NCBI RefSeq assembly: GCF_900103485.1
Contig: NZ_FNHW01000001.1
Location: 2,873,057 to 2,937,056 of the forward strand
Length of the DNA: 64,000 nucleotides
Direction of reading: 5' to 3'
Source of the DNA: Fictibacillus solisalsi
GTDB taxonomy: Bacteria; Bacillota; Bacilli; Bacillales; Fictibacillaceae
The notes beneath the pieces are model-generated. The model was given only the letters and a program-made list of their open reading frames with translations. It was not told where the DNA came from and did no database searches. The translations under genes were made by a program, and so were the position numbers. Each line of letters begins with the position of its first letter. The stretch's first letter is position 1. This document shows positions 1 to 64,000 of this stretch, piece by piece.

Positions 1-34
1 GGGGAGAAACTAAACGATAGACTTGATTAATCAT
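1..34 (-). CDS. tarJ: TarJ, ribulose-5-phosphate reductase (first 11 codons only)
   Basis: Partial gene cut by the left window edge. The minus strand opens with an ATG that overlaps the tarI stop codon (ATGA) and reads [11 protein letters not shown]. This matches the conserved N-terminus of TarJ enzymes as I know them from Bacillus and Staphylococcus. TarJ reduces ribulose 5-phosphate to ribitol 5-phosphate with NADPH, supplying TarI for CDP-ribitol synthesis. The 4-base overlap with tarI is the usual translationally coupled tarI-tarJ arrangement and supports the call. Only 11 residues are visible, so the rest of the protein is unverified. Confidence 0.7.
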
Positions 35-744
35 CGTCCAATGCTCTCCTGGATAATGGCATTTGCCACTTTAAGATCATACGGTGTTGTTACTTTGATA
101 TTGAAAACTTCGCCCTTTACCAACTTCACGTTCTCCCCTTTGAGCGCGCAGATTTTACAGGCATCAGTCAGGATGTTTTTTTGTTCATCACTTAGGGAAT
201 GATAGTGATCCACAAGCATTTTTATATTAAAGCTTTGCGGTGTTTGTCCTTGATACATTGAGCTTCTGACAGGAATATTGGAGATGATTTCTCCGTCTGT
301 GGATTCAATAATAGTATCGATCGCTTCAATCACTGTATCGACAGCTCTGTACTCCAATGCGAAATCAATATTTTCTTCAATAATCCTGTGAGTCAGAAAC
401 GGACGAACCGAATCATGTGTAACAATAACATCATCATCATTAAGGCCAAATGTTTTTTCAATATAGTTAATTCCGCTCATGATGGAATCATTTCGGTCCT
501 TTCCGCCTTCAACCACAACAATGCGGTCATCACCGGCTATATATTTTCTGATGATGTCTTTTGTATGAATAATCCACTCTTTTGGTGAAACCACCAAAAT
601 TTTGTCAAAGCGGTCGTTTAGAATAAACTTCTCAATTGTATGAATAATGATAGGTTTATTGTTTAATGTTAAAAATTGTTTGGGCATGTTGATATTCCCC
701 ATACGGGTTCCTTTTCCGCCCGCAAGAATTTCTGCATAGATCAC
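31..744 (-). CDS. tarI: TarI, ribitol-5-phosphate cytidylyltransferase
   Basis: A 237-residue IspD/TarI-family nucleotidyltransferase that would make CDP-ribitol from CTP and D-ribitol 5-phosphate for poly(ribitol phosphate) wall teichoic acid in the cytoplasm. The N-terminal nucleotide-binding signature [13 protein letters not shown] (residues 4-16) followed by MPKQF is characteristic, and THDSVRPF (about 109-116) is the second conserved motif. The start is GTG, placed by AAGGAG eight bases upstream. TarI is preferred over the isoprenoid enzyme IspD because the next gene begins like TarJ and overlaps its stop; in Bacillus ispD usually sits next to ispF, which is absent here. Confidence 0.88.
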
Positions 745-1145
745 AATTGTCAGCTCCTTTTTCAGTAATACACCCTCTGATTTCTTTCTCTATTTAAAGT
801 ACCCTTACTTACATATTCGAAATCCAGTATATTTTTTGACGTTTTTTATCACATCGTGTTGATTGATGTCAAAATGTCTAAATTAAAATATAACACCAAC
901 CATATACACTTGACAATCAATAGACAATTATTGTCAAAGTTTTGTAATAGGTCATACTACCTCGACAACAAATCAATCTTTTTGACGAAAAATGTGAGGA
1001 TAAAGGTTTAACTTACACAGAAAAAGGTTACTAACAGTATGGCTGGTAAATTCATGCGCGCAGTTGACGCCTTTTACCGCCATTCGTTAGAATAAATAAC
1101 CGTATATTGCTCGGAGTTTTTGGTAAACAGGGGAAGGAGGAAATT
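745..1145. other. Intergenic region between divergent tarI and acyltransferase, with inverted repeats
   Basis: About 400 bases without a convincing gene. It must hold the divergent promoters for tarI (minus) and the acyltransferase (plus). On the minus strand a TTGACA followed about 18 bases later by TAAAAA is a plausible tarI promoter near 870-840. An inverted-repeat cluster at 910-937 is listed separately. The stretch is AT-rich. Confidence 0.5.
910..937. promoter_or_regulatory. TTGACAAT / ATTGTCAA inverted repeat, possible operator
   Basis: TTGACAAT at 910-917 and its exact complement ATTGTCAA at 930-937 form an 8-base inverted repeat. Within it GACAATTATTGTC (923-935) is itself palindromic around a single T. 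Three copies of one half-site in 28 bases upstream of tarI and the acyltransferase suggest regulator binding. No known consensus was matched with confidence. Confidence 0.35.
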
Positions 1146-2228
1146 ATGGCCAGCAAACGCATACCATGGTTTGACAACATAAAAGGTCTGTTAATATTCA
1201 TGGTCGTATTCGGACATTCAATCGAAATATACAGGGACTGGGATGGAAACACCCTGCCTTTGTACTTGTACAACGCTATTTATACATTTCATATGCCCTT
1301 ATTCATTATCATTAGCGGCTATTTCTACCGGCCGAATAAGTTTAAGCGAACCGTCCAGCTTTTTGCCGTCTTTTTAATCTGGCAGTTGATCAATGGGGTG
1401 TTCTCAAAATTAATCAATGACCAGGAGATGATTACTCTTCACTCAGACAGCAGGGTTCTGGATTTGCTTCAGCCTTACTGGACGATGTGGTTTTTATTGG
1501 GAATTATCGTCTGGGGGATGATTACTCCTTATGTGACCAAATTACGTTTTCCACTGATTACAGCTATTGCACTTGCGATTTGGGTCAGTTACGTAAATGA
1601 TGTAACCAGCTGGTTTTCGCTGAGAAAGCTCGTTAATTTCTATCCTTACTTCTTGATTGGCTATTTATTGGCTGAAAAAAATGTCTTAAAAGCTTTGGCT
1701 GCGCGCTCCAAAACGTGGAGAATGCCAGGAAAATGGGTTTCAGCAGCTGTCATTCTTGGCTTTCTTGGGTTTATGGTCTTTTTCACCAACAATAATTGGG
1801 ATACTGCCATTACGTTCATGAGGGATTCATACAGCCATTTTGAATGGCCATTCGTAAAGGGCGCTCTCATTCAGATTGCCATCTACGGTGGAGTTACGGT
1901 TTTATCCATTGCCATTATGCTTTTAACGTCTCAGGACAAGCAGCTTGTTCTGTTCAATAAATTAGGGATCTATTCGATTTTCATTTATTTGATTCATTCA
2001 TCCATTGTACGTGTGTATCGAGGCTTGCTTCCTGATCAGGTTGCCGAGCATCCTATAGCACTTATCGCGGTAGCCGCTCTATTTGCCCTCTTCACTTGTT
2101 GGCTTATCACCAGAAAATTCATCATTGGTCTATTTAAACCCCTGGTTGAGCCGAAAATGGATTGGCTGTTAAGAAATGAACCGAAGCCACAGCCAACATC
2201 GTTAAAAAATAAAGAATTTGTTTCCTAA
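1146..2228 (+). CDS. Membrane acyltransferase family 3 (fucose 4-O-acetylase-like)
   Basis: A 360-residue integral membrane O-acyltransferase of the Acyl_transf_3 type. The N-terminus RIPWFDNIKGLLIFMVVFGH carries the family's conserved DNxKGLLIxxVVxGH motif with the catalytic-type His, and FHMPLFIIISGY follows in the second conserved block. About ten hydrophobic segments span the protein. ATG 1146 is chosen because GGGGAAGGAGG lies just upstream, although the frame stays open 13 codons further. It is divergent from tarI and convergent with mnaA, so acetylation of a wall or surface glycan is a fair inference; the acceptor is unknown. Confidence 0.85.
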   Translation: MASKRIPWFDNIKGLLIFMVVFGHSIEIYRDWDGNTLPLYLYNAIYTFHMPLFIIISGYFYRPNKFKRTVQLFAVFLIWQLINGVFSKLINDQEMITLHSDSRVLDLLQPYWTMWFLLGIIVWGMITPYVTKLRFPLITAIALAIWVSYVNDVTSWFSLRKLVNFYPYFLIGYLLAEKNVLKALAARSKTWRMPGKWVSAAVILGFLGFMVFFTNNNWDTAITFMRDSYSHFEWPFVKGALIQIAIYGGVTVLSIAIMLLTSQDKQLVLFNKLGIYSIFIYLIHSSIVRVYRGLLPDQVAEHPIALIAVAALFALFTCWLITRKFIIGLFKPLVEPKMDWLLRNEPKPQPTSLKNKEFVS

Positions 2229-2265
2229 AAAAGGGATGCCAGCATGGTTTGCTGGCACCCCTTTT
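2227..2265. terminator. Bidirectional terminator
   Basis: The arms TGCCAGCA and TGCTGGCA (extended by GGG/CCC) close on a 5-base loop, with A-run on the left and T-run on the right. It lies between the convergent acyltransferase and mnaA stop codons and can serve both. Confidence 0.9.
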
Positions 2266-2266
2266 A

Positions 2267-3424
2267 TTATGGCTTTAACGCACGAAAAGCATCTGGACGT
2301 TCAGTTCTGAGTCCGTAATGATACAGGATGGCTTCAACAATTCGTCGGGAGGCCTGGCCATCCCCATAAGGGTTGGAGGCTTTCGCCATTTCATCATACG
2401 CAACGCTGTTGGTAAGAAGTTTACTGGTGATGGAGTAAATGTTTTCTTCTTCCGTTCCAACCAGCCTTAACGTACCGGCCGCAATTCCCTCCGGCCGCTC
2501 TGTATTGTTCCGGAGCACCAGTACAGGGACTCCGAGAGAAGGAGCTTCCTCCTGCACCCCGCCGCTGTCAGTCAAAATAAGATAGGCCCGGGAAGCAAAA
2601 TTATGAAAATCGATTACCCCAAGCGGCTCAATCAAATGAATTCTCGGGTCGCTCCCCAGCATTTCAGCTGCAAGTTCCCTTACGGCAGGGTTTAAATGAA
2701 CAGGATAAACAACCTGTACATCATCATAATCTTCTACAAGCCTTTTAATCGCTTTGAAAATATTCCGCATCGGCTCACCCAAGTTTTCTCTTCGGTGAGC
2801 CGTAACGAGAATCATCCGGTCATTCCCGACTTTCTCCAGCACTTCATGAGTATAAACCTCTTGAATGGTCGTTTTCAACGCATCAATGGCTGTATTACCC
2901 GTGATAAAAATAGTGTCCCCGTTTTTGTTCTCATCCAGCAGGTTCTTTGCAGCCGCCCCGGTTGGCGAAAAATGCAAATCTGACATCACCCCTGTGAGCT
3001 GGCGGTTTAACTCTTCAGGAAATGGGGAGTATTTATTCCACGTGCGAAGCCCCGCTTCAACATGGCCAACTTCGATTTTCTGGTAGTACGCAGCCAGGCT
3101 TGCTGCAAAGGTCGTCGTTGTATCACCATGGACAAGGACAAGGTCCGGCTTTACTTCAGTAAGGATCCCTTCGAGACCTGCCAGAGCTTTGATCGTAATC
3201 TGGCTTAACGTTTGACGGTCCTGCATAATATTTAAATCATAGTCCGGTAAAATGCTGAAAGTATCCAGTACCGCATCGAGCATTTGTCGATGCTGCGCTG
3301 TTACCGTAACGACAGGTTCAATTTCTTCAGCATATTTTTTAAGTTCCATGACGAGAGGAGCCATTTTCACAGCTTCCGGACGGGTTCCGAAGATCGTCAT
3401 GACTTTAATTTTCTTTTTCATCAT
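2267..3424 (-). CDS. mnaA: UDP-N-acetylglucosamine 2-epimerase (non-hydrolysing)
   Basis: A 385-residue cytosolic epimerase interconverting UDP-GlcNAc and UDP-ManNAc, the donor for the ManNAc-GlcNAc linkage unit of wall teichoic acid. Family marks are FGTRPEAVKMAPLV near the N-terminus, VHGDTTTTFAA, GHVEAGLRT, PFPEELNRQ, TAHRREN and LTDSGGVQEEAPSLG. Length equals the usual 375-385 residues. Two adjacent ATGs (3424 and 3421) follow a GAGGT site; the upstream one is given. Single gene between its own terminator and that of the downstream hydrolase, in the same wall-polymer neighbourhood as tarI. Confidence 0.95.
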   Translation of the reverse strand: MMKKKIKVMTIFGTRPEAVKMAPLVMELKKYAEEIEPVVTVTAQHRQMLDAVLDTFSILPDYDLNIMQDRQTLSQITIKALAGLEGILTEVKPDLVLVHGDTTTTFAASLAAYYQKIEVGHVEAGLRTWNKYSPFPEELNRQLTGVMSDLHFSPTGAAAKNLLDENKNGDTIFITGNTAIDALKTTIQEVYTHEVLEKVGNDRMILVTAHRRENLGEPMRNIFKAIKRLVEDYDDVQVVYPVHLNPAVRELAAEMLGSDPRIHLIEPLGVIDFHNFASRAYLILTDSGGVQEEAPSLGVPVLVLRNNTERPEGIAAGTLRLVGTEEENIYSITSKLLTNSVAYDEMAKASNPYGDGQASRRIVEAILYHYGLRTERPDAFRALKP

Positions 3425-3605
3425 GTATTACCTCGCTCATTCACGGCAGTGTTTACCTGGTTTCATTAGTGTATCATGCTACCTTTATTTTAACTTTCCG
3501 TCAATCCTGCTACAAGAATCAGAAAAAAATATTTCAATTCGATGTTTAACTTCAGGAAGAGGCGGGTATTTTCTTATTATAAGCCACCACCTAACCCCTA
3601 ACCCC

Positions 3606-3643
3606 AAAAAGAACGTCCATCCTTCGGGATGGACGTTCTTTTT
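3606..3643 (-). terminator. Terminator of the NlpC/P60 gene
   Basis: GAACGTCCATCC and GGATGGACGTTC pair perfectly around TTCG, flanked by A5 and T5. It lies just beyond the stop codon of the minus-strand NlpC/P60 gene and is a near-ideal intrinsic terminator. Confidence 0.93.
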
Positions 3644-3661
3644 GTTTGTCTGTTGTTCATT

Positions 3662-5110
3662 TCAATATAATTGCTTAGACCCAAGATAACGACTGCTCCA
3701 ATACGATAATCCCAGATCACTTACGGTCACACCGGATGATCCGCTGTGCACGAAACGGTTGTTGCCAATATAAATCCCTGCATGGGAAGGACCCTTTTTG
3801 TACGTTTCAAAAAAGACAACATCCCCTACTTTTGGGCTGCTGACAGCTTTACCCACATTCCATATGGAAGCGACTGTCCGCGGAAGCTGGATATTTTGCT
3901 TTTTGAATAGATAAACCAAAAATCCGCTGCAATCAAACCCTTCGGATATGGTATCACCGCCCCAAGTATACGGTGTTCCGACTAGCTCTGCTGCGTCTCC
4001 CACAAGGTTAATGACATTAAAAGACTTTGCAGGCGTTTGCGGTTTAGCTGGTTCAATCCCCTTCTTTTTCACTTCTGCCTTGATTTTTTCAATGGTCTTG
4101 CTGTCTGCGATTCCGGTCGTGGAAAGAGCGTTTGCCTTTTGGAATGACTTCACGCTCATTTCAGTTATCTTTCCGAAAATTGAATCGACTTTATATGTAT
4201 AAAAACCAAGTACCTTTAAGTTGGACTGAAGCTGATAAACCTCCTGGCCGGTGGAACGAAGCTTTAACGCCTGAACAGCTGGTGTGGTGCTGGCAGGCTT
4301 TTCATTCCTTTTTCCAACTTCTGCCCTGATTTTCTCCATTGTTCTGCTGTCCGCAACTCCTGTAACGGGGAGTTTGTAGGTGCGCTGAAATGATTTTACA
4401 CCTGCCTCTGTAATTCTTCCAAAGATGCTGTCCAGGTTGTACTTGTAATATCCGAGCGATTTTAAACTGGACTGGAGTTCATACACCATTTGGCCTCTGT
4501 CATTCTTTTGCAGCCCGTCAGGAACGGCTTGTGCCGGCGTTTTAACAGGTGCAGGCGAAGCAGATGAAAAAATGGCCTTTTGCGTTGTATCATCTGCAAT
4601 CCCTGTCACGGAAAGGTGGTTTGCCCGCTGATACGACTTGACTGCTTCTGCTGTGATTCTTCCATAATAGCCAGTGATTTTGGAGTAGGTAAAAAACTTA
4701 AGTTCCTTCAGGCGCTTTTGAAGCCGGTCTACCTCATAACCCTGGGAGCCTTGTTTCAGGGTGGTGTAGCCTGTCGCCTTTTTGGGAGCAGAAGCTGCTG
4801 TTTTTTGAGTGATTGCCTTTACCGTCATCTTCCCTGTCACACCATCAATCACAAGATGATGTTTTCGTTGAAACTCTTTGACTGCATTGGTAGTAAGTGG
4901 TCCATAGTAGCCGGTAATATACTTGGACTTTAAATAACCTTGCTTCATAAGTTCCCGCTGCAGTTCTTTGACATCAGGATTATTCATTCCGTTTTTCAAC
5001 ACTTGATCTCCTAATGCTGCCTCTCCTTTTGATGGAAGCAAAAGAATAGCCCCCGCGCATGCCGAGGAAATGACCAGAGTTTTGACCGCATTTGCGTTAC
5101 CCTTTTTCAA
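3662..5110 (-). CDS. Secreted peptidoglycan hydrolase: four PG-binding domains plus NlpC/P60
   Basis: A 482-residue exported wall hydrolase, probably a gamma-D-glutamyl-diamino-acid endopeptidase cutting stem peptides. A signal peptide occupies about residues 1-31. Four PG_binding_1 repeats (about 38-102, 118-180, 203-262, 282-345) each carry a LQxxLKxLG...GYYGxxTxxAVKxFQ pattern. The C-terminal NlpC/P60 domain (about 364-482) has the catalytic Cys in FDCSGF (C394), His in SHAGIYIG (H443) and a third polar residue in RFVHSG (H455). The start is TTG, fixed by AAGGAGG nine bases upstream. It is a single-gene unit with its own terminator. Confidence 0.93.
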   Translation of the reverse strand: MKKGNANAVKTLVISSACAGAILLLPSKGEAALGDQVLKNGMNNPDVKELQRELMKQGYLKSKYITGYYGPLTTNAVKEFQRKHHLVIDGVTGKMTVKAITQKTAASAPKKATGYTTLKQGSQGYEVDRLQKRLKELKFFTYSKITGYYGRITAEAVKSYQRANHLSVTGIADDTTQKAIFSSASPAPVKTPAQAVPDGLQKNDRGQMVYELQSSLKSLGYYKYNLDSIFGRITEAGVKSFQRTYKLPVTGVADSRTMEKIRAEVGKRNEKPASTTPAVQALKLRSTGQEVYQLQSNLKVLGFYTYKVDSIFGKITEMSVKSFQKANALSTTGIADSKTIEKIKAEVKKKGIEPAKPQTPAKSFNVINLVGDAAELVGTPYTWGGDTISEGFDCSGFLVYLFKKQNIQLPRTVASIWNVGKAVSSPKVGDVVFFETYKKGPSHAGIYIGNNRFVHSGSSGVTVSDLGLSYWSSRYLGSKQLY

Positions 5111-5343
5111 ATGTGAGTTCCTCCTTATTCGACCATAAGTGCCATATACTTCTAAATATAGCGGAATTAAACGTCAGAACACAAGAGAATTTTTAATTTT
5201 TTGTATATTTAGGAAGAAAGATGGGAATTTACCCGCTTAATTCCTCCACCATCCAAAAAACCGGGACTGGAATCCTCACTTTTTAAGTATCGGCATAACC
5301 ATTTGTATCTTTAGTCACTTCTCTTTTTTAATCCGGAGCACCT

Positions 5344-5387
5344 AAAAAAACAAAGACCGGATACCCTTTTGGTTACCCGGTCTTTGC
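5344..5387 (-). terminator. Terminator of the 1170-residue subtilase gene
   Basis: CAAAGACCGG and CCGGTCTTTG pair around an inner GTAACC/GGTATCC-type stem, followed on the minus strand by a run of seven T. It sits 20 bases past the subtilase stop. Confidence 0.9.
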
Positions 5388-5406
5388 TAAATTGTAGTGC
5401 TAACGA

Positions 5407-8400
5407 TTAGCGGATTACCGCTTTCAGCTTATAAGAATGAACAGAAGCATTTCCATTAAGGTCTTTCACTTTAATGTGGTATGTTCCTTTATCCAGTGTG
5501 ACATAAAGGACTTCAGCGTCTCCGCTGCCGTAATAATCACTTTTTGCCACTTGCTTGCCATTCTTGTAAACCGTAATCACACCATCAATATCGAGTGAGG
5601 TATCGAGCGTCAGCTTTACTTTTGACTTTTTGCTGAGCGTCCATTTGTACCAGTCCGCATCTCCCCCACTTTGCTTGACCACATTGAAATATCCCGTTCC
5701 ACTATAGGATTTGCTGTTTATTTTTTTCAGTGAGAGTGGTTTGGACGGTTTGTTTCCTTTCAGGACCGATTTGGCATCTTCATCCTTTTTCATGGCCGAT
5801 TGCACTTGCAGGGTATACGGAATGAAGGAAAGTTCTGGCGTGTTATCGAAAAAGCCCATTCCGACCAAGAAATATCCCTTGCCCTTTTTCGTTTGGAATG
5901 ATCCCCTTGTTTCGGAGCCATAAATCCCTTTATAGACTTCACGCGCGGTATCTGCTTCGAAGTCATCCAGTTTGCGGTTGCCGTTTTCATCATCAGCCAA
6001 TAAAACCAAGCCATAATAATCCTGCAGCAGTTCACTTGGATACTTCGCTTTCAATGCTTTCGTTACTGTTCCCTTTGTCAGGGACACGTTGGAGATTCCG
6101 GTCTCTTTTGCCCTGAAGTAGAATGCATCAACGTCTCCAGTTGTAGAGAACATCCCGGTCGCTTTGTTGTTTTTAAGATCTTTGACATGGTTGAGATCAT
6201 TATTTGGCTCATTCTTATCATTCGGATTGGCTACCATGACCTTGGAGCTGAATTGATAGGGATCATACAGCATAGAATCTGTCATATAATCGTTGCTGAC
6301 ACGGATATAATATTTTTTTCCTTTCTTAAAGTCAGCAATTACATGGTCCTTCAACTTATCAGTCCACCAGTCCAAATTATCTGCAACATATCCAAGGTCG
6401 AGATAAGAGTCTCCGTTTTCATCCTTTTCCTTGATCAGTTGATACACCTCAAAGCTATACTTTTCCCCTGTTCCCAAGTTGAAATGATAGATGCTGTCCT
6501 GCTTTGGTGTGAAGGTATACCAGTCTTCGTCAATTTGCTGCTGAAGGCCGCCTGTTTTTTTGTTTCCAAGGGAGTATGGCAGCGCATTGTTCACGATATC
6601 CTGGACCTCGATCCACTCCCCATCTTCTTCCTCATCCATGATGACTACAACGCTTTGTGCATGCGACTTTTTACGTTCTTTCTGTTTGAGTGACACGTAT
6701 TCTCTTACCGTGATTTTCCTGGCTGCCAATTCCCCTTCAGGTGATCCATCTTCATCCGTATATGGCAGGCCGTCCTCATCCTTGCCAATTTTCTTGCTCT
6801 CTACAGCAATGGCATACGGAATAGCGGAAGGCTCAGGAACATCTGCTTCCAACATGGACTCATCCATGAAAAAGTCAAACATACCGTCCATAATCTCTGC
6901 CTGGTTGGTTGTGCTCACCATGTAATTCACACCAGGGACCGCTTCAAAACTAAGAATCTCTCCTTTTCCATAGCCATTGGCATTCTGATAGAACATTGGC
7001 TCCATCAGTTGGTCTCCAGATTCCTCATCACTGAGCATGCCTTCTTCCGGCTCCTCATTACTATAAGGATCTTCAGCATACACCTTCAGCATGCTGTTCA
7101 CACCTGGTACACCGCTTGTTTTTACTTTAACAACCTGTGGCTTGTCTACCTTAAATGTGTAGAAATCCTCATCTTCATTTTCTCCGGTAAACGTCCCATG
7201 GGCTCGGTATGGAAACTTTGAAATGTTAGCCGGCTTTTCCATCGTGTTCTTATCCTGCGGAATATCTTGAAGCCGCTTGATTTTCAAAGAATAACGGGAG
7301 GTGGCTGCTCTGGAATCATCATAGTTTCCATTCACATCACTTACCCCGATGGCAAGGGTTCCGCTGAATGGCGCTTTAAAGAGCTTTCCTTCCGTGCCAT
7401 TTTTCTTCAGCTTATCAACATCCGCCATTGTCCTGCTGTCTGTCCCGTATAGATGGATTTTGTACTTTAGGTCATAGTTTTTGGATCCTGTAAGTGACGT
7501 TTGAATATATTCACCTTTCTTCACTTCAAACTTTACCCATTTTTCTTCATAGGCTTTTGTGATCTTGCCTTCTTTTACATACTCCTTGTTGATTTTAGGA
7601 GAGATGGATGAGGCAGCTTGAAGTACTTCACGCTCGGTTTGTGGCCGCTTAACACTGGCAGGTATTTTCTTTACATTAAATTTCATCGCTGCCAATGGCT
7701 GAACAAGTCCGTGTGCGTACCTCGAGTCAAAACCTTTTGCGCCCAAATCCTTGGTGGTGTGTTCTAAAATATACTCTACCTGTGCCGGTTTCAATGTTGG
7801 ATATTTTGATAGAATGAGTGAAGCCGTTCCCGCAACTACAGGGGTTGCCATACTGGTTCCGCTCATGGTCTCAAAGGTTGATTTCTTTTCATAATCATAC
7901 AGAGGAGCATAGACGTTTTCTCCAGGCGCTACAATGTCCACAGACGGACCATAATTGGAGTACCAGGAAAGTTTGTTTTTGGCATTTGTGGATGCGACAC
8001 TGATGACTCCTTCATATGCGGCTGGATAGGAAAGTTCATCTGTTTCCTCATTGCCGGCCGCCGCTACAATCGTTACGTTTGCCTTTACGGCCGTTTTTAC
8101 GGCTTCTTCAATCAGCGGAGAAGACGCATAGCCGCCAAGGCTCATGTTGATCACTTTGGCTCCATCCTTAACGGCGCGCAGGATTGCATCGGCAATGGAG
8201 TAATCATAGGCTCCGCCCGCACGGTCAAACACGTCGTAGGACATAATTTTCGCGCTTGGATTGACACCATATCCGCCAACCCCGTTTCCTTTTTTAGCTG
8301 CGACGATTCCACTGACATGTGTACCATGGAAATCCGGCAGCGCCTGGTTCATTGGGTCATCCACATTTACGCTTTTGACGACCTGGCCTTTAAGCTCGGG

Positions 8401-8919
8401 GTGGTTTCGGTCTACACCCTGGTCAATGACAGCCACTTTCACCGCATGTTTGCCGGCAAGCTTTTGCGCCTTTTCAATTTGCAGAAGGGACAAGCTGTAT
8501 TGCTTGTTTACCTTAGGGTCGGGTGTGGAAAGTGTTTTGGACAGTACACTTGGAGAAACACCGGTGACTTTCCCCATTTTTTGATAAGCTTGCATTGCTT
8601 GATTAAATTTCTTTTTATTGCTCACTTTAACAACCGTCATATTGTACTGGCTGAATGAGCGGATCACCCTTGCTCCGGCTTTTTTATGATCGTTTACCGT
8701 CAGTGGCTTGTTGTACTTGATGACCAGTGTATCATCACTGAACAGCGGCTTGTGATTATCCTTTTTGTTTGCTTTTTTAACATTTTCAATTGCAGTCGAT
8801 ACACTTGATGTTTTTCCCGCGGATGGTACCTTGACCTCCGCATGCACGGCAGAATAGCCTGTCACCAGCAAACTGGCAGACAAACCTACTGCAGTCATTT
8901 GTTTTTTCCAATTTTTCAT
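5407..8919 (-). CDS. Large secreted S8 subtilisin-like serine protease with PPC-type C-terminal domains
   Basis: A 1170-residue exported endopeptidase. Signal peptide about 1-27 (ends AVHA), an inhibitor_I9-like propeptide about 60-125, then the S8 domain with Asp166 (VAVIDQGVD), His198 (FHGTHVSG), oxyanion Asn290 (AAAGN) and Ser356 (GTSMATP). The remaining 700 residues are a chain of acidic beta domains with repeated DxDxY/DWYTF motifs typical of bacterial pre-peptidase C-terminal modules, probably for substrate or calcium binding. ATG 8919 follows GGAGGAGCACAG; the open frame extends 29 codons upstream without a good start. It follows another subtilase gene on the same strand but each has its own terminator. 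Confidence 0.93.
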   Translation of the reverse strand: MKNWKKQMTAVGLSASLLVTGYSAVHAEVKVPSAGKTSSVSTAIENVKKANKKDNHKPLFSDDTLVIKYNKPLTVNDHKKAGARVIRSFSQYNMTVVKVSNKKKFNQAMQAYQKMGKVTGVSPSVLSKTLSTPDPKVNKQYSLSLLQIEKAQKLAGKHAVKVAVIDQGVDRNHPELKGQVVKSVNVDDPMNQALPDFHGTHVSGIVAAKKGNGVGGYGVNPSAKIMSYDVFDRAGGAYDYSIADAILRAVKDGAKVINMSLGGYASSPLIEEAVKTAVKANVTIVAAAGNEETDELSYPAAYEGVISVASTNAKNKLSWYSNYGPSVDIVAPGENVYAPLYDYEKKSTFETMSGTSMATPVVAGTASLILSKYPTLKPAQVEYILEHTTKDLGAKGFDSRYAHGLVQPLAAMKFNVKKIPASVKRPQTEREVLQAASSISPKINKEYVKEGKITKAYEEKWVKFEVKKGEYIQTSLTGSKNYDLKYKIHLYGTDSRTMADVDKLKKNGTEGKLFKAPFSGTLAIGVSDVNGNYDDSRAATSRYSLKIKRLQDIPQDKNTMEKPANISKFPYRAHGTFTGENEDEDFYTFKVDKPQVVKVKTSGVPGVNSMLKVYAEDPYSNEEPEEGMLSDEESGDQLMEPMFYQNANGYGKGEILSFEAVPGVNYMVSTTNQAEIMDGMFDFFMDESMLEADVPEPSAIPYAIAVESKKIGKDEDGLPYTDEDGSPEGELAARKITVREYVSLKQKERKKSHAQSVVVIMDEEEDGEWIEVQDIVNNALPYSLGNKKTGGLQQQIDEDWYTFTPKQDSIYHFNLGTGEKYSFEVYQLIKEKDENGDSYLDLGYVADNLDWWTDKLKDHVIADFKKGKKYYIRVSNDYMTDSMLYDPYQFSSKVMVANPNDKNEPNNDLNHVKDLKNNKATGMFSTTGDVDAFYFRAKETGISNVSLTKGTVTKALKAKYPSELLQDYYGLVLLADDENGNRKLDDFEADTAREVYKGIYGSETRGSFQTKKGKGYFLVGMGFFDNTPELSFIPYTLQVQSAMKKDEDAKSVLKGNKPSKPLSLKKINSKSYSGTGYFNVVKQSGGDADWYKWTLSKKSKVKLTLDTSLDIDGVITVYKNGKQVAKSDYYGSGDAEVLYVTLDKGTYHIKVKDLNGNASVHSYKLKAVIR

Positions 8920-9078
8920 CTGTGCTCCTCCAAAATTCAGCATACTTACTTTTTCACTGTGCTTTCCAATGGTTGCTTTTCCTCCCACCCCGCTTTTCAA
9001 AAGCATTCTTTTTCATTTGACAAAAATTAGTAAATCCCTCTTTTTTTTACAAAAAATATCAAACTTTTTTTAACAAGG

Positions 9079-9109
9079 AAAAAGACTCTCCGTTTAAGGA
9101 AAGTCTCTT
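9079..9109 (-). terminator. Terminator of the 541-residue subtilase gene
   Basis: On the minus strand AAGAGACTTTCC pairs with GGAGAGTCTTTT (two G-U pairs) over a 6-base loop, followed by T-rich sequence, 15 bases past the stop codon. Confidence 0.8.
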
Positions 9110-9123
9110 CGTGTATCAACCAC

Positions 9124-10749
9124 TTATTTAAGTTTCATAGTATATGATTTTGTGGACCAATGATTATTTGCTTCGTATACCGTTATATAGCTCGTGCCTG
9201 ATTTAAGCTTGGCAGACCACACTTCCCCCTTGCCAACCCCATTCCTATCCTGGATTTTTTCATAGGTAAGGCGTCCGTTCTTATCCATGCGGTTTACAGC
9301 AATGACTGGGTCTATTCCTTTAACGGCTGATACTTCAATTCTCACATTTTTTTCTTTAGATAACTTAAATTTGAACATATCGCCGTCAAACGGCAGATTA
9401 AAGCGGTCGGTATAGGATTTCCCAGGACTAACCAACTTGGCCTTGGAAGGCTTATCGGCCGCATCACCTGCTGTTGATGGCATTTTAACCTGCAAAGCCT
9501 TTGCAGCCTCCACTCGTCCATAACCATACAGATCGGAAAGACCAGCCGAATTTTTATACCTGTCTGGCGTAAACGCGGATTTCTCAAGCATATACTCGAT
9601 TTGCTGAGGCTTCAAAGACGGGTTCTTGCTTAATAAAAGTGAAGCTACGCCCGATACCATCGGTGCTGAAAATGAAGTACCCGACACGTCCTTGCTGCCA
9701 TACGTACCGTTCCTCTTGGTTGTCATAATCTCTGTTCCCGGTGCTGTCAAATCAAGCTGCGGTCCGCGGCTTGAAAAAGGAGCAATCACATCATTATACC
9801 GTGTAGCACCGACACTGATTACCTGTGGATATGCCGCAGGATAATTGACACCATACACCGGATGTTCATTTCCCGAGGCCGCAACCAGCGTAATCCCTTT
9901 ACTCACCGCCTCAAGAATGGCATCGTACTGGGCCTGGCTTGGTTCTCCTCCCCCAAAGCTCATGTTAATCACTTTGGCGCCATGATCTATCGCGTAATGA
10001 AGGCCGGCCACAATGCTTGAGCTTGGGAAGCTGACCTTGCCGCCGACACGGACAGGGAGAATCCTGACGTTGTTATTGATTCCGCTGATGCCCCTCTTGT
10101 TGTCAACCGTAGCTGCAATAATCCCCGACACTTCAGTTCCGTGCCCTACTGTGTCATCCGCTGTTTTAAAATGATTCACAAAATCCTTGCCTTTTAATAC
10201 CTTGCCTTTTAGATCAGGATGATCCGCATCTACCCCGGTATCCAAAACGGCAACAATAACCGGTTTCTGTCCGGCAGCCGGGTTGGCCAGATTTTTTGTC
10301 CAGTGAATCTTTTTCAGCGCCCACTGCCTGCTGTACAGCCGGTCGTTAGGGTCCCCTGAAACGGCTGTTTTTTGAGCAAGATAGTTCGGTTCTGCATAAT
10401 CAACTGCCGTGTCTTTCTGCACCTTGGCAAGTACCGTTTCGTAATCACGTTGAGCCGGAACAGCGAAAACCTGTATTCCTTCTTCCTTCAAGATGTCAGG
10501 TTCCGTAACAGATGCCAGCCCGTGGGAAGCAGGATTGAATTTTCTTGTTTTTTTTGTTTTCACGATCAGTTCTCTCTTGTTTATCCTGGCTAAATCGATG
10601 GCCGCTTTGGACTGATTAATCGTTTGTGTACTGAAATATATATTCTGTTGAGAAAGTCCGTTGTCCTTTGCATACACAGAGGTGCCAAACAGACCTGCCC
10701 CCATGATTCCTGCAGTTAAAACCGCGAGCGAACGTTTAAATGTTTTCAT
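9124..10749 (-). CDS. Secreted S8 subtilisin-like serine protease
   Basis: A 541-residue exported subtilase. Signal peptide about 1-27 (ends SVYA), propeptide to about 150 containing YETVLAKVQ and DYAEPNY as in fervidolysin-type prodomains, catalytic Asp170 (VAVLDTGVD), His203 (VGHGTEVSG), Asn294 (AASGN) and Ser359 (GTSFSAP). A single PPC-like beta domain follows (about 430-541). ATG 10749 is preceded by AGGAG at seven bases; the frame is open for a further 117 codons but that part is not protein-like. Monocistronic, next to the larger subtilase but only distantly similar to it. Confidence 0.94.
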   Translation of the reverse strand: MKTFKRSLAVLTAGIMGAGLFGTSVYAKDNGLSQQNIYFSTQTINQSKAAIDLARINKRELIVKTKKTRKFNPASHGLASVTEPDILKEEGIQVFAVPAQRDYETVLAKVQKDTAVDYAEPNYLAQKTAVSGDPNDRLYSRQWALKKIHWTKNLANPAAGQKPVIVAVLDTGVDADHPDLKGKVLKGKDFVNHFKTADDTVGHGTEVSGIIAATVDNKRGISGINNNVRILPVRVGGKVSFPSSSIVAGLHYAIDHGAKVINMSFGGGEPSQAQYDAILEAVSKGITLVAASGNEHPVYGVNYPAAYPQVISVGATRYNDVIAPFSSRGPQLDLTAPGTEIMTTKRNGTYGSKDVSGTSFSAPMVSGVASLLLSKNPSLKPQQIEYMLEKSAFTPDRYKNSAGLSDLYGYGRVEAAKALQVKMPSTAGDAADKPSKAKLVSPGKSYTDRFNLPFDGDMFKFKLSKEKNVRIEVSAVKGIDPVIAVNRMDKNGRLTYEKIQDRNGVGKGEVWSAKLKSGTSYITVYEANNHWSTKSYTMKLK

Positions 10750-10935
10750 GCTTTTTCTCCTATTTTTTGTCTGGTTATATTGGATTATTATATCACTTTT
10801 CTTTTCTAGTAAAATGAAATTTTTTAAAAATATTGGAAGTAGTCTTTGAGACATTATGTTACAAATAGACACAAATCGGGTATTGATTGGAAAGTTATTT
10901 TCATTATTTAAATAACAGCTGGGAGGGGAACAAAA

Positions 10936-11232
10936 ATGTTGAAGGTAATCGGTGTTTATAAAACCGAGCAGGAAGCGGTTGATCAGCGAAATGACATTAA
11001 AGCGGAACATGAAAACGGAACTTTTATCGTGGTTGGCCCCTATGAAACCATTGAAGAAAAACAAGATAATGAACAAATCATCCAGCATTTTTTGGACCAA
11101 TCCGACAACTCCTCTTTTTCACAAAATCTTTCCGGAAAAGAGCGCCTTGTGTTTCTCGGAGTTTCCCATGAAGAAGCTGAACATTATGGATCCCATTTGG
11201 AAACCGGAGAGTTTTTGTTATTGGAGGATTAA
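10936..11232 (+). CDS. YflT-like small general stress protein
   Basis: A 98-residue soluble acidic protein. The N-terminal beta strand MLKVIGVYKTEQEAVDQ and the C-terminal LGVSHEEAEHYGSHLETGEF segment fit the heat-induced stress protein YflT domain, in which a strand, two helices and an HEAxxY...GxxLL ending recur. Its role is unknown even in the family (stress association only). GGGAGGGG lies seven bases before the ATG. It is divergent from the subtilase and has its own terminator. The central third is poorly matched, so the family call is moderate. Confidence 0.6.
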   Translation: MLKVIGVYKTEQEAVDQRNDIKAEHENGTFIVVGPYETIEEKQDNEQIIQHFLDQSDNSSFSQNLSGKERLVFLGVSHEEAEHYGSHLETGEFLLLED

Positions 11233-11250
11233 CAAGAATTTTTTAATTTA

Positions 11251-11282
11251 AAAAGGCATTCTGCCATTGCAGAATGCCTTTT
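11251..11282. terminator. Bidirectional terminator
   Basis: AAAAGGCATTCTGC and GCAGAATGCCTTTT form a perfect 14-base stem over a CATT loop between the convergent YflT-like and DUF975 genes. Confidence 0.94.
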
Positions 11283-11287
11283 ATACG

Positions 11288-11950
11288 TTATTCGTTTATC
11301 CCGTCACCGGCTTTGGCCTGGCGGATTTCATTATAGAACTCAGCAGAAGATGCCGTCATATAAGGTGTCAGCCAGAGAAACCCAAGTCCAAAGGTGATCA
11401 CCGCCAAAATGATCCAGCCAATAAAGCTGAGCTGAAGAAGGAAGAACTTCCATTTATAACCGTTCATCAGCCGGCGGCTTTCTGTAATCGCATGTAAAAT
11501 TGGCAGATCCGGATTGTCCTTTAGCACATAATAGGTTTGTGAATAGGCCAGCCCTTTGATTATGCCAGGCACAATTAAAAGCACGGTCCATAGTGCTGTA
11601 AACAGCCAAATCAGGATGGTCGTTCCTATCAGTTTTAAATAGGTTCCGATGACTGCAAAAGGACGGAACATGCTTTTGACGCTTTGCGGCTCCCTCCGGA
11701 TCAGGCTCAGAAACACCCAGTTATAGCCGATCACCGCAGGATAAAGAATGAGTCCCACAATGAGGGAAGTAACATCCCCTTCATAAGTATCACCTAAATA
11801 ATAATTGGACCAGCCCCCACTTGCATATACACTAAGCAGTTCCGGAATAACAAACGTAAAAATCCCCAAAATAACTGTTAACAGGACTGCCAATCCCCAT
11901 TTGTTTCCCAGCGCAATCCGTGCTTCTTTTTTTATCTCTCTAAGTCTCAT
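11288..11950 (-). CDS. DUF975 family membrane protein
   Basis: A 220-residue polytopic membrane protein. It begins MRLREIKKEARIALGNKW, the conserved amphipathic start of DUF975, followed by about six transmembrane segments with the ILYPAVIGYNWVFLSLIRRE and PGIIKGLAYSQTYYVL blocks typical of that family. The function is not known. ATG 11950 is chosen over an ATG 12 codons upstream because the DUF975 signature begins exactly there and AAAGGTGA precedes it. Its start lies 7 bases after the stop of the alpha/beta hydrolase gene, so the two form an operon. Confidence 0.85.
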   Translation of the reverse strand: MRLREIKKEARIALGNKWGLAVLLTVILGIFTFVIPELLSVYASGGWSNYYLGDTYEGDVTSLIVGLILYPAVIGYNWVFLSLIRREPQSVKSMFRPFAVIGTYLKLIGTTILIWLFTALWTVLLIVPGIIKGLAYSQTYYVLKDNPDLPILHAITESRRLMNGYKWKFFLLQLSFIGWIILAVITFGLGFLWLTPYMTASSAEFYNEIRQAKAGDGINE

Positions 11951-11957
11951 GCAGCAT

Positions 11958-12800
11958 TCACCTTTCTGTTTTTCTTTGACCTTCAAGTACTGCTTTATTT
12001 GCCCGGTTTAACCAATCGTCCACGAGTGCATGAAACACGGCGGGCTGTTCAATCTGCAGATTATGCCCCGCTCTGTCCAGTATGGCAAAAGAGGCTCTCG
12101 GGAATTGGTCCAGAATGTCCCAATGGTCTTTATACCCTACAACCGCATCCTGTCGTCCGGTTAAGAATAATGCAGGCTTTACAAAGGGCTCTGGTAGATC
12201 AATGGGGAAAGAAAGGGCGTAATTTTGCTGGATTTTTTCCAAAAACGCAGAATCAGCCATCTGGATTCCAGGAGTAATCTCCTTTCTCATCCGATCCAGC
12301 GTATATTGATCCTGTACAACCGCTATAGAAGCAAATTCCAGCTCTTCTTCCTCAGAAAGCGATGCAATCAGTTCGTCATCTCTTTTCAAAACCGTATGCT
12401 CAGGCAGGATCCGTTTCTCATGCTCCGCATATATCGGCGAGCATATGGTCAACAGGCCATCCACCCTCTCACCAATTTTAGCCACGATTCCTCTTGCCAG
12501 GTAGCCTCCATAGGATTCTCCGGCGAGCAAAAACGATTGTTTCGGAAGAATGGCATCAATAAAGCGCAGCACAGCATCGAGCATATCATCCGTTCCTTTT
12601 ATCCATTCTTCACCTTTGGTACGGCCCATTCCCGGCAAATCCAGATAAATCCGCTCATAGCCTTCTCTGCCTGCAAATACCGGCTCCATGCAGCCTGCCA
12701 TCAAACGATAATCGGGAGTAAACCCGTGAATCATAACGACCGGCTTCCCTTTTCCGTATCTTTCATAATGGACTTGAATATCTCCCAAGTCACAGAACAT
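11958..12800 (-). CDS. Alpha/beta hydrolase
   Basis: A 280-residue cytosolic alpha/beta-fold hydrolase. The oxyanion-hole motif VVMIHGFTPD (about 20-29), nucleophile elbow AGESYGGY (Ser about 96), acid in TGRQDAVVGY and His in DRAGHNLQIEQP are all present in order, so the triad is intact. Substrate is not predictable; the layout resembles lipase/haloperoxidase-type hydrolases of 260-290 residues. ATG 12800 is preceded by GCGAGG. First gene of an operon with the DUF975 membrane protein. Confidence 0.9.
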   Translation of the reverse strand: MFCDLGDIQVHYERYGKGKPVVMIHGFTPDYRLMAGCMEPVFAGREGYERIYLDLPGMGRTKGEEWIKGTDDMLDAVLRFIDAILPKQSFLLAGESYGGYLARGIVAKIGERVDGLLTICSPIYAEHEKRILPEHTVLKRDDELIASLSEEEELEFASIAVVQDQYTLDRMRKEITPGIQMADSAFLEKIQQNYALSFPIDLPEPFVKPALFLTGRQDAVVGYKDHWDILDQFPRASFAILDRAGHNLQIEQPAVFHALVDDWLNRANKAVLEGQRKTER

Positions 12801-12971
12801 ACAACCTCGCCTGCCTTTTTAGAAATCGTACTTTTTCATACAACACTCTTATATTACCATTAAGATGGAAGAAAAGGCGTTTATTCTTTCAATCGCGAAT
12901 ACCTAAACAATAGCAAAAAAGGTTAAGAATTGTTGATTGGCATCTTTTAAGATAGAGATAAGGGGGCAGTC

Positions 12972-13853
12972 ATGATGGATTATGGCAAAAGCATACAAGA
13001 CACCATTGATTATATTGAAGAAAATTTGGAGGAACCCATGACCTTGCCAGTCCTGGCAAACATCGCATGTTTTTCGCCTTTTCACTTCCATCGGGTTTTT
13101 TTGATGCACGTTGGGTACCCGGTTATGGAATATATCCGGAAAAGAAGGCTGGCTCATGGTGCTGAACTGCTTGTTCATTCCCGGCAAAAAATTGTAGACA
13201 TTGCATTTTCTTGCGGGTTTTCCTCGCATGAATCCTTCAACCGTGCATTTAAAAAGCAGTTCAACGTAACACCGACGCAGTTTCGCAGAGCAAAGCCTCA
13301 TACCTTCACACTGCCTCAAAAGGCAGCCCTCACCAATCAACCCATAATAGGAGGACCGTTTATGCACCCAAAAATCATGGTAAAACCCGCATTCAGCGTG
13401 CTCGGCTACGAGCTGAAAACAACCAGTGAGGAAGGGAGAAACTTAAGGGAAATACCTGTATTCTGGCAGGAATATCTCAAGAATCCGCAAATGAGAAAAT
13501 CGATACCCAACAAAAAAGACCCCTCCGTGGAGCTTGGCATTTGCACAAATTTCAACCCGGAGAACGGAACCTTCAGCTACTTGATCTGTTCAGAAGTAAC
13601 GGCCTCAGAAAGTGTTCCTTCTGATCTGGTTCTAATGCATATTCCCGAAACCAAGTTTGCGGTGTTCACCACCCCGAGTGTTCCGAATGATGAGTTTTCC
13701 AACAGCATCCAGGCGACCTGGCAGTATGTCTTTAAAGAATGGTTTCCCTCTTCGGGCTACGAACATGCTGGAGGTCTGGAAATTGAATGGTATGACGAAC
13801 GAAGCGCAAACCCGGATTCCATGCAGATGGATATCCTAATCCCCATTAAATAA
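12972..13853 (+). CDS. AraC-family regulator with GyrI-like effector domain
   Basis: A 293-residue regulator. The DNA-binding domain is N-terminal (about 5-105) with both helix-turn-helix units: MTLPVLANIACFSPFHFHRVF and IVDIAFSCGFSSHESFNRAFKKQFNVTPTQFR each fit the AraC pattern. Residues about 135-293 form a GyrI-like small-molecule-binding domain (ending in the EIEWYDERS and MDILIPIK strands), as in Rob/BmrR-type multidrug sensors. A ligand-responsive activator of detoxification genes is the usual role; the target is not evident here. GGGGGCAGTC precedes two adjacent ATGs (12972, 12975). Confidence 0.9.
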   Translation: MMDYGKSIQDTIDYIEENLEEPMTLPVLANIACFSPFHFHRVFLMHVGYPVMEYIRKRRLAHGAELLVHSRQKIVDIAFSCGFSSHESFNRAFKKQFNVTPTQFRRAKPHTFTLPQKAALTNQPIIGGPFMHPKIMVKPAFSVLGYELKTTSEEGRNLREIPVFWQEYLKNPQMRKSIPNKKDPSVELGICTNFNPENGTFSYLICSEVTASESVPSDLVLMHIPETKFAVFTTPSVPNDEFSNSIQATWQYVFKEWFPSSGYEHAGGLEIEWYDERSANPDSMQMDILIPIK

Positions 13854-13863
13854 CAGGAAAAGA

Positions 13864-13897
13864 GACGGCAGGTTCTTTTAAGCGCTGCCGTCTTTTC
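13864..13897 (+). terminator. Terminator of the AraC-type regulator
   Basis: GACGGCAG and CTGCCGTC pair over a 13-base loop, followed by TTTTCT, ten bases past the stop codon. Confidence 0.85.
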
Positions 13898-14017
13898 TGT
13901 AAAGGTTTTATAAAAATTCTATAAAGCATTGTTAAGATTGGCAGATTCCATTGCTCCCTCATCTTCTTCATTGGTATGGTGATGGTGACCTGTTTTAGTA
14001 AAAAGGGGGAGAAACCC

Positions 14018-15049
14018 GTGATTAAAGAATGGAACCTTTTGCGAACCATCGCCTGTTTGAGCATTATTTTCCTGCACAGCACCTCCCAAACTGCAGTCTC
14101 GGTTGGAGGTTATCCGGCATCAGAAGCATACAGCGTTCTTCGTGTAGCGCTATGCTATGCCACCCCTACCTTTGTCATCTTATCCGAGATTATTCTGGCG
14201 AACCGGTACCCGGATGAGCTTCCAAAAAACTTCTGGAAAAAGCGGCTGAAATGGATACTCGCTCCGTTTCTAGCATTTGCAGTGATCGACGCCCTTGTGA
14301 GCTATCACCTGAATCCGGCTGTTGATATCGGATTGATGATTCAAAAGAACCTTCTGGGAAATTACGAAGGATATTTTGTCCTTATTATTTTTCAGTTTTA
14401 CGCCCTGCATTTTTTGGTGACTAAGTATAAGATCCCGGTCTCCTGGCTGCTTCCTGTCAGTTTGATTGTAATGAGCCTTCACTTTCAATTCATGGAGGGA
14501 TCACACCAACGCATCAAAGAAAATCTGTCGTATTTAAAAGTGCCTTTTACCGCCTGGTTTGCTTATTTTGCCGTAGCCTACGCGATTGGCAAGCATTATA
14601 AAAAAGTCGCAGCAAAGCTCCAGCAATACCGGTACCTGACGATTGCCGGTGTAGGGTTAAGTCTGGCTCTTGTTTATATCTTTTTCAAAGCGGGATATAC
14701 AGGAGTAGGCTCCAAACGCATTGACTTGTTTCCGCTGACGGTGGCTATCAGCCTGTTTATTCTGGCCTGGGGTCAGCTTTTGCCAGGAAGCCGAGTAATT
14801 AATCTCATCAGCAATTACTCCTTTGGCATTTACCTGGTTCATTGGCAAGTGCAGCGGTACCTCGCTTCCTATACGGCTCAACTATTCGAACAAACCTATC
14901 TTCAGGTATTTTCACTCTTTTTCATTACTCTTATTCTTTCCATGGGCATCATTAAACTGGTTTCCCTGCTGCCAGGAGGAGCCTATCTTGTCGGCAATAT
15001 CCGGCGAAAAAGCAAAACAGTGTCCGCTCCGCTTCCCAAAACCGCATAA
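14018..15049 (+). CDS. Acyltransferase family 3 membrane protein
   Basis: A 343-residue polytopic O-acyltransferase. IKEWNLLRTIACLSIIFLHS at the start matches the conserved REIxxLRxIAxxxVVxxH box of Acyl_transf_3 with its catalytic-type His; ten hydrophobic helices follow and the C-terminus is short and basic. It lacks a fused SGNH domain, so it resembles IcaC/YiaH-type single-domain proteins rather than OatA. The start is GTG 14018 behind AAAAGGGGGAGA; the open frame begins 14 codons earlier without ribosome binding site. Convergent with the LtaS-family gene, so modification of an envelope polymer is possible but unproven. Confidence 0.85.
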   Translation: MIKEWNLLRTIACLSIIFLHSTSQTAVSVGGYPASEAYSVLRVALCYATPTFVILSEIILANRYPDELPKNFWKKRLKWILAPFLAFAVIDALVSYHLNPAVDIGLMIQKNLLGNYEGYFVLIIFQFYALHFLVTKYKIPVSWLLPVSLIVMSLHFQFMEGSHQRIKENLSYLKVPFTAWFAYFAVAYAIGKHYKKVAAKLQQYRYLTIAGVGLSLALVYIFFKAGYTGVGSKRIDLFPLTVAISLFILAWGQLLPGSRVINLISNYSFGIYLVHWQVQRYLASYTAQLFEQTYLQVFSLFFITLILSMGIIKLVSLLPGGAYLVGNIRRKSKTVSAPLPKTA

Positions 15050-15052
15050 ATC

Positions 15053-15085
15053 AAAAAAAGCATTGCCACAAAGGCAATGCTTTTT
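15053..15085. terminator. Bidirectional terminator
   Basis: GCATTGCC and GGCAATGC pair over ACAAA with A7 before and T5 after, between convergent acyltransferase and LtaS-family genes. Confidence 0.94.
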
Positions 15086-15089
15086 CCAA

Positions 15090-17102
15090 TTATTGCTGTT
15101 CTTGTTTCTGTTCAGAAGCAGAAGTGTCTTCCTGCTTTGGCTGATCTTCTGACTTCGTTTTACTGCTGTCCTGGTCTCGGTTATTGTAATCATACTTCGA
15201 ACGATCCACCGGCTTAAAGTCACGTGGTGTGTAGAATCGAAGCAAGTCACCATAAACGACTTTGTCAGACAGTTGAAGCGCATTTTCAGTATATTCCTGT
15301 TCTTTTTGAATTTCTTTATCTTTTTTCACGGGTTCTCCCGTTTTACTGTCAAAGTATTTGCCGTTGATGGCTGTAACCTTCGGACTCACAAAGCTTCCGT
15401 TACGGAAAGGAACAACCTGTTGATGCTGTTTGGACATTAAGTCAGTACCAAACTGAACATACTCTTTTGTATCAATTCCCAGCAGGTGAAGCAGTGTTGG
15501 AAGAAGGTCAATTTGTCCGCCATATTGATGCTGTACGCCACCCTTCATGCCGGGAACATGAATCATTAACGGCACACGCTGCAGCTGGGCATTGTCATAT
15601 GGCGTAATCTCTTCTTTGTTCAATACTTTTGCCATTGCTTCGTTATGATTTTCAGAGATACCATAATGGTCACCATACATGACAATGACAGAGTTGTCAT
15701 AAAGACCGGAAGCCTTTAGTTGATCAATAAAGCTCTTTACACCTTCATCCAGGTAACGTGCGGTCTGGAAGTAGCGGTCAACAGATCCGTCACCTGTATC
15801 ATCAGGTCCAATGGACGCTTCTTTTTCATCGATCGGATAAGGGAAGTGGTTTGACAATGTAATGAACTTGGTATAAAACGGCTGCTTCAATGTTTTTAGC
15901 ATTGGAATAGATTCTTCAAAGAATGGTTTATCCTTAAGTCCGTAGTTAACCACATCTTCATCATTCATATCATAATGGCTGGCATCAAAAAACTTATCAT
16001 AGCCAAATGATTTATATGTTTCATCCCTGTTCCAGAATGTTTTGTAATTCCCGTGGAATACCGCAGAAGTATATCCTTTTTGCCCTAAGATGGCAGGGGC
16101 AGCCTGGAATGTGTTATTTCCATTTGTGGTAAATACAGAACCTTGCGGAAGACCATAAATGGAGTTTTCAAGCATAAATTCTGCATCCGATGTTTTACCT
16201 TGTCCGGTTTGGTGGAAAAAGTTATCAAAGTACAATGTATTCTTATCTTTTGTAAATGAATTTAGATACGGTGTAACTTCCTGGCCGTTCAATTTATAAT
16301 TGATCAGGAAATTCTGGAATGACTCCAGGTGGATGTAAATCACGTTCATGCCTTTGGCTTTACCGAAGTATTTAGGGTCTGGCTTGGCATAATTTGCATC
16401 TTTATAATTCAATACGTCTCCCATATCACTGGAGTCCGCAGATGCTTTTTGAGCTGAAATACGCATGCTCTGGATTGCATCATAAATAACATAATTGTAT
16501 GTTCCCAAGTATTTAACCAGGTAGTTGCGGTCAAATGTTCTTGTCAGCAGCTGAGGACGGTCGGTTTCCGCAAGCCCAATATTAATGACAAGCAACGCAA
16601 TCGCCGATACAAGCACGACTTGAACCTTGCGGCGGGCCATGCGTACAGGTTCGGGTTTGATAAACTTTGCGAACAGCAGGACTGCCAAAATGATCGTGTC
16701 GATGAAATAAAGCGGATCATACGGCTTAAGCAGTTCCCAGATGCTGCCGCCAAGGTCACCAAAGTTTTTCGTTTGGGTAAGTGTCGGCATCGTAATAAAA
16801 TCATTAAAGAACCGATAGTACACAATATTTGCATATAAAACAAAGGAAAGGAAGAAATTAAGTACAATCGTCCATATATACGCTCTCCTGCCTTTTGCAA
16901 AAAGCGCTAATCCAAAAAAGAAAATGGCTGAACTGATCGGATTGATCAGCAGCAAAAATTTCTGCATTTTATTTTCTATACCAAGATTAAATTCAACAAG
17001 ATAGCCTGTATACGTTTTTAGCCAAAAAAGAACAACAGCCAAAAGGAAAAAACCAATATGTTTCTGAACAACATTTTGGCCAGCTTTTAAAATACCCTTC
17101 AA
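15090..17102 (-). CDS. ltaS: LtaS-family lipoteichoic acid synthase
   Basis: A 670-residue membrane enzyme that transfers glycerol phosphate from phosphatidylglycerol to build polyglycerol-phosphate lipoteichoic acid. Five N-terminal transmembrane helices (to about 185) precede a linker with a signal-peptidase-like site (AQKASAD) and an extracellular sulfatase-fold domain. Catalytic Thr lies in GQGKTSDAEF; metal ligands in HLES, FHGN and MYGDHYG are present. TTG 17102 after GAGGTG is preferred; an ATG 11 codons upstream (17135) lacks a good ribosome site. The tail is a charged Lys/Glu/Gln stretch. Bacilli carry several LtaS paralogues; which one this is cannot be told. Confidence 0.92.
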   Translation of the reverse strand: MKGILKAGQNVVQKHIGFFLLAVVLFWLKTYTGYLVEFNLGIENKMQKFLLLINPISSAIFFFGLALFAKGRRAYIWTIVLNFFLSFVLYANIVYYRFFNDFITMPTLTQTKNFGDLGGSIWELLKPYDPLYFIDTIILAVLLFAKFIKPEPVRMARRKVQVVLVSAIALLVINIGLAETDRPQLLTRTFDRNYLVKYLGTYNYVIYDAIQSMRISAQKASADSSDMGDVLNYKDANYAKPDPKYFGKAKGMNVIYIHLESFQNFLINYKLNGQEVTPYLNSFTKDKNTLYFDNFFHQTGQGKTSDAEFMLENSIYGLPQGSVFTTNGNNTFQAAPAILGQKGYTSAVFHGNYKTFWNRDETYKSFGYDKFFDASHYDMNDEDVVNYGLKDKPFFEESIPMLKTLKQPFYTKFITLSNHFPYPIDEKEASIGPDDTGDGSVDRYFQTARYLDEGVKSFIDQLKASGLYDNSVIVMYGDHYGISENHNEAMAKVLNKEEITPYDNAQLQRVPLMIHVPGMKGGVQHQYGGQIDLLPTLLHLLGIDTKEYVQFGTDLMSKQHQQVVPFRNGSFVSPKVTAINGKYFDSKTGEPVKKDKEIQKEQEYTENALQLSDKVVYGDLLRFYTPRDFKPVDRSKYDYNNRDQDSSKTKSEDQPKQEDTSASEQKQEQQ

Positions 17103-17303
17103 TTCTTTCACCTCTTCTAGTACCTCTATAAACATTAGGGTCTTCTTAGATTGTTTGTTGGAGCAGTGTTTAATCGCACCTGTAAATTTTAGTCTATTTT
17201 ATTATAAATAGCAAAAGTGAAAATATGATGAAAAGCAAAGATTTAATTTTATTTTTGTTTATTTTTTCTTAAAAAAGCACCGTTTAGCCGTCCTTTTCGT
17301 TTA

Positions 17304-18695
17304 TTATTGCGGAATTTTAATTGTAAAAACGCTTCCTTTACCTCGCTTGTCCCCAACATGGATCCATCCTCCATGTGAATCGACAATCCACTTGGCGATC
17401 GCAAGGCCCAGACCATGCCCCCCGAATTGTTTTGAGCGGGATTTGTCTGTTCTGTAAAACCGTTCAAAAATATGAGCGCGTTCTTCCGGCTGTATCCCTA
17501 TACCCTCATCTTCAACCGAAATAACAAGAAACTTTAATTTTTCTTTACGTTCCATTTTTGAATCCAGTCGGACTTCCGCTTCTTCCGGTGAATACTTTAT
17601 GGCGTTTTCAAGCAGGATATAAAGCAGTTGGTCAAGCCGTTCCCGGTTACCGTATACAAACAGACGGTCCTCCACGTTCATCTTTAATGTTATACGCTTT
17701 TCGCCGGCAAGAGTTTCAATGGATTTTGTGACCTTTTCCGACAGCTCTTGAAAATCAAATACCTCTTTTATCAATTCGGTATTTTCCGCATCCGAACGGG
17801 CAAGCGTAAGCAAATCTCCGACAAGCTTGATCATGCGCTTTACTTCATACTTCATATTGGAAAGAACAGAATGTGAAAATTCATCTTCGTTTAATTTCTT
17901 CTCCATTTCCAATGCATTGATGGAAGAAAGCAAAACACTCAAAGGCGTCCTGAGCTCGTGAGAGGCATCCGCCGCAAATTGGCGCTGTTTCATATAAGAA
18001 CGGGAAATGGGAGACATCGCTCTTCTGGACATAAAATAGCTGGTAAAAAAAGCAACAAAAGCAAAAACAACAAGTAATACAGCAAAAATATTTAAAAGAC
18101 GGTCAAACAATTCCACCCGGTTGGAAATACTTTTACCTACATATAAAATACCTATGAACTCATTGCCCTTGTAGATTTTTCTTCCAGCCATCATCAAGTC
18201 GATATGCCGGTTGTTCGGGCTTTCTTCCCAGGGCACATAATAAGTAACATTCAATTTCTCGTATTTAATCTCATTCGGATCAGGGTTCCATCCCTCAAGC
18301 TTTCGGTAAAGCTTCGGACGCAGCTTGTGATAGAGTTCATCCCCCGTCAAAAGCTTCCCTTTTGCATCCACCACATAATAGAAAAACTGTTCATCCGACA
18401 GCATGACAAAATTCTGAATGGAGGGTTTTTTTCCCTTTATCAGTTTTTCCTTAATGACGGTAACTTCTTGATCCACAAGTTTCTTCAACTGGGTCTCCTG
18501 GCTGTTGACGATCACCCCGTACATTAGAAAATATACAATCACCATAAAGAGGATCAAAAACAGCATAAGGATTCCCGTATAAATCATGGTCAGCCTCCAT
18601 TGTGTCCGGCTGATCAAATTCAAATTCCTTAAGGGGTTCCAGCGGGCTATGAATTTAGTTTTCAAGACGATACCCCACCCCGCGCACGCTTTCAA
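17304..18695 (-). CDS. Two-component sensor histidine kinase
   Basis: A membrane kinase of up to 463 residues. Two transmembrane helices (about 36-60 and 198-222) bracket an extracytoplasmic domain containing YYVVDAKGKLL and IGILYVGKSIS, which resembles a PAS-like fold. H-box DASHELRTPLSVL (phospho-His246), N-box LLENAIKYSP, and G-boxes EDEGIGIQ and GHGLGLAIAK are complete. The exact start is uncertain: TTG 18695 is preceded by AAAGGA, and a TTG at 18665 is an alternative. The frame overlaps the response regulator stop by about 40 bases, so the two are translationally linked. The stimulus is unknown. Confidence 0.92.
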   Translation of the reverse strand: MKACAGWGIVLKTKFIARWNPLRNLNLISRTQWRLTMIYTGILMLFLILFMVIVYFLMYGVIVNSQETQLKKLVDQEVTVIKEKLIKGKKPSIQNFVMLSDEQFFYYVVDAKGKLLTGDELYHKLRPKLYRKLEGWNPDPNEIKYEKLNVTYYVPWEESPNNRHIDLMMAGRKIYKGNEFIGILYVGKSISNRVELFDRLLNIFAVLLVVFAFVAFFTSYFMSRRAMSPISRSYMKQRQFAADASHELRTPLSVLLSSINALEMEKKLNEDEFSHSVLSNMKYEVKRMIKLVGDLLTLARSDAENTELIKEVFDFQELSEKVTKSIETLAGEKRITLKMNVEDRLFVYGNRERLDQLLYILLENAIKYSPEEAEVRLDSKMERKEKLKFLVISVEDEGIGIQPEERAHIFERFYRTDKSRSKQFGGHGLGLAIAKWIVDSHGGWIHVGDKRGKGSVFTIKIPQ

Positions 18696-19326
18696 TGACT
18701 TCCTTTTTCGTCAGCTTTCCCAACTTTTTACGAAGCAATTTTACTGTGGCGTCCACCGTTTTAGCAGAAACATCAGCATCAATTCCCCATATCCTGTCCA
18801 AAATGGTTTCCCGCGGAAGAACTTGTCCTTTATTGCGGACAAGCAGATCAAACAACTGAAATTCTCTTGGTGTCAGTTGAATTTCCCGCTTGGAGGAGTT
18901 CACTTTATAACTGGTCCGATTCAATACAATATCAAAGAGAACAACCTTTTCTTCAACAATGGGAGCAAAGTTTCTTCTGGAAAGTGCACGAAGCCTGGCC
19001 AAAAGTTCATCAATCTCGAACGGCTTGACCAAATAATCATCCGCACCCGCATCCAGTCCACTGATTCGATCCTGTACCGCATCTTTTGCAGTAAGCATTA
19101 AAATCGCCTGGGAACAGCCCCCGTTTCTCAATCGCCGGCAAACGTCCAGGCCGTTTTGACCCGGCATCATCCAATCAAGAATCAGAATATCAAAATCACG
19201 GGCAAGAGCTGCCTCATAGGCATCCTCACCATTGGTCACCCACTCCACATGATATTCATTTTTTTTGAGCATATGGACAATTAACTTTCCAAGATGGATG
19301 TCGTCTTCAGCAACAAGAATGTTCAT
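18655..19326 (-). CDS. OmpR-family response regulator
   Basis: A 223-residue cytosolic response regulator. Receiver domain (1-118) has acidic pocket E7/D8/D9, phospho-acceptor Asp51 (LILDWMMPG), Thr79 and Lys101 (VKPFE). The C-terminal winged helix (about 130-222) shows LTPREFQLFDLLVRNKGQVL and VDATVKLLRKKL, the OmpR/PhoB recognition region, ending VRGVGYRLEN. First gene of the pair with the kinase; upstream is a long non-coding stretch, so the promoter should lie at about 19340-19420. Targets are not evident. Confidence 0.95.
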   Translation of the reverse strand: MNILVAEDDIHLGKLIVHMLKKNEYHVEWVTNGEDAYEAALARDFDILILDWMMPGQNGLDVCRRLRNGGCSQAILMLTAKDAVQDRISGLDAGADDYLVKPFEIDELLARLRALSRRNFAPIVEEKVVLFDIVLNRTSYKVNSSKREIQLTPREFQLFDLLVRNKGQVLPRETILDRIWGIDADVSAKTVDATVKLLRKKLGKLTKKEVIESVRGVGYRLEN

Positions 19327-19551
19327 GAAAAAGCAGGCTCCTTTTCTTTAATCATTTCAACAATTGATGATAGCATATTTACTGCCCGGAAGAACGAAAA
19401 TCCTGACGAATTCACATAATCTCCGTGTTTAATCGTTCTTCAAGATTCAACAGTTTAGAAAGAAATGGTAGACAATAACCACGTTACGTGTCAAAATCAA
19501 ACCATACACGAACACGCGTTCTGTTAAATTTGTAAAAAAAAACGGTGATCA

Positions 19552-19748
19552 TCATACCTTATACTGTTCCATCACTTCATCAATATTTTCAATCATTCGT
19601 ATCACATCTTCACTGACCCTTTACTGCGGAGCTCGGACTTCCTCTTCTATATTAATATAAAGCCCTCTGAGTGTAATCCCGATAGTTTTCCAGATCGTAA
19701 AAAAACAAAACATCTTGGGTTTAAAAGGGATAAAAATCCGTAAGCACT
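19552..19748 (-). pseudogene. Decayed C-terminal fragment of a TagB/TagF-type CDP-glycerol glycerophosphotransferase
   Basis: The minus strand spells, in pieces across different frames, KKKVLTDFYPF, then FYDLENYRD (19678-19704), then LRGLYINIEEEVRAP, then RVSEDVIRMIENIDEVMEQY ending in a stop at 19552-19554. Stops and frame changes separate them. In order they reproduce the conserved C-terminus of glycerophosphotransferases (TDYSS..., YDLExYRD, RGFYxDxEExxPGP, EExIxxI). The N-terminal two thirds are gone. It is a relic of a teichoic acid gene; the intact homologue in this window is at 39745-41931. The rest of the 19327-19941 gap shows nothing else I can name. Confidence 0.65.
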
Positions 19749-19941
19749 TTTTTCTTCAAAAAGGTTTCAATCTCTTCAAATCCGGTAATATAAACAAGCA
19801 ATAATGGTAATATAATCACAAAAATTCAAATTTCGTACATATATCGGATAAGACATATTACCCCTTCTTTCGACAGCAGGCAGGGATTAACTAAAAAAAA
19901 CAAGAAAAAAACAGTAAAACAAAGAAGAAAGGAGAATGGTG

Positions 19942-20061
19942 ATGAGCAATGAAGTGCTAAAAAAACACATTCACCAGCATTTCAACAGAAAAAAGATAAA
20001 GGATGAGCAGCTCGAAACATTGCTGGTACGTTTCATCCTATCCGTAAAAAAGGATAAATAA
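19942..20061 (+). CDS. Unrecognised 39-residue basic small protein
   Basis: An ATG frame of 39 codons preceded by GAAAGGAG at a good distance and followed within 5 bases by a terminator hairpin. The product starts MSNEVLKKHIHQHFNRKKIK, is rich in Lys/His/Arg, and looks like one or two amphipathic helices with no signal peptide or membrane segment. The complete transcription unit layout (AT-rich upstream region, ribosome binding site, short frame, terminator) argues it is real. No family was recognised. Confidence 0.55.
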   Translation: MSNEVLKKHIHQHFNRKKIKDEQLETLLVRFILSVKKDK

Positions 20062-20065
20062 TGAC

Positions 20066-20096
20066 AAAAAGGAGCCTTAGGGACTCCTTTTTTTAT
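20066..20096. terminator. Terminator after the 39-residue ORF
   Basis: AAAAAGGAG and CTCC plus T7 enclose an inner CC/GG pair with one bulge; it lies between the small plus-strand ORF and the stop of the convergent BASS transporter and can act both ways. Confidence 0.85.
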
Positions 20097-21067
20097 GCCG
20101 ATGTGCTTTCTTTGTTTTGAAGCTGGGACTGTCTTCCAAAATGTCTGGACAACACCAAGCCATAGACCGATGCAAGGATTTGCTGAAACAGCATCCCGAT
20201 CACGACAGGCACGGCTGTCATGGGAGAAAAATAAGTGAGAGCAATAACCGAACCCGCACTGATGTTTCTCATTCCACCGCAGAAAACCGTGGAAACCATT
20301 GTTTCTTGATCATATTTCAGCAAAATACTGACTAAAAAAGACACTAAATATCCGCTGGCTGCAATGAAAAAAACAATGATTCCAATCCACACCAGTTTTT
20401 TATCCACATGCTTCAGATAAGGAGCTGCCACCGATGCATTAATCGAGACTACAACTACCATACAAATTTTCGATACAGGGGCTATCCTTTTTCCCAACGT
20501 CCATTTGATGTTTCCCTTGGTCTTATGATTTAGAATCATACCTACAATGGAAGGGATGACAATCATGATCAGCAGGTCCCTGACCATTGGCCATTCCTCG
20601 ATGGCTACAGACTCTCCGACAAAGAGAGACAGGCTGTACGGAACCACAATGGGCGATAGCAATGTATCAATTAATATAATTGATAACGCAAGGGTACTGT
20701 TTCCTTTATAAATGGAAACCCACATGCTGCTCGTGATTCCGCACGGAATGACCATGGCCAGCACCAGTCCAGTAATGGTGTAAGGATCCGTGGAAAATGC
20801 AATGTGCCCCACTGCCCACGCCCACAAGGGCATAATAACGTGCAAAATGGCCAACCCAATGAAGATGGGGACCGGACGAGACAACGTGTTGCGCAAATGA
20901 GTAAAATTTGAGCCCAGGCTGCCTGAAAACGTCATAAACGCAAAAATCCACGGAACGAGAAACAGAAAGTTTTTTAGCTCATGTGTCAAAAGCATGCCCA
21001 AAAGTACACTGAAAGGGGTAATGAGTGGCATGAATCGCTCTAGCTGATGATTGATCTTTTCTAACAC
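20093..21067 (-). CDS. Bile acid:sodium symporter family (BASS) transporter
   Basis: A 324-residue membrane protein with about ten helices. PLITPFSVLLGM at the N-terminus, the IPCGITSSMWVSIYKGNSTLALS crossing motif and FCGGMRNISAGSVIAL near the C-terminus fit the BASS fold (YocS/PanS-like) and its crossover region. Members import organic anions with sodium; bacterial substrates include pantoate and other keto acids, and none can be assigned here. Single gene, divergent from the SAM-riboswitch-controlled hydrolase but transcribed away from the riboswitch. Confidence 0.85.
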   Translation of the reverse strand: MLEKINHQLERFMPLITPFSVLLGMLLTHELKNFLFLVPWIFAFMTFSGSLGSNFTHLRNTLSRPVPIFIGLAILHVIMPLWAWAVGHIAFSTDPYTITGLVLAMVIPCGITSSMWVSIYKGNSTLALSIILIDTLLSPIVVPYSLSLFVGESVAIEEWPMVRDLLIMIVIPSIVGMILNHKTKGNIKWTLGKRIAPVSKICMVVVVSINASVAAPYLKHVDKKLVWIGIIVFFIAASGYLVSFLVSILLKYDQETMVSTVFCGGMRNISAGSVIALTYFSPMTAVPVVIGMLFQQILASVYGLVLSRHFGRQSQLQNKESTSA

Positions 21068-21289
21068 GCTTAGCCTTCTTCCTTATCATTCTAATAGCCT
21101 ATTATGTTAGTATTTTACAATATAAAAGATTTAATGCCAACATACTTTAATGTAATACTGCAGAAAAGGCTGGGACAAATGCATTATTTTTGATACCTTT
21201 TCTGAAATGGTTCATATTCTATAATCAACTTATCTTATACAATTGACAAACTATTAAAAATATCATACATTAAATTAAAATTATATACT

Positions 21290-21395
21290 TCTTATCCAGA
21301 GAGGCTGAGGGAATTGACCCAGTGAAGCCTCGGCAACAGACTCCCCTGTGAGCACTGTGCCAATTTCAACAAGCTGCTTGCTTGAAAGATAAGAA
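21290..21395 (+). promoter_or_regulatory. SAM-I (S-box) riboswitch aptamer
   Basis: Starting CTTATCCAGAGAGGCTGAGGG, continuing through GTGAAGCCTCGGCAACA, GTGCCAATTTC and a small AAGC/GCTT stem, and closing with GAAAGATAAG. P1 is CTTATC (21291-21296) with GATAAG (21388-21393); the kink-turn, the GCCTCGGCAAC core and the GTGCCAA segment are where the S-box consensus puts them. ATAAGAA (21389-21395) can alternatively pair with TTCTTAT (21427-21433) of the downstream terminator, the classic S-box off-switch logic: high SAM gives termination. It controls the hydrolase at 21527. Confidence 0.9.
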
Positions 21396-21420
21396 ATGTG
21401 TTGATGTGATTCGTTCATTC

Positions 21421-21465
21421 AACTCCTTCTTATGTTTCAGGAAACATAAGAAGGAGTTTTTATTT
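21421..21465 (+). terminator. Riboswitch-controlled terminator
   Basis: Eighteen-base arms (21421-21438 and 21441-21458) form an almost loop-less perfect hairpin followed by a T-rich tail. It lies 28 bases after the S-box aptamer and 60 bases before the hydrolase start, so it is the expression platform of the riboswitch. Confidence 0.93.
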
Positions 21466-21526
21466 ACATTTAATTCCTACTAAAAAGATAAGATTAGTTA
21501 ATTATAAAGAATGAGGAGCTGGTTAT

Positions 21527-22336
21527 ATGGAAAAACACGGTTATTTTCGATGGAAGGATTGCAAGTTAACCGCCACCGTTCATTATCCGCGGCACACATT
21601 AGGGATTCCCCAGGCCAAATTGCCGATCGTCATCATCTGCCACGGTTTTACAAGTAACCGGATCGGTGTGGACCGCCTCTTTGTTAAAACGGCCCAGCAG
21701 CTTTCCGCGAGCGAGTTTGTCGTTTTGCGTTTTGACTATGCCGGCTGCGGAGAAAGCGAAGGCAGCTATGGAGAAAATACATTTCAAGATTTAATCAGTC
21801 AGACACAGGCTGCGATTGATTTTGCCTCAAAGCTGCCCTGCGTCGATTCCAGGGAGATCATCCTCCTTGGCCATAGTTTGGGAGGAGCTGTGGCGGTTCA
21901 GACTGCTGTAATCGATCCGAGGGTAAAAGACTTGATTCTATGGGCTCCGGTAGGAAATCCCTACGATGATATCGTAAATATTGTTGGAAAGGACGAATGC
22001 CAAAGTTTAACTACAAAAGGGTATGTTGATCATCTGGGATATTCATTAAAAGCTGATTTTCTCCAGTCCCTTCAACCCTATCGGCCCATGCTGGAACTGG
22101 CACAATTTACAGGAGACATTTTACTTCTCCATGGAACAGAGGATAAAGACATTCCAAGCGAATACTGCACCCAGTTCTATGACAGCAGCTCCCATAGAAT
22201 TTATGGGAATAGTGAATTGAAGCTCATTAAAGGAGCAAATCATACCTTTTCTTCTATCAATCATTTTAATGAACTTGTTGCCCAAACATTAAACTGGCTC
22301 AACCGCCAGTCAGCCTCGGACCGCATCACGATCTAA
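21527..22336 (+). CDS. Alpha/beta hydrolase under SAM riboswitch control
   Basis: A 269-residue cytosolic serine hydrolase of the YjfP/cinnamoyl-esterase-like type. IICHGFTSNR supplies the oxyanion hole, LLGHSLGGA the nucleophile Ser117, HGTEDKDIP the acid and KGANHTF the His. RFDYAGCGESEG is a further conserved block. GAGGAGCTGGTTAT precedes ATG 21527. Being behind an S-box, it should be made when SAM is low, which points to a role in methionine or sulfur metabolism (for example hydrolysis of a sulfur-containing ester or thioester); that role is inference only. It ends in its own terminator, so it is the sole gene controlled. Confidence 0.9.
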   Translation: MEKHGYFRWKDCKLTATVHYPRHTLGIPQAKLPIVIICHGFTSNRIGVDRLFVKTAQQLSASEFVVLRFDYAGCGESEGSYGENTFQDLISQTQAAIDFASKLPCVDSREIILLGHSLGGAVAVQTAVIDPRVKDLILWAPVGNPYDDIVNIVGKDECQSLTTKGYVDHLGYSLKADFLQSLQPYRPMLELAQFTGDILLLHGTEDKDIPSEYCTQFYDSSSHRIYGNSELKLIKGANHTFSSINHFNELVAQTLNWLNRQSASDRITI

Positions 22337-22356
22337 TCGATCATGATGCTTTTTTT
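22323..22356 (+). terminator. Terminator overlapping the hydrolase stop codon
   Basis: GCATCA-C-GATC pairs with GATC-A-TGATGC (one mismatch) around the TAA stop, followed by T7. The last codons of the hydrolase form the left arm. Confidence 0.88.
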
Positions 22357-22452
22357 ATTGAAAAACACTCTGTGAGTGAATAACGTAGTATAATAACTTT
22401 TGTGATTTTACAAGTCATCGGCAATACATAGACAGAGGAGAGAAAAAAGATC

Positions 22453-23223
22453 GTGGATAAAAAGTTCCTTAAAAAGCTGCTCAGTACAGCCATGGTATGT
22501 TTACTTGCTGTGTTGGCTGCAGCTTGCTCACCAGTCCAAGAGAGCAGCAGTCCCGCTGGGCAGAGCGGTGCGATTAAAGGCACACCCGCTACTGTAACCT
22601 ATGTAGTAGATGGAGATACAATCGATGTTAAATTCAAGAACGGAAAAACAGAACGTGTCCGTATGCTGCTCGTAGATACCCCCGAAACGAAACATCCAAG
22701 GCTTGGTGTTCAGCCATTCGGCCCAGAGAGTTCAAAATTCACAAAGACACAATTAACAGGTAAAAAAGTAGGCGTTGAGCTGGATGTTTCCGAACGCGAC
22801 AAGTATGGAAGACTGCTTGCTTACATATGGATTGGCAAACAAAACTTTAACCAGCTGCTTTTGGAAAAAGGATTGGCCCGGGTCGCCTATGTGTATCCGC
22901 CCAATACAAAATATGTAGACCAGTTCCGGGCCACACAGGAAAAAGCCCAGAAAAAAGGCATTGGAATCTGGTCCATCGAGAACTATACCCAGGAGGACGG
23001 TTTTCATGAAAATTCCAAGAGCCAATCTTCTAAAGAAAACAAACCGCCTGCCACTACCCCTTCAAATGAGAACCCCAAAGGAAAATGCAACATAAAAGGC
23101 AATAAGCAGTCGATGATCTACCATGTTCCCGGCGGCCAATCTTATAATGTTACGAAAGCTGAGGTCATGTTTTGCTCAGAGGCAGAAGCCCAAAAAGCAG
23201 GTTACCGAAAAGCAAAAAGATAA
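22453..23223 (+). CDS. Lipoprotein thermonuclease (SNase family)
   Basis: A 256-residue surface nuclease. A lipoprotein signal with lipobox LAAAC (Cys25) anchors it to the outer membrane face. The SNase domain (about 46-175) keeps the catalytic set: VVDGDTIDV (Asp), VRMLLVDTPE (Arg, Asp, Glu) and RDKYGRLLAYI (second Arg). A Ser/Pro/Asn-rich linker leads to a C-terminal module KGNKQSMIYHVPGG...FCSEAEAQKAGYRKAK, a small domain often attached to bacterial secreted nucleases and likely metal- or nucleic-acid-binding. The start is GTG 22453 after GAGGAGA. Monocistronic. Confidence 0.93.
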   Translation: MDKKFLKKLLSTAMVCLLAVLAAACSPVQESSSPAGQSGAIKGTPATVTYVVDGDTIDVKFKNGKTERVRMLLVDTPETKHPRLGVQPFGPESSKFTKTQLTGKKVGVELDVSERDKYGRLLAYIWIGKQNFNQLLLEKGLARVAYVYPPNTKYVDQFRATQEKAQKKGIGIWSIENYTQEDGFHENSKSQSSKENKPPATTPSNENPKGKCNIKGNKQSMIYHVPGGQSYNVTKAEVMFCSEAEAQKAGYRKAKR

Positions 23224-23239
23224 GCCTCCAAACAAAAAT

Positions 23240-23274
23240 CCAGATCAGCAAAAACGCGCTGATCCGGCTTTTTT
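23240..23274 (+). terminator. Terminator of the thermonuclease gene
   Basis: GATCAGC and GCTGATC (extended by CC/GG across a mismatch) over an 8-base loop with T6; it just reaches the stop codon of the convergent methyltransferase. Confidence 0.88.
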
Positions 23275-24046
23275 ACTTGGTGCCAATAACCACCGTTGCT
23301 TCGAGCTCTGAAGAAGAGACCACTCTTGAACTCAAGCCCTGCTCCTGAAAAATCCGCAATGTTTCTGAAGATTGTCCTGAACTCGTTTCCATGAGCAGAC
23401 TTCCTCCAGGTGCGAGCCAGCATCTTGCTGCAATTGCTGTCTCCCGCTGGATATCATGCCCGTCCAAGCCCCCATCCAGCGCTATCCGGTTTTCATACAT
23501 ACGCGCTTCTGCCGGAAGCGCTGACAGAGCATTCGTGGGAACATAAGGGGCGTTTACCACAAGAACATTGACACTTCCAAGCAAGACTTTTGGCAGAGGC
23601 TCATACAAATTCCCTTCAAAAACCTTCCCGCCGGACTTGCTAACATTCCGGCGCGCACATGAGACAGCTCCCGGATCAATGTCAGCAGCATACAGCCTGA
23701 TGCCGGGCTCAAGCTCGGATAGTACGGTCCCTACCGCTCCCGAACCACAGCAGAGATCCACCACAGCATCCCCCGCCTTTATGATCGACGCAGCCTGGTG
23801 TACGAGAAACTCGGTACGCCGGCGGGGGACAAATACATGGGGATCTACCTCAATCCGAAATCCACAAAATTCCGCATAACCCACTACATGTTCAAGAGGC
23901 AATCCCTCTGCCCGCTTTTCTATCATTCTGTCCAATTCTGCAGGAGACATGGCAGCAGAGCGCAACAGCTGTGCTTCTTCTTCCGCGTAAACACAGCCCG
24001 CAGCCCGCAGCCGTGCTGCAATCTCGTCAAAACCTGTAACATCCAC
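23273..24046 (-). CDS. PrmC-like putative protein N5-glutamine methyltransferase (NAPY type)
   Basis: A 257-residue class I SAM-dependent methyltransferase. VVDLCCGSGAVGTVL is motif I, YAADIDPGAVSCA motif II, and VLVVNAPYVPT occupies the catalytic place where PrmC/HemK enzymes have NPPY. LPLEHVVGYAEFCG and HVFVPRRRTEFLV upstream also follow PrmC. It is thus a PrmC relative, probably not the housekeeping release-factor enzyme. GTG 24046 is chosen because GGGGGG lies eight bases upstream; GTG 24052 is in frame but only two bases from it. It follows the AtoE-type gene by about 20 bases and is probably cotranscribed. Confidence 0.85.
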   Translation of the reverse strand: MDVTGFDEIAARLRAAGCVYAEEEAQLLRSAAMSPAELDRMIEKRAEGLPLEHVVGYAEFCGFRIEVDPHVFVPRRRTEFLVHQAASIIKAGDAVVDLCCGSGAVGTVLSELEPGIRLYAADIDPGAVSCARRNVSKSGGKVFEGNLYEPLPKVLLGSVNVLVVNAPYVPTNALSALPAEARMYENRIALDGGLDGHDIQRETAIAARCWLAPGGSLLMETSSGQSSETLRIFQEQGLSSRVVSSSELEATVVIGTK

Positions 24047-24070
24047 CAGCACATCCCCCCTTGCAAATCC

Positions 24071-25402
24071 CTAAAAGAACGATAAACCTACCGCAAAGAT
24101 AACACCAGAAACCAGGAGCGTGGTAACACAATAGCCCATAATGTCCCTCGCCCCGAGCCCTGCAATTGCCAGTGCAGGCAGCGCCCAAAATGGCTGAGCC
24201 ATGTTCATCCAGGCTTCACCGTAGGCAATCGCCATGGCAGCAATGCCAGAGTCAACGCCAAGCTCCTTGGCCGCAGGCATGATGAATGGGCCTTGCACCA
24301 CCCAATGTCCGCCGCCTGAGGGAACAAAAAAGTTTACAAATCCCGAGCTTAGGAAAGCAAAAAACGGAAAGGTTGAAGGATTGGAGATGGAAATAAATGC
24401 ATTGGTAATCATGCCTCCGAGTCCCGAAAGCTCCATCATCCCCTGGATACCTGCATAAAAAGGAAATTGAATCAAGATACCTGCCGTGCCTTTTGCGGCG
24501 TTGGCAACAGCATTCATGTAGGAAAGCGGTGTACCGTGCAGCAGGAGACCCGTCGTAAAAAACAGCAAATTCACCGTATTAATATCGATTTTAAATCCAT
24601 TTTGAACTATGTAATAAACAATATAAGAATACCCAAGTACGGAGATGACCAGGCTGAGAAGCCGGCTGTTTTCCATGGAAACCGCAAATGTTTTTTTCGT
24701 TTCAACAGGAGCAGTGGCGGTGGCCGCAGAAACCTCGTCTTCTGCTAACAATTTCGGATTAATACCAATTACGTCCTTTCCTGTTGGCATCATCATCTTG
24801 GCCATGACCGGCAGAACAATAAGCAATGCCAGAGTGATAAACAAATTATAGCTGGTAAAAATCGTATGGGTGAGCGGAATCAGCCCTGCGGTTTTTTCCA
24901 TTGGATTTCCCGGAGTCGCTGCCACAAGGGGGACAGATCCCGATAACCCTCCATGCCAGGTCAGAAACCCGATATAGGCACAAGCAATGAGAAACCTGTA
25001 GTCGGATCCCGGAATACGCTTGGCCACTTCCTTTGCAAACAACGCCCCTACGATCAATCCGAAGCCCCAGTTGATGAAACAGGCGATTCCTGAGCCTACA
25101 ACAACAAGAATCACACCCTGTACCGGAGTCTTGGCCACTCCAGCAAGTTTGACCATCCACTTTTTAATAAGCGGGGAGCTCGCAAGTGCATGTCCGGTTA
25201 CAAGGACAAGGCTCATTTGCATGGCAAAGGCAAGCAGGTTCCAGAATCCAGATCCCCAGAACTCCACCATGTCGATCGGGCTGTGATGGGTGAATATCAC
25301 TCCTGAGAGAAAAAGAATGATTGTAAGAATTAAAGCAAACACAAATGGATCCGGTAAGAACCGTTGAACGAGAGCGGTAAAGAAGTTAGATAGCGCTTTC
25401 AT
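24071..25402 (-). CDS. Short-chain fatty acid transporter, AtoE/TIGR00366 family
   Basis: A 443-residue inner membrane protein with about twelve hydrophobic segments. FLPDPFVFALILTI near the N-terminus, INWGFGLIVGALFAKEV, TWHGGLSGSVPL and SGGGHWVVQGPF match AtoE-type transporters throughout. AtoE is thought to import butyrate or acetoacetate. Its downstream partner is the PrmC-like methyltransferase, an odd pairing with no obvious shared pathway. Upstream 160 bases are free for a promoter. Confidence 0.9.
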   Translation of the reverse strand: MKALSNFFTALVQRFLPDPFVFALILTIILFLSGVIFTHHSPIDMVEFWGSGFWNLLAFAMQMSLVLVTGHALASSPLIKKWMVKLAGVAKTPVQGVILVVVGSGIACFINWGFGLIVGALFAKEVAKRIPGSDYRFLIACAYIGFLTWHGGLSGSVPLVAATPGNPMEKTAGLIPLTHTIFTSYNLFITLALLIVLPVMAKMMMPTGKDVIGINPKLLAEDEVSAATATAPVETKKTFAVSMENSRLLSLVISVLGYSYIVYYIVQNGFKIDINTVNLLFFTTGLLLHGTPLSYMNAVANAAKGTAGILIQFPFYAGIQGMMELSGLGGMITNAFISISNPSTFPFFAFLSSGFVNFFVPSGGGHWVVQGPFIMPAAKELGVDSGIAAMAIAYGEAWMNMAQPFWALPALAIAGLGARDIMGYCVTTLLVSGVIFAVGLSFF

Positions 25403-25565
25403 TATTTTCGCACGTCCTTTCTGCCTGAACAGGCTGGTTAAGTCTATGAATAGATTTACTCGTTAACTATTCAGTTTACAAGCCTGAAAATCCTGTCTGT
25501 TTTACGTAAACATTGTAAAAAATTATCGAGTCTCACGAACAGTACGCCATACAGAACGTAAGAAA

Positions 25566-26546
25566 CTACGCATTTGCCATCAGCAAAACTTTACCGGTGC
25601 TTTTCCTGCTTTCCACCCAGTCATGGGCTGCTGCTGCCTCCTCTAGACGGAATTTCTTTCCAATGTTGATCTTCAGACGTCCTGACTCTAATAGTTGAAA
25701 CACATGAGGAGCCATGTTCTGCAGTACTTCAGGCCGCTCTTTCCTTGTCGTGCCAAGACTGAAGCCCAAAACCGAGCGGCAGCTCGAATGCAGCTTTCCG
25801 GCTGAAATGTTTCCGTACTCTCCGCTCGAATTTCCAAATGCCGCAAGCCGTCCGTACTTGGCCAGGCAGTCAAAGCTCTGATCCGTTAATTTTCCCCCTA
25901 CTGAATCAAGAACAATATCGGCCCCTTTTCCATTCGTCAGCTCGTTTACCTGATGAGAAAAAACTTCTTTTTCATAATTAAAAACATAATGAGCACCGGC
26001 ATCCTTTGCGATTTGCCGTTTCTGCTCGTTTCCTACTGTCCCAATCACCATTCCTGCGCCAAGGGCAAGAGCTGTCTGTATGGCCGTAGTGCCCACACCA
26101 CCGGCTGCAGAGTGAATGAGAACCGTTTCCCCTTGTATCATTTTTGCACTGTTAGCCAGAAGAAGATACGAAAGAAAGGAAACAATTCCGCAGGAGCCTG
26201 CTGTCTCAAATGTCATGCTGGCCGGGATGGGAAATGTCAATTGAGCGTCCGCTCTCACGTATTCCGCGTATGAACCATCATGAGGAAAAGCAAGCACCCG
26301 CTGGCCTTCATGGATGTTCAGCACATCTGGACCAACCTTTTCCACAATCCCGGCTGCCTCCAGTCCTGGTATAAATGGAAGCTTCCCCTTCCCTTTTGTC
26401 CCTACCCTTGCTTTAATATCGGCAAAATTGACTGAAGTGGTTTTTACTTTGATCAATACCTGATTGGAACCAATCTGAGGAACAGCTGTATCCGACCACA
26501 CCAAGTTTTCTGAACCTCCAAAGTTTTTAACTGTAATCGCCTTCAA
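25566..26546 (-). CDS. Quinone oxidoreductase-type zinc-independent MDR reductase
   Basis: A 326-residue cytosolic NADPH-dependent reductase of the medium-chain family. The N-terminal GroES-like domain has VNFADIKAR and PGLEAAGIVEKVG; the Rossmann domain carries LIHSAAGGVGTTAIQ for NADPH. No structural or catalytic zinc ligands are present, as expected for quinone reductases. KGADIVLDSVGG and AFGNSSGEYG are also family blocks. The start is TTG 26546 with AGGAGG at about eight bases. Monocistronic, divergent from a hydroxyacid dehydrogenase. Confidence 0.92.
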   Translation of the reverse strand: MKAITVKNFGGSENLVWSDTAVPQIGSNQVLIKVKTTSVNFADIKARVGTKGKGKLPFIPGLEAAGIVEKVGPDVLNIHEGQRVLAFPHDGSYAEYVRADAQLTFPIPASMTFETAGSCGIVSFLSYLLLANSAKMIQGETVLIHSAAGGVGTTAIQTALALGAGMVIGTVGNEQKRQIAKDAGAHYVFNYEKEVFSHQVNELTNGKGADIVLDSVGGKLTDQSFDCLAKYGRLAAFGNSSGEYGNISAGKLHSSCRSVLGFSLGTTRKERPEVLQNMAPHVFQLLESGRLKINIGKKFRLEEAAAAHDWVESRKSTGKVLLMANA

Positions 26547-26663
26547 GTGACTTCCTCCTTTTTCTTATCGTAACAGAACCACTAATCCCCTAGAGCATGT
26601 TTAAACAAAACTTTCTCACCTTCTGGTAAACTGAACAAAAACAAACAGACAGGATGGGATAAG

Positions 26664-27629
26664 ATGACGGCACGTAAATTGCTCATTGCTCAAAATATTG
26701 ATGCTGCTTATGTTGAAAAGGTACAGAAAATCATTCCCGATTGGACCATTGTGACCGGAAAGGACAAGGAGACTTGGCAAAAGGAAGCTCCTAATGCAGA
26801 GATCATTGCCGGCTGGAAAAAAGGGATGGAAGAGTACACGCTGAACCGTGAAAATGCGCCATTAAAATGGGTACAAACCTGGAGTGCCGGGGTCAACAAT
26901 CTTCCGCTCGACCGCCTTTCCTCTCACAATATTCAGCTGACCAGTGCCAACGGCGTCCATGCTTTCCCTATTTCAGAAACCATCTTTGCGCTCATGCTCG
27001 GCCTCACACGAAAAATACATACCTACGTGCGCCACCAGCAAACCAAAACATGGGACCATTCCAACCTGAAGTTTGAGATACATGGTAAAACCCTGGGAAT
27101 TCTCGGTACAGGCGCTATAGGGCGTGAAACGGCCAAGATTGGCCAAGCCTTTGGAATGAAGGTGCTTGGTATGCGCCATTCGGGAAAACCTGAGCAATAT
27201 ATTGACGAAATGTACACATCCGACAGACTGCACGATCTACTTCCTGAATGTGACTATGTGGTTGTGACCCTTCCATTAACCAAAGAAACGAACCGCATGC
27301 TGGGCAAAAAAGAATTTCAGCTCATGAAAAACACCGCTTTCTTTATCAATATCGGCCGGGGTGACATTGTGGTGGAAGAGGATTTGATCCATGCACTGCA
27401 TACCGGAGAAATTGCCGGAGCGGGTCTAGATGTGTTTGAAAAAGAACCGCTCGAAGACAACAGTCCGCTTTGGAACATGGAGAATGTCATTATCACCCCC
27501 CACACAGCAGGGTCAACCGAATATTACGATCAGCGCGTCATCGAGGATATCTTTATTCCCAATCTCAAAGACTATCTCGTTGATAAATCCCTTTCCATTA
27601 ATGCGGTCGATTATAATAAAGGATATTAA
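26664..27629 (+). CDS. D-2-hydroxyacid dehydrogenase
   Basis: A 321-residue NAD(P)-dependent dehydrogenase. LGILGTGAIGRETAKI is the nucleotide-binding loop, INIGRGDIVVEE carries the substrate-binding Arg, LDVFEKEPL the Glu and ITPHTAGST the catalytic His. SANGVHAFPISETIFALML matches the catalytic domain of the glyoxylate/2-ketoacid reductase subgroup. Which 2-keto acid is reduced is unclear. The ribosome binding site (AGGATGG) is modest. It is monocistronic and followed by a bidirectional terminator. Confidence 0.92.
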   Translation: MTARKLLIAQNIDAAYVEKVQKIIPDWTIVTGKDKETWQKEAPNAEIIAGWKKGMEEYTLNRENAPLKWVQTWSAGVNNLPLDRLSSHNIQLTSANGVHAFPISETIFALMLGLTRKIHTYVRHQQTKTWDHSNLKFEIHGKTLGILGTGAIGRETAKIGQAFGMKVLGMRHSGKPEQYIDEMYTSDRLHDLLPECDYVVVTLPLTKETNRMLGKKEFQLMKNTAFFINIGRGDIVVEEDLIHALHTGEIAGAGLDVFEKEPLEDNSPLWNMENVIITPHTAGSTEYYDQRVIEDIFIPNLKDYLVDKSLSINAVDYNKGY

Positions 27630-27657
27630 AAGAGAAGGGCATCTCCCTTCTCTTTTT
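27628..27657. terminator. Bidirectional terminator
   Basis: AAAAGAGAAGGG and CCCTTCTCTTTT pair perfectly over a 5-base loop between convergent genes; it overlaps both stop codons by one or two bases. Confidence 0.94.
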
Positions 27658-28000
27658 ATTTAAAATCGTTCCATGTATAATCCACCGACAAAATCCCGAT
27701 CGTTTTGTGTTCAAGAGGCTGACCATCAACTGCCAGTCCGGGATTTTTGAAGCAGACCAATTCTTTATGGTAGCCAAATTGTTGACAGACCTTCGGCCGG
27801 GCTGAATAAATTCCGCACCGGTCTTTTTCCATGTCATAAAAAATGCACGTTCCGAAATAGCGCGTTTGTTGCTCAAGTTCATTCCGTAGTTTACCAGGCA
27901 TGCTTTTTACTCTCTTTCGGATTTTCTTCAACTCTTTTTCAGTTATCGCTACAGGACCGCAGCATAATCCCTTACAGCCTTGGCATGGAAGGACGCTCAT
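27656..28000 (-). CDS. YkgJ-family cysteine cluster protein
   Basis: A 114-residue soluble protein with the cysteine pattern of the YkgJ/CxxCxxxCC zinc- or iron-chelating family: PCQGCKGLCCGPV at the N-terminus, DRCGIYSARPKVCQQFGY in the middle and a further Cys in ELVCFKNP. Such proteins are presumed to hold a metal centre, but no function is established. ATG 28000 follows AAGGAGG at about nine bases. Single gene. Confidence 0.88.
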   Translation of the reverse strand: MSVLPCQGCKGLCCGPVAITEKELKKIRKRVKSMPGKLRNELEQQTRYFGTCIFYDMEKDRCGIYSARPKVCQQFGYHKELVCFKNPGLAVDGQPLEHKTIGILSVDYTWNDFK

Positions 28001-28213
28001 CCACTTATTCCTCCTTCTTTATAGAACATCATAAACATCGATCAGCCGCCAGCAAAAGAAATTTCTACATAAAACGCCATAATCCTTCCTCCATCTGCAG
28101 CCTTGCTTTTTCCCATACCCCATCTTCAAAATAATTCAAAAAACGCTACAAACTTCTAGGACTTTCGTGATATATTATTTGAGCAGTGCAAAATAAGGAA
28201 AGGCTGTGAATCT

Positions 28214-31200
28214 ATGTCGTTTACTGGAACTTTCAAGAAGTTACTGGCCTCATCTCTCGCCATTGGACTAGTTTCCTCTCAATTGGCAAACCCAACGTTT
28301 GCGGCAGCAAAACCTGCCAAGAAATCTGCGCCAAAAGAACCATTTAAAATATCTGCTCCATATGTGGATTTCTCCAATGGCACAAATGCTTCTGTCACTG
28401 TTACTCCTCAAAAAGGAAACCCTGGCAAAGAAGCAGTTGTTTTCCAGCTGATGAAGGGTAAAAAACCCGTATCACAAGCAGTTGTTAAAACCGACATTAA
28501 GAAAAGCTCCAAGTTTTCAGCACACTTCAATTCCAAAAACCAATCCTACTGGGTTCAGGTTTCTGTCGTAAAGAATGACAAGGGCGATACCAGCAATTCT
28601 GGCAAGAATCTCGCAACACCAGTTTCCACATCACCTACCAATCTTCGGATCATGGAAACTACTGACATTCATACAAATCTTGTAGCCTATGATTATTTTA
28701 AAGCTGCACCTTCCGATGTTCTTGGGATATCCAAGACTGCCACACTTGTAAAACAAGCACGTAAAGAAGTAAATAACAGCGTCCTCGTAGACAATGGGGA
28801 CTTGATTCAGGGAACACCGCTTGGAACGTATAAAGCCAAAATCTCCCCTCTGAAAAAAGGCGAGATCCACCCCGTCTATAAAGCAATGAACCAGATGGGC
28901 TATGACATGGCTACATTCGGCAACCACGAATTTAACTATGGATTGGACTACTTGCAGAATGCGATTAAAGGCGCCAACTTCCCTTATATTAACGCCAACG
29001 TCTTTAAACTCGACAAAGATGACAATCCTTACAACAATAAGAACAAATTCACGCCTTATAAAATTGTAAAGAAAAAAGTAGTTGACCAGAACGGCAAGAA
29101 AACCACACTAAAAATCGGTTACCTCGGTCTTGTAACACCCCAAATCATGGATTGGGACAAAAACAATCTTGAAGGAAAAGTAATGACTCGGGGAATCATT
29201 GAAACCGCAAAACGCTTTGTTCCGCAAATGAAAAGAGAAGGTGCCGATATCATCATTGCCATGACGCACTCAGGGTTCAATGGTGATACCAAGAACGAGG
29301 AAGATGTCATCTACTCACTGAGCAAAGTGAAGGAAATCGACGCCATCACCTTCTCGCACACACATAAAGTGTTCCCTGCAGCGGATGAAAAATCGCTCGA
29401 TCCATTGTTTAAAGATGCACAAGGAAACGTTCTTCCCGGTGTCGACAATGCAAAGGGAACCATTAATGGTGTACCGGCTGTTCAAGCGGGGTACGGCGGA
29501 AGCAACCTGGGGATCATTGACCTCAACCTTCAAAAAGTAAAAGGAAAGTGGAAGGTTTACAACACGCAATCCTCCACAAAGACCATCTACGATAAAGCGA
29601 CCGGCTACAAAGCACCTGAAGACCCTAAAATTGTGGATGCGGTCAAAAAAGACGTTGATGCAACCATTAAGTATGTCAATACACCGATCGGCAAAACAAC
29701 CGACGATATTTACAGCTACTTTGCGCTGGTAAAAGATGACCCATCCGTTCAAGTGGTCACCAATGCCCAAAAGTGGTATGTAGAAAACTATATACAAACC
29801 AACAAACCGCAATACAAAGATTTACCGGTTCTATCTGTCGGCGCTCCATTTAAAGCAGGACGCAATGGCGTCGACGAATACACCGAAATCAAAAAAGGCG
29901 ACCTGACCATCCGCAGTGCAGCTGATTTGTATTTATACGATAACACGCTGAAAGCCATTAAAATCAAAGGATCTGATGTAAAAGAATGGCTTGAAATGTC
30001 AGCCGGGAAATTCAATACCATTGATCCGAAAAAATCCGGAGAACAAAAGCTGTTAAATGACAACTTCCCTGTATACAACTTTGATGTCATTGATGGGGTA
30101 ACCTATCAAATCGATGTAACAAAGCCTGCCCGTTATGATGTCAAAGGCATAAAGATTTCGGATTCCAACCGTATCAAAAACCTTGAATACAACGGACAGC
30201 CGATTGATTCGGATCAGGACTTTATCGTTGTCACCAACAATTACCGTGCCTCTGGCGGCGGAAGCTTCCCAGGCATCAAAGGTGCCGAATATGTCGTGGA
30301 TTCCGCAGATGAAAACCGTCAGATCTTGATGGACTATATCACGGAAAAGAAAGAAATTACTCCAACAGCCGATAACAACTGGTCGATCGCACCCATCCAG
30401 GGAGATGCTGAGGTTACCTTCACTTCCTCGCCAAACGGTGCACAATACTTAACACCTGAAAGCAAAATTTCCTACACGGGAAAAACGGATGACAAAGGCT
30501 TCGGCATCTACAAGTATGACCTGAAAGGCAGCGCGCCAGAAGACTTTACCTTATCCATCATGCATACAAACGATACACACGCTCATCTTGATAATGCAGC
30601 CAAACGCATTACAGCCATTAAAAATGTGCGTGCCCAAAAGCCAAGCTCTTTGCTGATTGATGCGGGAGACGTATTTTCCGGGACCCTTTACTTTAACGAA
30701 TTCAAAGGACAAGCAGACCTTGATTTTATGAATCTCGCAAAATATGATGTGATGACATTCGGCAACCACGAATTTGATCTTGGCTCAAGTCCGGACGGTC
30801 ACAAAGCATTATCCGACTTTATCCAAAAAGCCAACTTCCCATTCGTCAGTGCAAATGTTGATTTTTCAAAAGACAGCCTGTTTGACGGACTGCAATCCAA
30901 TGAAATTACCTCTTCTCCGAAGAACGGAAACATCTACACTGGCATTGTAAAAGAGGTGGATGGAGAAAAAGTAGGTATTTTCGGATTAACGACTGAAGAA
31001 ACAAAGGATATTTCCAGCCCTGAAGCGGTGGTATTCAAAAACTATAAAGATGAAGCAGAAAAAGCAGTAAAATCATTCGAGGACCGTGGCATCAACAAAA
31101 TCGTTGCCGTAACCCACATCGGGTATGACGATAATCCTGCGTATGATAATGACCTGGAGCTTGCAAAACAGGTCGATGGCATTGATGTTATCGTTGGCGG

Positions 31201-32098
31201 ACACAGCCATACAGAGCTTGATCAGCCGGTTGTTGTATCAGCAGACGAAAATGGAAAAGACAAAGATCCAACCGTTATCGTTCAAGCCTATCAATACAGC
31301 GATTTCCTCGGAACACTTGATGTTGATTTCGATGAGAACGGAAAAGTAGTGAAGGAAGACGGCAAGCTGATTAAAGTGGCTGACCAGCAGGAAGACCCTG
31401 CGGCAGCAGATCTTCTGAAGAAGTATTCTTCAAAAATCGATGAACTAAAGAATACATCAACGGGTGCTACAGCGGTTAAAGCATTGGAAAACCCCCGTTC
31501 ATCCACTGGTGGTCCAAGTGTCCGCAGCAACGAGACACCGCTTGGCAACCTGATTACAGATGCAATGCTTGATAAAGCTAAGCAGTTTAATTCAAAAACA
31601 GTCATTGCCTTCCAAAATGGAGGCGGAATCCGCTCGGAAATCAATGCAGGTGACATTACACTTGGCGAAGTGTTGACCACTCTTCCTTTCGGCAACACAT
31701 TGGCCACGATGAATTTGACCGGAGCAGAAATTCTGCAAGCGCTTGAGCACAGTGTAGATCAAGTACCAAATGAAAGCGGTGCGTTCCTGCACATGTCCGG
31801 TATGAAAGTTAAGTATGACAGCTCAAAGCCAGCTGGAGAGCGTGTCATATCTGCAGAAGTAGAAGAAACGCCTGGTCAATTTACTACCCTTGACCCAGCA
31901 AAGGAATATGTTGTAGCAACCAATGCCTTTACAGCGAAAGGCGGCGACAACTATCAGGTGTTCAAAAAGGCGTATGAAGATGGCCGTGTAACCGATCTTG
32001 GTTTTGCTGACTGGGAAAACCTTCGAGACTATGTCGCAAAACTAAAAACGGTAGATCCAAAAGATGAAGACCGCATTGTTGATGCAGCAAAACAATAA
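28214..32098 (+). CDS. yfkN: Secreted two-domain 2',3'-cyclic nucleotide phosphodiesterase / 5'-nucleotidase (YfkN-like)
   Basis: A 1294-residue exported nucleotide scavenger with two metallophosphatase/nucleotidase units. Signal peptide about 1-31 (ends TFAAA). Unit 1 (about 148-720) has METTDIHTN, VDNGDLIQG, FGNHEFNYG and FSHTHKVF; unit 2 (about 780-1290) has MHTNDTHAH, DAGDVFSG, FGNHEFDLG, GGHSHTELD and the substrate-domain motif FQNGGGIRSE. In the B. subtilis protein the first unit is a cyclic phosphodiesterase/3'-nucleotidase and the second a 5'-nucleotidase. Residues 50-135 form an extra beta region. There is no C-terminal sorting signal or membrane anchor: the protein stops right after the nucleotidase fold. 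Confidence 0.93.
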   Translation: MSFTGTFKKLLASSLAIGLVSSQLANPTFAAAKPAKKSAPKEPFKISAPYVDFSNGTNASVTVTPQKGNPGKEAVVFQLMKGKKPVSQAVVKTDIKKSSKFSAHFNSKNQSYWVQVSVVKNDKGDTSNSGKNLATPVSTSPTNLRIMETTDIHTNLVAYDYFKAAPSDVLGISKTATLVKQARKEVNNSVLVDNGDLIQGTPLGTYKAKISPLKKGEIHPVYKAMNQMGYDMATFGNHEFNYGLDYLQNAIKGANFPYINANVFKLDKDDNPYNNKNKFTPYKIVKKKVVDQNGKKTTLKIGYLGLVTPQIMDWDKNNLEGKVMTRGIIETAKRFVPQMKREGADIIIAMTHSGFNGDTKNEEDVIYSLSKVKEIDAITFSHTHKVFPAADEKSLDPLFKDAQGNVLPGVDNAKGTINGVPAVQAGYGGSNLGIIDLNLQKVKGKWKVYNTQSSTKTIYDKATGYKAPEDPKIVDAVKKDVDATIKYVNTPIGKTTDDIYSYFALVKDDPSVQVVTNAQKWYVENYIQTNKPQYKDLPVLSVGAPFKAGRNGVDEYTEIKKGDLTIRSAADLYLYDNTLKAIKIKGSDVKEWLEMSAGKFNTIDPKKSGEQKLLNDNFPVYNFDVIDGVTYQIDVTKPARYDVKGIKISDSNRIKNLEYNGQPIDSDQDFIVVTNNYRASGGGSFPGIKGAEYVVDSADENRQILMDYITEKKEITPTADNNWSIAPIQGDAEVTFTSSPNGAQYLTPESKISYTGKTDDKGFGIYKYDLKGSAPEDFTLSIMHTNDTHAHLDNAAKRITAIKNVRAQKPSSLLIDAGDVFSGTLYFNEFKGQADLDFMNLAKYDVMTFGNHEFDLGSSPDGHKALSDFIQKANFPFVSANVDFSKDSLFDGLQSNEITSSPKNGNIYTGIVKEVDGEKVGIFGLTTEETKDISSPEAVVFKNYKDEAEKAVKSFEDRGINKIVAVTHIGYDDNPAYDNDLELAKQVDGIDVIVGGHSHTELDQPVVVSADENGKDKDPTVIVQAYQYSDFLGTLDVDFDENGKVVKEDGKLIKVADQQEDPAAADLLKKYSSKIDELKNTSTGATAVKALENPRSSTGGPSVRSNETPLGNLITDAMLDKAKQFNSKTVIAFQNGGGIRSEINAGDITLGEVLTTLPFGNTLATMNLTGAEILQALEHSVDQVPNESGAFLHMSGMKVKYDSSKPAGERVISAEVEETPGQFTTLDPAKEYVVATNAFTAKGGDNYQVFKKAYEDGRVTDLGFADWENLRDYVAKLKTVDPKDEDRIVDAAKQ

Positions 32099-32101
32099 GC
32101 A

Positions 32102-32140
32102 AAAAAAGAAAGTCCACATTTCCCGTGGACTTTCTTTTTT
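32102..32140 (+). terminator. Terminator of the two-domain nucleotidase
   Basis: AAAAAAGAAAGTCCAC and its complement form a perfect stem over a 7-base loop, ending in T6, right after the stop codon. Confidence 0.93.
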
Positions 32141-32287
32141 AGTGTTTAATGATGACCAAAACCGTTGAAGTCCTTCTTGCCTCCTCCCAATTGGACCGAA
32201 CCCGCCAACAGGTTCGGATCGCTCATTTAGACGAACGTGTTCCTTTCTGGTTTTAAGCGCCTCATCCTTTTTCAAACTTTTTGAATT

Positions 32288-32317
32288 GAAAAGGACTGCC
32301 AAACGGCAGCCTTTTTT
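32288..32317 (-). terminator. Terminator of the M14 carboxypeptidase gene
   Basis: On the minus strand GGCTGCC (bulge) pairs over a short loop with GGCAGTCC, followed by TTTTC; it lies just past the carboxypeptidase stop. Confidence 0.8.
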
Positions 32318-32325
32318 GTTATTTT

Positions 32326-33945
32326 TTATTGTTTGATCCAACCTTTCACAGCCCTTTTGTCTTTGTCCTTGCCTTCGACATAGAACCAGTTGTTCCACTT
32401 TTTCGTTGCGGTTACGGTCTGAGGTGTCAGGTTCGTATCGGTTTTCTTGGAATCAAGCGGTAATGAATACAGCAGTGTGGCGTCCGGTTTCAGAGCAATT
32501 TTCTGATTGACCGCTGCCGGATTGAATTCAGTCATTTTGCTGTCCTTTTTAATCCATAAATCATAATTAAATTTCGTCTTTACCGCGTAGTAGCTGCCAT
32601 ATGATTTAATGGCCTTCACTTCACCCGGGTAAAGGTTACTGGTGGATTTCTTGGTTGATATCGGAGAATAGTAGAGCGGTGTACTCTCCTTTACCAGGAA
32701 GTTCTTTGGCTTTGTATGGAAATCGGTCACGGTGCCTGATACATAATTGTCTTTTAAAATCCACTTTTTGCCGTAATCCTTTGTATTGATTCTGAAATAG
32801 TTTCCTTTCGTTCCGATGACGGTCAGCTTTTGGGCTTTAAGCTTTGTACTGGTTTTATAAGCTGAACTCGGGCGATCGTATAGATTAAACGGCGCGAAGG
32901 TTGTAATTACTTTGCTTGTTTTTGTAAACTTTTTTTCCCACAGCTTTTTCCCTTCACTGGCTACAAATAACGCAGCTTTCCGGTTGCGTTTCCATTCTTC
33001 ATTAATGACGGAAACCGGAGGATTGGTTGCGCCGACATGATAACTCAACTCGGGGGTAAAGGCCGGACGTCCGTATTGGGTGATGAACCAGTCTTTATAG
33101 CCTCCGCCCTTTTTGCTGTCATTCGGTTTTACCAATGGATAGCCAGTCATGGACGAGAAGGTTTTTGCCATCGCATAATCTCGGTTATAATTTTCCTTTT
33201 TATTCAGGTAGTGCCAATACAGAACACGTCCTGACGTATGATATGAAATGGTGACTTCAGGGTTAACATAGGATGTGAAATTATAGAGCAGCTTCACTTC
33301 CGGTGCTTCGAGCGGTTTTGTTCCTTTGTACATTTGATAAGAAGGGCTTGGTGCTTCACTGCGCGGAATCTCATTCCAGCCTGCTGGATATTGGCGGTTA
33401 AGATCAATGCCTTGCGCATTGGCTTTCCACCTCTTGAAATTTGTGTTTCCTTTATTCATTTTAATCAACCCGCTGTGGGCCGATTTTGGAAACTCCTTTA
33501 GACCCGACTGCTGAAGAGTGACGCCGTCAGGATTCACCATTGGTACGATCCAGATCGACACATCATTTAATAGATTGCGAACATTATAGCCCTGATAGGT
33601 TGTGTTTTTTTTATACGCATCCGCATAGGCATCTACCATTTCCATCGCAATGTTCGTTGTGATCCATTCCCTGGCATGATGAGAGGCATTATAGAAGACA
33701 GTGGCATCCCCTTTTCCGAGCTTAACCGCCCACACCGTCCTTCCGTATTTGGTGGTGCCAAGTGCACGATATTGAACCAAACCCGGATAGGCTTTTGCCA
33801 GTTGTTTCATATCAGTGGTCATTTCCGAGTATGTATACGTCTGTATCGGGTCAACATAGCTGGCTGCCGAAGCAGACGGTGTAAAGCTGAATGCAGACAA
33901 GCCGACAACAACGGCCAGTACTAGAGACCATAATGCTTTTTTCAT
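32326..33945 (-). CDS. Secreted M14 zinc carboxypeptidase with C-terminal SH3-like repeats
   Basis: A 539-residue exported metallopeptidase. Signal peptide about 1-27 (ends SASA). The M14 domain (about 35-335) has zinc ligands His90 and Glu93 (SHHAREW), His236 (ISYHTSG) and catalytic Glu299 (FTPELSYH), plus the GIDLNRQYP substrate site. The family includes gamma-D-glutamyl-diamino-acid hydrolases and protein carboxypeptidases; the DLNRQYP context is compatible with either. Residues about 345-539 hold three SH3-like wall-binding repeats (NLYDRPSSA, PLYYSP, LLYSLP), which favours action on the cell wall. ATG follows AAGGGGGAAGAGGG. Confidence 0.92.
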   Translation of the reverse strand: MKKALWSLVLAVVVGLSAFSFTPSASAASYVDPIQTYTYSEMTTDMKQLAKAYPGLVQYRALGTTKYGRTVWAVKLGKGDATVFYNASHHAREWITTNIAMEMVDAYADAYKKNTTYQGYNVRNLLNDVSIWIVPMVNPDGVTLQQSGLKEFPKSAHSGLIKMNKGNTNFKRWKANAQGIDLNRQYPAGWNEIPRSEAPSPSYQMYKGTKPLEAPEVKLLYNFTSYVNPEVTISYHTSGRVLYWHYLNKKENYNRDYAMAKTFSSMTGYPLVKPNDSKKGGGYKDWFITQYGRPAFTPELSYHVGATNPPVSVINEEWKRNRKAALFVASEGKKLWEKKFTKTSKVITTFAPFNLYDRPSSAYKTSTKLKAQKLTVIGTKGNYFRINTKDYGKKWILKDNYVSGTVTDFHTKPKNFLVKESTPLYYSPISTKKSTSNLYPGEVKAIKSYGSYYAVKTKFNYDLWIKKDSKMTEFNPAAVNQKIALKPDATLLYSLPLDSKKTDTNLTPQTVTATKKWNNWFYVEGKDKDKRAVKGWIKQ

Positions 33946-34235
33946 CCCTCTTCCCCCTTAAAATTCGTCATTTACTCCTTAACTCTCTAATTATACTTGC
34001 TTAGTGCGAATTCAGAACATAAGAATAATTGCGTATCTTTTTGTTAAATAAAGGTCGCGGGTTTGGTTTGATTTGTTACAGACGCATACACCCTCTATTC
34101 TTCTACTTTTTCGTCTAGTAAGAAATACACATTCTCTGCAAGACTACTAGGTTCTTTTGCTTAAAAACAGCACACGCGCTTTCCTGATATAGAAGAAATT
34201 GTATAATAAAAGAAAAACAGTTATGAAAGGAATGA

Positions 34236-34949
34236 ATGATGAAAAAATTTCTAAGTTTTCTCGTTTTAGGTATCCTCGTGTTTAGTGTGTTTACACCCGC
34301 TTCTGCCGGTTCAATACCCTCTCACCAAAAGAAACTGCTCAATAAGGTTTATAAAGAAAAGAAAGCTAAACAAGTCGTTTTTGTCACAGCAGACAAAGCT
34401 GATGAATTCACAGGCAGAATTACAGCGTATGAATACGTAAAGAAAAAATGGGTCAAGAAATATTCCATGCCGGCCGTAATCGGCAAAAATGGAATCAGCT
34501 CTGCCAAAAAGGAAGGGGATGGCAAATCTCCCGCCGGTATCTATGATATTGGGAGAAGCTTTGGAACCGTCAAAAAGCCTTCAGGAATTACCCTAAAGTA
34601 CACGAAAACCGATCAGTACGACTATTGGGTGGACGATGTAACGTCCAAGGATTATAACAAATGGATTGTTTACAAAGGAGATCCGAACAAACGATGGAAG
34701 TCATTTGAGAGAATGCAGCTGGAGCCACTGTACCATTATGGTGCCGTTATTGAATATAATATGGATCCTATCGTCAAAGGTGACGGAAGCGCCATTTTCT
34801 TTCATGTATGGAGAGCTTCCGACAAACCAACAGCAGGCTGTACGGCTACTTCCAAAGAAAACGTACTAAAGCTGCTTCGATGGATGGATCCCTCAAAAAA
34901 ACCAGTATTTATCCAGGGGACTGAAAAGCAGATGAAGGAAATGTACTGA
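34236..34949 (+). CDS. Secreted L,D-transpeptidase (YkuD domain)
   Basis: A 237-residue exported enzyme. Signal peptide about 1-24 (ends PASA). The YkuD-type catalytic domain (about 45-230) contains DGKSPAGIYDIG and the active-site motif IFFHVWRASDKPTAGCTAT with His190 and Cys202 in the proper HxnGC spacing. Such proteins cross-link or edit peptidoglycan peptides; the broad form here is closer to the YafK/ErfK group than to spore YkuD, since no LysM is present. AAAGGAATGA precedes two adjacent ATGs. It lies between the M14 wall peptidase and a small membrane-anchored protein. Confidence 0.92.
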   Translation: MMKKFLSFLVLGILVFSVFTPASAGSIPSHQKKLLNKVYKEKKAKQVVFVTADKADEFTGRITAYEYVKKKWVKKYSMPAVIGKNGISSAKKEGDGKSPAGIYDIGRSFGTVKKPSGITLKYTKTDQYDYWVDDVTSKDYNKWIVYKGDPNKRWKSFERMQLEPLYHYGAVIEYNMDPIVKGDGSAIFFHVWRASDKPTAGCTATSKENVLKLLRWMDPSKKPVFIQGTEKQMKEMY

Positions 34950-35014
34950 TAACCGTCAGGAAGTTTTAAAAATCCTGGTATCTAATTAAGACAAAAAGCC
35001 TGGGGGCAATTTCT

Positions 35015-35446
35015 ATGATGAAGTGGGTACTTGTGTTTGTCCTGTTAATTGGCGGCATTGGGTACTTCGGCTATAAAGCTCTTATGACCTACGGAGCCAA
35101 CAAGCTGATGAACGAGGTTTCAACACAAATCGTGGACAACAAGGATATCGACAAATTGATGGATGATCCCGCCATTCAACAATACGTGGAAGATGGCAGA
35201 GACCTTGATTCGCTTGCAGAGGAAAAGGACCTCCCGTTTCACACCAAGGAGAAAGCAATGAAAACGGTGATTAACAAGGTTGGTCTGGATCAGTTAAAAG
35301 AAATGAAAAATAAAGCACTGGATGGCGTCTCTCCTGATGAAAGACGTGAAATGGAAGCAACGTTAGAAGAGAAGCTGTCCGCCAAAGAAATGGAAGCCCT
35401 GAAATTGGTGGCCCTTAAAGAGATTAAGAAAAGGCAGTCCCAATAG
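35015..35446 (+). CDS. Membrane-anchored helical protein of unknown function
   Basis: A 143-residue protein I do not recognise. A single N-terminal hydrophobic helix (about 4-24, with a GGIGYFGY stretch) would anchor it, leaving a charged, helix-rich domain outside or inside the membrane; residues 95-143 (DERREMEATLEEKLSAKEME) look like a coiled coil or helical hairpin. GGGGGCAATTTCT supplies the ribosome site. It follows the L,D-transpeptidase by 65 bases without a terminator and is probably cotranscribed with it. Confidence 0.65.
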   Translation: MMKWVLVFVLLIGGIGYFGYKALMTYGANKLMNEVSTQIVDNKDIDKLMDDPAIQQYVEDGRDLDSLAEEKDLPFHTKEKAMKTVINKVGLDQLKEMKNKALDGVSPDERREMEATLEEKLSAKEMEALKLVALKEIKKRQSQ

Positions 35447-35453
35447 TGAAAAT

Positions 35454-35476
35454 AAAAAGGTGCAGTGCACCTTTTT
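35454..35476. terminator. Bidirectional terminator
   Basis: AAAAAGGTGC and GCACCTTTTT pair over AGT, between the plus-strand membrane protein and the minus-strand DUF3789-type gene, whose stop it touches. Confidence 0.92.
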
Positions 35477-35606
35477 ATTTTTCTTTTTTGTCCCTGTGCT
35501 GTCTATCGCTAATTTCATCTGAACGTTTGGACACAAACATCAGACTCATGATAAAAACAGTCAGGATGGATCCGACAAAACATCCAGCGATAAACATGAG
35601 CATCAT
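35475..35606 (-). CDS. Small DUF3789-like membrane protein
   Basis: A 43-residue protein starting MMLMFIAGCFVGSILTVFIM, one transmembrane helix with the GxFxGxxLTVxxMSL pattern seen in DUF3789 proteins, then a short charged cytoplasmic tail (KRSDEISDRQHRDKKEK). GGAGGGTCA stands immediately before the first of two adjacent ATGs (35606, 35603). It ends at a perfect terminator. Function unknown; the family is common next to phage and chromosomal genes of Bacilli. Confidence 0.7.
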   Translation of the reverse strand: MMLMFIAGCFVGSILTVFIMSLMFVSKRSDEISDRQHRDKKEK

Positions 35607-35770
35607 TGACCCTCCAATACCATCTTTTCTAAAGTCTTCGTCCTCTAAAGGAAACTTTAGGGTTGATTGGCCAAGCTGTACCCTTTTATCATAGAATGTT
35701 TGTCATTAAAAAGCTGTCGAAGCTCATGGGACGGCTCAATGAAAATCCCGACAAAAAAAGCAAATCACAC

Positions 35771-35831
35771 AAAAAGCTCCCGGCATATCGTGAACGGCCA
35801 GCAACATAGCAGCCTGTTCAGTGCCGGGAGT
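35771..35831 (-). terminator. Terminator of the SGNH/VanZ unit
   Basis: CTCCCGGCA and TGCCGGGAG arms enclose a 36-base loop; on the minus strand the second arm is followed by CTTTTTG. It lies directly past the SGNH hydrolase stop. The long loop makes it less certain. Confidence 0.65.
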
Positions 35832-35835
35832 TTAA

Positions 35836-36633
35836 TTACTTTCCTGTAAACAGGATGGCCAAATCGTCTGCCCACAACTGCTGACCTTTTTTTGTCGGCT
35901 GATGATTCTCTGTATTCACATACATCTTCAGCTCTTCTGATTCCTGATCCGGCCAGGCAGACCAGTGGTCAATATATGCAATTTCCTTTTCTTTTGCAAA
36001 TTGCGTTAGCTGATTCACCTGGTCAAGATAAAAGCGCGGCTTATAAATCGGATTGGGCGGCTGAAGGAAAACAACGGTATCAGAATTTGCTCTTTTCACA
36101 TCAGCAAGCAGGATATCCAGGCTTGCCAGCGTATCCCTTATGTTAATTTTTCCGTTGTCATTGAGCAAAAAAGGCTCAATCAACAGAATATCCAGGTTTT
36201 GATCCAGCAATGGCTGATACTTTTTATTTTTAACTACCGTAATGGACCATTCATTATTAAATCCTTGTGGTAAAAACTCTATCCGTTCTTTACCATACGC
36301 CGATTGGAGTTTTTGCCGAAAAAGCCGGCCCCAGCTTTCTTCCCCAGAGGTAGTTTCAGAACCGATTGCTCCCACCTTTACGGTTTCTCCAGCCATTATT
36401 TTCTCCGTGATGACCGCTTGAGCATTCTTCGGAAGATTCTTGGTCAGTGCACTGACATCAGGCATTGTGCTTTTCTCGTCCATTTCATTGCTGCCTGTGC
36501 GTTGATCCTCCAGTTCCTTTTTCGCAGCCTCTGCTTTATCTTCCAGCTTCAGCTCGTATTGGATATTTCCGTACCCGAGGCTGGCCAGGCAAATGATAAA
36601 AATCAAAACATATAATACTTTTTTCTTTTTCAT
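35836..36633 (-). CDS. SGNH/GDSL-type hydrolase, membrane-anchored
   Basis: A 265-residue protein with an N-terminal transmembrane or signal helix (about 4-22) and a predicted extracytoplasmic SGNH domain. Block I reads VGAIGSETTSGEESWGRLF, with GSE where most members have GDS; the nucleophile Ser is retained. An LLIEPFLLND strand, FLQPPNPIY (the N-containing block) and YIDHWSAWPD followed by NHQPTKKGQQLWAD supply later blocks with the terminal Asp/His pair. ATG 36633 is chosen because KKKKVLYVLIF begins there behind AAGGCGGTGG. It follows a VanZ-like gene by 66 bases on the same strand. Confidence 0.78.
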   Translation of the reverse strand: MKKKKVLYVLIFIICLASLGYGNIQYELKLEDKAEAAKKELEDQRTGSNEMDEKSTMPDVSALTKNLPKNAQAVITEKIMAGETVKVGAIGSETTSGEESWGRLFRQKLQSAYGKERIEFLPQGFNNEWSITVVKNKKYQPLLDQNLDILLIEPFLLNDNGKINIRDTLASLDILLADVKRANSDTVVFLQPPNPIYKPRFYLDQVNQLTQFAKEKEIAYIDHWSAWPDQESEELKMYVNTENHQPTKKGQQLWADDLAILFTGK

Positions 36634-36699
36634 AACAAGCCACCGCCTTCTTTCTCTCATGGATAGTATCGGCTGATGGCGACTGATCATGAACCCTTA

Positions 36700-37188
36700 T
36701 TACGGGTTTCTTCTGAAATACCGTCTGTATAACAGGAAAGAAATAAGGATGCCTACTGCTCCCCCGCAAGCATCAATCACCACATCTTCCACGTGTGGAG
36801 AACGTCCAGACGTGAAATGCTGATGAATTTCATCAGACGCAGCATAGGCAACAGTTAGAACAAAGGAAAAGAATGCCGTTTTTCCTTTTGGGAAATAAAA
36901 ACGGAGAACCCTGAAAAGCAGAAATCCAAGCAAAAAATACACAGAGAAATGAGCACATTTACGGATAAAAAACTCTACAAATCCAGCAGGTCCCAATGCT
37001 TCTACACTTACTTCACTGCCCGCATACTGAAAAGATACCGAAGAAAAAATACTGGCTATCTTTTCATGATTCAAAAATTGGGAGAGGGTCGGCCTCATAT
37101 CTTGTTGTTTATAAGGGGTGGCTGACGAATAAAATATTCCTCCTGCGACAAGCAGAACTGGCAGCCAATACCATGTGAACCGTTTCAT
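36700..37188 (-). CDS. VanZ-family membrane protein
   Basis: A 162-residue integral membrane protein with four or five helices. IRKCAHFSVYFLLGFLLFRVL and YAASDEIHQHFTSGRSPHVEDVVIDACGG match the VanZ-like core, in which the KxAHFxxY and SDExHQxFxxGRxxxxxDVxxDxxG motifs are conserved. VanZ gives low-level teicoplanin resistance in enterococci, but chromosomal homologues such as this are of unknown function. The ribosome site is weak. Likely cotranscribed with the SGNH hydrolase downstream. Confidence 0.88.
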   Translation of the reverse strand: MKRFTWYWLPVLLVAGGIFYSSATPYKQQDMRPTLSQFLNHEKIASIFSSVSFQYAGSEVSVEALGPAGFVEFFIRKCAHFSVYFLLGFLLFRVLRFYFPKGKTAFFSFVLTVAYAASDEIHQHFTSGRSPHVEDVVIDACGGAVGILISFLLYRRYFRRNP

Positions 37189-37439
37189 CCAAACACCAGA
37201 CTTTCACTAAAGAATTCTTTCTCAATTCTACTATTATAGCAGGGTTCTTTCTATTATTTTTGTAATGGCAACGCTTACATCTGTAGATGGCGTTTTGCTG
37301 CTTATCTTTAAGGTTAAATATAAACAAAAATGCGTGGCAAATAGATGACAAATCAAAAACACAGACTACCGAATAGGAAACCTATACGAAGCTGTGTACC
37401 ACTGTCACGATAATTCAACGATAGAAGGAGGATCCCCAT

Positions 37440-37964
37440 ATGTGGCAGCCGTTAATTATCTTTCTGATGCAGTTATCCCTTCTCCCCATCGTGACTCTCC
37501 GGACCATACTTCTTGTTAAAGGAGAAACGCGAAAGGCCAGTGTAATTGGAGTCGTAGAAGCTGCAATCAATGTGCTCTCACTCGGTATCGTGTTTCAGGA
37601 TATGGCGAACATTTGGAACATTATCGCTTATGCGATTGGTTTTGGGGCTGGCCTGATGCTTGGCGGTGTGCTGGAAAATAAATTAGCCATCGGTTATGTA
37701 ACCCATCAAATAAATTTGCTGGACCGTTCTGAGAAGCTGGTCAACCGTCTGCGTGCAGAAGGGTTTGGTGTAACGGTGTATCAGGGTGAAGGGCGAGAAG
37801 ACAATGCCCGGTTCCGGCTTGACGTACTTTCCAAGCGCAGCAGGGAAAAGGAACTTCTGCAAATAGTCAATGAACTTGCGCCAAAAGCCTTTCTTGTCTC
37901 CTTTGAGATTCGTAGCTTTAAAGGCGGATATTTAACAAAAAGCATGAAAAAGAAGCAAAATTAA
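37440..37964 (+). CDS. UPF0316/DUF2179 membrane protein (YebE-like)
   Basis: A 174-residue protein with three N-terminal helices (to about 80) and a cytosolic DUF2179 domain (about 100-165) containing [57 protein letters not shown] is the conserved core of UPF0316 proteins such as B. subtilis YebE. Function unknown; the DUF2179 domain also occurs in YitT-type proteins. AGAAGGAGGATCCCCAT precedes ATG 37440. Monocistronic, convergent with the FtsW-like gene. Confidence 0.9.
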
Positions 37965-38007
37965 AAAGAGGCATGGCCTGCCAATAGGGACAGGCTGTGC
38001 CTCTTTT
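37964..38007. terminator. Bidirectional terminator
   Basis: AAAAGAGGCA and TGCCTCTTTT (with inner GCCTG/CAGGC) form the stem; it touches the stop codons of both convergent genes. Confidence 0.92.
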
Positions 38008-39208
38008 AGTGAGCCGGTTTCTTTTTTTGAAAGGAGACGACTGTACTTGCGGAAGGATAGTTCGCGGGCTTGGCGGCAGGAACAGGCTGTTCATCTGTTG
38101 CTTTCCTTTTCATATTCACAAAAGCAGATACATTGGCCAGGACGCCCATTGAAAACATTAAAACAAGGAGTGAAGATCCTCCGTAACTCAAGAAAGGCAG
38201 CGGAACACCGGTTACCGGCAAAAGCCCTGTAGCTGCGCCTAAGTTAATGAAGGATTGTACACCGATCATGCTTGAGATCCCAAAGGCAAGAAGGCGGCCA
38301 AACGTGTCCTTGCTTCTCAGGCCAATAATAAATCCTCTAATCACAATATAAAATAAACCGATGAGGGCAGCCAGTACACCTGCAAACCCAAACTCTTCGG
38401 AGACATTCGCAATAATAAAATCCGTTTGTCCCTCTGGCAAATACCCGTATTTCGTAATCCCATTGCCAAGACCAACACCATTCATCCCGCCCGCAGAAAT
38501 GGCGACATACGAATTGATCAGCTGATATCCTTCTTTCTGGTACTCAAACGGCGCATACGCTCCTTTAAAACGGGAGATCTGTTCATCACTTGCAACAAAC
38601 ATAAAAAATACCGTCATTAAGAGGATGGAAGATAAGGAAAGAAACATCAGATGCCGAAAACGTAGCTTTGCACAGATTAGAATGCTTGCTGCTATCGAAA
38701 CGAGAATCAGCATGGACCCAAAATCAGGCTGCATAAGAATAAGGAAAGAAATCAAGGCGACCACTACCAACGGAGGCGCAACCGCACGGTTAAAATCAGA
38801 GATATAAGATTGCTTTTTTGCAAGAATAGAAGACAGATAAATAATAATCGCCAGTTTGGCCACTTCAGCCGGCTGCAGGTTGAACCCTCCAAGGCTGATC
38901 CAGGACTGCGCATTATTTACCACTTTTCCTAATAAAAACACCAGAACAAGCAATGAGATGGTTACCAGGATCAGCGGTTTGGTCAGCTTGATATAGGCCT
39001 TATAAGGAAAAATTAATGCAAAGAAAAAGACAAGCAGGCCTGCGAGTATAAAAATCAACTGACGTTTAAAGAAATAATCAGCTTCTAGATCATAATGAAA
39101 GGCTATCCAATAGCTGCTGCTGTAGATCATAACTAAGCCGAATACACACAGTCCAACCGTGGCAATAACCAAACTGTAATCTACATTTCTCAGTAATTTT
39201 TTTAGCAT
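38006..39208 (-). CDS. FtsW/RodA/SpoVE-family glycosyltransferase (SEDS protein)
   Basis: A 400-residue ten-helix SEDS protein that polymerises lipid II into glycan strands with a partner class B penicillin-binding protein. The conserved blocks are VMIYSSSYW, WISLGGFNLQPAEVAKLAIIIYL, GEGxGNGITKYGYLPEGQTDFIIANVSEEFG (here GLGNG), and TGVPLPFLSYGGSS. The C-terminus is a Pro/Ala/Lys tail of about 40 residues. FtsW of Bacillus is usually next to pyc, RodA elsewhere; here the gene is alone beside teichoic-acid-type glycosyltransferases, so it may be an extra SEDS paralogue. No cognate PBP is in the window. Confidence 0.92.
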   Translation of the reverse strand: MLKKLLRNVDYSLVIATVGLCVFGLVMIYSSSYWIAFHYDLEADYFFKRQLIFILAGLLVFFFALIFPYKAYIKLTKPLILVTISLLVLVFLLGKVVNNAQSWISLGGFNLQPAEVAKLAIIIYLSSILAKKQSYISDFNRAVAPPLVVVALISFLILMQPDFGSMLILVSIAASILICAKLRFRHLMFLSLSSILLMTVFFMFVASDEQISRFKGAYAPFEYQKEGYQLINSYVAISAGGMNGVGLGNGITKYGYLPEGQTDFIIANVSEEFGFAGVLAALIGLFYIVIRGFIIGLRSKDTFGRLLAFGISSMIGVQSFINLGAATGLLPVTGVPLPFLSYGGSSLLVLMFSMGVLANVSAFVNMKRKATDEQPVPAAKPANYPSASTVVSFQKKKPAH

Positions 39209-39744
39209 AATCTATCACCCGATTTTATTCTACTATATATTGGAACCTGCCGGTTGAAAAAGTGTGCGACAAAATCTTTTGAATGAAACAAAAAAAAGAC
39301 AACGTTCGAGGAGGCGACTGAAAAACTACTTGTTTTTCTATGCCATCGTTGCTTAATACAAAAGCCTGCCTTTTTTGTGTTATTAGGATAGACTATTCTT
39401 TCATCCCCATTAGCTTTATGATCCTCTTTAAACTGACAGTGACTAGGGTCATCTCCCTGTAACTCCATGCCGATTCACCCCGAGGTTGGGATTACATCCA
39501 TGAATTAATATCTACATTATACAGAAAAAAGCATAACTTTCTTATAGAAATGAAGCCGTATGCCTTTTTGTTTAGGGAGCACTTTTTTTCAGGGGCCTCT
39601 CTGATGACGGTCCTTTTCGGTTGCAGGACAGGTTTAAGGAAAAAAGGACCATAATTTACTTTTATATCATTAATACCTGGTCCTATCTCCTATTTACATA
39701 TGATATAATAATTTGTGTTATTTAAAGTAAAGTGAGGAATTTTA
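39209..39744. other. 536-base intergenic region
   Basis: The gap between the divergent FtsW-like and glycosyltransferase genes. A 9-base inverted repeat GGTCCTTTT / AAAAGGACC (about 39609-39652) precedes the AT-rich promoter region of the glycosyltransferase, where TTGTGTTATTTAAAG-like elements occur at 39712-39725. A minus-strand open frame near 39209-39468 (hydrophilic first half, low-complexity second half) is not convincing. Nothing else recognised. Confidence 0.4.
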
Positions 39745-41931
39745 ATGCAATATGATATAAGTGTAATTATACCTACTTACAATGCGGAACGCTATATTGT
39801 CGAATGTCTAGACTCAGTAATCAATCAAAGCTTCAGAGGTACAGTAGAAATTATTTTGATTGACGATTGTTCAACAGATCAAACTCACCAAATCATAGAG
39901 GATTATAAATTAAACCATAGTGAATTTCCAATAGCCATTTTATATCAGGAAAAAAACATGAGACAAGGAACTGCCCGAAACCGCGGTGTCAGAGAATCAA
40001 AGGGGAAATATATTTTCTTTTTGGACAGTGATGACTTCCTTGATCTCAATGCTTTTGAAAAAATGTTTACCAAGGCTGAAGAAGGTTCCTGTGACTTCGT
40101 TCTATGTGACTGGGCTTATTATTATCAAGAAAAAGGTATTGTATATGTAAATAATGATCTTTTCCTCTTTAAAGATTATCTTATTGGTGAGGAATGCGAA
40201 GACCTTTATCAGGCAGTTACTTATTTTAGTGTTAACAAGCTATATAGCAAGGAATTTTTAGTGAACAATAATATAAAGTACGGAGAAGGGTACATTTACG
40301 AAGACTTTGAATTTTATGTCAAAGTAGCACAATGTGCCAAAAAAATTGGAATTATACAAAATCCATTCTATCGTGTGCGGGTAAATGACTTTTCCACAAC
40401 AAAAACTGAATCAAAAAGCCTGATACATATCGAATCTTACTTAAAAGCCGTCACCCAAAGTATCAGCGCTTTTAACCCTAGGTCAGAACAGTCCTATTAT
40501 CATCTCTATAAGCATCTCGTACAAAAAACTCTGTACTATGCCAAAGCGAGGGCGCCATTTGGGCATAAAAAGAAGACTCTCCAAAAAGTATTGAATATCG
40601 TGAATAAACAAAATACAGACTATTTTGTTCCTAAGAATATTATTGCCTTTAATCATTTTTTATTCAGAAGAAAATATGTTCAAAATGGAAAAGTAAATCA
40701 TATATTAGTGGTAGATTATCTTCAATCAAAAGGAAAACTGACTAGCCTATTTAAATTTGCTCAAAAGGCAAAACAAAAAATATTAAAATCAAAATTGGTT
40801 GAATCCCAGCGAAGAAAGAGAAGAGCAAAAAAAATAGATGGGTATTTTAAAAGGCCGGTTGATCCAAAAACGGTTCTCTTTTTGGGATTTGATTATCGAT
40901 ATATCGGAAATTCCAAATACTTTTTTGATTATTTGGCAGAAACAGCACAAGACTTGGAGCTGTACTTCGTAACGAAGAATAAGAATGTTCCAAAAAAGTA
41001 CAGGGTTACCCCGCGAAGCATGAAGTTCTGGGAAGTATTGAGCAAGGCCAAAGTCGTTTTTGCGGAAAGCTGGATTCCACTTGATTTTAGAAAAAGAGAA
41101 GAAACAAATTGGATCCAATTTTGGCATGGAACACCTTTTAAAAAGCTGTTCTTTGATAGCCATGAACGATATATTTCCCTGTACAACCGAAATCATAAAC
41201 GACAAAAAAGGAAAGACATCAGTAGATGGGATTATTTGCTGGCAGATTCAATCGCAGGCCAAGAAAAGCTGGCATCTTCCTTTGCCTATGAAGAAAGCAA
41301 TATATTAAATTTGGGCTATCCGAGGGTGCAATGGCTAAAAGATAATCAAAATAATGAGCAATTGAAACAATCAATAAGAGATAAGCTGGGTATACAGGAT
41401 GGCCAAAAGGTAATCTTGTATGTACCGACTTGGCGAGATTACAATTACAAGCAGCGAAATCCGAAATTGTCCTATCTGTTGAATTTAAATTATGTAAGTG
41501 AAAACATTCCAGAGGACTATGTAATTTTAAATAAAAATCACAGTATGGGGAACTTTCGGTTAAATCATCCATCTATCATTACTCCAAGTGATGATATCGA
41601 AGTGCAGCAGCTAATTTTAATTAGTGATTTTATTATAAGCGATTTCTCTTCCATTATATTTGATGGAATGGCTATTAACATACCATTCTATTTATATATC
41701 AATGATTTCGACCTGTATGAAAAAGCCAGGGGAGTCTATGCGGATATGTATGAGAATCTTAAGCCGTTCTGCATAGATAATGAAGATGAATTAATCGAGG
41801 GTATTTTAAGTTTTGAAAAAGACTACCCAGTTAAAAGTTATGAAAAGACGAAGATTTTATACAGCAATATAAACGAAAACAACTCCAATCAGGATTTAAA
41901 AGCAAAAGTTGACCTTTTATTGTCAGAATAA
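39745..41931 (+). CDS. Bifunctional GT2 glycosyltransferase / CDP-glycerol glycerophosphotransferase
   Basis: A 728-residue fusion. Residues 1-230 are a GT-A family 2 domain: VIIPTYNAERYIVECLDSV, IDDCSTD and the metal-binding DSDD (94-97). Residues about 375-728 are a TagB/TagF-type domain: VFAESW, QFWHGTPFKKL (catalytic-type His), LNLGYPRVQWL, VPTWRDY and ISDFSSIIFDG. The enzyme would add sugars and polyol-phosphate units to a wall teichoic acid or related polymer on the cytoplasmic membrane face. GTGAGG precedes the ATG. The gene is visibly AT-richer than its surroundings, common for surface-polymer loci and suggestive of transfer. Confidence 0.92.
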   Translation: MQYDISVIIPTYNAERYIVECLDSVINQSFRGTVEIILIDDCSTDQTHQIIEDYKLNHSEFPIAILYQEKNMRQGTARNRGVRESKGKYIFFLDSDDFLDLNAFEKMFTKAEEGSCDFVLCDWAYYYQEKGIVYVNNDLFLFKDYLIGEECEDLYQAVTYFSVNKLYSKEFLVNNNIKYGEGYIYEDFEFYVKVAQCAKKIGIIQNPFYRVRVNDFSTTKTESKSLIHIESYLKAVTQSISAFNPRSEQSYYHLYKHLVQKTLYYAKARAPFGHKKKTLQKVLNIVNKQNTDYFVPKNIIAFNHFLFRRKYVQNGKVNHILVVDYLQSKGKLTSLFKFAQKAKQKILKSKLVESQRRKRRAKKIDGYFKRPVDPKTVLFLGFDYRYIGNSKYFFDYLAETAQDLELYFVTKNKNVPKKYRVTPRSMKFWEVLSKAKVVFAESWIPLDFRKREETNWIQFWHGTPFKKLFFDSHERYISLYNRNHKRQKRKDISRWDYLLADSIAGQEKLASSFAYEESNILNLGYPRVQWLKDNQNNEQLKQSIRDKLGIQDGQKVILYVPTWRDYNYKQRNPKLSYLLNLNYVSENIPEDYVILNKNHSMGNFRLNHPSIITPSDDIEVQQLILISDFIISDFSSIIFDGMAINIPFYLYINDFDLYEKARGVYADMYENLKPFCIDNEDELIEGILSFEKDYPVKSYEKTKILYSNINENNSNQDLKAKVDLLLSE

Positions 41932-41971
41932 AAAAAAGAGGGGTATCCATAAAAGGATATTCCTCTTTTTT
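41932..41971. terminator. Bidirectional terminator
   Basis: AAAAAAGAGGGGTATCC pairs with GGATATTCCTCTTTTTT (two G-U) over ATAAAA between convergent glycosyltransferase genes. Confidence 0.92.
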
Positions 41972-41974
41972 GTT

Positions 41975-43321
41975 TTAATAAATCATTTTTTTGATTTTAC
42001 GCCATAGTTCGCTAAATAGGTTTATGTTCTGAATCAGGATGGTATTTTGATCGGTCTTAATTCCGAATTGAAACCGCCAGTTCCAGATAGGAATTCTGAT
42101 ATCAAAACCGGCATGCTCATAATCCTTTATAACGTACCCCCATATGTCAATCTGTTTTTCAGGATTAATTGCTGCGGCATAAATGATTTTTTTTGAAGGC
42201 GTTTTTATAAAGACCTTATCTTCCTTTTTCATCGAATAAGAGTCGCTGTGAAAATAACCTTTTAGCATCAATTTTCCATGCCTTATTTTTTTTTGGGTGA
42301 TTCTTATTGAATGGGTAGGAGTGTTTAAGGAATCATCCAAACGATAATCACGGCCATATTTTAGCTTAAGCAAGAATTCTTTATGATAGGTCCTCATATT
42401 CTGATTTAAAATATAGGAGTCCGAAACAAATCTAAGAATCTGCTTGAACGCAGTAACAAAGTCTTCTTTTTCTTCGGTTGTCAAAATTTCCATAAGAATC
42501 TTGCTGTTCTTTTGAAATAAAAATAACTTCATATGATACACGAGCATGTATTGTACATATGGAATGATATTGCCGTATAAATCCAATGAGCGATTTATCA
42601 TGTGAGTGTATCCATTTTTTAAAAGGTCCGTATAACGGTATTTGCTAAACCATGACAGATCTACAAGCGAGGTTGTGTCATTTCTCTTTCTATACCAATA
42701 GGCAGCATCTGCTATAACGCCATATTTACCTTCAGCAAGAATGATTTCATTGACGAATAAGGCGTCTTCCCAGAACAGCAGATTTTCATTAAAGGAAACT
42801 TTGGACTTTTTATAATAATCGTTTTTGATAAATACTCCGCCAATATAGTATTGAGGAGAGTAATATTCATTAAAAATGTTAATAACTCTTGAGCCCTGAA
42901 GAAAACGATTGTTTAATTTGTTTTGTCCTTTTTCTTTTTCAAAGTAATAGACAGGTATGGTTGCAAGATTCACTTCATGGTTTTCTTTGAAAAATTGATT
43001 CACAGTCTCCAATGTATTGGCTTCTAACTTATCATCAGAATCTAAAAAAGTAATATAAGAGCTGTTTTGAGAGACTAAATTCAAGCCTTCATTTCTTGCG
43101 GTACTAGGTCCGGAATTTTCAATATAAATATACTTGATATTTCGCGGGTACTTTTTTTTATACCGTTTACAAATTTGTTCGCTCTTATCCGTACTTCCAT
43201 CATTCACTAAAATAATTTCAACATTTTCTTGAAAGGAAAACGTCTGGCTGGTTAAGCTGTCAATAGCCTCAGATAGATATTTTTCAGAGTTATAGATTGG
43301 TATAATTATAGAGAATACCAT
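41975..43321 (-). CDS. Family 2 glycosyltransferase
   Basis: A 448-residue GT-A enzyme. FSIIIPIYNSEKYLSEAIDS, LVNDGSTDKSEQI, GPSTARNEGL and the metal-binding FLDSDDKLE are the ordered family blocks in the first 100 residues; ENLLFWEDALFVNEI is the acceptor-side acidic motif (xED). The C-terminal 170 residues lack a recognised domain but contain beta-rich, charged sequence (GRDYRLDDS, WNWRFQFGIKTD) that may bind polymer. AAAAGGAGAGC lies upstream at a longish distance. Convergent with the bifunctional transferase; both probably act on the same surface polymer. AT-rich. Confidence 0.9.
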   Translation of the reverse strand: MVFSIIIPIYNSEKYLSEAIDSLTSQTFSFQENVEIILVNDGSTDKSEQICKRYKKKYPRNIKYIYIENSGPSTARNEGLNLVSQNSSYITFLDSDDKLEANTLETVNQFFKENHEVNLATIPVYYFEKEKGQNKLNNRFLQGSRVINIFNEYYSPQYYIGGVFIKNDYYKKSKVSFNENLLFWEDALFVNEIILAEGKYGVIADAAYWYRKRNDTTSLVDLSWFSKYRYTDLLKNGYTHMINRSLDLYGNIIPYVQYMLVYHMKLFLFQKNSKILMEILTTEEKEDFVTAFKQILRFVSDSYILNQNMRTYHKEFLLKLKYGRDYRLDDSLNTPTHSIRITQKKIRHGKLMLKGYFHSDSYSMKKEDKVFIKTPSKKIIYAAAINPEKQIDIWGYVIKDYEHAGFDIRIPIWNWRFQFGIKTDQNTILIQNINLFSELWRKIKKMIY

Positions 43322-43476
43322 TGAATTACTTTGCTCTCCTTTTTAAAACCATATACATACAGTGTTTATTATACTGTTTATTCCTATTTCATACAATGAT
43401 AGTAGAAGAAAGGGAATTGTTTAAGAATTATGTTTAAATGTTAAATCCCCCCACTTCACTCTCTTAGATCTTTGAG

Positions 43477-43680
43477 TCACTTATTAATCCCTTCTTCTGT
43501 CATTTTTCCAAGGATGCCATCCACAGAAATTGGGAGGCCTTTTTTATTCAGGTGTTTTGAACCGTTCGAACATCTTTTCTACTGTCTCCCCTTCAAATGG
43601 CCAGGATATGGTTTTACTTGCTGAACAACTTCGTGCGAGCATTCATCATGCGCGGTAAGGGGCACCACTCAAAGTTCTAG
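43477..43680 (-). pseudogene. Frameshifted remnant of a PG_binding_1 wall hydrolase
   Basis: On the minus strand one frame gives QQVKPYPGHL (about 43595-43624), a second gives RGDSRKDVRTVQ, and the first resumes with KHLNKKGLPISVDGILGKMTEEGINK and a stop at 43477-43479. Joined, these are a classic YPG-(hinge)-RGSxxxDVxxVQ-xLxxxG-xxVDGIFGxxTxxAV peptidoglycan-binding repeat, as found at the end of amidases and lysozymes. Two frameshifts and missing catalytic sequence upstream make it non-functional. The remaining part of the 43322-43919 gap is AT-rich and shows no other gene. Confidence 0.7.
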
Positions 43681-43919
43681 CTGCGTTAAACAAACAACGG
43701 TTTTCTTCACAGTCCATTCATCGGCCTCCCATTTTTTATCTTAAAATAGTGTTTCATTTACCAGTCACCTAACAGTATGGCAGCGAAACCTATTAATCAC
43801 AAAACAGCAAAAAATACCCATCAGCTCCTTTTTAAAGGATATTTTACTTTTTTGTAACATGCAGGAGTTTGTAAAGAGTTGAAGAATGTTATATCCATAA
43901 TGTTATGGGGGTGCGATTG

Positions 43920-44120
43920 TTGAACAAAGATACTTTTGAACTCTTTCTGGTTGAGGCTTCAACCGAAAGCAAACGTCAACGGGCAGTCTACACTGTTTCC
44001 TCTGTGCAGGAAGCGTATGACAAGTTTATGACTGAACTGAAGGCCAATCCGGAAGCCAACCAAAAATTAAAATCACTCACGATTAAAAGCGGTACTGTGT
44101 CGTACGATATCTTCAGATAA
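43920..44120 (+). CDS. Small soluble protein of unknown function
   Basis: A 66-residue protein (starting NKDTFELFLVEASTESKRQR after the initiator) with mixed alpha/beta character, no signal peptide and no membrane segment. TTG 43920 follows GGGGGTG at eight bases; an in-frame ATG at 43905 lacks a ribosome site. A perfect terminator follows directly, so it is a monocistronic gene. I do not recognise the family. Confidence 0.6.
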   Translation: MNKDTFELFLVEASTESKRQRAVYTVSSVQEAYDKFMTELKANPEANQKLKSLTIKSGTVSYDIFR

Positions 44121-44160
44121 AAAACGAAGAGATGGCCTCCCAAGGCTTTCTCTTCGTTTT
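44121..44160 (+). terminator. Terminator of the 66-residue gene
   Basis: AAAACGAAGAGA and TCTCTTCGTTTT form the outer stem and GCCT/AGGC the inner stem, followed by a T-rich run. Confidence 0.92.
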
Positions 44161-44180
44161 CGTTTTTCCAGGAGTATTTT

Positions 44181-44363
44181 TTATAATGGAACATTCATTT
44201 GTATGTAAGAAATGTGATACAGTTTCTTGTTCCAGCTGTTTTCTCCATCGGGAACGTCATAAAATTGCTTTGACAATACATACACCATTTTATCACGGGG
44301 CAAGACGAGATTGCATTGTAGTTTATTTTCCGTATGAACAACCGGAAATATCAGAAATACCAT
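44181..44363 (-). CDS. Possible small exported protein (doubtful)
   Basis: A 60-codon minus-strand frame beginning MVFLIFPVVHTENKLQCNLV, whose first residues (and the LILI just before) look like a short signal or membrane segment followed by a hydrophilic tail of about 45 residues. AGGAGG at about 44395 is too far upstream for this ATG, and no nearer ribosome site is seen. Codon use is ordinary. Kept as a weak candidate because it fills most of an otherwise empty 340-base gap. Confidence 0.25.
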   Translation of the reverse strand: MVFLIFPVVHTENKLQCNLVLPRDKMVYVLSKQFYDVPDGENSWNKKLYHISYIQMNVPL

Positions 44364-44472
44364 GATCAGAATAAGAGTCCTATTGTTTTCCCCTCTGCTT
44401 CCTCCTTGGTATATGTAACAATGCCTCTTATAAAGATACCATACATTCCCAGAAGGAAATGGCGGGCAAAAG

Positions 44473-44492
44473 AAAACGGTGCAAAAGCACCG
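44473..44492 (-). terminator. Terminator of the 117-residue gene
   Basis: CGGTGC and GCACCG pair over AAAA/TTTT; on the minus strand the second arm is followed by TTTTCTTTT. It lies 7 bases past the stop of the gene at 44500. Confidence 0.85.
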
Positions 44493-44499
44493 TGGGACC

Positions 44500-44853
44500 T
44501 TAAACACTTGTTTTCAGTTTATTTGCGCTTTGGGAATAACATAGCATGCTTTCTATGGCCCAGCCATTCATTCCCTGCCAGCTCCCTGATAATTTCAAGG
44601 ATCCATCTGAAAGACGTTCAGGAAACAGTCTGCCTTCACCGCTCCGCAGTTCATTTTTAGTATTTACGTGATGGTACGTAAAATGCAGTTCTCCGTGCTG
44701 GTTTACCATACCAACAAACCTTCCGCATTGGATTTCTTCCCCTGTATAAGTGGCATGTACAATCAACCCTTCCTGAATGCAGGTGAAAAAAATAGGTGAA
44801 TCCGCATCGTGTACCGGCACAGACACAAACTTTTTATTGTGATAGGTAGCCAT
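44500..44853 (-). CDS. Conserved protein of the family often labelled n-acetylglutamate synthase
   Basis: A 117-residue soluble beta-rich protein. YHNKKFVSV, FTCIQEGLIVHATYTGEEIQCGRFVGMV, GELHFTYHHVNTKNELRSGEG and LSDGSLKLSGSWQ follow the repeated strand pattern of a small family in Bacilli that databases often call n-acetylglutamate synthase. Nothing in it resembles a GNAT acetyltransferase or amino acid kinase, so that name is unsupported and the function is unknown. ATG 44853 follows AAGGAGAGG; an upstream in-frame extension of 39 codons is not needed. Monocistronic. Confidence 0.75.
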   Translation of the reverse strand: MATYHNKKFVSVPVHDADSPIFFTCIQEGLIVHATYTGEEIQCGRFVGMVNQHGELHFTYHHVNTKNELRSGEGRLFPERLSDGSLKLSGSWQGMNGWAIESMLCYSQSANKLKTSV

Positions 44854-45157
44854 TGGTTTACACGCCTCTCCTTTTATTCTCAGGCTTGTAGTACTTATCT
44901 TTATGCAACTATACGGAATTATGGCTATAAAAAATAGAAATCCGTTACATTTTCTAACCGTAAATTTCAATTGATAAATCTCTTATGCTTAGATTATGAC
45001 ACTTCTGGAAAAATCCTTGTCAGATTATCGTGCATGAATTGTCTACTTCTATTTTCTTATCGCCTGTACTTATGTGTATCCGCCTTTCCATAGAAATAAA
45101 CGACATAAGCTAACATATTTCCCGGAAAATAATCGACATCGTGTATTATCTAGTCTT

Positions 45158-45292
45158 TTACAGCTGCACCGGCTTGTTCGTTCCTGAGCAGCCTTTGCAG
45201 CTTCCTTTCTGTTGTCCAAATTTGATTACATTAATGGGCTTATGATTATCTTGAGGTCTACGCCCTGAACAATTACATCCTTTTTTCACCAC
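45158..45292 (-). CDS. Small cysteine-rich protein (44 residues)
   Basis: A frame of 44 codons with the strongest ribosome site in the neighbourhood (AGGAGGTGA eight bases before the first of two adjacent GTGs, 45292 and 45289). The product begins MVKKGCNCSGRRPQDN and ends with CKGCSGTNKPVQL: a CxC pair near the start and a CxxC pair near the end, 25 residues apart, in a basic Gly/Lys-rich background. The spacing suggests binding of one zinc or iron ion. No signal peptide. I do not recognise the family. It explains most of the 44854-45404 gap. Confidence 0.6.
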   Translation of the reverse strand: MVKKGCNCSGRRPQDNHKPINVIKFGQQKGSCKGCSGTNKPVQL

Positions 45293-45356
45293 AACTGTCA
45301 CCTCCTGCTACTAAACTATTCAGTTTCCACTACCCCTGCTTGTACATGACCAGCAC

Positions 45357-45388
45357 AAAAAAACCCTTGCTGTCTAAACAACAAGGGC
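45357..45388 (-). terminator. Terminator of the M20 dipeptidase gene
   Basis: CCCTTG and CAAGGG arms with extra GTTG/AGAC-side pairing over a loop; the minus strand ends in T7. It lies 17 bases past the dipeptidase stop. Confidence 0.85.
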
Positions 45389-45404
45389 ATTCCGGAATTT
45401 ATTA

Positions 45405-46775
45405 TTACATTTTGGCTAGATCGTTCCAATAATGGCACAGCACACGCAGTCCCTTATCAAAATTCTCTAAATGAAAATGCTCATTTGGTGCATGGAAATT
45501 TTCACTCGGCAGGCCGAACCCCATTAAAACAACCGGCAAATTAAACAGTTGTTTAAAAGTCGCAACAATGGGAATGGAACCTCCACTTCTGATATAGGTC
45601 GTTTTGACATCATATACTTGTTCATAAGCAGCTCCGGCGGCTTGGACATAAGGATGATCAATCGGTGTTAGAAAAGGGTAGCCCTGGTCAAATGGTGTAA
45701 ATTCCACGTCCACACCGGCAGGAAGGTGTTGATTGATATGCTGCTTGAGCAGCACCACTATTTTGGCAGGGTCCTGATTGGGCACCAGGCGGCACGAGAT
45801 CTTTGCATGTGCAGAGGAGGGCAATACGGTTTTCAGACCACCGCCTTGATATCCGCCATAGATGCCATTCACTTCAAGTGTCGGACGTGTCCAGGTCTGC
45901 TCAAGGTAGGTATATCCTTTCTCTCCGGCTAGCTCATTGACCCCAAGTTCCTGTTTTACCCCCTCCTCATTAAACGCCAGTGAGGCAAATTCCTCTTTTT
46001 CCTGTTCGGTAGCTACTAAAACATCATCATAAAAGCCATCCACAAGAATGCGACCGTCCTCGCTGCGGAAGGAATCCACAATTTGTACAAGGGCATGTAT
46101 TGGATTTTGCACTCCCCCTCCATAAAGTCCGGAATGGATGTCTCCTTTCGGTCCCCTGACATCGATTTGAAGTCCGCATAAGCCTCTTAGCCCGTAAGTG
46201 ATCGATGGTTTTCCTTTTTCAATCATTCCTGTATCGGAGACAACCACAAGGTCAGCCTCCAACAGATCTTTATGTTCTTCTGCAAACGCAGGAAGATTCG
46301 GGCTTCCCATTTCTTCTTCTCCTTCAATACAGAACTTGAAGTTAAGCGGCAATGTCCCTGCCGTTTCAAGAATGGCCTCCAGGGCTTTCAAATGCATAAA
46401 GGTCTGTCCTTTGTCGTCACTCGCTCCACGGGCATAAATCTTTTCATCACGGATTTCCGCAGAAAAAGGAGGGCTGTGCCAGAGTTCCACAGGATCCACG
46501 GGCTGTACATCATAATGGCCATAAATCAGCACGGTTGGCTTGCCTTCCGCTTTCATCCAATCTCCATAGACGACCGGATGCCCTTTTGTTTCATAGACTT
46601 TAACGTTATCCATTCCCAATCTCTTTAAGGACTCTGCCATCCATTCCGCCGCTTTTTCAATATCACCTTTATGTTCGGGCAGGGTGGAAATACTCGGGAT
46701 CGCCAAAAAGTCTTTTAATTGGCTCAAATGGGTATCTCTGTTGTTCACCAGGTAATCTTCTATTTTTTGATTCAC
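45405..46775 (-). CDS. M20-family dipeptidase
   Basis: A 456-residue cytosolic metallopeptidase. The dinuclear zinc site is complete: IYGHYDVQPVDP (His and catalytic Asp), RGASDDKGQ (bridging Asp), EGEEEMGS (catalytic Glu plus ligand), VSDTGM (Asp) and FHAPNEHF (His). The central lid domain holds GPKGDIHSGLYGG. Length and motifs place it with Acy1/carnosinase-like dipeptidases that take dipeptides from peptide uptake. The start is GTG 46775 after AAAGGAAG. It follows the MmcQ/regulator pair on the same strand by 23 bases and may be cotranscribed. Confidence 0.93.
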   Translation of the reverse strand: MNQKIEDYLVNNRDTHLSQLKDFLAIPSISTLPEHKGDIEKAAEWMAESLKRLGMDNVKVYETKGHPVVYGDWMKAEGKPTVLIYGHYDVQPVDPVELWHSPPFSAEIRDEKIYARGASDDKGQTFMHLKALEAILETAGTLPLNFKFCIEGEEEMGSPNLPAFAEEHKDLLEADLVVVSDTGMIEKGKPSITYGLRGLCGLQIDVRGPKGDIHSGLYGGGVQNPIHALVQIVDSFRSEDGRILVDGFYDDVLVATEQEKEEFASLAFNEEGVKQELGVNELAGEKGYTYLEQTWTRPTLEVNGIYGGYQGGGLKTVLPSSAHAKISCRLVPNQDPAKIVVLLKQHINQHLPAGVDVEFTPFDQGYPFLTPIDHPYVQAAGAAYEQVYDVKTTYIRSGGSIPIVATFKQLFNLPVVLMGFGLPSENFHAPNEHFHLENFDKGLRVLCHYWNDLAKM

Positions 46776-46798
46776 GTTATGTACTTCCTTTCCTTTAT

Positions 46799-47182
46799 TT
46801 AATGGCCTTCCTGCATCATTTTAATCAGCCGTTTGGGTGCTGTCCGGCAATAGGCTTCATGGATAAGACCTCTAATTTCTTCCCAATTTATCTCTTCTGA
46901 ATTGTAAACCGAGGTCCAGCCATGATGGCCGATATAGGCCGGCCTGAAGAACCGCTCCTCCTGCAAAAGGATTTCCTGTGTTTCTGGCAGTGTCTTAATC
47001 GCCATGGAGGTTCCGTGTTCGTTCTCTCCCATAATGATGAAAGGTTTATCCTTCACCCTGAATGAAGTATGGCCAAAGCCATCCATATGCTCCACTGTTT
47101 CTGGAAATAAAGTACAGATTCCACGGACGTTTTCAAGCATTCTCAGTCCTGACTCTGATTGAACTTTTTTATGGACAGACAT
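46799..47182 (-). CDS. MmcQ/YjbR-family protein
   Basis: A 127-residue protein of the MmcQ/YjbR fold (CyaY-like). FPETVEHMDGFGHTSFRVKDKPFIIMGE and FFRPAYIGHHGWTSVYN are the conserved blocks, including the PxxxGxxGWV-type region. Members are called DNA-binding from structure only. ATG 47182 lies one base after the regulator stop codon, so the gene is translationally linked to the winged-helix regulator upstream. Confidence 0.85.
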   Translation of the reverse strand: MSVHKKVQSESGLRMLENVRGICTLFPETVEHMDGFGHTSFRVKDKPFIIMGENEHGTSMAIKTLPETQEILLQEERFFRPAYIGHHGWTSVYNSEEINWEEIRGLIHEAYCRTAPKRLIKMMQEGH

Positions 47183-47183
47183 T

Positions 47184-47882
47184 TTATTTTTCCTCCGATG
47201 AAAGATCTATTCCAAATGTTCTCTTGAATCCGTTTATCCCAGCATCCGTAATTTTTACCGCACGATGATGTGGAACCCGCTGCATCCACCCCAGCTCCAG
47301 AAACCGTTCCAACAGAGCATTTCCTAATGATCCAGCCAGATGATGGCGCCGTTCACTCCAATCCAGGCACCGGTGAGAGAAAGAGCGGCGCTTCTTGCTT
47401 ATTCTTTCGAGATCAATACCCATTTCACCAAAAAAACGAACACCTTCTTCCGGTATGATGAAATTCTCTTTTTCTTCTTTCAGAAATCCAGCTTTCAGCA
47501 GGGCATCTGTCAGCTGAACGCCAACATTTCCAGCAAGGTGGTCATAACATGTTCTCGCATATCGAATCGCCTTATCCTGAGAGGACTGTTTCAGCGATTT
47601 TATTTTTACAGGCGGCGCAATGAAAAGCAGTGATTCCATCACCTTTGCAACCTCTTCATTAAGGATACCGTAATACCGGTGCCGCCCTTGCTTTTCTAAT
47701 GCAATCACACCAGCCTCTTGCATTTTAGACAAGTGAAAGCTGGCCGTCTGTGGTTTTATACCTGCCCTATACGCTAGTTCACTTGCTGTATGAAACCTTC
47801 CATCCATTAAGACGGTCAGCATAGCGGCACGCGAAGATTCACTTACGATCGATGCGATTTCCGCCACATTGGATTGTGCCAA
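47184..47882 (-). CDS. ArsR-type winged-helix regulator
   Basis: A 232-residue regulator. Residues 1-85 are an ArsR-like winged helix: IASIVSESSRAAMLTVLMDG, TASELAYRAGIKPQTASFHL and ALEKQGRHRYYGIL. The remaining 145 residues form an uncharacterised C-terminal domain with a Cys/His-containing segment (YARTCYDHLAGNVG, HRCLDWSERRHHLAG) typical of the longer 220-235-residue subgroup. The start is TTG 47882, placed by GGAGG ten bases upstream; no earlier codon has a ribosome site. It heads an operon with the MmcQ-like gene and is divergent from a flavin reductase, with a palindrome between. Confidence 0.85.
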   Translation of the reverse strand: MAQSNVAEIASIVSESSRAAMLTVLMDGRFHTASELAYRAGIKPQTASFHLSKMQEAGVIALEKQGRHRYYGILNEEVAKVMESLLFIAPPVKIKSLKQSSQDKAIRYARTCYDHLAGNVGVQLTDALLKAGFLKEEKENFIIPEEGVRFFGEMGIDLERISKKRRSFSHRCLDWSERRHHLAGSLGNALLERFLELGWMQRVPHHRAVKITDAGINGFKRTFGIDLSSEEK

Positions 47883-47911
47883 TTGATCATCGCCTCCATT
47901 TACATCCATAC

Positions 47912-47927
47912 TTCGATGAATATCGAA
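47912..47927. promoter_or_regulatory. Palindrome between ArsR-type regulator and flavin reductase
   Basis: TTCGAT-GAAT-ATCGAA is a perfect 6-base inverted repeat with 4-base spacer in the 93-base divergent promoter region. Position and symmetry suit the operator of the dimeric winged-helix regulator encoded next to it. Confidence 0.5.
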
Positions 47928-47975
47928 AAATTCCTGCTCTACAATAAATACAAATAAAGAAAAGGGGAAGAACCA

Positions 47976-48578
47976 ATGAAAAATACCCAAACAATTACAC
48001 CAAAAATCCTCTACTACGGTACACCGGTCATCCTTCTTACCACCTTAAATGAAGACCACACTACTAATATCAGCCCGATCTCATCGTCATGGGCGCTTGG
48101 AAATAGTGTTGTTTTAGGAATTGGGCTTGGCGGAAAAGCCATTGAAAATCTGAAACGCACTTCTGAATGTGTGTTAAACATTCCTGATGCTTCGCTCTGG
48201 AAGCAAGTCGAGATGCTCGCTCCTTATACGGGAACTGATCCAGTCCCAGACTTTAAAAAGAACTTAGGGTTTACCTACAAGAAAGACAAATTCGCGGTTG
48301 CTGGCTTCTCATCGTCCTCATCTATCAGCGTTAAACCTGATCGAATTCTGGAATGCCCCTTGCAAATTGAAGCCAAAGTAATGCACATTCGTATCCCGGA
48401 ATATTCACCATTCTTTGCTATCGTAGAAACGGAATCCGTTCATGTTCACGCCCATTCAGGCATAGTAAAAGGAGAAAATCATATCGATCCTGCCAAATGG
48501 AATCCATTAATCTATAATTTCCGGCACTATTTTGGCCTTGCAGAAGAGCTTGGCAAAACGTATCGTTCGGAAACATAA
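47976..48578 (+). CDS. Flavin reductase-like (DIM6/NTAB) family protein
   Basis: A 200-residue FMN-binding split-barrel protein. TPVILLTTLNEDHTTNISPISSSWALGNSVVLGIGL is the conserved flavin-binding N-terminal block, with KRTSECVLNIP and a C-terminal PLIYNFRHYFGLAEELG. Such proteins reduce FMN or act as flavin-dependent oxygenase partners; the substrate is unknown. AAAAGGGGAAG precedes the ATG. The start codon lies 94 bases from the divergent ArsR-type regulator, which probably controls it. Its stop abuts the stop of the convergent DUF3147 gene with no terminator between. Confidence 0.88.
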   Translation: MKNTQTITPKILYYGTPVILLTTLNEDHTTNISPISSSWALGNSVVLGIGLGGKAIENLKRTSECVLNIPDASLWKQVEMLAPYTGTDPVPDFKKNLGFTYKKDKFAVAGFSSSSSISVKPDRILECPLQIEAKVMHIRIPEYSPFFAIVETESVHVHAHSGIVKGENHIDPAKWNPLIYNFRHYFGLAEELGKTYRSET

Positions 48579-48929
48579 CTAGCGGAAGTTGAACAGTACA
48601 CCTGATAGAAGGAATTTTTGCAGAAGCAGGCACAATCCCCAGCCACCTACACCAAGTACGACTGACAGTAAGAAAGGGAGCGAATGCTTTAAAGAAAGGG
48701 CTACAATAAAAATTAGAACAATAGTGCTCGGAAGTCCATAAAGCACGCCATATAAAAACTGGCTTAAGTGTTCACCCCGCTCGCCCTGTGTGTAGAGCCA
48801 AAAGAGACTGAGGAGGCTGACAAGCGGCAGGGCGGCAAGGATTCCTCCAAAACGAGGGGAATGTTTGGCTAATGCCGTAATGATACCAATGACGAGAGCG
48901 GAAACGGTAATTTTAACGACCGTATACAT
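48579..48929 (-). CDS. DUF3147 family membrane protein
   Basis: A 116-residue protein with four transmembrane helices and almost no loops. MYTVVKITVSALVIGIITALAK, GILAALPLVSLLSLFWLYTQG and GLPSTIVLIFIVALSLK match DUF3147, a family of unknown function. ATG 48929 follows GAGAGGAGG, which lies within the last codons of the MarR gene; the frames overlap by 17 bases, so the two are one operon and the MarR protein likely controls this membrane protein. Confidence 0.87.
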   Translation of the reverse strand: MYTVVKITVSALVIGIITALAKHSPRFGGILAALPLVSLLSLFWLYTQGERGEHLSQFLYGVLYGLPSTIVLIFIVALSLKHSLPFLLSVVLGVGGWGLCLLLQKFLLSGVLFNFR

Positions 48930-49329
48930 TCCTGGCCTCCTCTCTCAGTTTCTTAAAAACAGCCATTGCACTCAGCTGTTCCTCCTCACTTAAATGATCG
49001 AGAACAATTTTTAGTTTTTGGTCGTCCAGTTCCGAGTTTCGTTTTAGTACTTCTTCACCCGTTTCTGTCAGCTTTACATACACCGTTCTTTTATCTATGG
49101 GGGATCGTTCCTTTTGGAGATATCCTTTTTCCATCAGCCGCTTTACATGTTCGGAGGCAGAGTGGTGTGTAACCCCAAGCACTTTTGCAAGATCGGCGAC
49201 AGAAGCTTTTGTCTTCTTTTTGACTGCCTGCATGCAGCGCACGTTCTGATGGGTCAATTTTTCCTCGTGTTTGTAATGGAGAAAATAATACAAGTCTGTC
49301 CAGCATTCATTAAAAAACTCAACATCCAT
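48913..49329 (-). CDS. MarR-family transcriptional regulator
   Basis: A 138-residue winged-helix regulator. The DNA-binding region is SVADLAKVLGVTHHSASEHVKRLMEKGYL followed by the wing KERSPIDKRTVYVKLT, both standard MarR. N- and C-terminal helices form the dimer interface. ATG 49329 is preceded by GAGGTGACAACAAA. A 27-base palindrome lies directly upstream, consistent with autoregulation. First gene of an operon with DUF3147. Confidence 0.92.
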   Translation of the reverse strand: MDVEFFNECWTDLYYFLHYKHEEKLTHQNVRCMQAVKKKTKASVADLAKVLGVTHHSASEHVKRLMEKGYLQKERSPIDKRTVYVKLTETGEEVLKRNSELDDQKLKIVLDHLSEEEQLSAMAVFKKLREEARNVYGR

Positions 49330-49344
49330 TTTGTTGTCACCTCA

Positions 49345-49371
49345 TTTTATATCGTATAACACGATATAAAA
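49345..49371. promoter_or_regulatory. 27-base palindromic operator of the MarR gene
   Basis: TTTTATATCGT and ACGATATAAAA are perfect 11-base inverted repeats around ATAAC. The element overlaps the expected -10 region on the minus strand and ends just before the ribosome site of the marR-type gene, 15 bases from its ATG. Size and AT-rich symmetry are typical of MarR dimers. Confidence 0.75.
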
Positions 49372-49406
49372 TTCTGCAAGAAGGAGCACTTTATAGCCCC
49401 TCCTTT

Positions 49407-50675
49407 TTAGATAGCAGCTGCTTTTTTGGTTCCTTTTTCACCTTCTTTTTTCAATGGCCCTGTCACTTTTGTAAAGCAGTAGATTCCGAGCATTCCAGAA
49501 ACGAGATAGGCAAGTGCCATTCCCCATGAGGGAACAAAGGAACCGATCGTGATTCCGGCAGCACCAAGAATTTTCGCCACCTGAAAGGTTAGTCCCTGTA
49601 CAGCCATATATGAGCTCCGCGCATCATCATTCACGATGTCGGCCATCATCGATTGTTTAACCGGCACATACATAAGTTCACCTATGGTTGCGATGAAAAT
49701 GCAAACCACCAGCAGGATGGCAGAGTTGCTGTATCCAAGTACCGCATAGCCTGCGGTGTACATCCAAAATCCTGTATAGATCACTTTATGGTCAGAATAC
49801 TTTCGCATCCATCTGGTAACCAGTATGGTACCAGAAACGACGAGCAAGGTGTTGAATGTCCGAAGCCAGCTGATCATTCGTAAACCGTCAAGGCGATACG
49901 TGAACATATCGCCCAGCGATACACTGTGTGATACGAACTCTTCTTCAAGCCGGACAGAGATATAATTACCCATTTGGAACTCAATACCTACGATCAGGGT
50001 TGAAGCGATACAGAACCATAAAAACAATTGATCCTTCATCACTGTTTGGTAATTAGCTGCCATGTCCTTGAAGACATTGATCTTTTCAGAAACAGAAACT
50101 GTCTGCGTAAACGATTCCTTCATTACAAAGGTAACAAGATACAGCGTGATAATGCTTACTGTCGTGATGGCGATAAACAGCTCGAAGCGGTGCGACTTGA
50201 ACAGAAAGCCGCCGACAATGGAACCAAGCGCGATCGACAGGTTCACTGCCCAATAATTAATACTGTACATAAATTTCCGGTTTTCCTTCGTACTCACATC
50301 AATCAGCATCGCTTCAGCTGCCGGGTTCATCAATCCGGAGCTGACACTTTGGATAAGCATCATAAAAGAAGTAATCCATGCGGAGTCATACCATGGTGAA
50401 TTGGCCGCTGTCATAAACAAAAAAGCAATGACAGTGAACAGCTGTCCGATCACCATCACCTTTTTCCGTCCCACGCGGTCCGCTACATATCCTCCGTAAA
50501 AACCCACCAGGATGGAGACGAATACGTTGATCAGCAGGATGATTCCTGCCAGTGCTTGACCAATCTTATCCGATAGGTAGATTGCCATGAACGGAAAGAT
50601 CATCGTCCCTACCACACGCGTCATGAAAGAAGTAATGATTCTGATTTTAATATTCGGGTGCAAATTTTTAAACAT
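49407..50675 (-). CDS. MFS transporter (multidrug-efflux-like)
   Basis: A 422-residue twelve-helix major facilitator. GGYVADRVGRKKVMVIGQ between helices 2 and 3 is the signature A motif, and YVPVKQSMMADIVNDDARSSYMAVQGL is the motif A-like repeat in the C half. The type (MdtG/YitG-like) usually exports drugs or small metabolites. ATG 50675 follows AAAGGAGG at eight bases. Divergent from the SgrR-type regulator at 50789 with 113 bases between, so it is the probable target of that regulator. Confidence 0.88.
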   Translation of the reverse strand: MFKNLHPNIKIRIITSFMTRVVGTMIFPFMAIYLSDKIGQALAGIILLINVFVSILVGFYGGYVADRVGRKKVMVIGQLFTVIAFLFMTAANSPWYDSAWITSFMMLIQSVSSGLMNPAAEAMLIDVSTKENRKFMYSINYWAVNLSIALGSIVGGFLFKSHRFELFIAITTVSIITLYLVTFVMKESFTQTVSVSEKINVFKDMAANYQTVMKDQLFLWFCIASTLIVGIEFQMGNYISVRLEEEFVSHSVSLGDMFTYRLDGLRMISWLRTFNTLLVVSGTILVTRWMRKYSDHKVIYTGFWMYTAGYAVLGYSNSAILLVVCIFIATIGELMYVPVKQSMMADIVNDDARSSYMAVQGLTFQVAKILGAAGITIGSFVPSWGMALAYLVSGMLGIYCFTKVTGPLKKEGEKGTKKAAAI

Positions 50676-50788
50676 GCATTTCCCTCCTTTTTCCAACCCT
50701 TTATCTGCTGTTTATTTTCCTCTAGTAAAAGGGGAAGAAAAAGTGTAAAATTCAAAAAAGAATTTCACCTTTTAAGGAGGGAACCAGC

Positions 50789-52555
50789 ATGGAAATCCTT
50801 GATTACTACATTACCCTTCGTCTTCAGCATTCTGAGCATAATGACGACCATCCCGCAGAAGTCACCGTCAGCCAGCTGGAATCCTTGTTTTATTGCACGA
50901 AACGAAACGTCAACCTGCTTTTAAAGCGGATGGGCGAAGAAAGATGGCTTACCTGGGTTCCAGGTAAAGGACGGGGCAACCGATCGAAAGTGCATTTTCA
51001 TTACAACCTGGAGGAAGCTGCAGAAGCTTATTTTTCAAAACTTCTCACAAAAAACCAGATTGCAGAAGCAGCGGAGTTTATTAAACGTCCCCTCTTGCCG
51101 GAACCTCTCGCTCAAAAACTGCAGATGCAGATGCAGAACAACTTCGGCCTACAGGTAAAGCAAACTGTCTCGAGTTCCGTGGACTTGCTTAAAATTCCGA
51201 TGAGGCGGCCTCTCGCTGCCCTGGATCCTGCCTTTTCCTACACAGCAGCCGAAGCCCACTTTGTCCGTCAGATCTTTGATACACTGATCAACTTCAATTC
51301 GGTCACTGAAACCTTCGAACCTCACCTTGCCCATCACTGGGAAGTGAATTCAGAGCATACCGAGTGGACGTTCTACTTGCGAAAAAGCGTGAGGTTTCAC
51401 CATGGCAGACATCTTACTTCACAGGATGTCAAATACTCGCTGGAGCGATTAAAGGACCCTGCTGTTCAATCACCGTTTCGCCACCTTTTTTCTGAGATTC
51501 AATCGATTAAACCATTTCATGAATACGGAATTACAATGACGTTAAAACGGCCGAATGTTTTCTTTCTGCATTATCTCAGTTCCTTCAACGCGGCTATCCT
51601 TCCTCAGGATGTCCCTATCGTGACAGGGAGGGAACTGAGTGGTACTGGCCCATTTAAAGTGACGGAATATAACGATCGCGTATTTGTGCTCGAAGCCTTT
51701 GATGACCATTTCAACGGCAGGCCGCTTCTAGACCGTGTCGAGCTTTGGTTTGTGGAACTTGATCCTGACCGTATCGTCGATTATGAACTGCCCGGAAGCG
51801 GAACAACCAAGAACCGGCATATGAAAGTAAACAATACAGGGTCCCGCTATCTCGTCTTTAACTTCCAAAGGGAAGGACCGCATCATGACCTTTATTTCCG
51901 CCAGGCAATCGATGAGCTGATCGATCCCAACCAGCTTATTTCTGAACTCGGCGGACGCCGGGGCAGTCCGGCCAGCAGTTTATGGCCGGAACGCAGTGAA
52001 CGATCATCATTTCCCCCATCCTCAATAGCGCGCGCCCGCTCGCTATTGAAGAAAAGCTCGTACAATGGAGAAGTACTTACGTTTAAATTTCTGGATTACA
52101 CGAGTGAAGGACTTCGAGAGGCGGAGTGGATTCAGGTTCAGTTTCGCGAGGCGGGTATTCACGTTAATTTGTCGCCCTATTCACTCCTGGATGCCGAGCA
52201 GCATGATGGAGAAATTATATCCAAAGGGGAGGTGCTCGAACGGGATGCCCAATATGGCTTTCTTTCCTTTTTGAAAGGCGAACGCAGCATGCGGACCCTC
52301 CTAACTTCTGAGCAAATTGGGGTGCTTGACCGTTACTTGGGGGAGTTTTTACAAGAAGAGGATTATGAAAAACGGGAAGAGATCATCGACAGTATTGAAA
52401 CATATTTTTGTGAACAAAAGATCCTTCTCCACCTGTATCACATCGCAAAGGAATGGAACTATCCTGCTTTGCTGAAAGGTATCCGGCTGAACGATTTTGG
52501 CTGGGCTGATTTCAGGAAGCTGTGGGTGAAGCCGGAGATTAAAAAAACGAAATGA
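50789..52555 (+). CDS. SgrR-type regulator with solute-binding-protein effector domain
   Basis: A 588-residue cytosolic regulator. Residues 1-115 are the SgrR N-terminal winged helix (TVSQLESLFYCTKRNVNLLLKRM, WVPGKGRGNRSKVHF). Residues about 160-500 are an SBP_bac_5 domain (HFVRQIFDTLINFN, HLAHHWEVN, WTFYLRKSVRFHHGRHLTSQDVKYSLERL, ILPQDVP) without signal peptide, so it senses a peptide- or sugar-like ligand inside the cell. AAGGAGGG precedes the ATG. A partial inverted repeat (AAATTC-6-GAATTT, 50748-50765) in the divergent region is a candidate operator for it and the MFS gene. Confidence 0.9.
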   Translation: MEILDYYITLRLQHSEHNDDHPAEVTVSQLESLFYCTKRNVNLLLKRMGEERWLTWVPGKGRGNRSKVHFHYNLEEAAEAYFSKLLTKNQIAEAAEFIKRPLLPEPLAQKLQMQMQNNFGLQVKQTVSSSVDLLKIPMRRPLAALDPAFSYTAAEAHFVRQIFDTLINFNSVTETFEPHLAHHWEVNSEHTEWTFYLRKSVRFHHGRHLTSQDVKYSLERLKDPAVQSPFRHLFSEIQSIKPFHEYGITMTLKRPNVFFLHYLSSFNAAILPQDVPIVTGRELSGTGPFKVTEYNDRVFVLEAFDDHFNGRPLLDRVELWFVELDPDRIVDYELPGSGTTKNRHMKVNNTGSRYLVFNFQREGPHHDLYFRQAIDELIDPNQLISELGGRRGSPASSLWPERSERSSFPPSSIARARSLLKKSSYNGEVLTFKFLDYTSEGLREAEWIQVQFREAGIHVNLSPYSLLDAEQHDGEIISKGEVLERDAQYGFLSFLKGERSMRTLLTSEQIGVLDRYLGEFLQEEDYEKREEIIDSIETYFCEQKILLHLYHIAKEWNYPALLKGIRLNDFGWADFRKLWVKPEIKKTK

Positions 52556-52588
52556 AAAAAGGACCAACCTCCAGTGGGTTGGTCTTTT
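52555..52588. terminator. Bidirectional terminator
   Basis: GACCAACC and GGTTGGTC pair over a 7-base loop with A6 before and TTTT after, between convergent SgrR-type and permease genes. Confidence 0.93.
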
Positions 52589-52597
52589 GTAATCCAT

Positions 52598-54028
52598 TTA
52601 GTGTTCAGCCGAAACGGAAGATACCGTCTCTTTCTGACGCTTTTTTTTGGTAATAAGGGGATAAATAATAAAACCGGCAAGGAACAAGCCAATGCCAAGG
52701 CCGAATGTTTTCAAATCTGCGGTCCCGGTTTTGATGACCCAGATGGAATAAACAAGAGCAATAATGGCAATCAATCCATCCTTCCACCTGCTAACTTTCA
52801 TGCCTTCCAATGCTTCCCCTTTGAGTGTAAGCTTCAAGAAGAACGCCGCTGAAACAAGATATGGAATCAAATAGGCGAGCGTAGCGGCGGTCGTTAAGAA
52901 CGTATAGGCCTGACTGATTGTTCCTGAGATGGTTGAAAAAATTAATAGTTGTGACATGGCATTCGTTACAGTCAAGGAACGGACAGGGCTCCCTTTTTTA
53001 TTTACTTTTGCAAAATAGGAAGGAAACACTCCTTTTTTTGCTGCCTGAAAGGGGACTTCAGAACTCAATAGGATCCATCCGATCGTTGCACCGAACAAGG
53101 AAACAAGCGCGAGCAGTGCCATGATGTTTGCACCTGCGCTTCCAATCAAGGCAGAAAGAGCATCAACGAACGGTTTGTCTGATGCCTTAAGCACATCTTG
53201 CGGCAATATCCCCATCATGAGAAGTGTGATTGCCATATAAATCACAAGAGCCACGATAAGCCCAAAGATTGTTGCACGGCTTACATCACGCTGGGATTTG
53301 GCACGTCCGGACAAAACAACAGCCGATTCGATCCCGATAAACGCCCAGAGCGTGGAAATCGCGGCCATTTGGACCTGGCTGAACAATCCGTGTGAAGCAC
53401 CGGCATTATCAGTAACCGGCGTGTAAAACTGACCAAAATTTGAAGATTGAAACGCAAAAACAGCTGCGACAATAAAGAGCGTAAATCCGGCCACCTTAGA
53501 TGCTGTCGCAATAAAGTTCAGCTTTCCGGCACCGTTCATACTGCTTACTAAAATAAAGTGAATCCCCCAAAGCAATACCGTACAAACCACAAATGTGACC
53601 AGATGTCCGAGAGAAATTTTTTGTGAACCGATAGAGAAAACGGTGTTCCCTGCTTTCATGATCGGGAAAAACGTGGAAAGATAGCCGGCAAAACTTGTTA
53701 CCATTGCCACATTACTGATCCAGTTGGCAATCCAATAGCCCCATACCATGCTGAAGCTCGCTATGTTTCCAACCTTTTCTGATTGAAATAATGCCTTCGC
53801 GTAGCTTTGCGGACCCGCTGTTAAATCGGGACGACGGATCGACAGTTTACTGAAGATAAGAGCGACCATCATGACTCCAAAACCCGTAACTAGCCATGCA
53901 ATCGTTACCCCCAGCGGACTTGCAGTCTGGGCCAGGGTACTCGGCAGCATAAAAATCCCCGACCCAACCATATTTCCAATAACGAAGGCGGCCAACAGCC
54001 AAAACCCCCATTTTTTCGTTGTATCCAT
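52598..54028 (-). CDS. Amino acid permease, APA/ArcD-like antiporter type
   Basis: A 476-residue APC-superfamily transporter with twelve to thirteen helices. FVIGNMVGSGIFMLPSTLAQ is the substrate-binding helix 1 with the GSGIF motif; FIGIESAVVLSGRAKSQRDV is helix 6 with the conserved IExxVVLSxRA. These fit basic amino acid/polyamine antiporters such as YvsH and ArcD (arginine-ornithine, lysine). AAGGAAGG precedes ATG 54028. A long leader with a terminator-like hairpin suggests regulation by attenuation. Monocistronic. Confidence 0.88.
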   Translation of the reverse strand: MDTTKKWGFWLLAAFVIGNMVGSGIFMLPSTLAQTASPLGVTIAWLVTGFGVMMVALIFSKLSIRRPDLTAGPQSYAKALFQSEKVGNIASFSMVWGYWIANWISNVAMVTSFAGYLSTFFPIMKAGNTVFSIGSQKISLGHLVTFVVCTVLLWGIHFILVSSMNGAGKLNFIATASKVAGFTLFIVAAVFAFQSSNFGQFYTPVTDNAGASHGLFSQVQMAAISTLWAFIGIESAVVLSGRAKSQRDVSRATIFGLIVALVIYMAITLLMMGILPQDVLKASDKPFVDALSALIGSAGANIMALLALVSLFGATIGWILLSSEVPFQAAKKGVFPSYFAKVNKKGSPVRSLTVTNAMSQLLIFSTISGTISQAYTFLTTAATLAYLIPYLVSAAFFLKLTLKGEALEGMKVSRWKDGLIAIIALVYSIWVIKTGTADLKTFGLGIGLFLAGFIIYPLITKKKRQKETVSSVSAEH

Positions 54029-54059
54029 TGAACATTTCCTTCCTTATATATGAAAACGC

Positions 54060-54104
54060 AAAAAAACGCATGGTTTTTCACCACCGCGCCTCTTGAGAAA
54101 CCAT
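54060..54104 (-). terminator. Terminator-like hairpin in the permease leader (candidate attenuator)
   Basis: On the minus strand ATGGTTT and AAACCAT (54098-54104 and 54070-54076) enclose 21 bases, and the second arm runs into GCG and T7. An alternative stem CGCGGTGGT with ACCATGCG uses the same 3' arm. It lies 32 bases before the permease ATG and about 55 bases after a likely promoter (TTGACT, 17 bases, TATTCT). Two mutually exclusive stems before a T-run suggest controlled termination. Confidence 0.45.
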
Positions 54105-54313
54105 TTTAAAATATTTTATTACTTTACCATGGTAGAATATCAGATAACTAAAGATAAGTCAATCCTATTGAATGGTGAGCTGATTAAAGTCACGGTCAAA
54201 ATGAGCGATTTGCAGTCAATTTTTTAAGGTTTGCGGACAACTTTGCCGGATTTCCTTCAGGCAACATTCTCATTTTTCCGGGCAAGTGGCATCACCACAC
54301 CCTGCCCCATTAC
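54105..54313. other. Intergenic region upstream of the permease
   Basis: About 210 bases between the permease leader and the glpX terminator. It holds the likely minus-strand permease promoter (TTGACT / TATTCT, about 54160-54133) and no open frame or known RNA motif that I can see. No lysine riboswitch or T-box consensus is present. Confidence 0.5.
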
Positions 54314-54347
54314 AAAAAACAACCCGCCATTTACCTAGTGGCGGGTT
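54314..54347 (-). terminator. Terminator overlapping the glpX stop codon
   Basis: AACCCGCCA and TGGCGGGTT pair around a loop that contains the glpX TAG stop; on the minus strand the second arm is followed by G and T6. Confidence 0.92.
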
Positions 54348-55300
54348 TCAACAAACTGAAAGTTATTTCCTCGTCCTCCGATGGTGATGAATGAATGCGT
54401 CAGCATAGAGCCATCTGCCTTTTTACGAACACCGTTCAGCAAGATGCCATCAGTGATGCCTGTCGCGACAAAAAAACACCGGTCACTTCTCACCATATCA
54501 TCCAGCCGTAAAATACGATCTGGATCGCTCAACCCCATTCCAACACAGCGATTGAACTCCTCCTCGTTCTGGCAAATGAGCTGCGCTTGAAAATCTCCTC
54601 CAAGACTTCGCAAAGCAACTGCAGCAATGACCCCCTCAGGCGCCCCACCTGTACCTACAAGCAGATCGACATCAATGTCCTCAATTCCAGTGGCAATCGC
54701 CCCTGTAACGTCACCGTCCGAAAAGAGTTTCACTTTCGCTCCTGCCTCAAACACCTCTTGAATCAGGGACTGGTGACGGTTCCGGTCTTGAATCATGACC
54801 GTAACCTCACTTATGTCTTTTCCAAGGCAGCGAGCGACCGAGCAGATATTCTCCGTTAATGGTGCCTCAATATCAATCTTTCCTTTAGCTTTCGGACCAA
54901 CTGCAATTTTTCTCATATACATATCCGGCGCATGAAGCAAATGTCCTTTTTCGGCAACAGCAATCACCGTCAACGCATTATCCATTCCTTTTGACATTAA
55001 GGTTGTCCCTTCCACTGGATCAACCGCAATGTCTACCAGTGGGCCTCTGCCTGTTCCTACTCGTTCACCGATATAAAGCATTGGAGCCTCGTCCAATTCG
55101 CCTTCTCCAATCACAACGGTCCCGTCCATCGCAATAGATCCCATTCTTGTACGCATGGCTTCGGTTCCAGCACCATCCGCTTCATTTTTCTTTCCTTTGC
55201 CGACCCAGGGATACGAAGAGAGGGCCGCTTCCTGTGCAACGGCGAGAAAATCCATCGCCAATTGCTGAATATCCTCTTTGTTATCCAATTTCATGCTCAT
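54335..55300 (-). CDS. glpX: Class II fructose-1,6-bisphosphatase (GlpX family)
   Basis: A 321-residue metal-dependent sugar bisphosphatase. GEGELDEAPMLYIGE and DIAVDPVEGTTLMSKGMDNA are the metal-binding motifs of class II enzymes, LVGTGGAPEGVIAAVALR the substrate site. It hydrolyses fructose 1,6-bisphosphate; some GlpX enzymes also take sedoheptulose 1,7-bisphosphate. ATG 55300 follows GGGGAGGAATAGC. It lies downstream of the dha genes on the same strand, behind their terminator, in a polyol catabolic locus. That context favours a role in routing C4/C3 products into hexose or heptulose phosphates. Confidence 0.93.
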   Translation of the reverse strand: MSMKLDNKEDIQQLAMDFLAVAQEAALSSYPWVGKGKKNEADGAGTEAMRTRMGSIAMDGTVVIGEGELDEAPMLYIGERVGTGRGPLVDIAVDPVEGTTLMSKGMDNALTVIAVAEKGHLLHAPDMYMRKIAVGPKAKGKIDIEAPLTENICSVARCLGKDISEVTVMIQDRNRHQSLIQEVFEAGAKVKLFSDGDVTGAIATGIEDIDVDLLVGTGGAPEGVIAAVALRSLGGDFQAQLICQNEEEFNRCVGMGLSDPDRILRLDDMVRSDRCFFVATGITDGILLNGVRKKADGSMLTHSFITIGGRGNNFQFVETRH

Positions 55301-55331
55301 GCTATTCCTCCCCACCTTTTTATGGACATAG

Positions 55332-55380
55332 AAAAAGAGGGCTGCATCCTGACGATTTTTCAGTTCAGCTGCCCTCTTGC
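55332..55380 (-). terminator. Terminator of the polyol operon before glpX
   Basis: GCAAGAGGGC and GCCCTCTTTTT (minus strand) pair over a 28-base loop, followed by T5. It separates dhaL from glpX, though partial read-through is possible. Confidence 0.8.
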
Positions 55381-55390
55381 TTTTTACGTA

Positions 55391-56041
55391 TTAAGCCGTC
55401 TGGACGGATGTCATTACCGATTCAAATGCTTTTAAAATAAGGTGGGAAGAAGTGGCGCCCGGGTCCTGATTGCCGAGTGAACGCTCTCCCAAACGGCTGG
55501 ACCTTCCTTTTTTTGATATAAGATCTTTCGTCGATTCCATGCCTTCCTTTGAAGATGCAACCGCTTTTGAAAACGCCTCTGCAAAACTGCCGGAACTAGC
55601 ATATTCCTGTTTTAGCGTTTCCAGTGCAGGCTGCAACGTGTCGATCATTGTTTTATCTCCCACTTCCGCCTGTCCTCTTTCCTTTACTCCTTCAATAAAA
55701 GCGGTCCAGAAATTGTAAAGATCTTCTCCGGTAAGCTCATTTTTGCCCTGAAGTTCCTTTCCTCCCCGGAGGAATCCTGTCGCATAAAGAGGACCTACGG
55801 TTGAACCAACCGCACTCAGAAAGGTACGGCCGGCGGAGATGCTGATTTTTCCGCAATCATTTTCATCTTTCAATTCATTGTTCAACTTTCCCAGAACTGC
55901 CTGCCAGCCAATGGACATGGTCACACCATGGTCCCCGTCCCCAAGCTTGCGGTCAAGCTCCGACAAGTAGTCTTTATTTTCCTCAACCGTTTCCACAACA
56001 CGCTGTAAAAAGGCTTTTAAATCCTTTGCTGAAAAAGACAT
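55391..56041 (-). CDS. dhaL: DhaL, ADP/ATP-binding subunit of a dihydroxyacetone-type kinase
   Basis: A 216-residue helical-barrel domain. DRKLGDGDHGVTMSIGW supplies the Mg-nucleotide Asp cluster (usually DxKxGDGDHG), FLRGGKE and RSSRLGERSLGNQDPGATSS the second nucleotide loop. DhaL donates phosphate to the sugar bound on DhaK. AAGGAGGAGATCAC precedes ATG 56041, 12 bases after the dhaK stop. No DhaM phosphotransferase subunit is in the window, so the kinase may use ATP directly or borrow a DhaM from elsewhere. Confidence 0.93.
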   Translation of the reverse strand: MSFSAKDLKAFLQRVVETVEENKDYLSELDRKLGDGDHGVTMSIGWQAVLGKLNNELKDENDCGKISISAGRTFLSAVGSTVGPLYATGFLRGGKELQGKNELTGEDLYNFWTAFIEGVKERGQAEVGDKTMIDTLQPALETLKQEYASSGSFAEAFSKAVASSKEGMESTKDLISKKGRSSRLGERSLGNQDPGATSSHLILKAFESVMTSVQTA

Positions 56042-56053
56042 GTGATCTCCTCC

Positions 56054-57058
56054 TTATCGTTGAACATACATCGGACAATCCGCCGCTGCATCCACAAATT
56101 CTGTTAGTTCATCATCAAGCTTAATCAAGCTAACGGAACATCCACCCATTTCAAGTGAAGTACTGTAATCACCCACAAAAGAACGGTGTATGGTGATGCC
56201 CTTTTCGCTTAAGATCTGTTCGACTCGCCGGTAAACAATATAAAGTTCCATTTTGGTGGTCGATCCTAAGCCGTTTACAAGAACAGCGACTTTTTCTCCT
56301 TCGCCAACTGGCATATCAGCCAGAATATCCTGAACGAGGCGGTCCGCCACCTGGTCTGCAGGCTGGAGATCTCCCTTTTCCACTCCTGGTTCTCCATGAT
56401 GCCCCAGACCGATTTCCATCTCGTTTTCTTCCAATTCAAAGCTTGGTTTTCCGGTTTGCGGAAGTGAGCAAGGTGAAAGTCCGACTCCCATCGTACGGGT
56501 ATGATCATTTGCCTTTTTGGCTGCCCGAACCACTTCTTCCAGACTATATCCTTTTTCCGATGCGGCACCCGCTACCTTCGTGACAAAAAATTCTCCCGCA
56601 ATGCCGCGGCGCTTCTCCTTTTCTTCTTTTGGAGCTGAAGCGACGTCATCCGTGACAATGACTCTTCCGACCTGGATGTCCGCTTCAAGCTCAGCCAATT
56701 CAGCAGCCATGCTAAAGTTCATGAGGTCTCCTGCGTAATTTCCATATACGTAGATGACACCGGCTCCTTTATCAATCGCCTTTGTCGCTTCAAGAATCGG
56801 ATCTGGCGGTGGTGAAGCGAAAATATTTCCCACCGCAACACCGTCAGCCATCCCGGTACCGACATAGCCCATAAAGGCTGGTTCATGTCCGGACCCGCCC
56901 CCGATTAAAACACCGACCTTTCCTTCTGCTGTTTCCTTAGCGGTTACAATCGAGCGCCCGTTTTCCTCCAGTACCCGGACATGATGTGGGTGAGCTTTCG
57001 CATAGCCTTCGATCATTTCTTCAACGACTCGGTTTGGGTTATTTATAAGTTTTTTCAT
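56054..57058 (-). CDS. dhaK: DhaK, substrate-binding subunit of a dihydroxyacetone-type kinase
   Basis: A 334-residue subunit that binds the ketose covalently. VGVLIGGGSGHEPAFMGYVG carries the first His, MEIGLGHHGEPGVEKG the hemiaminal-forming His, and VGNIFASPPPDPI and YGNYAGDLMNF line the site. Homologues phosphorylate dihydroxyacetone, erythrulose or other short ketoses. ATG 57058 is favoured over GTG 57067 because it has GGGGAGAG at ten bases. It overlaps the RpiB-family gene by 20 bases and is followed by dhaL, one operon. In context a tetrulose kinase is the likelier role. Confidence 0.93.
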   Translation of the reverse strand: MKKLINNPNRVVEEMIEGYAKAHPHHVRVLEENGRSIVTAKETAEGKVGVLIGGGSGHEPAFMGYVGTGMADGVAVGNIFASPPPDPILEATKAIDKGAGVIYVYGNYAGDLMNFSMAAELAELEADIQVGRVIVTDDVASAPKEEKEKRRGIAGEFFVTKVAGAASEKGYSLEEVVRAAKKANDHTRTMGVGLSPCSLPQTGKPSFELEENEMEIGLGHHGEPGVEKGDLQPADQVADRLVQDILADMPVGEGEKVAVLVNGLGSTTKMELYIVYRRVEQILSEKGITIHRSFVGDYSTSLEMGGCSVSLIKLDDELTEFVDAAADCPMYVQR

Positions 57059-57521
57059 GCTGAGCACTCTCCCCTTTTAAAAACTCTTGCTCCTTGTCTG
57101 TGATCTGCTGTACCTTTCTTCCGGAATTGCCCCCGGAGAAGTGAGAATCAAGATATACTTTCACAACCTGTTTGGCGACTTCAACACCAATGACTTTTGC
57201 TCCCATCGTCAAAATCTGGGCGTTGTTGCTCAGTTGTGCCCGTTCTGCTGAATACGTATCATGGCAAAGCGCTGCCCGGATGCCGGGTACCTTTCCTGCA
57301 GCGATGGCTACACCAATCCCTGTACCGCAGCATAAAATTCCACGGTCCAGCTTGTTCTTCATAATGTCCTGCCCAACTTCAAAAGCCACTTCCGGATAAT
57401 CCACCTCAGAGCATGAATGGCAGCCATAATCAATGACTTCGTGCCCCAATTCTTGTATATAGCTTTTTACGCTTTCTTTCATGTCAAAGGCATTATGGTC
57501 GGAACCCAATCCTATCCTCAT
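57039..57521 (-). CDS. RpiB/LacAB-family sugar-phosphate isomerase
   Basis: A 160-residue isomerase. GSDHNAFDMKESVKSYIQELGHEVIDYG is the family N-terminus, RGILCCGTGIGVAIAA contains the catalytic Cys and CGTGIG anion loop, and ALCHDTYSAERAQLSNNA the His/Asn site. Besides ribose 5-phosphate isomerase B the family includes tetrulose-phosphate isomerases that make erythrose 4-phosphate. Overlap with dhaK (20 bases) indicates the isomerase acts on the kinase product. The C-terminal extension (about 25 residues, charged) is longer than in typical RpiB. Confidence 0.9.
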   Translation of the reverse strand: MRIGLGSDHNAFDMKESVKSYIQELGHEVIDYGCHSCSEVDYPEVAFEVGQDIMKNKLDRGILCCGTGIGVAIAAGKVPGIRAALCHDTYSAERAQLSNNAQILTMGAKVIGVEVAKQVVKVYLDSHFSGGNSGRKVQQITDKEQEFLKGESAQHEKTYK

Positions 57522-57560
57522 TATGCAACTCCCTTTCTCTCTATTTTAGATGTATCGCTA

Positions 57561-58835
57561 CTACGCTTTTTGCGCGTTTTGGAATTCCTCCAGGGAAACT
57601 CTTTCCGCTTCTTCTGCTTCTTTCTTGGAAAGAGTGACAAATTTCATCAGCACAGCACTGATCAAATAAAGGCCTGTGTAAATCCAGATCACACCCACTG
57701 TATCCACCAATCCGATAAAAGCTCCAACAATTGCAGGACCAACAAAGGTACTCAATCCAGCACCAAGATTAAGGATGGACATCGCTGCACCGCGGTTTTC
57801 CGGTGCAAGTGATGGGATCAGTGCAGACAATGGAACGAAGCCGGCAAGACAAGCACCGTAGCAAGCGGCCACTGCGGTAGCCACAAAATAGTTCGGACCA
57901 GCCGCCAGCGGAACATAATAGAAAGCGACTGTGAAAACGGCACATCCCACACCGCCAAACCACATGACCGTGTTTCTCCAGCCCAACTTGTCACCTACAA
58001 TACCGAATATCAGGTTAAAAATGATGTTGCTCGTCCACAGTGAGCCATAGATCTGCAGCCATTCGGAACGCGTAAAGCCCAAGTCCATCATAAATGCAGG
58101 CATGAACACCACAAATCCATAAGCAGCTGAAGTGTTGATGGTTCGAACAATTCCGCCCATACCGATTTTCGGATTTTCAAAAGCAATGGTTACGCCCTTT
58201 AAAAGATACTTTAAGGCTTCACTTTTATTTTCAAATTTCTTGCTGTGGTTTTTGTCCTTGTTCAGGAAAATCGCCACAGTTGCACCAAGAAGTACGAAAA
58301 TGAGCGCACTCCAAAGGGTTTTCATTTCCCCCAAAACCGGAAGTGCAAAGCTTGAGTAGTAGGCTCCAAGCACGTTCAATCCGCCGCTAAAGGCAAACCA
58401 GAACCAGCCCACTGCCGTGCCAAGCTTATCGGATGGCGCATAGTACGTTACCCATACGAGGAACGAATACGCGAAAAGCGGATAGCCGAGTCCGCGTAAT
58501 GCATAAGTTGGCAGAATGATGGCCAGGTTCATGCTGGTGATTCCGAACGTAAGGAAAACCAGTGTGCCGGCTACAAACAGGGAAAGTCCAAGCATCATCG
58601 CTTTTCTTGGACCGAGCACTTCCGCAAGCACCCCGGAAAGCCAGGCCGCTACCGCTACCGCAAAGCCATATACACTAAAGACCAGCGCGGACTGCTGCAC
58701 GGATAACCCATGATCTGTAAAGTAGGAAGATAACCAACCCAGTTCAAGGCCGTCTCCCATCATAAAAATCAATACACCGAAATAACCTAATGCCATTTTC
58801 CGGTCCATGCCCAATTTACCTAATAGCCCGTCCAT
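57561..58835 (-). CDS. MFS polyol permease (RbtT/DalT-like)
   Basis: A 424-residue twelve-helix MFS permease. YFGVLIFMMGDGLELGWLSSYF in helix 1, GVLAEVLGPRKAMMLGL (motif A) and ALRGLGYPLFAYSFLVWVTYY in helix 4 resemble ribitol and D-arabitol permeases. The last 30 residues are an acidic tail (KEAEEAERVSLEEF). ATG 58835 follows AAGGGAGG; an upstream frame of 7 codons is not needed. It stands between the MDR dehydrogenase and the isomerase with small gaps (63 and 39 bases), so it is the uptake step of the operon. Confidence 0.9.
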   Translation of the reverse strand: MDGLLGKLGMDRKMALGYFGVLIFMMGDGLELGWLSSYFTDHGLSVQQSALVFSVYGFAVAVAAWLSGVLAEVLGPRKAMMLGLSLFVAGTLVFLTFGITSMNLAIILPTYALRGLGYPLFAYSFLVWVTYYAPSDKLGTAVGWFWFAFSGGLNVLGAYYSSFALPVLGEMKTLWSALIFVLLGATVAIFLNKDKNHSKKFENKSEALKYLLKGVTIAFENPKIGMGGIVRTINTSAAYGFVVFMPAFMMDLGFTRSEWLQIYGSLWTSNIIFNLIFGIVGDKLGWRNTVMWFGGVGCAVFTVAFYYVPLAAGPNYFVATAVAACYGACLAGFVPLSALIPSLAPENRGAAMSILNLGAGLSTFVGPAIVGAFIGLVDTVGVIWIYTGLYLISAVLMKFVTLSKKEAEEAERVSLEEFQNAQKA

Positions 58836-58898
58836 TTTGCTTCCTCCCTTGCTCATTTTTATAGTGAAACGGCTGCCTCTTCATCAGCCGCACGATGG

Positions 58899-60014
58899 TT
58901 ACAGATTTGGGTTAAGCACAACTTTCAGAGATTTCGCTCCATTTTTCACCAACTGGAATCCTTCCTCAAACTCCTCCAAAGGAAGCGTGTGGGTGACCAC
59001 ACCTTCTGTTGGTAAATCTCCATTGGAAATGCCTGTAATGACATGTTCATAGCAGTATGGTCCTAGGTGGGATCCAAGCACATCAAGCTCCTTCCGGTCG
59101 CTGATGATGCTCCAGTCTACCGTCACAGGCTCCTTGAATACGCTGAACTCCACAAAACGGCCGAGCTTGCGGATCATCGTTAACCCTTGTTCTACCGATT
59201 TTTGTGCTCCTGTGGCTTCAATATAAATGTCACAGCCATAGCCGTCGGTCAGTTCTTTTACAATTGCATTCACATCATCCTTCGCCGGATTGAGTACCAT
59301 GTCCGCTCCAAACTTTTTAGCCAGCTCCAGCCTCTCTTCAAAAAGATCGAGAACAATCAATTTTCCCGGGCCTGACTTCTTGATAGCACCAATCATGCCA
59401 AGTCCGAGTGTACCCGCACCTGCCAGCACGACGACATCACCGAGCTGAATCTGTGCACGCTGTACTGCGTGGAAGGAACATGCATACGGTTCAATCAGAA
59501 TGGCTTTTTCGATTGGAAGTTCATCAGGCACCTTGTAGTTAATCGCTTCCTTCGTAAATTTCATGTATTCTGCCATGGCACCGTTTACATTACTCTGAAA
59601 GCCGTATAAATCATGCTTCTCGCACATCCAGTATTGTCCTCGGTTACAAAAGCGGCAATCCCAGCAAGGAACGATTTGTTCTGAAATGACGCGTTCCCCC
59701 ACTTCAAATTCGGTAACCCCTTCTCCAAGCTCCACCACATGACCGATAAATTCATGACCCGGAATCATAGGCGCTTTAATATAAGCAGGCTGCTTTTCAT
59801 CACCCCAGAAGCTTGGTGCCCCGTCAAATGCTTTTAAGTCTCCTGCACAAATCCCGCAAGCTTCGACTTTTACCAAGATCTCACCTTCCCCAACTTCGGG
59901 AACCGGAACGGTTTCAAAGCGGTAATCCCCCGGTGCATAAGCGACTACAGCCTTCATGGTTTTAGGAATACTCGTATTCTTTGCTTCTTGATCCGCTACC
60001 GTTTTCATGTTCAT
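58899..60014 (-). CDS. Zinc-dependent MDR polyol dehydrogenase (erythritol/threitol dehydrogenase-like)
   Basis: A 371-residue medium-chain alcohol dehydrogenase. CGICAGDLKAF and PGHEFIGHVVELG hold catalytic zinc ligands, CWDCRFCNRGQYWMC the structural zinc cysteines, VLAGAGTLGLGMIGAIK the nucleotide loop. It belongs with sorbitol/L-iditol dehydrogenase relatives; the closest named function I can recall is the erythritol/L-threitol dehydrogenase of mycobacteria. It oxidises a polyol to a 2-ketose in the cytosol. AAGGGAGAG precedes ATG 60014. First gene of the minus-strand operon, with a cre-like site and operator-like repeat upstream. Confidence 0.88.
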   Translation of the reverse strand: MNMKTVADQEAKNTSIPKTMKAVVAYAPGDYRFETVPVPEVGEGEILVKVEACGICAGDLKAFDGAPSFWGDEKQPAYIKAPMIPGHEFIGHVVELGEGVTEFEVGERVISEQIVPCWDCRFCNRGQYWMCEKHDLYGFQSNVNGAMAEYMKFTKEAINYKVPDELPIEKAILIEPYACSFHAVQRAQIQLGDVVVLAGAGTLGLGMIGAIKKSGPGKLIVLDLFEERLELAKKFGADMVLNPAKDDVNAIVKELTDGYGCDIYIEATGAQKSVEQGLTMIRKLGRFVEFSVFKEPVTVDWSIISDRKELDVLGSHLGPYCYEHVITGISNGDLPTEGVVTHTLPLEEFEEGFQLVKNGAKSLKVVLNPNL

Positions 60015-60053
60015 TACAATCTCTCCCTTAAATTGATTTTTAAAGACCCTTTT

Positions 60054-60069
60054 TAGATAACGCTTTCAT
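60054..60069 (-). promoter_or_regulatory. cre site (CcpA binding), perfect consensus match
   Basis: On the minus strand ATGAAAGCGTTATCTA matches WTGNAANCGNWNNCWW at every fixed position. It lies about 40 bases upstream of the MDR dehydrogenase ATG, in the transcribed leader, where CcpA acts as a roadblock in other sugar operons. Catabolite repression by glucose is therefore expected. Confidence 0.75.
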
Positions 60070-60124
60070 TTCTCTTAGAATAAATTCCTTTCCACCTCTT
60101 TTTTATTATTATATTTTTTCTTTT

Positions 60125-60141
60125 TCTATCGTTTGTTTTCG
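60125..60141. promoter_or_regulatory. Operator-like repeat upstream of the polyol operon
   Basis: TCTATCGTTTGTTTTCG recurs with one change at 61971-61987 in front of the SDR gene. Here it is extended to an inverted repeat, CTATCG...CGATAAT (TATCG-8-CGATA). It lies just downstream of the predicted transcription start, suitable for repression, and the divergent DeoR-type gene is the obvious source of the repressor. Confidence 0.65.
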
Positions 60142-60162
60142 ATAATACGCTGTATTGGGTCC

Positions 60163-60192
60163 ATTATAATCACCATTTGTTTAAATAGTCAA
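60163..60192 (-). promoter_or_regulatory. Sigma-A-type promoter of the polyol operon
   Basis: On the minus strand TTGACT (60192-60187), an 18-base spacer and TATAAT (60168-60163) give a strong promoter whose start would fall near 60155, about 140 bases ahead of the MDR dehydrogenase. Confidence 0.7.
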
Positions 60193-60338
60193 TTAATTTT
60201 TGATTTTTTTATAATTTATTTTCACTTTGTTTTGTTTTATTATTGATTTACAATGTTTATGAAAGATGGTGTAATAGAATAATAAAAGTAAAACGATTAC
60301 AAAAATAAATTTTACTAATTGATTTGTAGGTGATCATA

Positions 60339-61121
60339 GTGGGAAAAATGTTTGTGCCTGAACGCCGGAGAGTCATTCTTAATAGATTGAATGAAAGCCA
60401 GCGAGTATCTATTAAAGAACTCGCGAAGGAAATTCAAGTATCGGAAGCGACCCTGCGTACCGATTTGACAAAGATGGAAGAAGAGGGATTGCTCAAGCGC
60501 ACACATGGAGGTGCAGTGCTCGCCGACTCCTCCGATAACGAAACAAGCTTCTCCATCCGTGAAAAGAAAAATAAAATCGAAAAATCCGCCATCGCCAAGG
60601 AAGCGGCAGCCATGCTTGAAAACGGACAGTGTATCATGCTTGATGCAAGTTCTACCGCTCTTGAACTGGCCAGAATTCTGAAAGATAAGCCCATCCGCCT
60701 GACCGTAGTGACCAGTGGCATCAATACCGCTCTTGAACTGAATGAGCACCCGGACATTACCGTGATTTTACTGGGCGGCATCGTAAAACGGGGTTCTCAT
60801 TCTTTAGAAGGAACCCTTGGCGTAAATATCCTGAACCAGATCAACATCGACCTTCTGTTTACCTCGGCCAACGGCTTTTCACTCGAGTCCGGTTTGACCG
60901 ATTTTAGTGTATACGAAGTTGAATTGAAAAAAGCCATGGTGAGGGCAAGCAAAAAAGTTATAGCTCTGCTCGACCACTCCAAATTTTTCAAAAACTCGAT
61001 TGCGTCCTTTGCCTCTCTCGGCGATATTGACATCATCATTACGGACAGCAGCCAGGCAAACAGCCAGAAACACGTTTTAGCGGAACATGGAGTAGAACTA
61101 ATTACGATAGAAACGGAATAA
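60339..61121 (+). CDS. DeoR-family transcriptional regulator of the polyol locus
   Basis: A 260-residue regulator. The N-terminal winged helix has PERRRVILNRLNESQRVSIKE and VSEATLRTDLTKMEEEGLLKRTHGGAVL, the DeoR signature. The C-terminal ISOCOT-type sensor domain has MLDASSTALELA, TVVTSGINTALEL, LLGGIVKRGSHSLEG and DLLFTSANGFSLESGLTDF, expected to bind a phosphorylated sugar from the pathway. GTG 60339 is chosen because TAGGTGAT sits at the right distance; the frame opens three codons earlier. Divergent from the MDR-headed operon and convergent with the SDR gene, it probably represses both through the shared 17-base element. Confidence 0.92.
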   Translation: MGKMFVPERRRVILNRLNESQRVSIKELAKEIQVSEATLRTDLTKMEEEGLLKRTHGGAVLADSSDNETSFSIREKKNKIEKSAIAKEAAAMLENGQCIMLDASSTALELARILKDKPIRLTVVTSGINTALELNEHPDITVILLGGIVKRGSHSLEGTLGVNILNQINIDLLFTSANGFSLESGLTDFSVYEVELKKAMVRASKKVIALLDHSKFFKNSIASFASLGDIDIIITDSSQANSQKHVLAEHGVELITIETE

Positions 61122-61123
61122 AG

Positions 61124-61162
61124 AAAAGCAGCCGCACTAGTGATTAGTGAGCTGCTTTTTTT
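61124..61162. terminator. Bidirectional terminator
   Basis: AGCAGC and GCTGCT with inner CACTA/TAGTG stem and T7, between the convergent DeoR-type and SDR genes. Confidence 0.9.
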
Positions 61163-61165
61163 GTT

Positions 61166-61936
61166 TTACCAGATGGTATACCCGCCATCCACAATAAAGG
61201 TAGAACCGGTTGCGAATGTGGAAGCATCGGATGCCAGATAGATGGCTAATCCGCCGAGTTCATGAGGTTCACCGAGCCGTTTCATCGGCACCAAGTCCAG
61301 GACATGTGCCAGTTCACCGCCAGGAGCAAAAATCGGTTTTGTCATTTCCGTTTTCATATAGCCGGGGGCAATAGCGTTAACCCGGATGTTATAAGGTGCC
61401 CATTCAGATGCCAGACATTTGGTCATCATGGATACAGCCGCTTTTGATGCATTGTACGCGCATTGCGCTTCGGTGTTGGCAATGAAGCTCGACATGGAAG
61501 CTATATTGATGACGGAGCCGCCACCCTGTTCCTTCATCACTTTTCCCACATATTTGGATAAAAGGAAAACCCCATTTACATTCACATCCATGGTTTTCTT
61601 CCAATCTTCCAGACTCTGTTCTTCAACCGTGATTTTCTGGCAAATGCCGGCATTGTTAACGAGAATATCAATCTTTCCGAAACCGCTTACAATTTCATCG
61701 ACACAGCTTTTGACTTCTTCCTCCTGTGTGACGTCCATTTTAAGTCCAAGTGTTTTCACCTCATGAGTGGTAAGCTCTTTTGCACACTGCTTCGCCGTAT
61801 CACGATCCATATCCGCCATTACAACGTTGGAGCCTGCCTGGGCAAGGGCATCGGCCATTGCTTTTCCAAGCCCTCGTCCTCCCCCGGTAACAAGAGCTGT
61901 CTTCCCTTCCAAGCTAAAAAGCTGCTGATAGTCCAT
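61166..61936 (-). CDS. Short-chain dehydrogenase/reductase (polyol or 2-ketose reductase type)
   Basis: A 256-residue SDR. ALVTGGGRGLGKAMADAL is the nucleotide-binding TGxxxGxG motif, ILVNNAGI the NNAG motif, and the catalytic set is Ser (INIASMSSF), Tyr and Lys (CAYNASKAA). VVMADMDRD after strand 2 indicates NAD preference. The sequence resembles D-threitol, sorbitol and gluconate 5-dehydrogenases. ATG 61936 follows TTGGAGGAGG at eight bases. It lies downstream of the AraB-type kinase on the same strand but has its own promoter and operator. Confidence 0.9.
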   Translation of the reverse strand: MDYQQLFSLEGKTALVTGGGRGLGKAMADALAQAGSNVVMADMDRDTAKQCAKELTTHEVKTLGLKMDVTQEEEVKSCVDEIVSGFGKIDILVNNAGICQKITVEEQSLEDWKKTMDVNVNGVFLLSKYVGKVMKEQGGGSVINIASMSSFIANTEAQCAYNASKAAVSMMTKCLASEWAPYNIRVNAIAPGYMKTEMTKPIFAPGGELAHVLDLVPMKRLGEPHELGGLAIYLASDASTFATGSTFIVDGGYTIW

Positions 61937-61968
61937 ACATATCCTCCTCCAAATAAAAGTTATGTAGA

Positions 61969-61996
61969 ATTCTATCATTTGTTTTCGTTTTGTCAA
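61969..61996 (-). promoter_or_regulatory. Promoter of the SDR gene with embedded operator-like repeat
   Basis: On the minus strand TTGACA (61996-61991), 16 bases, then TAGAAT (61974-61969). The 17-base element TCTATCATTTGTTTTCG (plus-strand 61971-61987) fills the spacer and part of the -10, so a bound repressor would block RNA polymerase. Sixteen of 17 bases equal the copy at 60125-60141. Confidence 0.7.
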
Positions 61997-62041
61997 TTTT
62001 ATTTTTATTTTATTTCATTTAAATCAGGATGTTTACCTTAC

Positions 62042-63700
62042 TCACTTCTTCAATTTCTTTAACCCATGCATCAGAGCCTTTTTTTCCTGTCCGAAAAAAT
62101 CATGAACCTCCAGATAGTAACTGTATAATTCCTCGTAAATCTTCACATGTTCAGGAATAGGCTTGTATGTCTCTTCCTTCACGCGAGCCATATGTTGGGC
62201 CGCATCAAAAATGGAATCATAGCCCCCTGCCTCGCTTCCGGCCGCTACCGCCCCGTACATCGCAGCCCCAAGTGCTGTTGTCTGGCTGGAGTCAGCGACC
62301 TTGATTTCGCGATTGGTCACATCCGCATAAATTTGCATCAACAGGCGGTTCCGTTCAGGCAGGCCCCCTACCGCAAAAATTTCATCTACTGCCACTCCGC
62401 CCTTAACAAAGCTTTCAATAATCTTTTTTGTGCCATAGGCGGTAGACTCGATTAAGGCCCGGTATACTTCTTCGGGTTTGGTGGCCAAGTTAAATCCGAT
62501 GATTGCTCCTGATAACTGAGAGTCGACCAATACCGAGCGGTTTCCGTTCCACCAATCCAAGGCGATCAGCCCGGTCTGTCCCGGTTGATATGCAGCCGCT
62601 TTCCTTTCAAGCAGCTGATGCACATTCAACCCCGCTTCCTCAGCTTCTTTTTTTACATAGTCTGGAACAGCCTGATCTACATACCACGCAAATGAATCAC
62701 CGACGGCAACTTGTCCTGTCTCAAAGCTGATGTATCCGGGAATGATGCCATCCTCTACACTTCCGCACACCCCTGCAATCGGTTGATCTTTATCCGTAAT
62801 CAGCATGTGGCAGGTGGAGGTGCCCATTGCCATAACCATCTGTCCCGGCCGGACAGCACCGGCTGCAGGAACACCCGCATGGGCATCAATAATCCCCACT
62901 GCTATAGCTGTACCTGGTTTCAGTCCCAGCGCCTGAGCCATTTCTCCGGTCAGCTCGCCTGCTTTTTCACCAATGGAAAGAACGTCTCCGCGCATCTTCG
63001 TTCCCAGTATATCTTCAAGGCGGGGATCCACCGCAGTGAAAAATTCAGACGAAGGATAGCCTTCTTTTTTGTTCCAGAATGCTTTGTATCCGGTGGTGTT
63101 GCTGCTTCGGTGCAGGTTCCCGGTCAGCCTGCTTGTCAGCCAGTCACACGCCTCCATAAACAGATCCGCTTCCTCAAACACTTCAGGTACCTCCCGCAGA
63201 ATCTGCAATATCTTTGGAAACATCCACTCTGATGAAATTTTTCCGCCATAGCGCTTGAGAAAAGCTTCCCCTCTCACTTCAGCCACTTCGGTAAATTCAT
63301 CTGCTTCTGGCTGTGCCGCATGGTGCTTCCACAGCTTTACATAGCTGTGCGGCTCGTTTTTCCATTTTTTCATAAAACAAAGCGGCTCCCTTTCGCGATC
63401 GAGCGGCAAAATAGTGCTTGCCGTAAAATCAATTCCCAAACCAATAACATCATCTGCAGATACATCAGCCTTTTCAAGAACTGCAGGCACGGACTCGGAG
63501 AGCACATCCAGATAATCCCCAGGATGCTGCAGCGCCCAGTCCAACTCAAGTGGTACCCCTCCAGGCAATGTGTTGTCCAATACTCCGTGCCTGTAAGCGG
63601 TCACATTTGTGGCAACTTCTTTTCCCGAACCCGTTTCCACCAGTAAAACCCGGCCTGACTCGGTTCCAAAATCAACGCCAATTACGTATTTTTTATCCAA
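62042..63700 (-). CDS. araB: FGGY-family carbohydrate kinase, L-ribulokinase (AraB) type
   Basis: A 552-residue kinase. [16 protein letters not shown] at the start, the [13 protein letters not shown] block, [12 protein letters not shown] for phosphate binding and [21 protein letters not shown] near the end are those of ribulokinases, and the length (about 560) fits AraB better than glycerol or xylulose kinase (about 500). AraB phosphorylates L-ribulose and tolerates other ketopentoses. No araA or araD is near, so in this locus it may act on a ketose made by one of the dehydrogenases. The start is TTG 63700 behind GAGGGGAC. SDR follows 105 bases downstream. Confidence 0.88.
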
Positions 63701-63778
63701 AACAGCGTCCCCTCTTCTCCATTTTCTCTTTTGTAGAATACTACTATATTTTTTTGATCAACGCACAAAGAAACAACC

Positions 63779-64000
63779 TCAAGTTGCTTTTATAGCTTTA
63801 AAAAATACGTCCATAGCCTTTGTCCGAAACTCTGTATCCTGCGTAACCAGCGTGAAGGGGCGCTGGATAGGGAAACCTGGGATATTAAGCACCTTCAGCC
63901 TTTCTAATTCCAGCTCCTTGCGGATTGCTGATGTCGAAAGAAAAGATATTCCCAGTCCCGCCTCAACGGATTCCTTAATGATCTGTGTGCTTCCAAACTC
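63779..64000 (-). CDS. LysR-family regulator, C-terminal part
   Basis: Partial gene running off the right edge; the last 73 residues and the TGA stop are visible. GSTQIIKESVEAGLGISFLSTSAIRKELE is the end of the LysR effector-binding domain, where a helix after GSTxxIKxAVxAGLGI is very conserved, followed by the terminal PFTLVTQDTEFRTKAMDVFF helix. The DNA-binding half lies outside. Its stop is about 80 bases upstream of the AraB-type start on the same strand; whether it regulates the polyol genes cannot be judged. Confidence 0.85.
   Translation of the reverse strand, partial: EFGSTQIIKESVEAGLGISFLSTSAIRKELELERLKVLNIPGFPIQRPFTLVTQDTEFRTKAMDVFFKAIKAT

Follow-up and report, generated by a model that had tools for sequence, protein, structure and literature searches.

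A SAM-I riboswitch is recurrently paired with an alpha/beta hydrolase gene in Fictibacillus and related genomes

A SAM-I (S-box) riboswitch lies directly upstream of a gene for an uncharacterised alpha/beta hydrolase in a Fictibacillus genome, a combination found again in related genomes. Both the RNA type and the enzyme superfamily are already known; their pairing, and the fact that it recurs, appear to be new. A 2004 survey reportedly covered methionine regulation in Gram-positive bacteria. We found no report in the open literature of an S-box paired with this hydrolase; the pair may already figure in the gene lists of S-box surveys, as a hypothetical gene. Various Bacillales genes under SAM riboswitches are described, in broad terms, as probably serving cysteine or methionine metabolism or transport (PMC3766115). 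Our preferred reading, to which we give about an even chance, is that the hydrolase is a SAM-switched serine esterase of the methionine/sulfur-limitation regulon whose ester or thioester substrate feeds cysteine and methionine synthesis. The aptamer, the switch, their conservation, the gene neighbourhood, the predicted fold and the catalytic triad were all obtained by computation.

In the window, the whole 64-kb stretch of DNA that was analysed, the sole Rfam match at gathering threshold is a SAM-I aptamer (RF00162) at 21289-21395 (+), which covers the full model length (1-108) and scores 87.1 bits, where the gathering score is 44.4 (E 2.8e-19 for the window). The first-pass annotation had described a complete S-box aptamer, an ATAAGAA/TTCTTAT antiterminator and a terminator ahead of the gene, and each of these elements was recovered. 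The intrinsic terminator of the expression platform (21421-21458, +) is a 17-pair hairpin followed by TTTATTT, and its 5' arm contains the antiterminator partner TTCTTAT (21427-21433, +). Upon folding the leader as a transcript that ends before the 3' arm of the terminator, the 3' strand of P1, GATAAGAA (21388-21395, +), is predicted to act as the alternative antiterminator strand and to pair with this partner, so that the antiterminator forms instead of P1. The leader folds 5.0 standard deviations better than its own shuffles, with none of 200 shuffles as good. A promoter-like site, TTGACA-17-TACATT (21243-21271, +), scores 10/12 in a consensus scan and is weak evidence, since the stretch holds seven matches of such quality where 4.6 are expected.

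Forty-six aptamers, of which 21 come from the source genome, were aligned; 26 columns are invariant, among them those of the G-C-A-x-C and G-U-G-C motifs, and the conserved core of the hydrolase aptamer matches the S-boxes of known methionine genes in the same genome. A spermidine-binding variant of SAM-I carries altered nucleotides in J1/2 and in the P3 internal loop (PMC10853860). The J1/2 AGAG and the GCAAC core of the hydrolase aptamer are the same as in most other S-boxes of the source genome; its core looks canonical on these letters, which do not by themselves decide between the two types.

The source genome contains at least 22 S-boxes (150 of 337 candidates were scored), and the genes behind them include metX, metY, metI-type, metK and metN-type genes; the hydrolase is thereby placed in an ordinary, large SAM regulon. 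Among the target proteins, MetX, MetY, MetI-type and MetK exceed their NCBIfam cut-offs, MetN, an SfnG-like monooxygenase and an SaoA/taurine-type ABC ATPase fall below theirs, and three of ten S-box target proteins have no NCBIfam match at 1e-60. The metQ, yoaD, mtnW, mtnK, cysH, metH and hom genes of this genome were named by reading their translations only. With 22 S-boxes and about 4,800 genes, a number estimated from 4.8 Mb, the chance that a given gene lies behind an S-box is about 0.5%.

The hydrolase gene itself (21527-22336, +) follows a likely ribosome-binding site, GAGGAG (21513-21518, +), read directly from the sequence. It encodes 269 residues with a Ser117-Asp206-His239 triad, assigned from the PF12146 match, the structural model and the invariant residues; the match to PF12146 (Hydrolase_4) scores 65.8 bits against a Pfam cut-off of 27. 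A terminator-like hairpin over the stop codon is followed by seven T (22323-22356, +), and the hairpin proper (22323-22349) folds at -12.9 kcal/mol (z -2.7), with 3 of 200 shuffles as good and no entry in the consensus terminator scan. The earlier description of a gene with its own end terminator is therefore upheld as to the hairpin and its seven T, but the hairpin is the weaker one and is absent from the list of the consensus scan. The gene stands alone, as had been stated, in the source genome; in other genomes it shares runs with genes of the metN/metQ-like, sbp-cysTWA or threonine-synthase-like kinds.

Downstream, a staphylococcal-nuclease-like gene (22453-23223, +) comes next on this strand and begins 117 bases past the hydrolase gene; its product, probably a lipoprotein, resembles nucleases and has a 'sunset' domain at its C-terminus (NF051437, 75.1 bits, cut-off 27). 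On the other side, a divergent gene (20093-21067, -) belongs to the sodium/bile-acid symporter family (PF01758, 83.9 bits) and is possibly a transporter of a related substrate. At another Fictibacillus locus (L028) a gene similar to the nuclease-like one lies near the hydrolase, and a similar divergent symporter-like gene, judged by reading of its translation, adjoins it.

A search for this pair in related genomes had been suggested beforehand, and we observed the pair in Fictibacillus, in the sister genus g2 and in six other family codes. The family-level search took in 34 genomes. All seven Fictibacillus (g1) genomes searched have the orthologue, each with an S-box upstream; identity is 92% for F. 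enclensis and 83% for F. fluitans. The sister genus carries the gene in 10 of 18 genomes, with one copy truncated, and an S-box precedes it in all ten. The single genome of g3 has the hydrolase gene (L046) with no S-box nearby, and eight genomes of g4 gave no hydrolase match at 1e-25. The order-level search, with a threshold of 1e-45, gave matches in 43 of 397 genomes, and all 43 loci were examined. Outside f1, an S-box precedes the gene in 3/4 loci of f11, 4/4 of f28, 2/2 of f30 and the single loci of f42 and f47 (1/1 each), and none was found in the other order-level family codes (43 loci, flanks of 1.5 to 2 kb, beyond which more distant S-boxes would be missed). Across the class, 91 of 398 genomes matched at 1e-48, and the 73 loci examined included 64 new ones, among which five f58 loci have an S-box directly upstream. 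No S-box was seen in any f50 row examined, and in f68 just one row, L113, has an S-box, some 1.9 kb upstream and in front of a further alpha/beta hydrolase. In the phylum, 8 of 299 genomes matched at E 1e-40 or better: the source genome, four Bacilli already listed and three others (L164-L166). Since 8 of the 18 g2 genomes and 354 of the 397 order genomes have no match at the thresholds used, the enzyme step is dispensable.

We placed these proteins on a quick tree of 118 rows after dropping L047 (a truncated gene, with S-box), L033 and L035 (both without) and a duplicate, L082. A subfamily of 99 rows is set apart from 19 remoter rows (SH-aLRT 96). An S-box lies directly upstream, or heads a two-gene run (L060), in 32 of the 99 subfamily rows and is missing from that position in 67; it was found in none of the 21 remoter homologue loci (the 19 tree rows together with L033 and L035). 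The 32 rows fall at two places in the tree: a clade of 31 rows, 27 of which have the S-box, and a clade of seven rows (f58), in which 5 have it. The S-box label needs at least six changes on the tree, compared with a mean of 28.3 when shuffled, and the starred branches force at least three. One f58 exception, L087 (G463, L242:4784-6362), has its S-box farther upstream, with an insertion that carries a transposase-like ORF (by reading) in between. This insertion is a natural uncoupling of riboswitch and target in which the hydrolase frame is still open.

Closer inspection of the leaders suggests that the switch has been maintained and not only inherited, as far as their sequences indicate. Of 33 leaders, 32 carry a terminator-like hairpin after the aptamer, and its sequence differs between genera; the detector, a simple script run without a shuffled control, missed one leader (L028). 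Exact antiterminator matches reach at least 6 bases in 22 of the 33 leaders and 5 bases in 4, and 7 have none. The match between the P1 3' strand and the terminator is ATAAGAA in 4/7 g1 leaders and AGAGAAC in 7/10 g2 leaders. By simple identity, the hydrolase aptamer of the window is nearest to its g1 counterparts (86-95%). The g2 hydrolase aptamers, of which 6 of 10 were compared, have their closest counterparts among themselves or among g2 metQ aptamers, which are closer to them than the g1 hydrolase aptamers are, and the L037 hydrolase aptamer is 88.7% identical to the metQ aptamer of the source genome. Because the g2 hydrolase aptamer resembles that of metQ, the simplest reading of these sequences suggests that the g2 riboswitch was replaced by a metQ copy while SAM control was kept.

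The neighbourhoods indicate sulfur supply as a whole more than any single methionine reaction. A metQ-like gene with an S-box of its own is next in line in 8 of the 10 g2 loci. In G079 (L055/L153), metE, which has a cobalamin riboswitch of its own upstream, stands in line with the hydrolase, and in G448 the gene is in line with a metN-like gene, then a metQ-like gene, two HpaB-like monooxygenases and one luciferase-like monooxygenase. An sbp-cysT-cysW-cysA run precedes the hydrolase in G427 and follows it, with an Rrf2-family regulator, in G507, and sbp-cysT-like genes (37-40% identity) follow it in G765. Four further loci have a gene for an MsnO8- or NtaA-type monooxygenase near the hydrolase; in three genomes that are close relatives it is encoded on the opposite strand. 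In G250 a threonine-synthase-like gene precedes the hydrolase, with one S-box before both, and in G496 such a gene follows it, ahead of an Rrf2-like regulator (PRK08197, 620 and 652 bits); its value as a marker is lowered by a similar gene near the remoter homologue L078, on the other strand. Some subfamily members without an S-box also adjoin metN/metQ-like or sulfate-transport genes.

The neighbour search used references drawn partly from the same loci and had no random-gene background. The neighbouring MetE, Sbp and sulfate-ABC ATPase models exceed their NCBIfam cut-offs, whereas those for MetN and MetQ are the best models yet remain under theirs. The cysT and cysW genes were named by reading and mutual similarity, and the sbp and cysA of G427 and the sbp of G507 by NCBIfam. 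We left uncounted, as weak, matches to CysA (27-38%) in L115, L118, L125, L134 and L137, to MetN (36-37%) in L058 and L059, to CysT (26-29%) in L047 and L082 and to NtaA (25%) in L142. Reading gene by gene, we found no sulfur gene beside the enzyme in the f68 loci L086, L091, L093, L097 and L129, so its function may not be confined to sulfur. As a separate observation, an S-box in G507 precedes another alpha/beta hydrolase, distinct from the subfamily one (L150:8396-9787; Abhydrolase_1, 72.1 bits), and the order there is this second hydrolase, the subfamily hydrolase, the Rrf2 regulator and sbp-cysTWA.

The structure of the hydrolase was predicted with pLDDT 90 and pTM 0.90, and the nearest folds over the whole chain are feruloyl/chlorogenate esterases, PET46 and the thermostable TTL lipase. 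The model thus suggests a feruloyl/cinnamoyl-esterase fold over its whole length, and a shared fold shows no function. Ser117, Asp206 and His239 are invariant in all 99 subfamily rows, and nothing in the triad, which appears intact from the alignment, contradicts the predicted activity. Cys38, Tyr71, Gln92 and Thr93 are equally invariant (99/99) and are mostly replaced by other residues in the 19 remoter rows; Cys74 also occurs in 16 of those 19. Cys38 directly precedes an HGF motif that, by analogy, may form the oxyanion hole. Two more specific assignments were rejected. The highest-scoring NCBIfam model, the homoserine-lactone hydrolase family UilS (NF047920), reaches 73.3 bits, far under its equivalog cut-off of 400, and a UilS-type lactonase was set aside on that ground. 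A MetX-type enzyme was likewise discarded, as none of the 18 NCBIfam families listed for the hydrolase (E 0.001 or lower) is a MetX model.

Under the preferred reading, plentiful SAM would allow the transcription-terminating SAM-I riboswitch to keep an intracellular serine esterase off. At low SAM, P1 would open and its 3' strand would pair with the 5' arm of the terminator; the antiterminator so formed would permit transcription of the hydrolase gene. The enzyme would then hydrolyse an ester or thioester, freeing a sulfur-bearing or methionine-precursor piece that could enter cysteine and methionine synthesis. SAM binding and induction at low SAM are expected here by analogy with established S-box behaviour. 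Membership in the methionine/sulfur regulon, which the first-pass annotation had suggested, is strongly supported by conservation and gene neighbourhood. Its further proposal, that a sulfur compound is released from an ester or amide, is one that we still infer, and the modelled fold and triad would fit an esterase. It is the substrate above all that we infer, most likely an ester or thioester; we favour hydrolysis of such a bond in view of the transporter and monooxygenase genes found near the hydrolase. The fold relatives act on ordinary carboxylic esters, judging by the structure titles, which counts against the sulfur-ester reading.

The main rival, which we consider unlikely, is homocysteine-thiolactone recycling, in which the hydrolase would open the ring, return homocysteine to methionine synthesis and protect proteins. 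The expected regulation fits, as the gene would be induced at low SAM, and the best NCBIfam match, though far under its cut-off, is UilS. The human serine alpha/beta hydrolase BPHL, a homocysteine thiolactonase, is a precedent (PMC11312131), and editing of homocysteine by MetRS yields the thiolactone (PMC11004401); under this reading, methionyl-tRNA synthetase would activate and edit homocysteine when methionine runs short. However, recycling leaves the runs with sulfate-transport genes unexplained, and a problem that should be general sits poorly with a match in just 43 of 397 order genomes. BPHL is also not among the matches listed, which proves neither its absence nor a difference of folds.

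We hold it similarly improbable that the protein is a general esterase, acting for instance on hydroxycinnamate or other plant esters, with indirect S-box control through methyl-group supply or a general starvation response. The closest solved structures, being feruloyl/chlorogenate esterases, PET46 and a thermostable lipase, agree with this explanation, as do the 67 of 99 subfamily rows that have no S-box directly upstream. It accounts less well for an S-box at two separate places in the tree, for control that is retained with different aptamers and for separate met and cys transport-gene contexts. That the S-box is a relic or hitch-hiker with no regulatory effect on the hydrolase strikes us as very improbable, because the aptamer core and the terminator are maintained together across genera, even if the G463 insertion does separate S-box and hydrolase gene with the reading frame left open. 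A chance or misread riboswitch is ruled out by the RF00162 score, the shuffle test, the switch anatomy and the terminators in relatives.

The survey of S-boxes also brought out FbpA-like small proteins, which are a second, unexpected S-box target; a literature search found no report of an S-box upstream of FbpA. In the source genome (at G000:C4:138726-139170; L154:727-1171, L194), an S-box and a terminator-like hairpin lie upstream of a small ORF that matches Fur-regulated basic protein A (PF13076, 59.1 bits); a threonine-synthase-like gene comes immediately before. This order of synthase, S-box and FbpA is found in 5 of 7 Fictibacillus genomes, with the synthase identified by reading of its translation in four. 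We examined 50 FbpA loci, drawn from 70 matches in 34 genomes of the family, and observed an S-box upstream on the same strand in eight, five of them in Fictibacillus. An FbpA-like ORF stands between the S-box and the hydrolase in L052 (1319-1483) and L055 (1223-1390), both reversed loci. In L062 that position is held by a 67-residue ORF that matches nothing in Pfam; a short ORF at the locus resembles, by eye, the start of a threonine-synthase-like protein. Among the other aptamers of the source genome, the FbpA one is the closest to the hydrolase aptamer of the window (78.5%).

The threonine-synthase-like gene was rejected as a general S-box target: it occurs at 1e-80 in 24 of 120 genomes, and only 1 of 25 loci, that of our own Fictibacillus, has a nearby S-box, which in the source genome follows the gene. 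As these loci otherwise have no S-box nearby, the link apparently does not extend beyond the loci of the hydrolase and of FbpA. Because FbpA-like and threonine-synthase-like genes share S-box loci with the hydrolase in some genomes, we entertain, as an idea that is probably wrong in this full form, that the hydrolase carries out a previously undescribed SAM-controlled supply step and together with the FbpA-like protein and the threonine-synthase-like PLP enzyme makes up a sulfur-starvation module. Such a module, if true, would parallel the Fur iron-sparing response, and the supply step would open a thioester or thiolactone or free a sulfur compound from an ester.

Riboswitches rank with the best clues to the function of uncharacterised enzymes. 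A hydrolase that is tied to a SAM sensor across genera, and that in some genomes without the sensor sits beside methionine- or sulfate-transport genes, indicates that the present picture of methionine and sulfur supply in bacteria is incomplete, and it suggests a short list of candidate substrates.

Comparison with known systems places the enzyme among familiar folds. The model aligns with PET46 (8b4u) over 261 residues (Z 34.0, rmsd 2.6) and with GthFAE (7wwh) over 246 (Z 32.5, rmsd 1.9), and it shares the Ser-Asp-His triad with the feruloyl/cinnamoyl esterases, TTL and PET46 (PF12146), to whose rows it is just 24-33% identical. Unlike the feruloyl/cinnamoyl esterases and PET46, the subfamily has invariant residues of its own and S-box and sulfur-gene contexts. 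The likeness to the UilS N-acyl-homoserine lactonase extends over hydrolase residues 29-137 only. BPHL resembles the enzyme as a serine alpha/beta hydrolase and would act on a metabolite expected at low methionine; the likeness seen here is one of class. MetX, the homoserine O-acetyltransferase, is an alpha/beta-hydrolase-fold enzyme of methionine synthesis, and the source genome has a separate MetX gene behind its own S-box (L004). The RNA corresponds to the RF00162 S-box in its complete aptamer, conserved core, P1-based antiterminator, terminator and off-switch layout, and the sole difference is that its target is an uncharacterised hydrolase and not a known methionine, cysteine or SAM gene.
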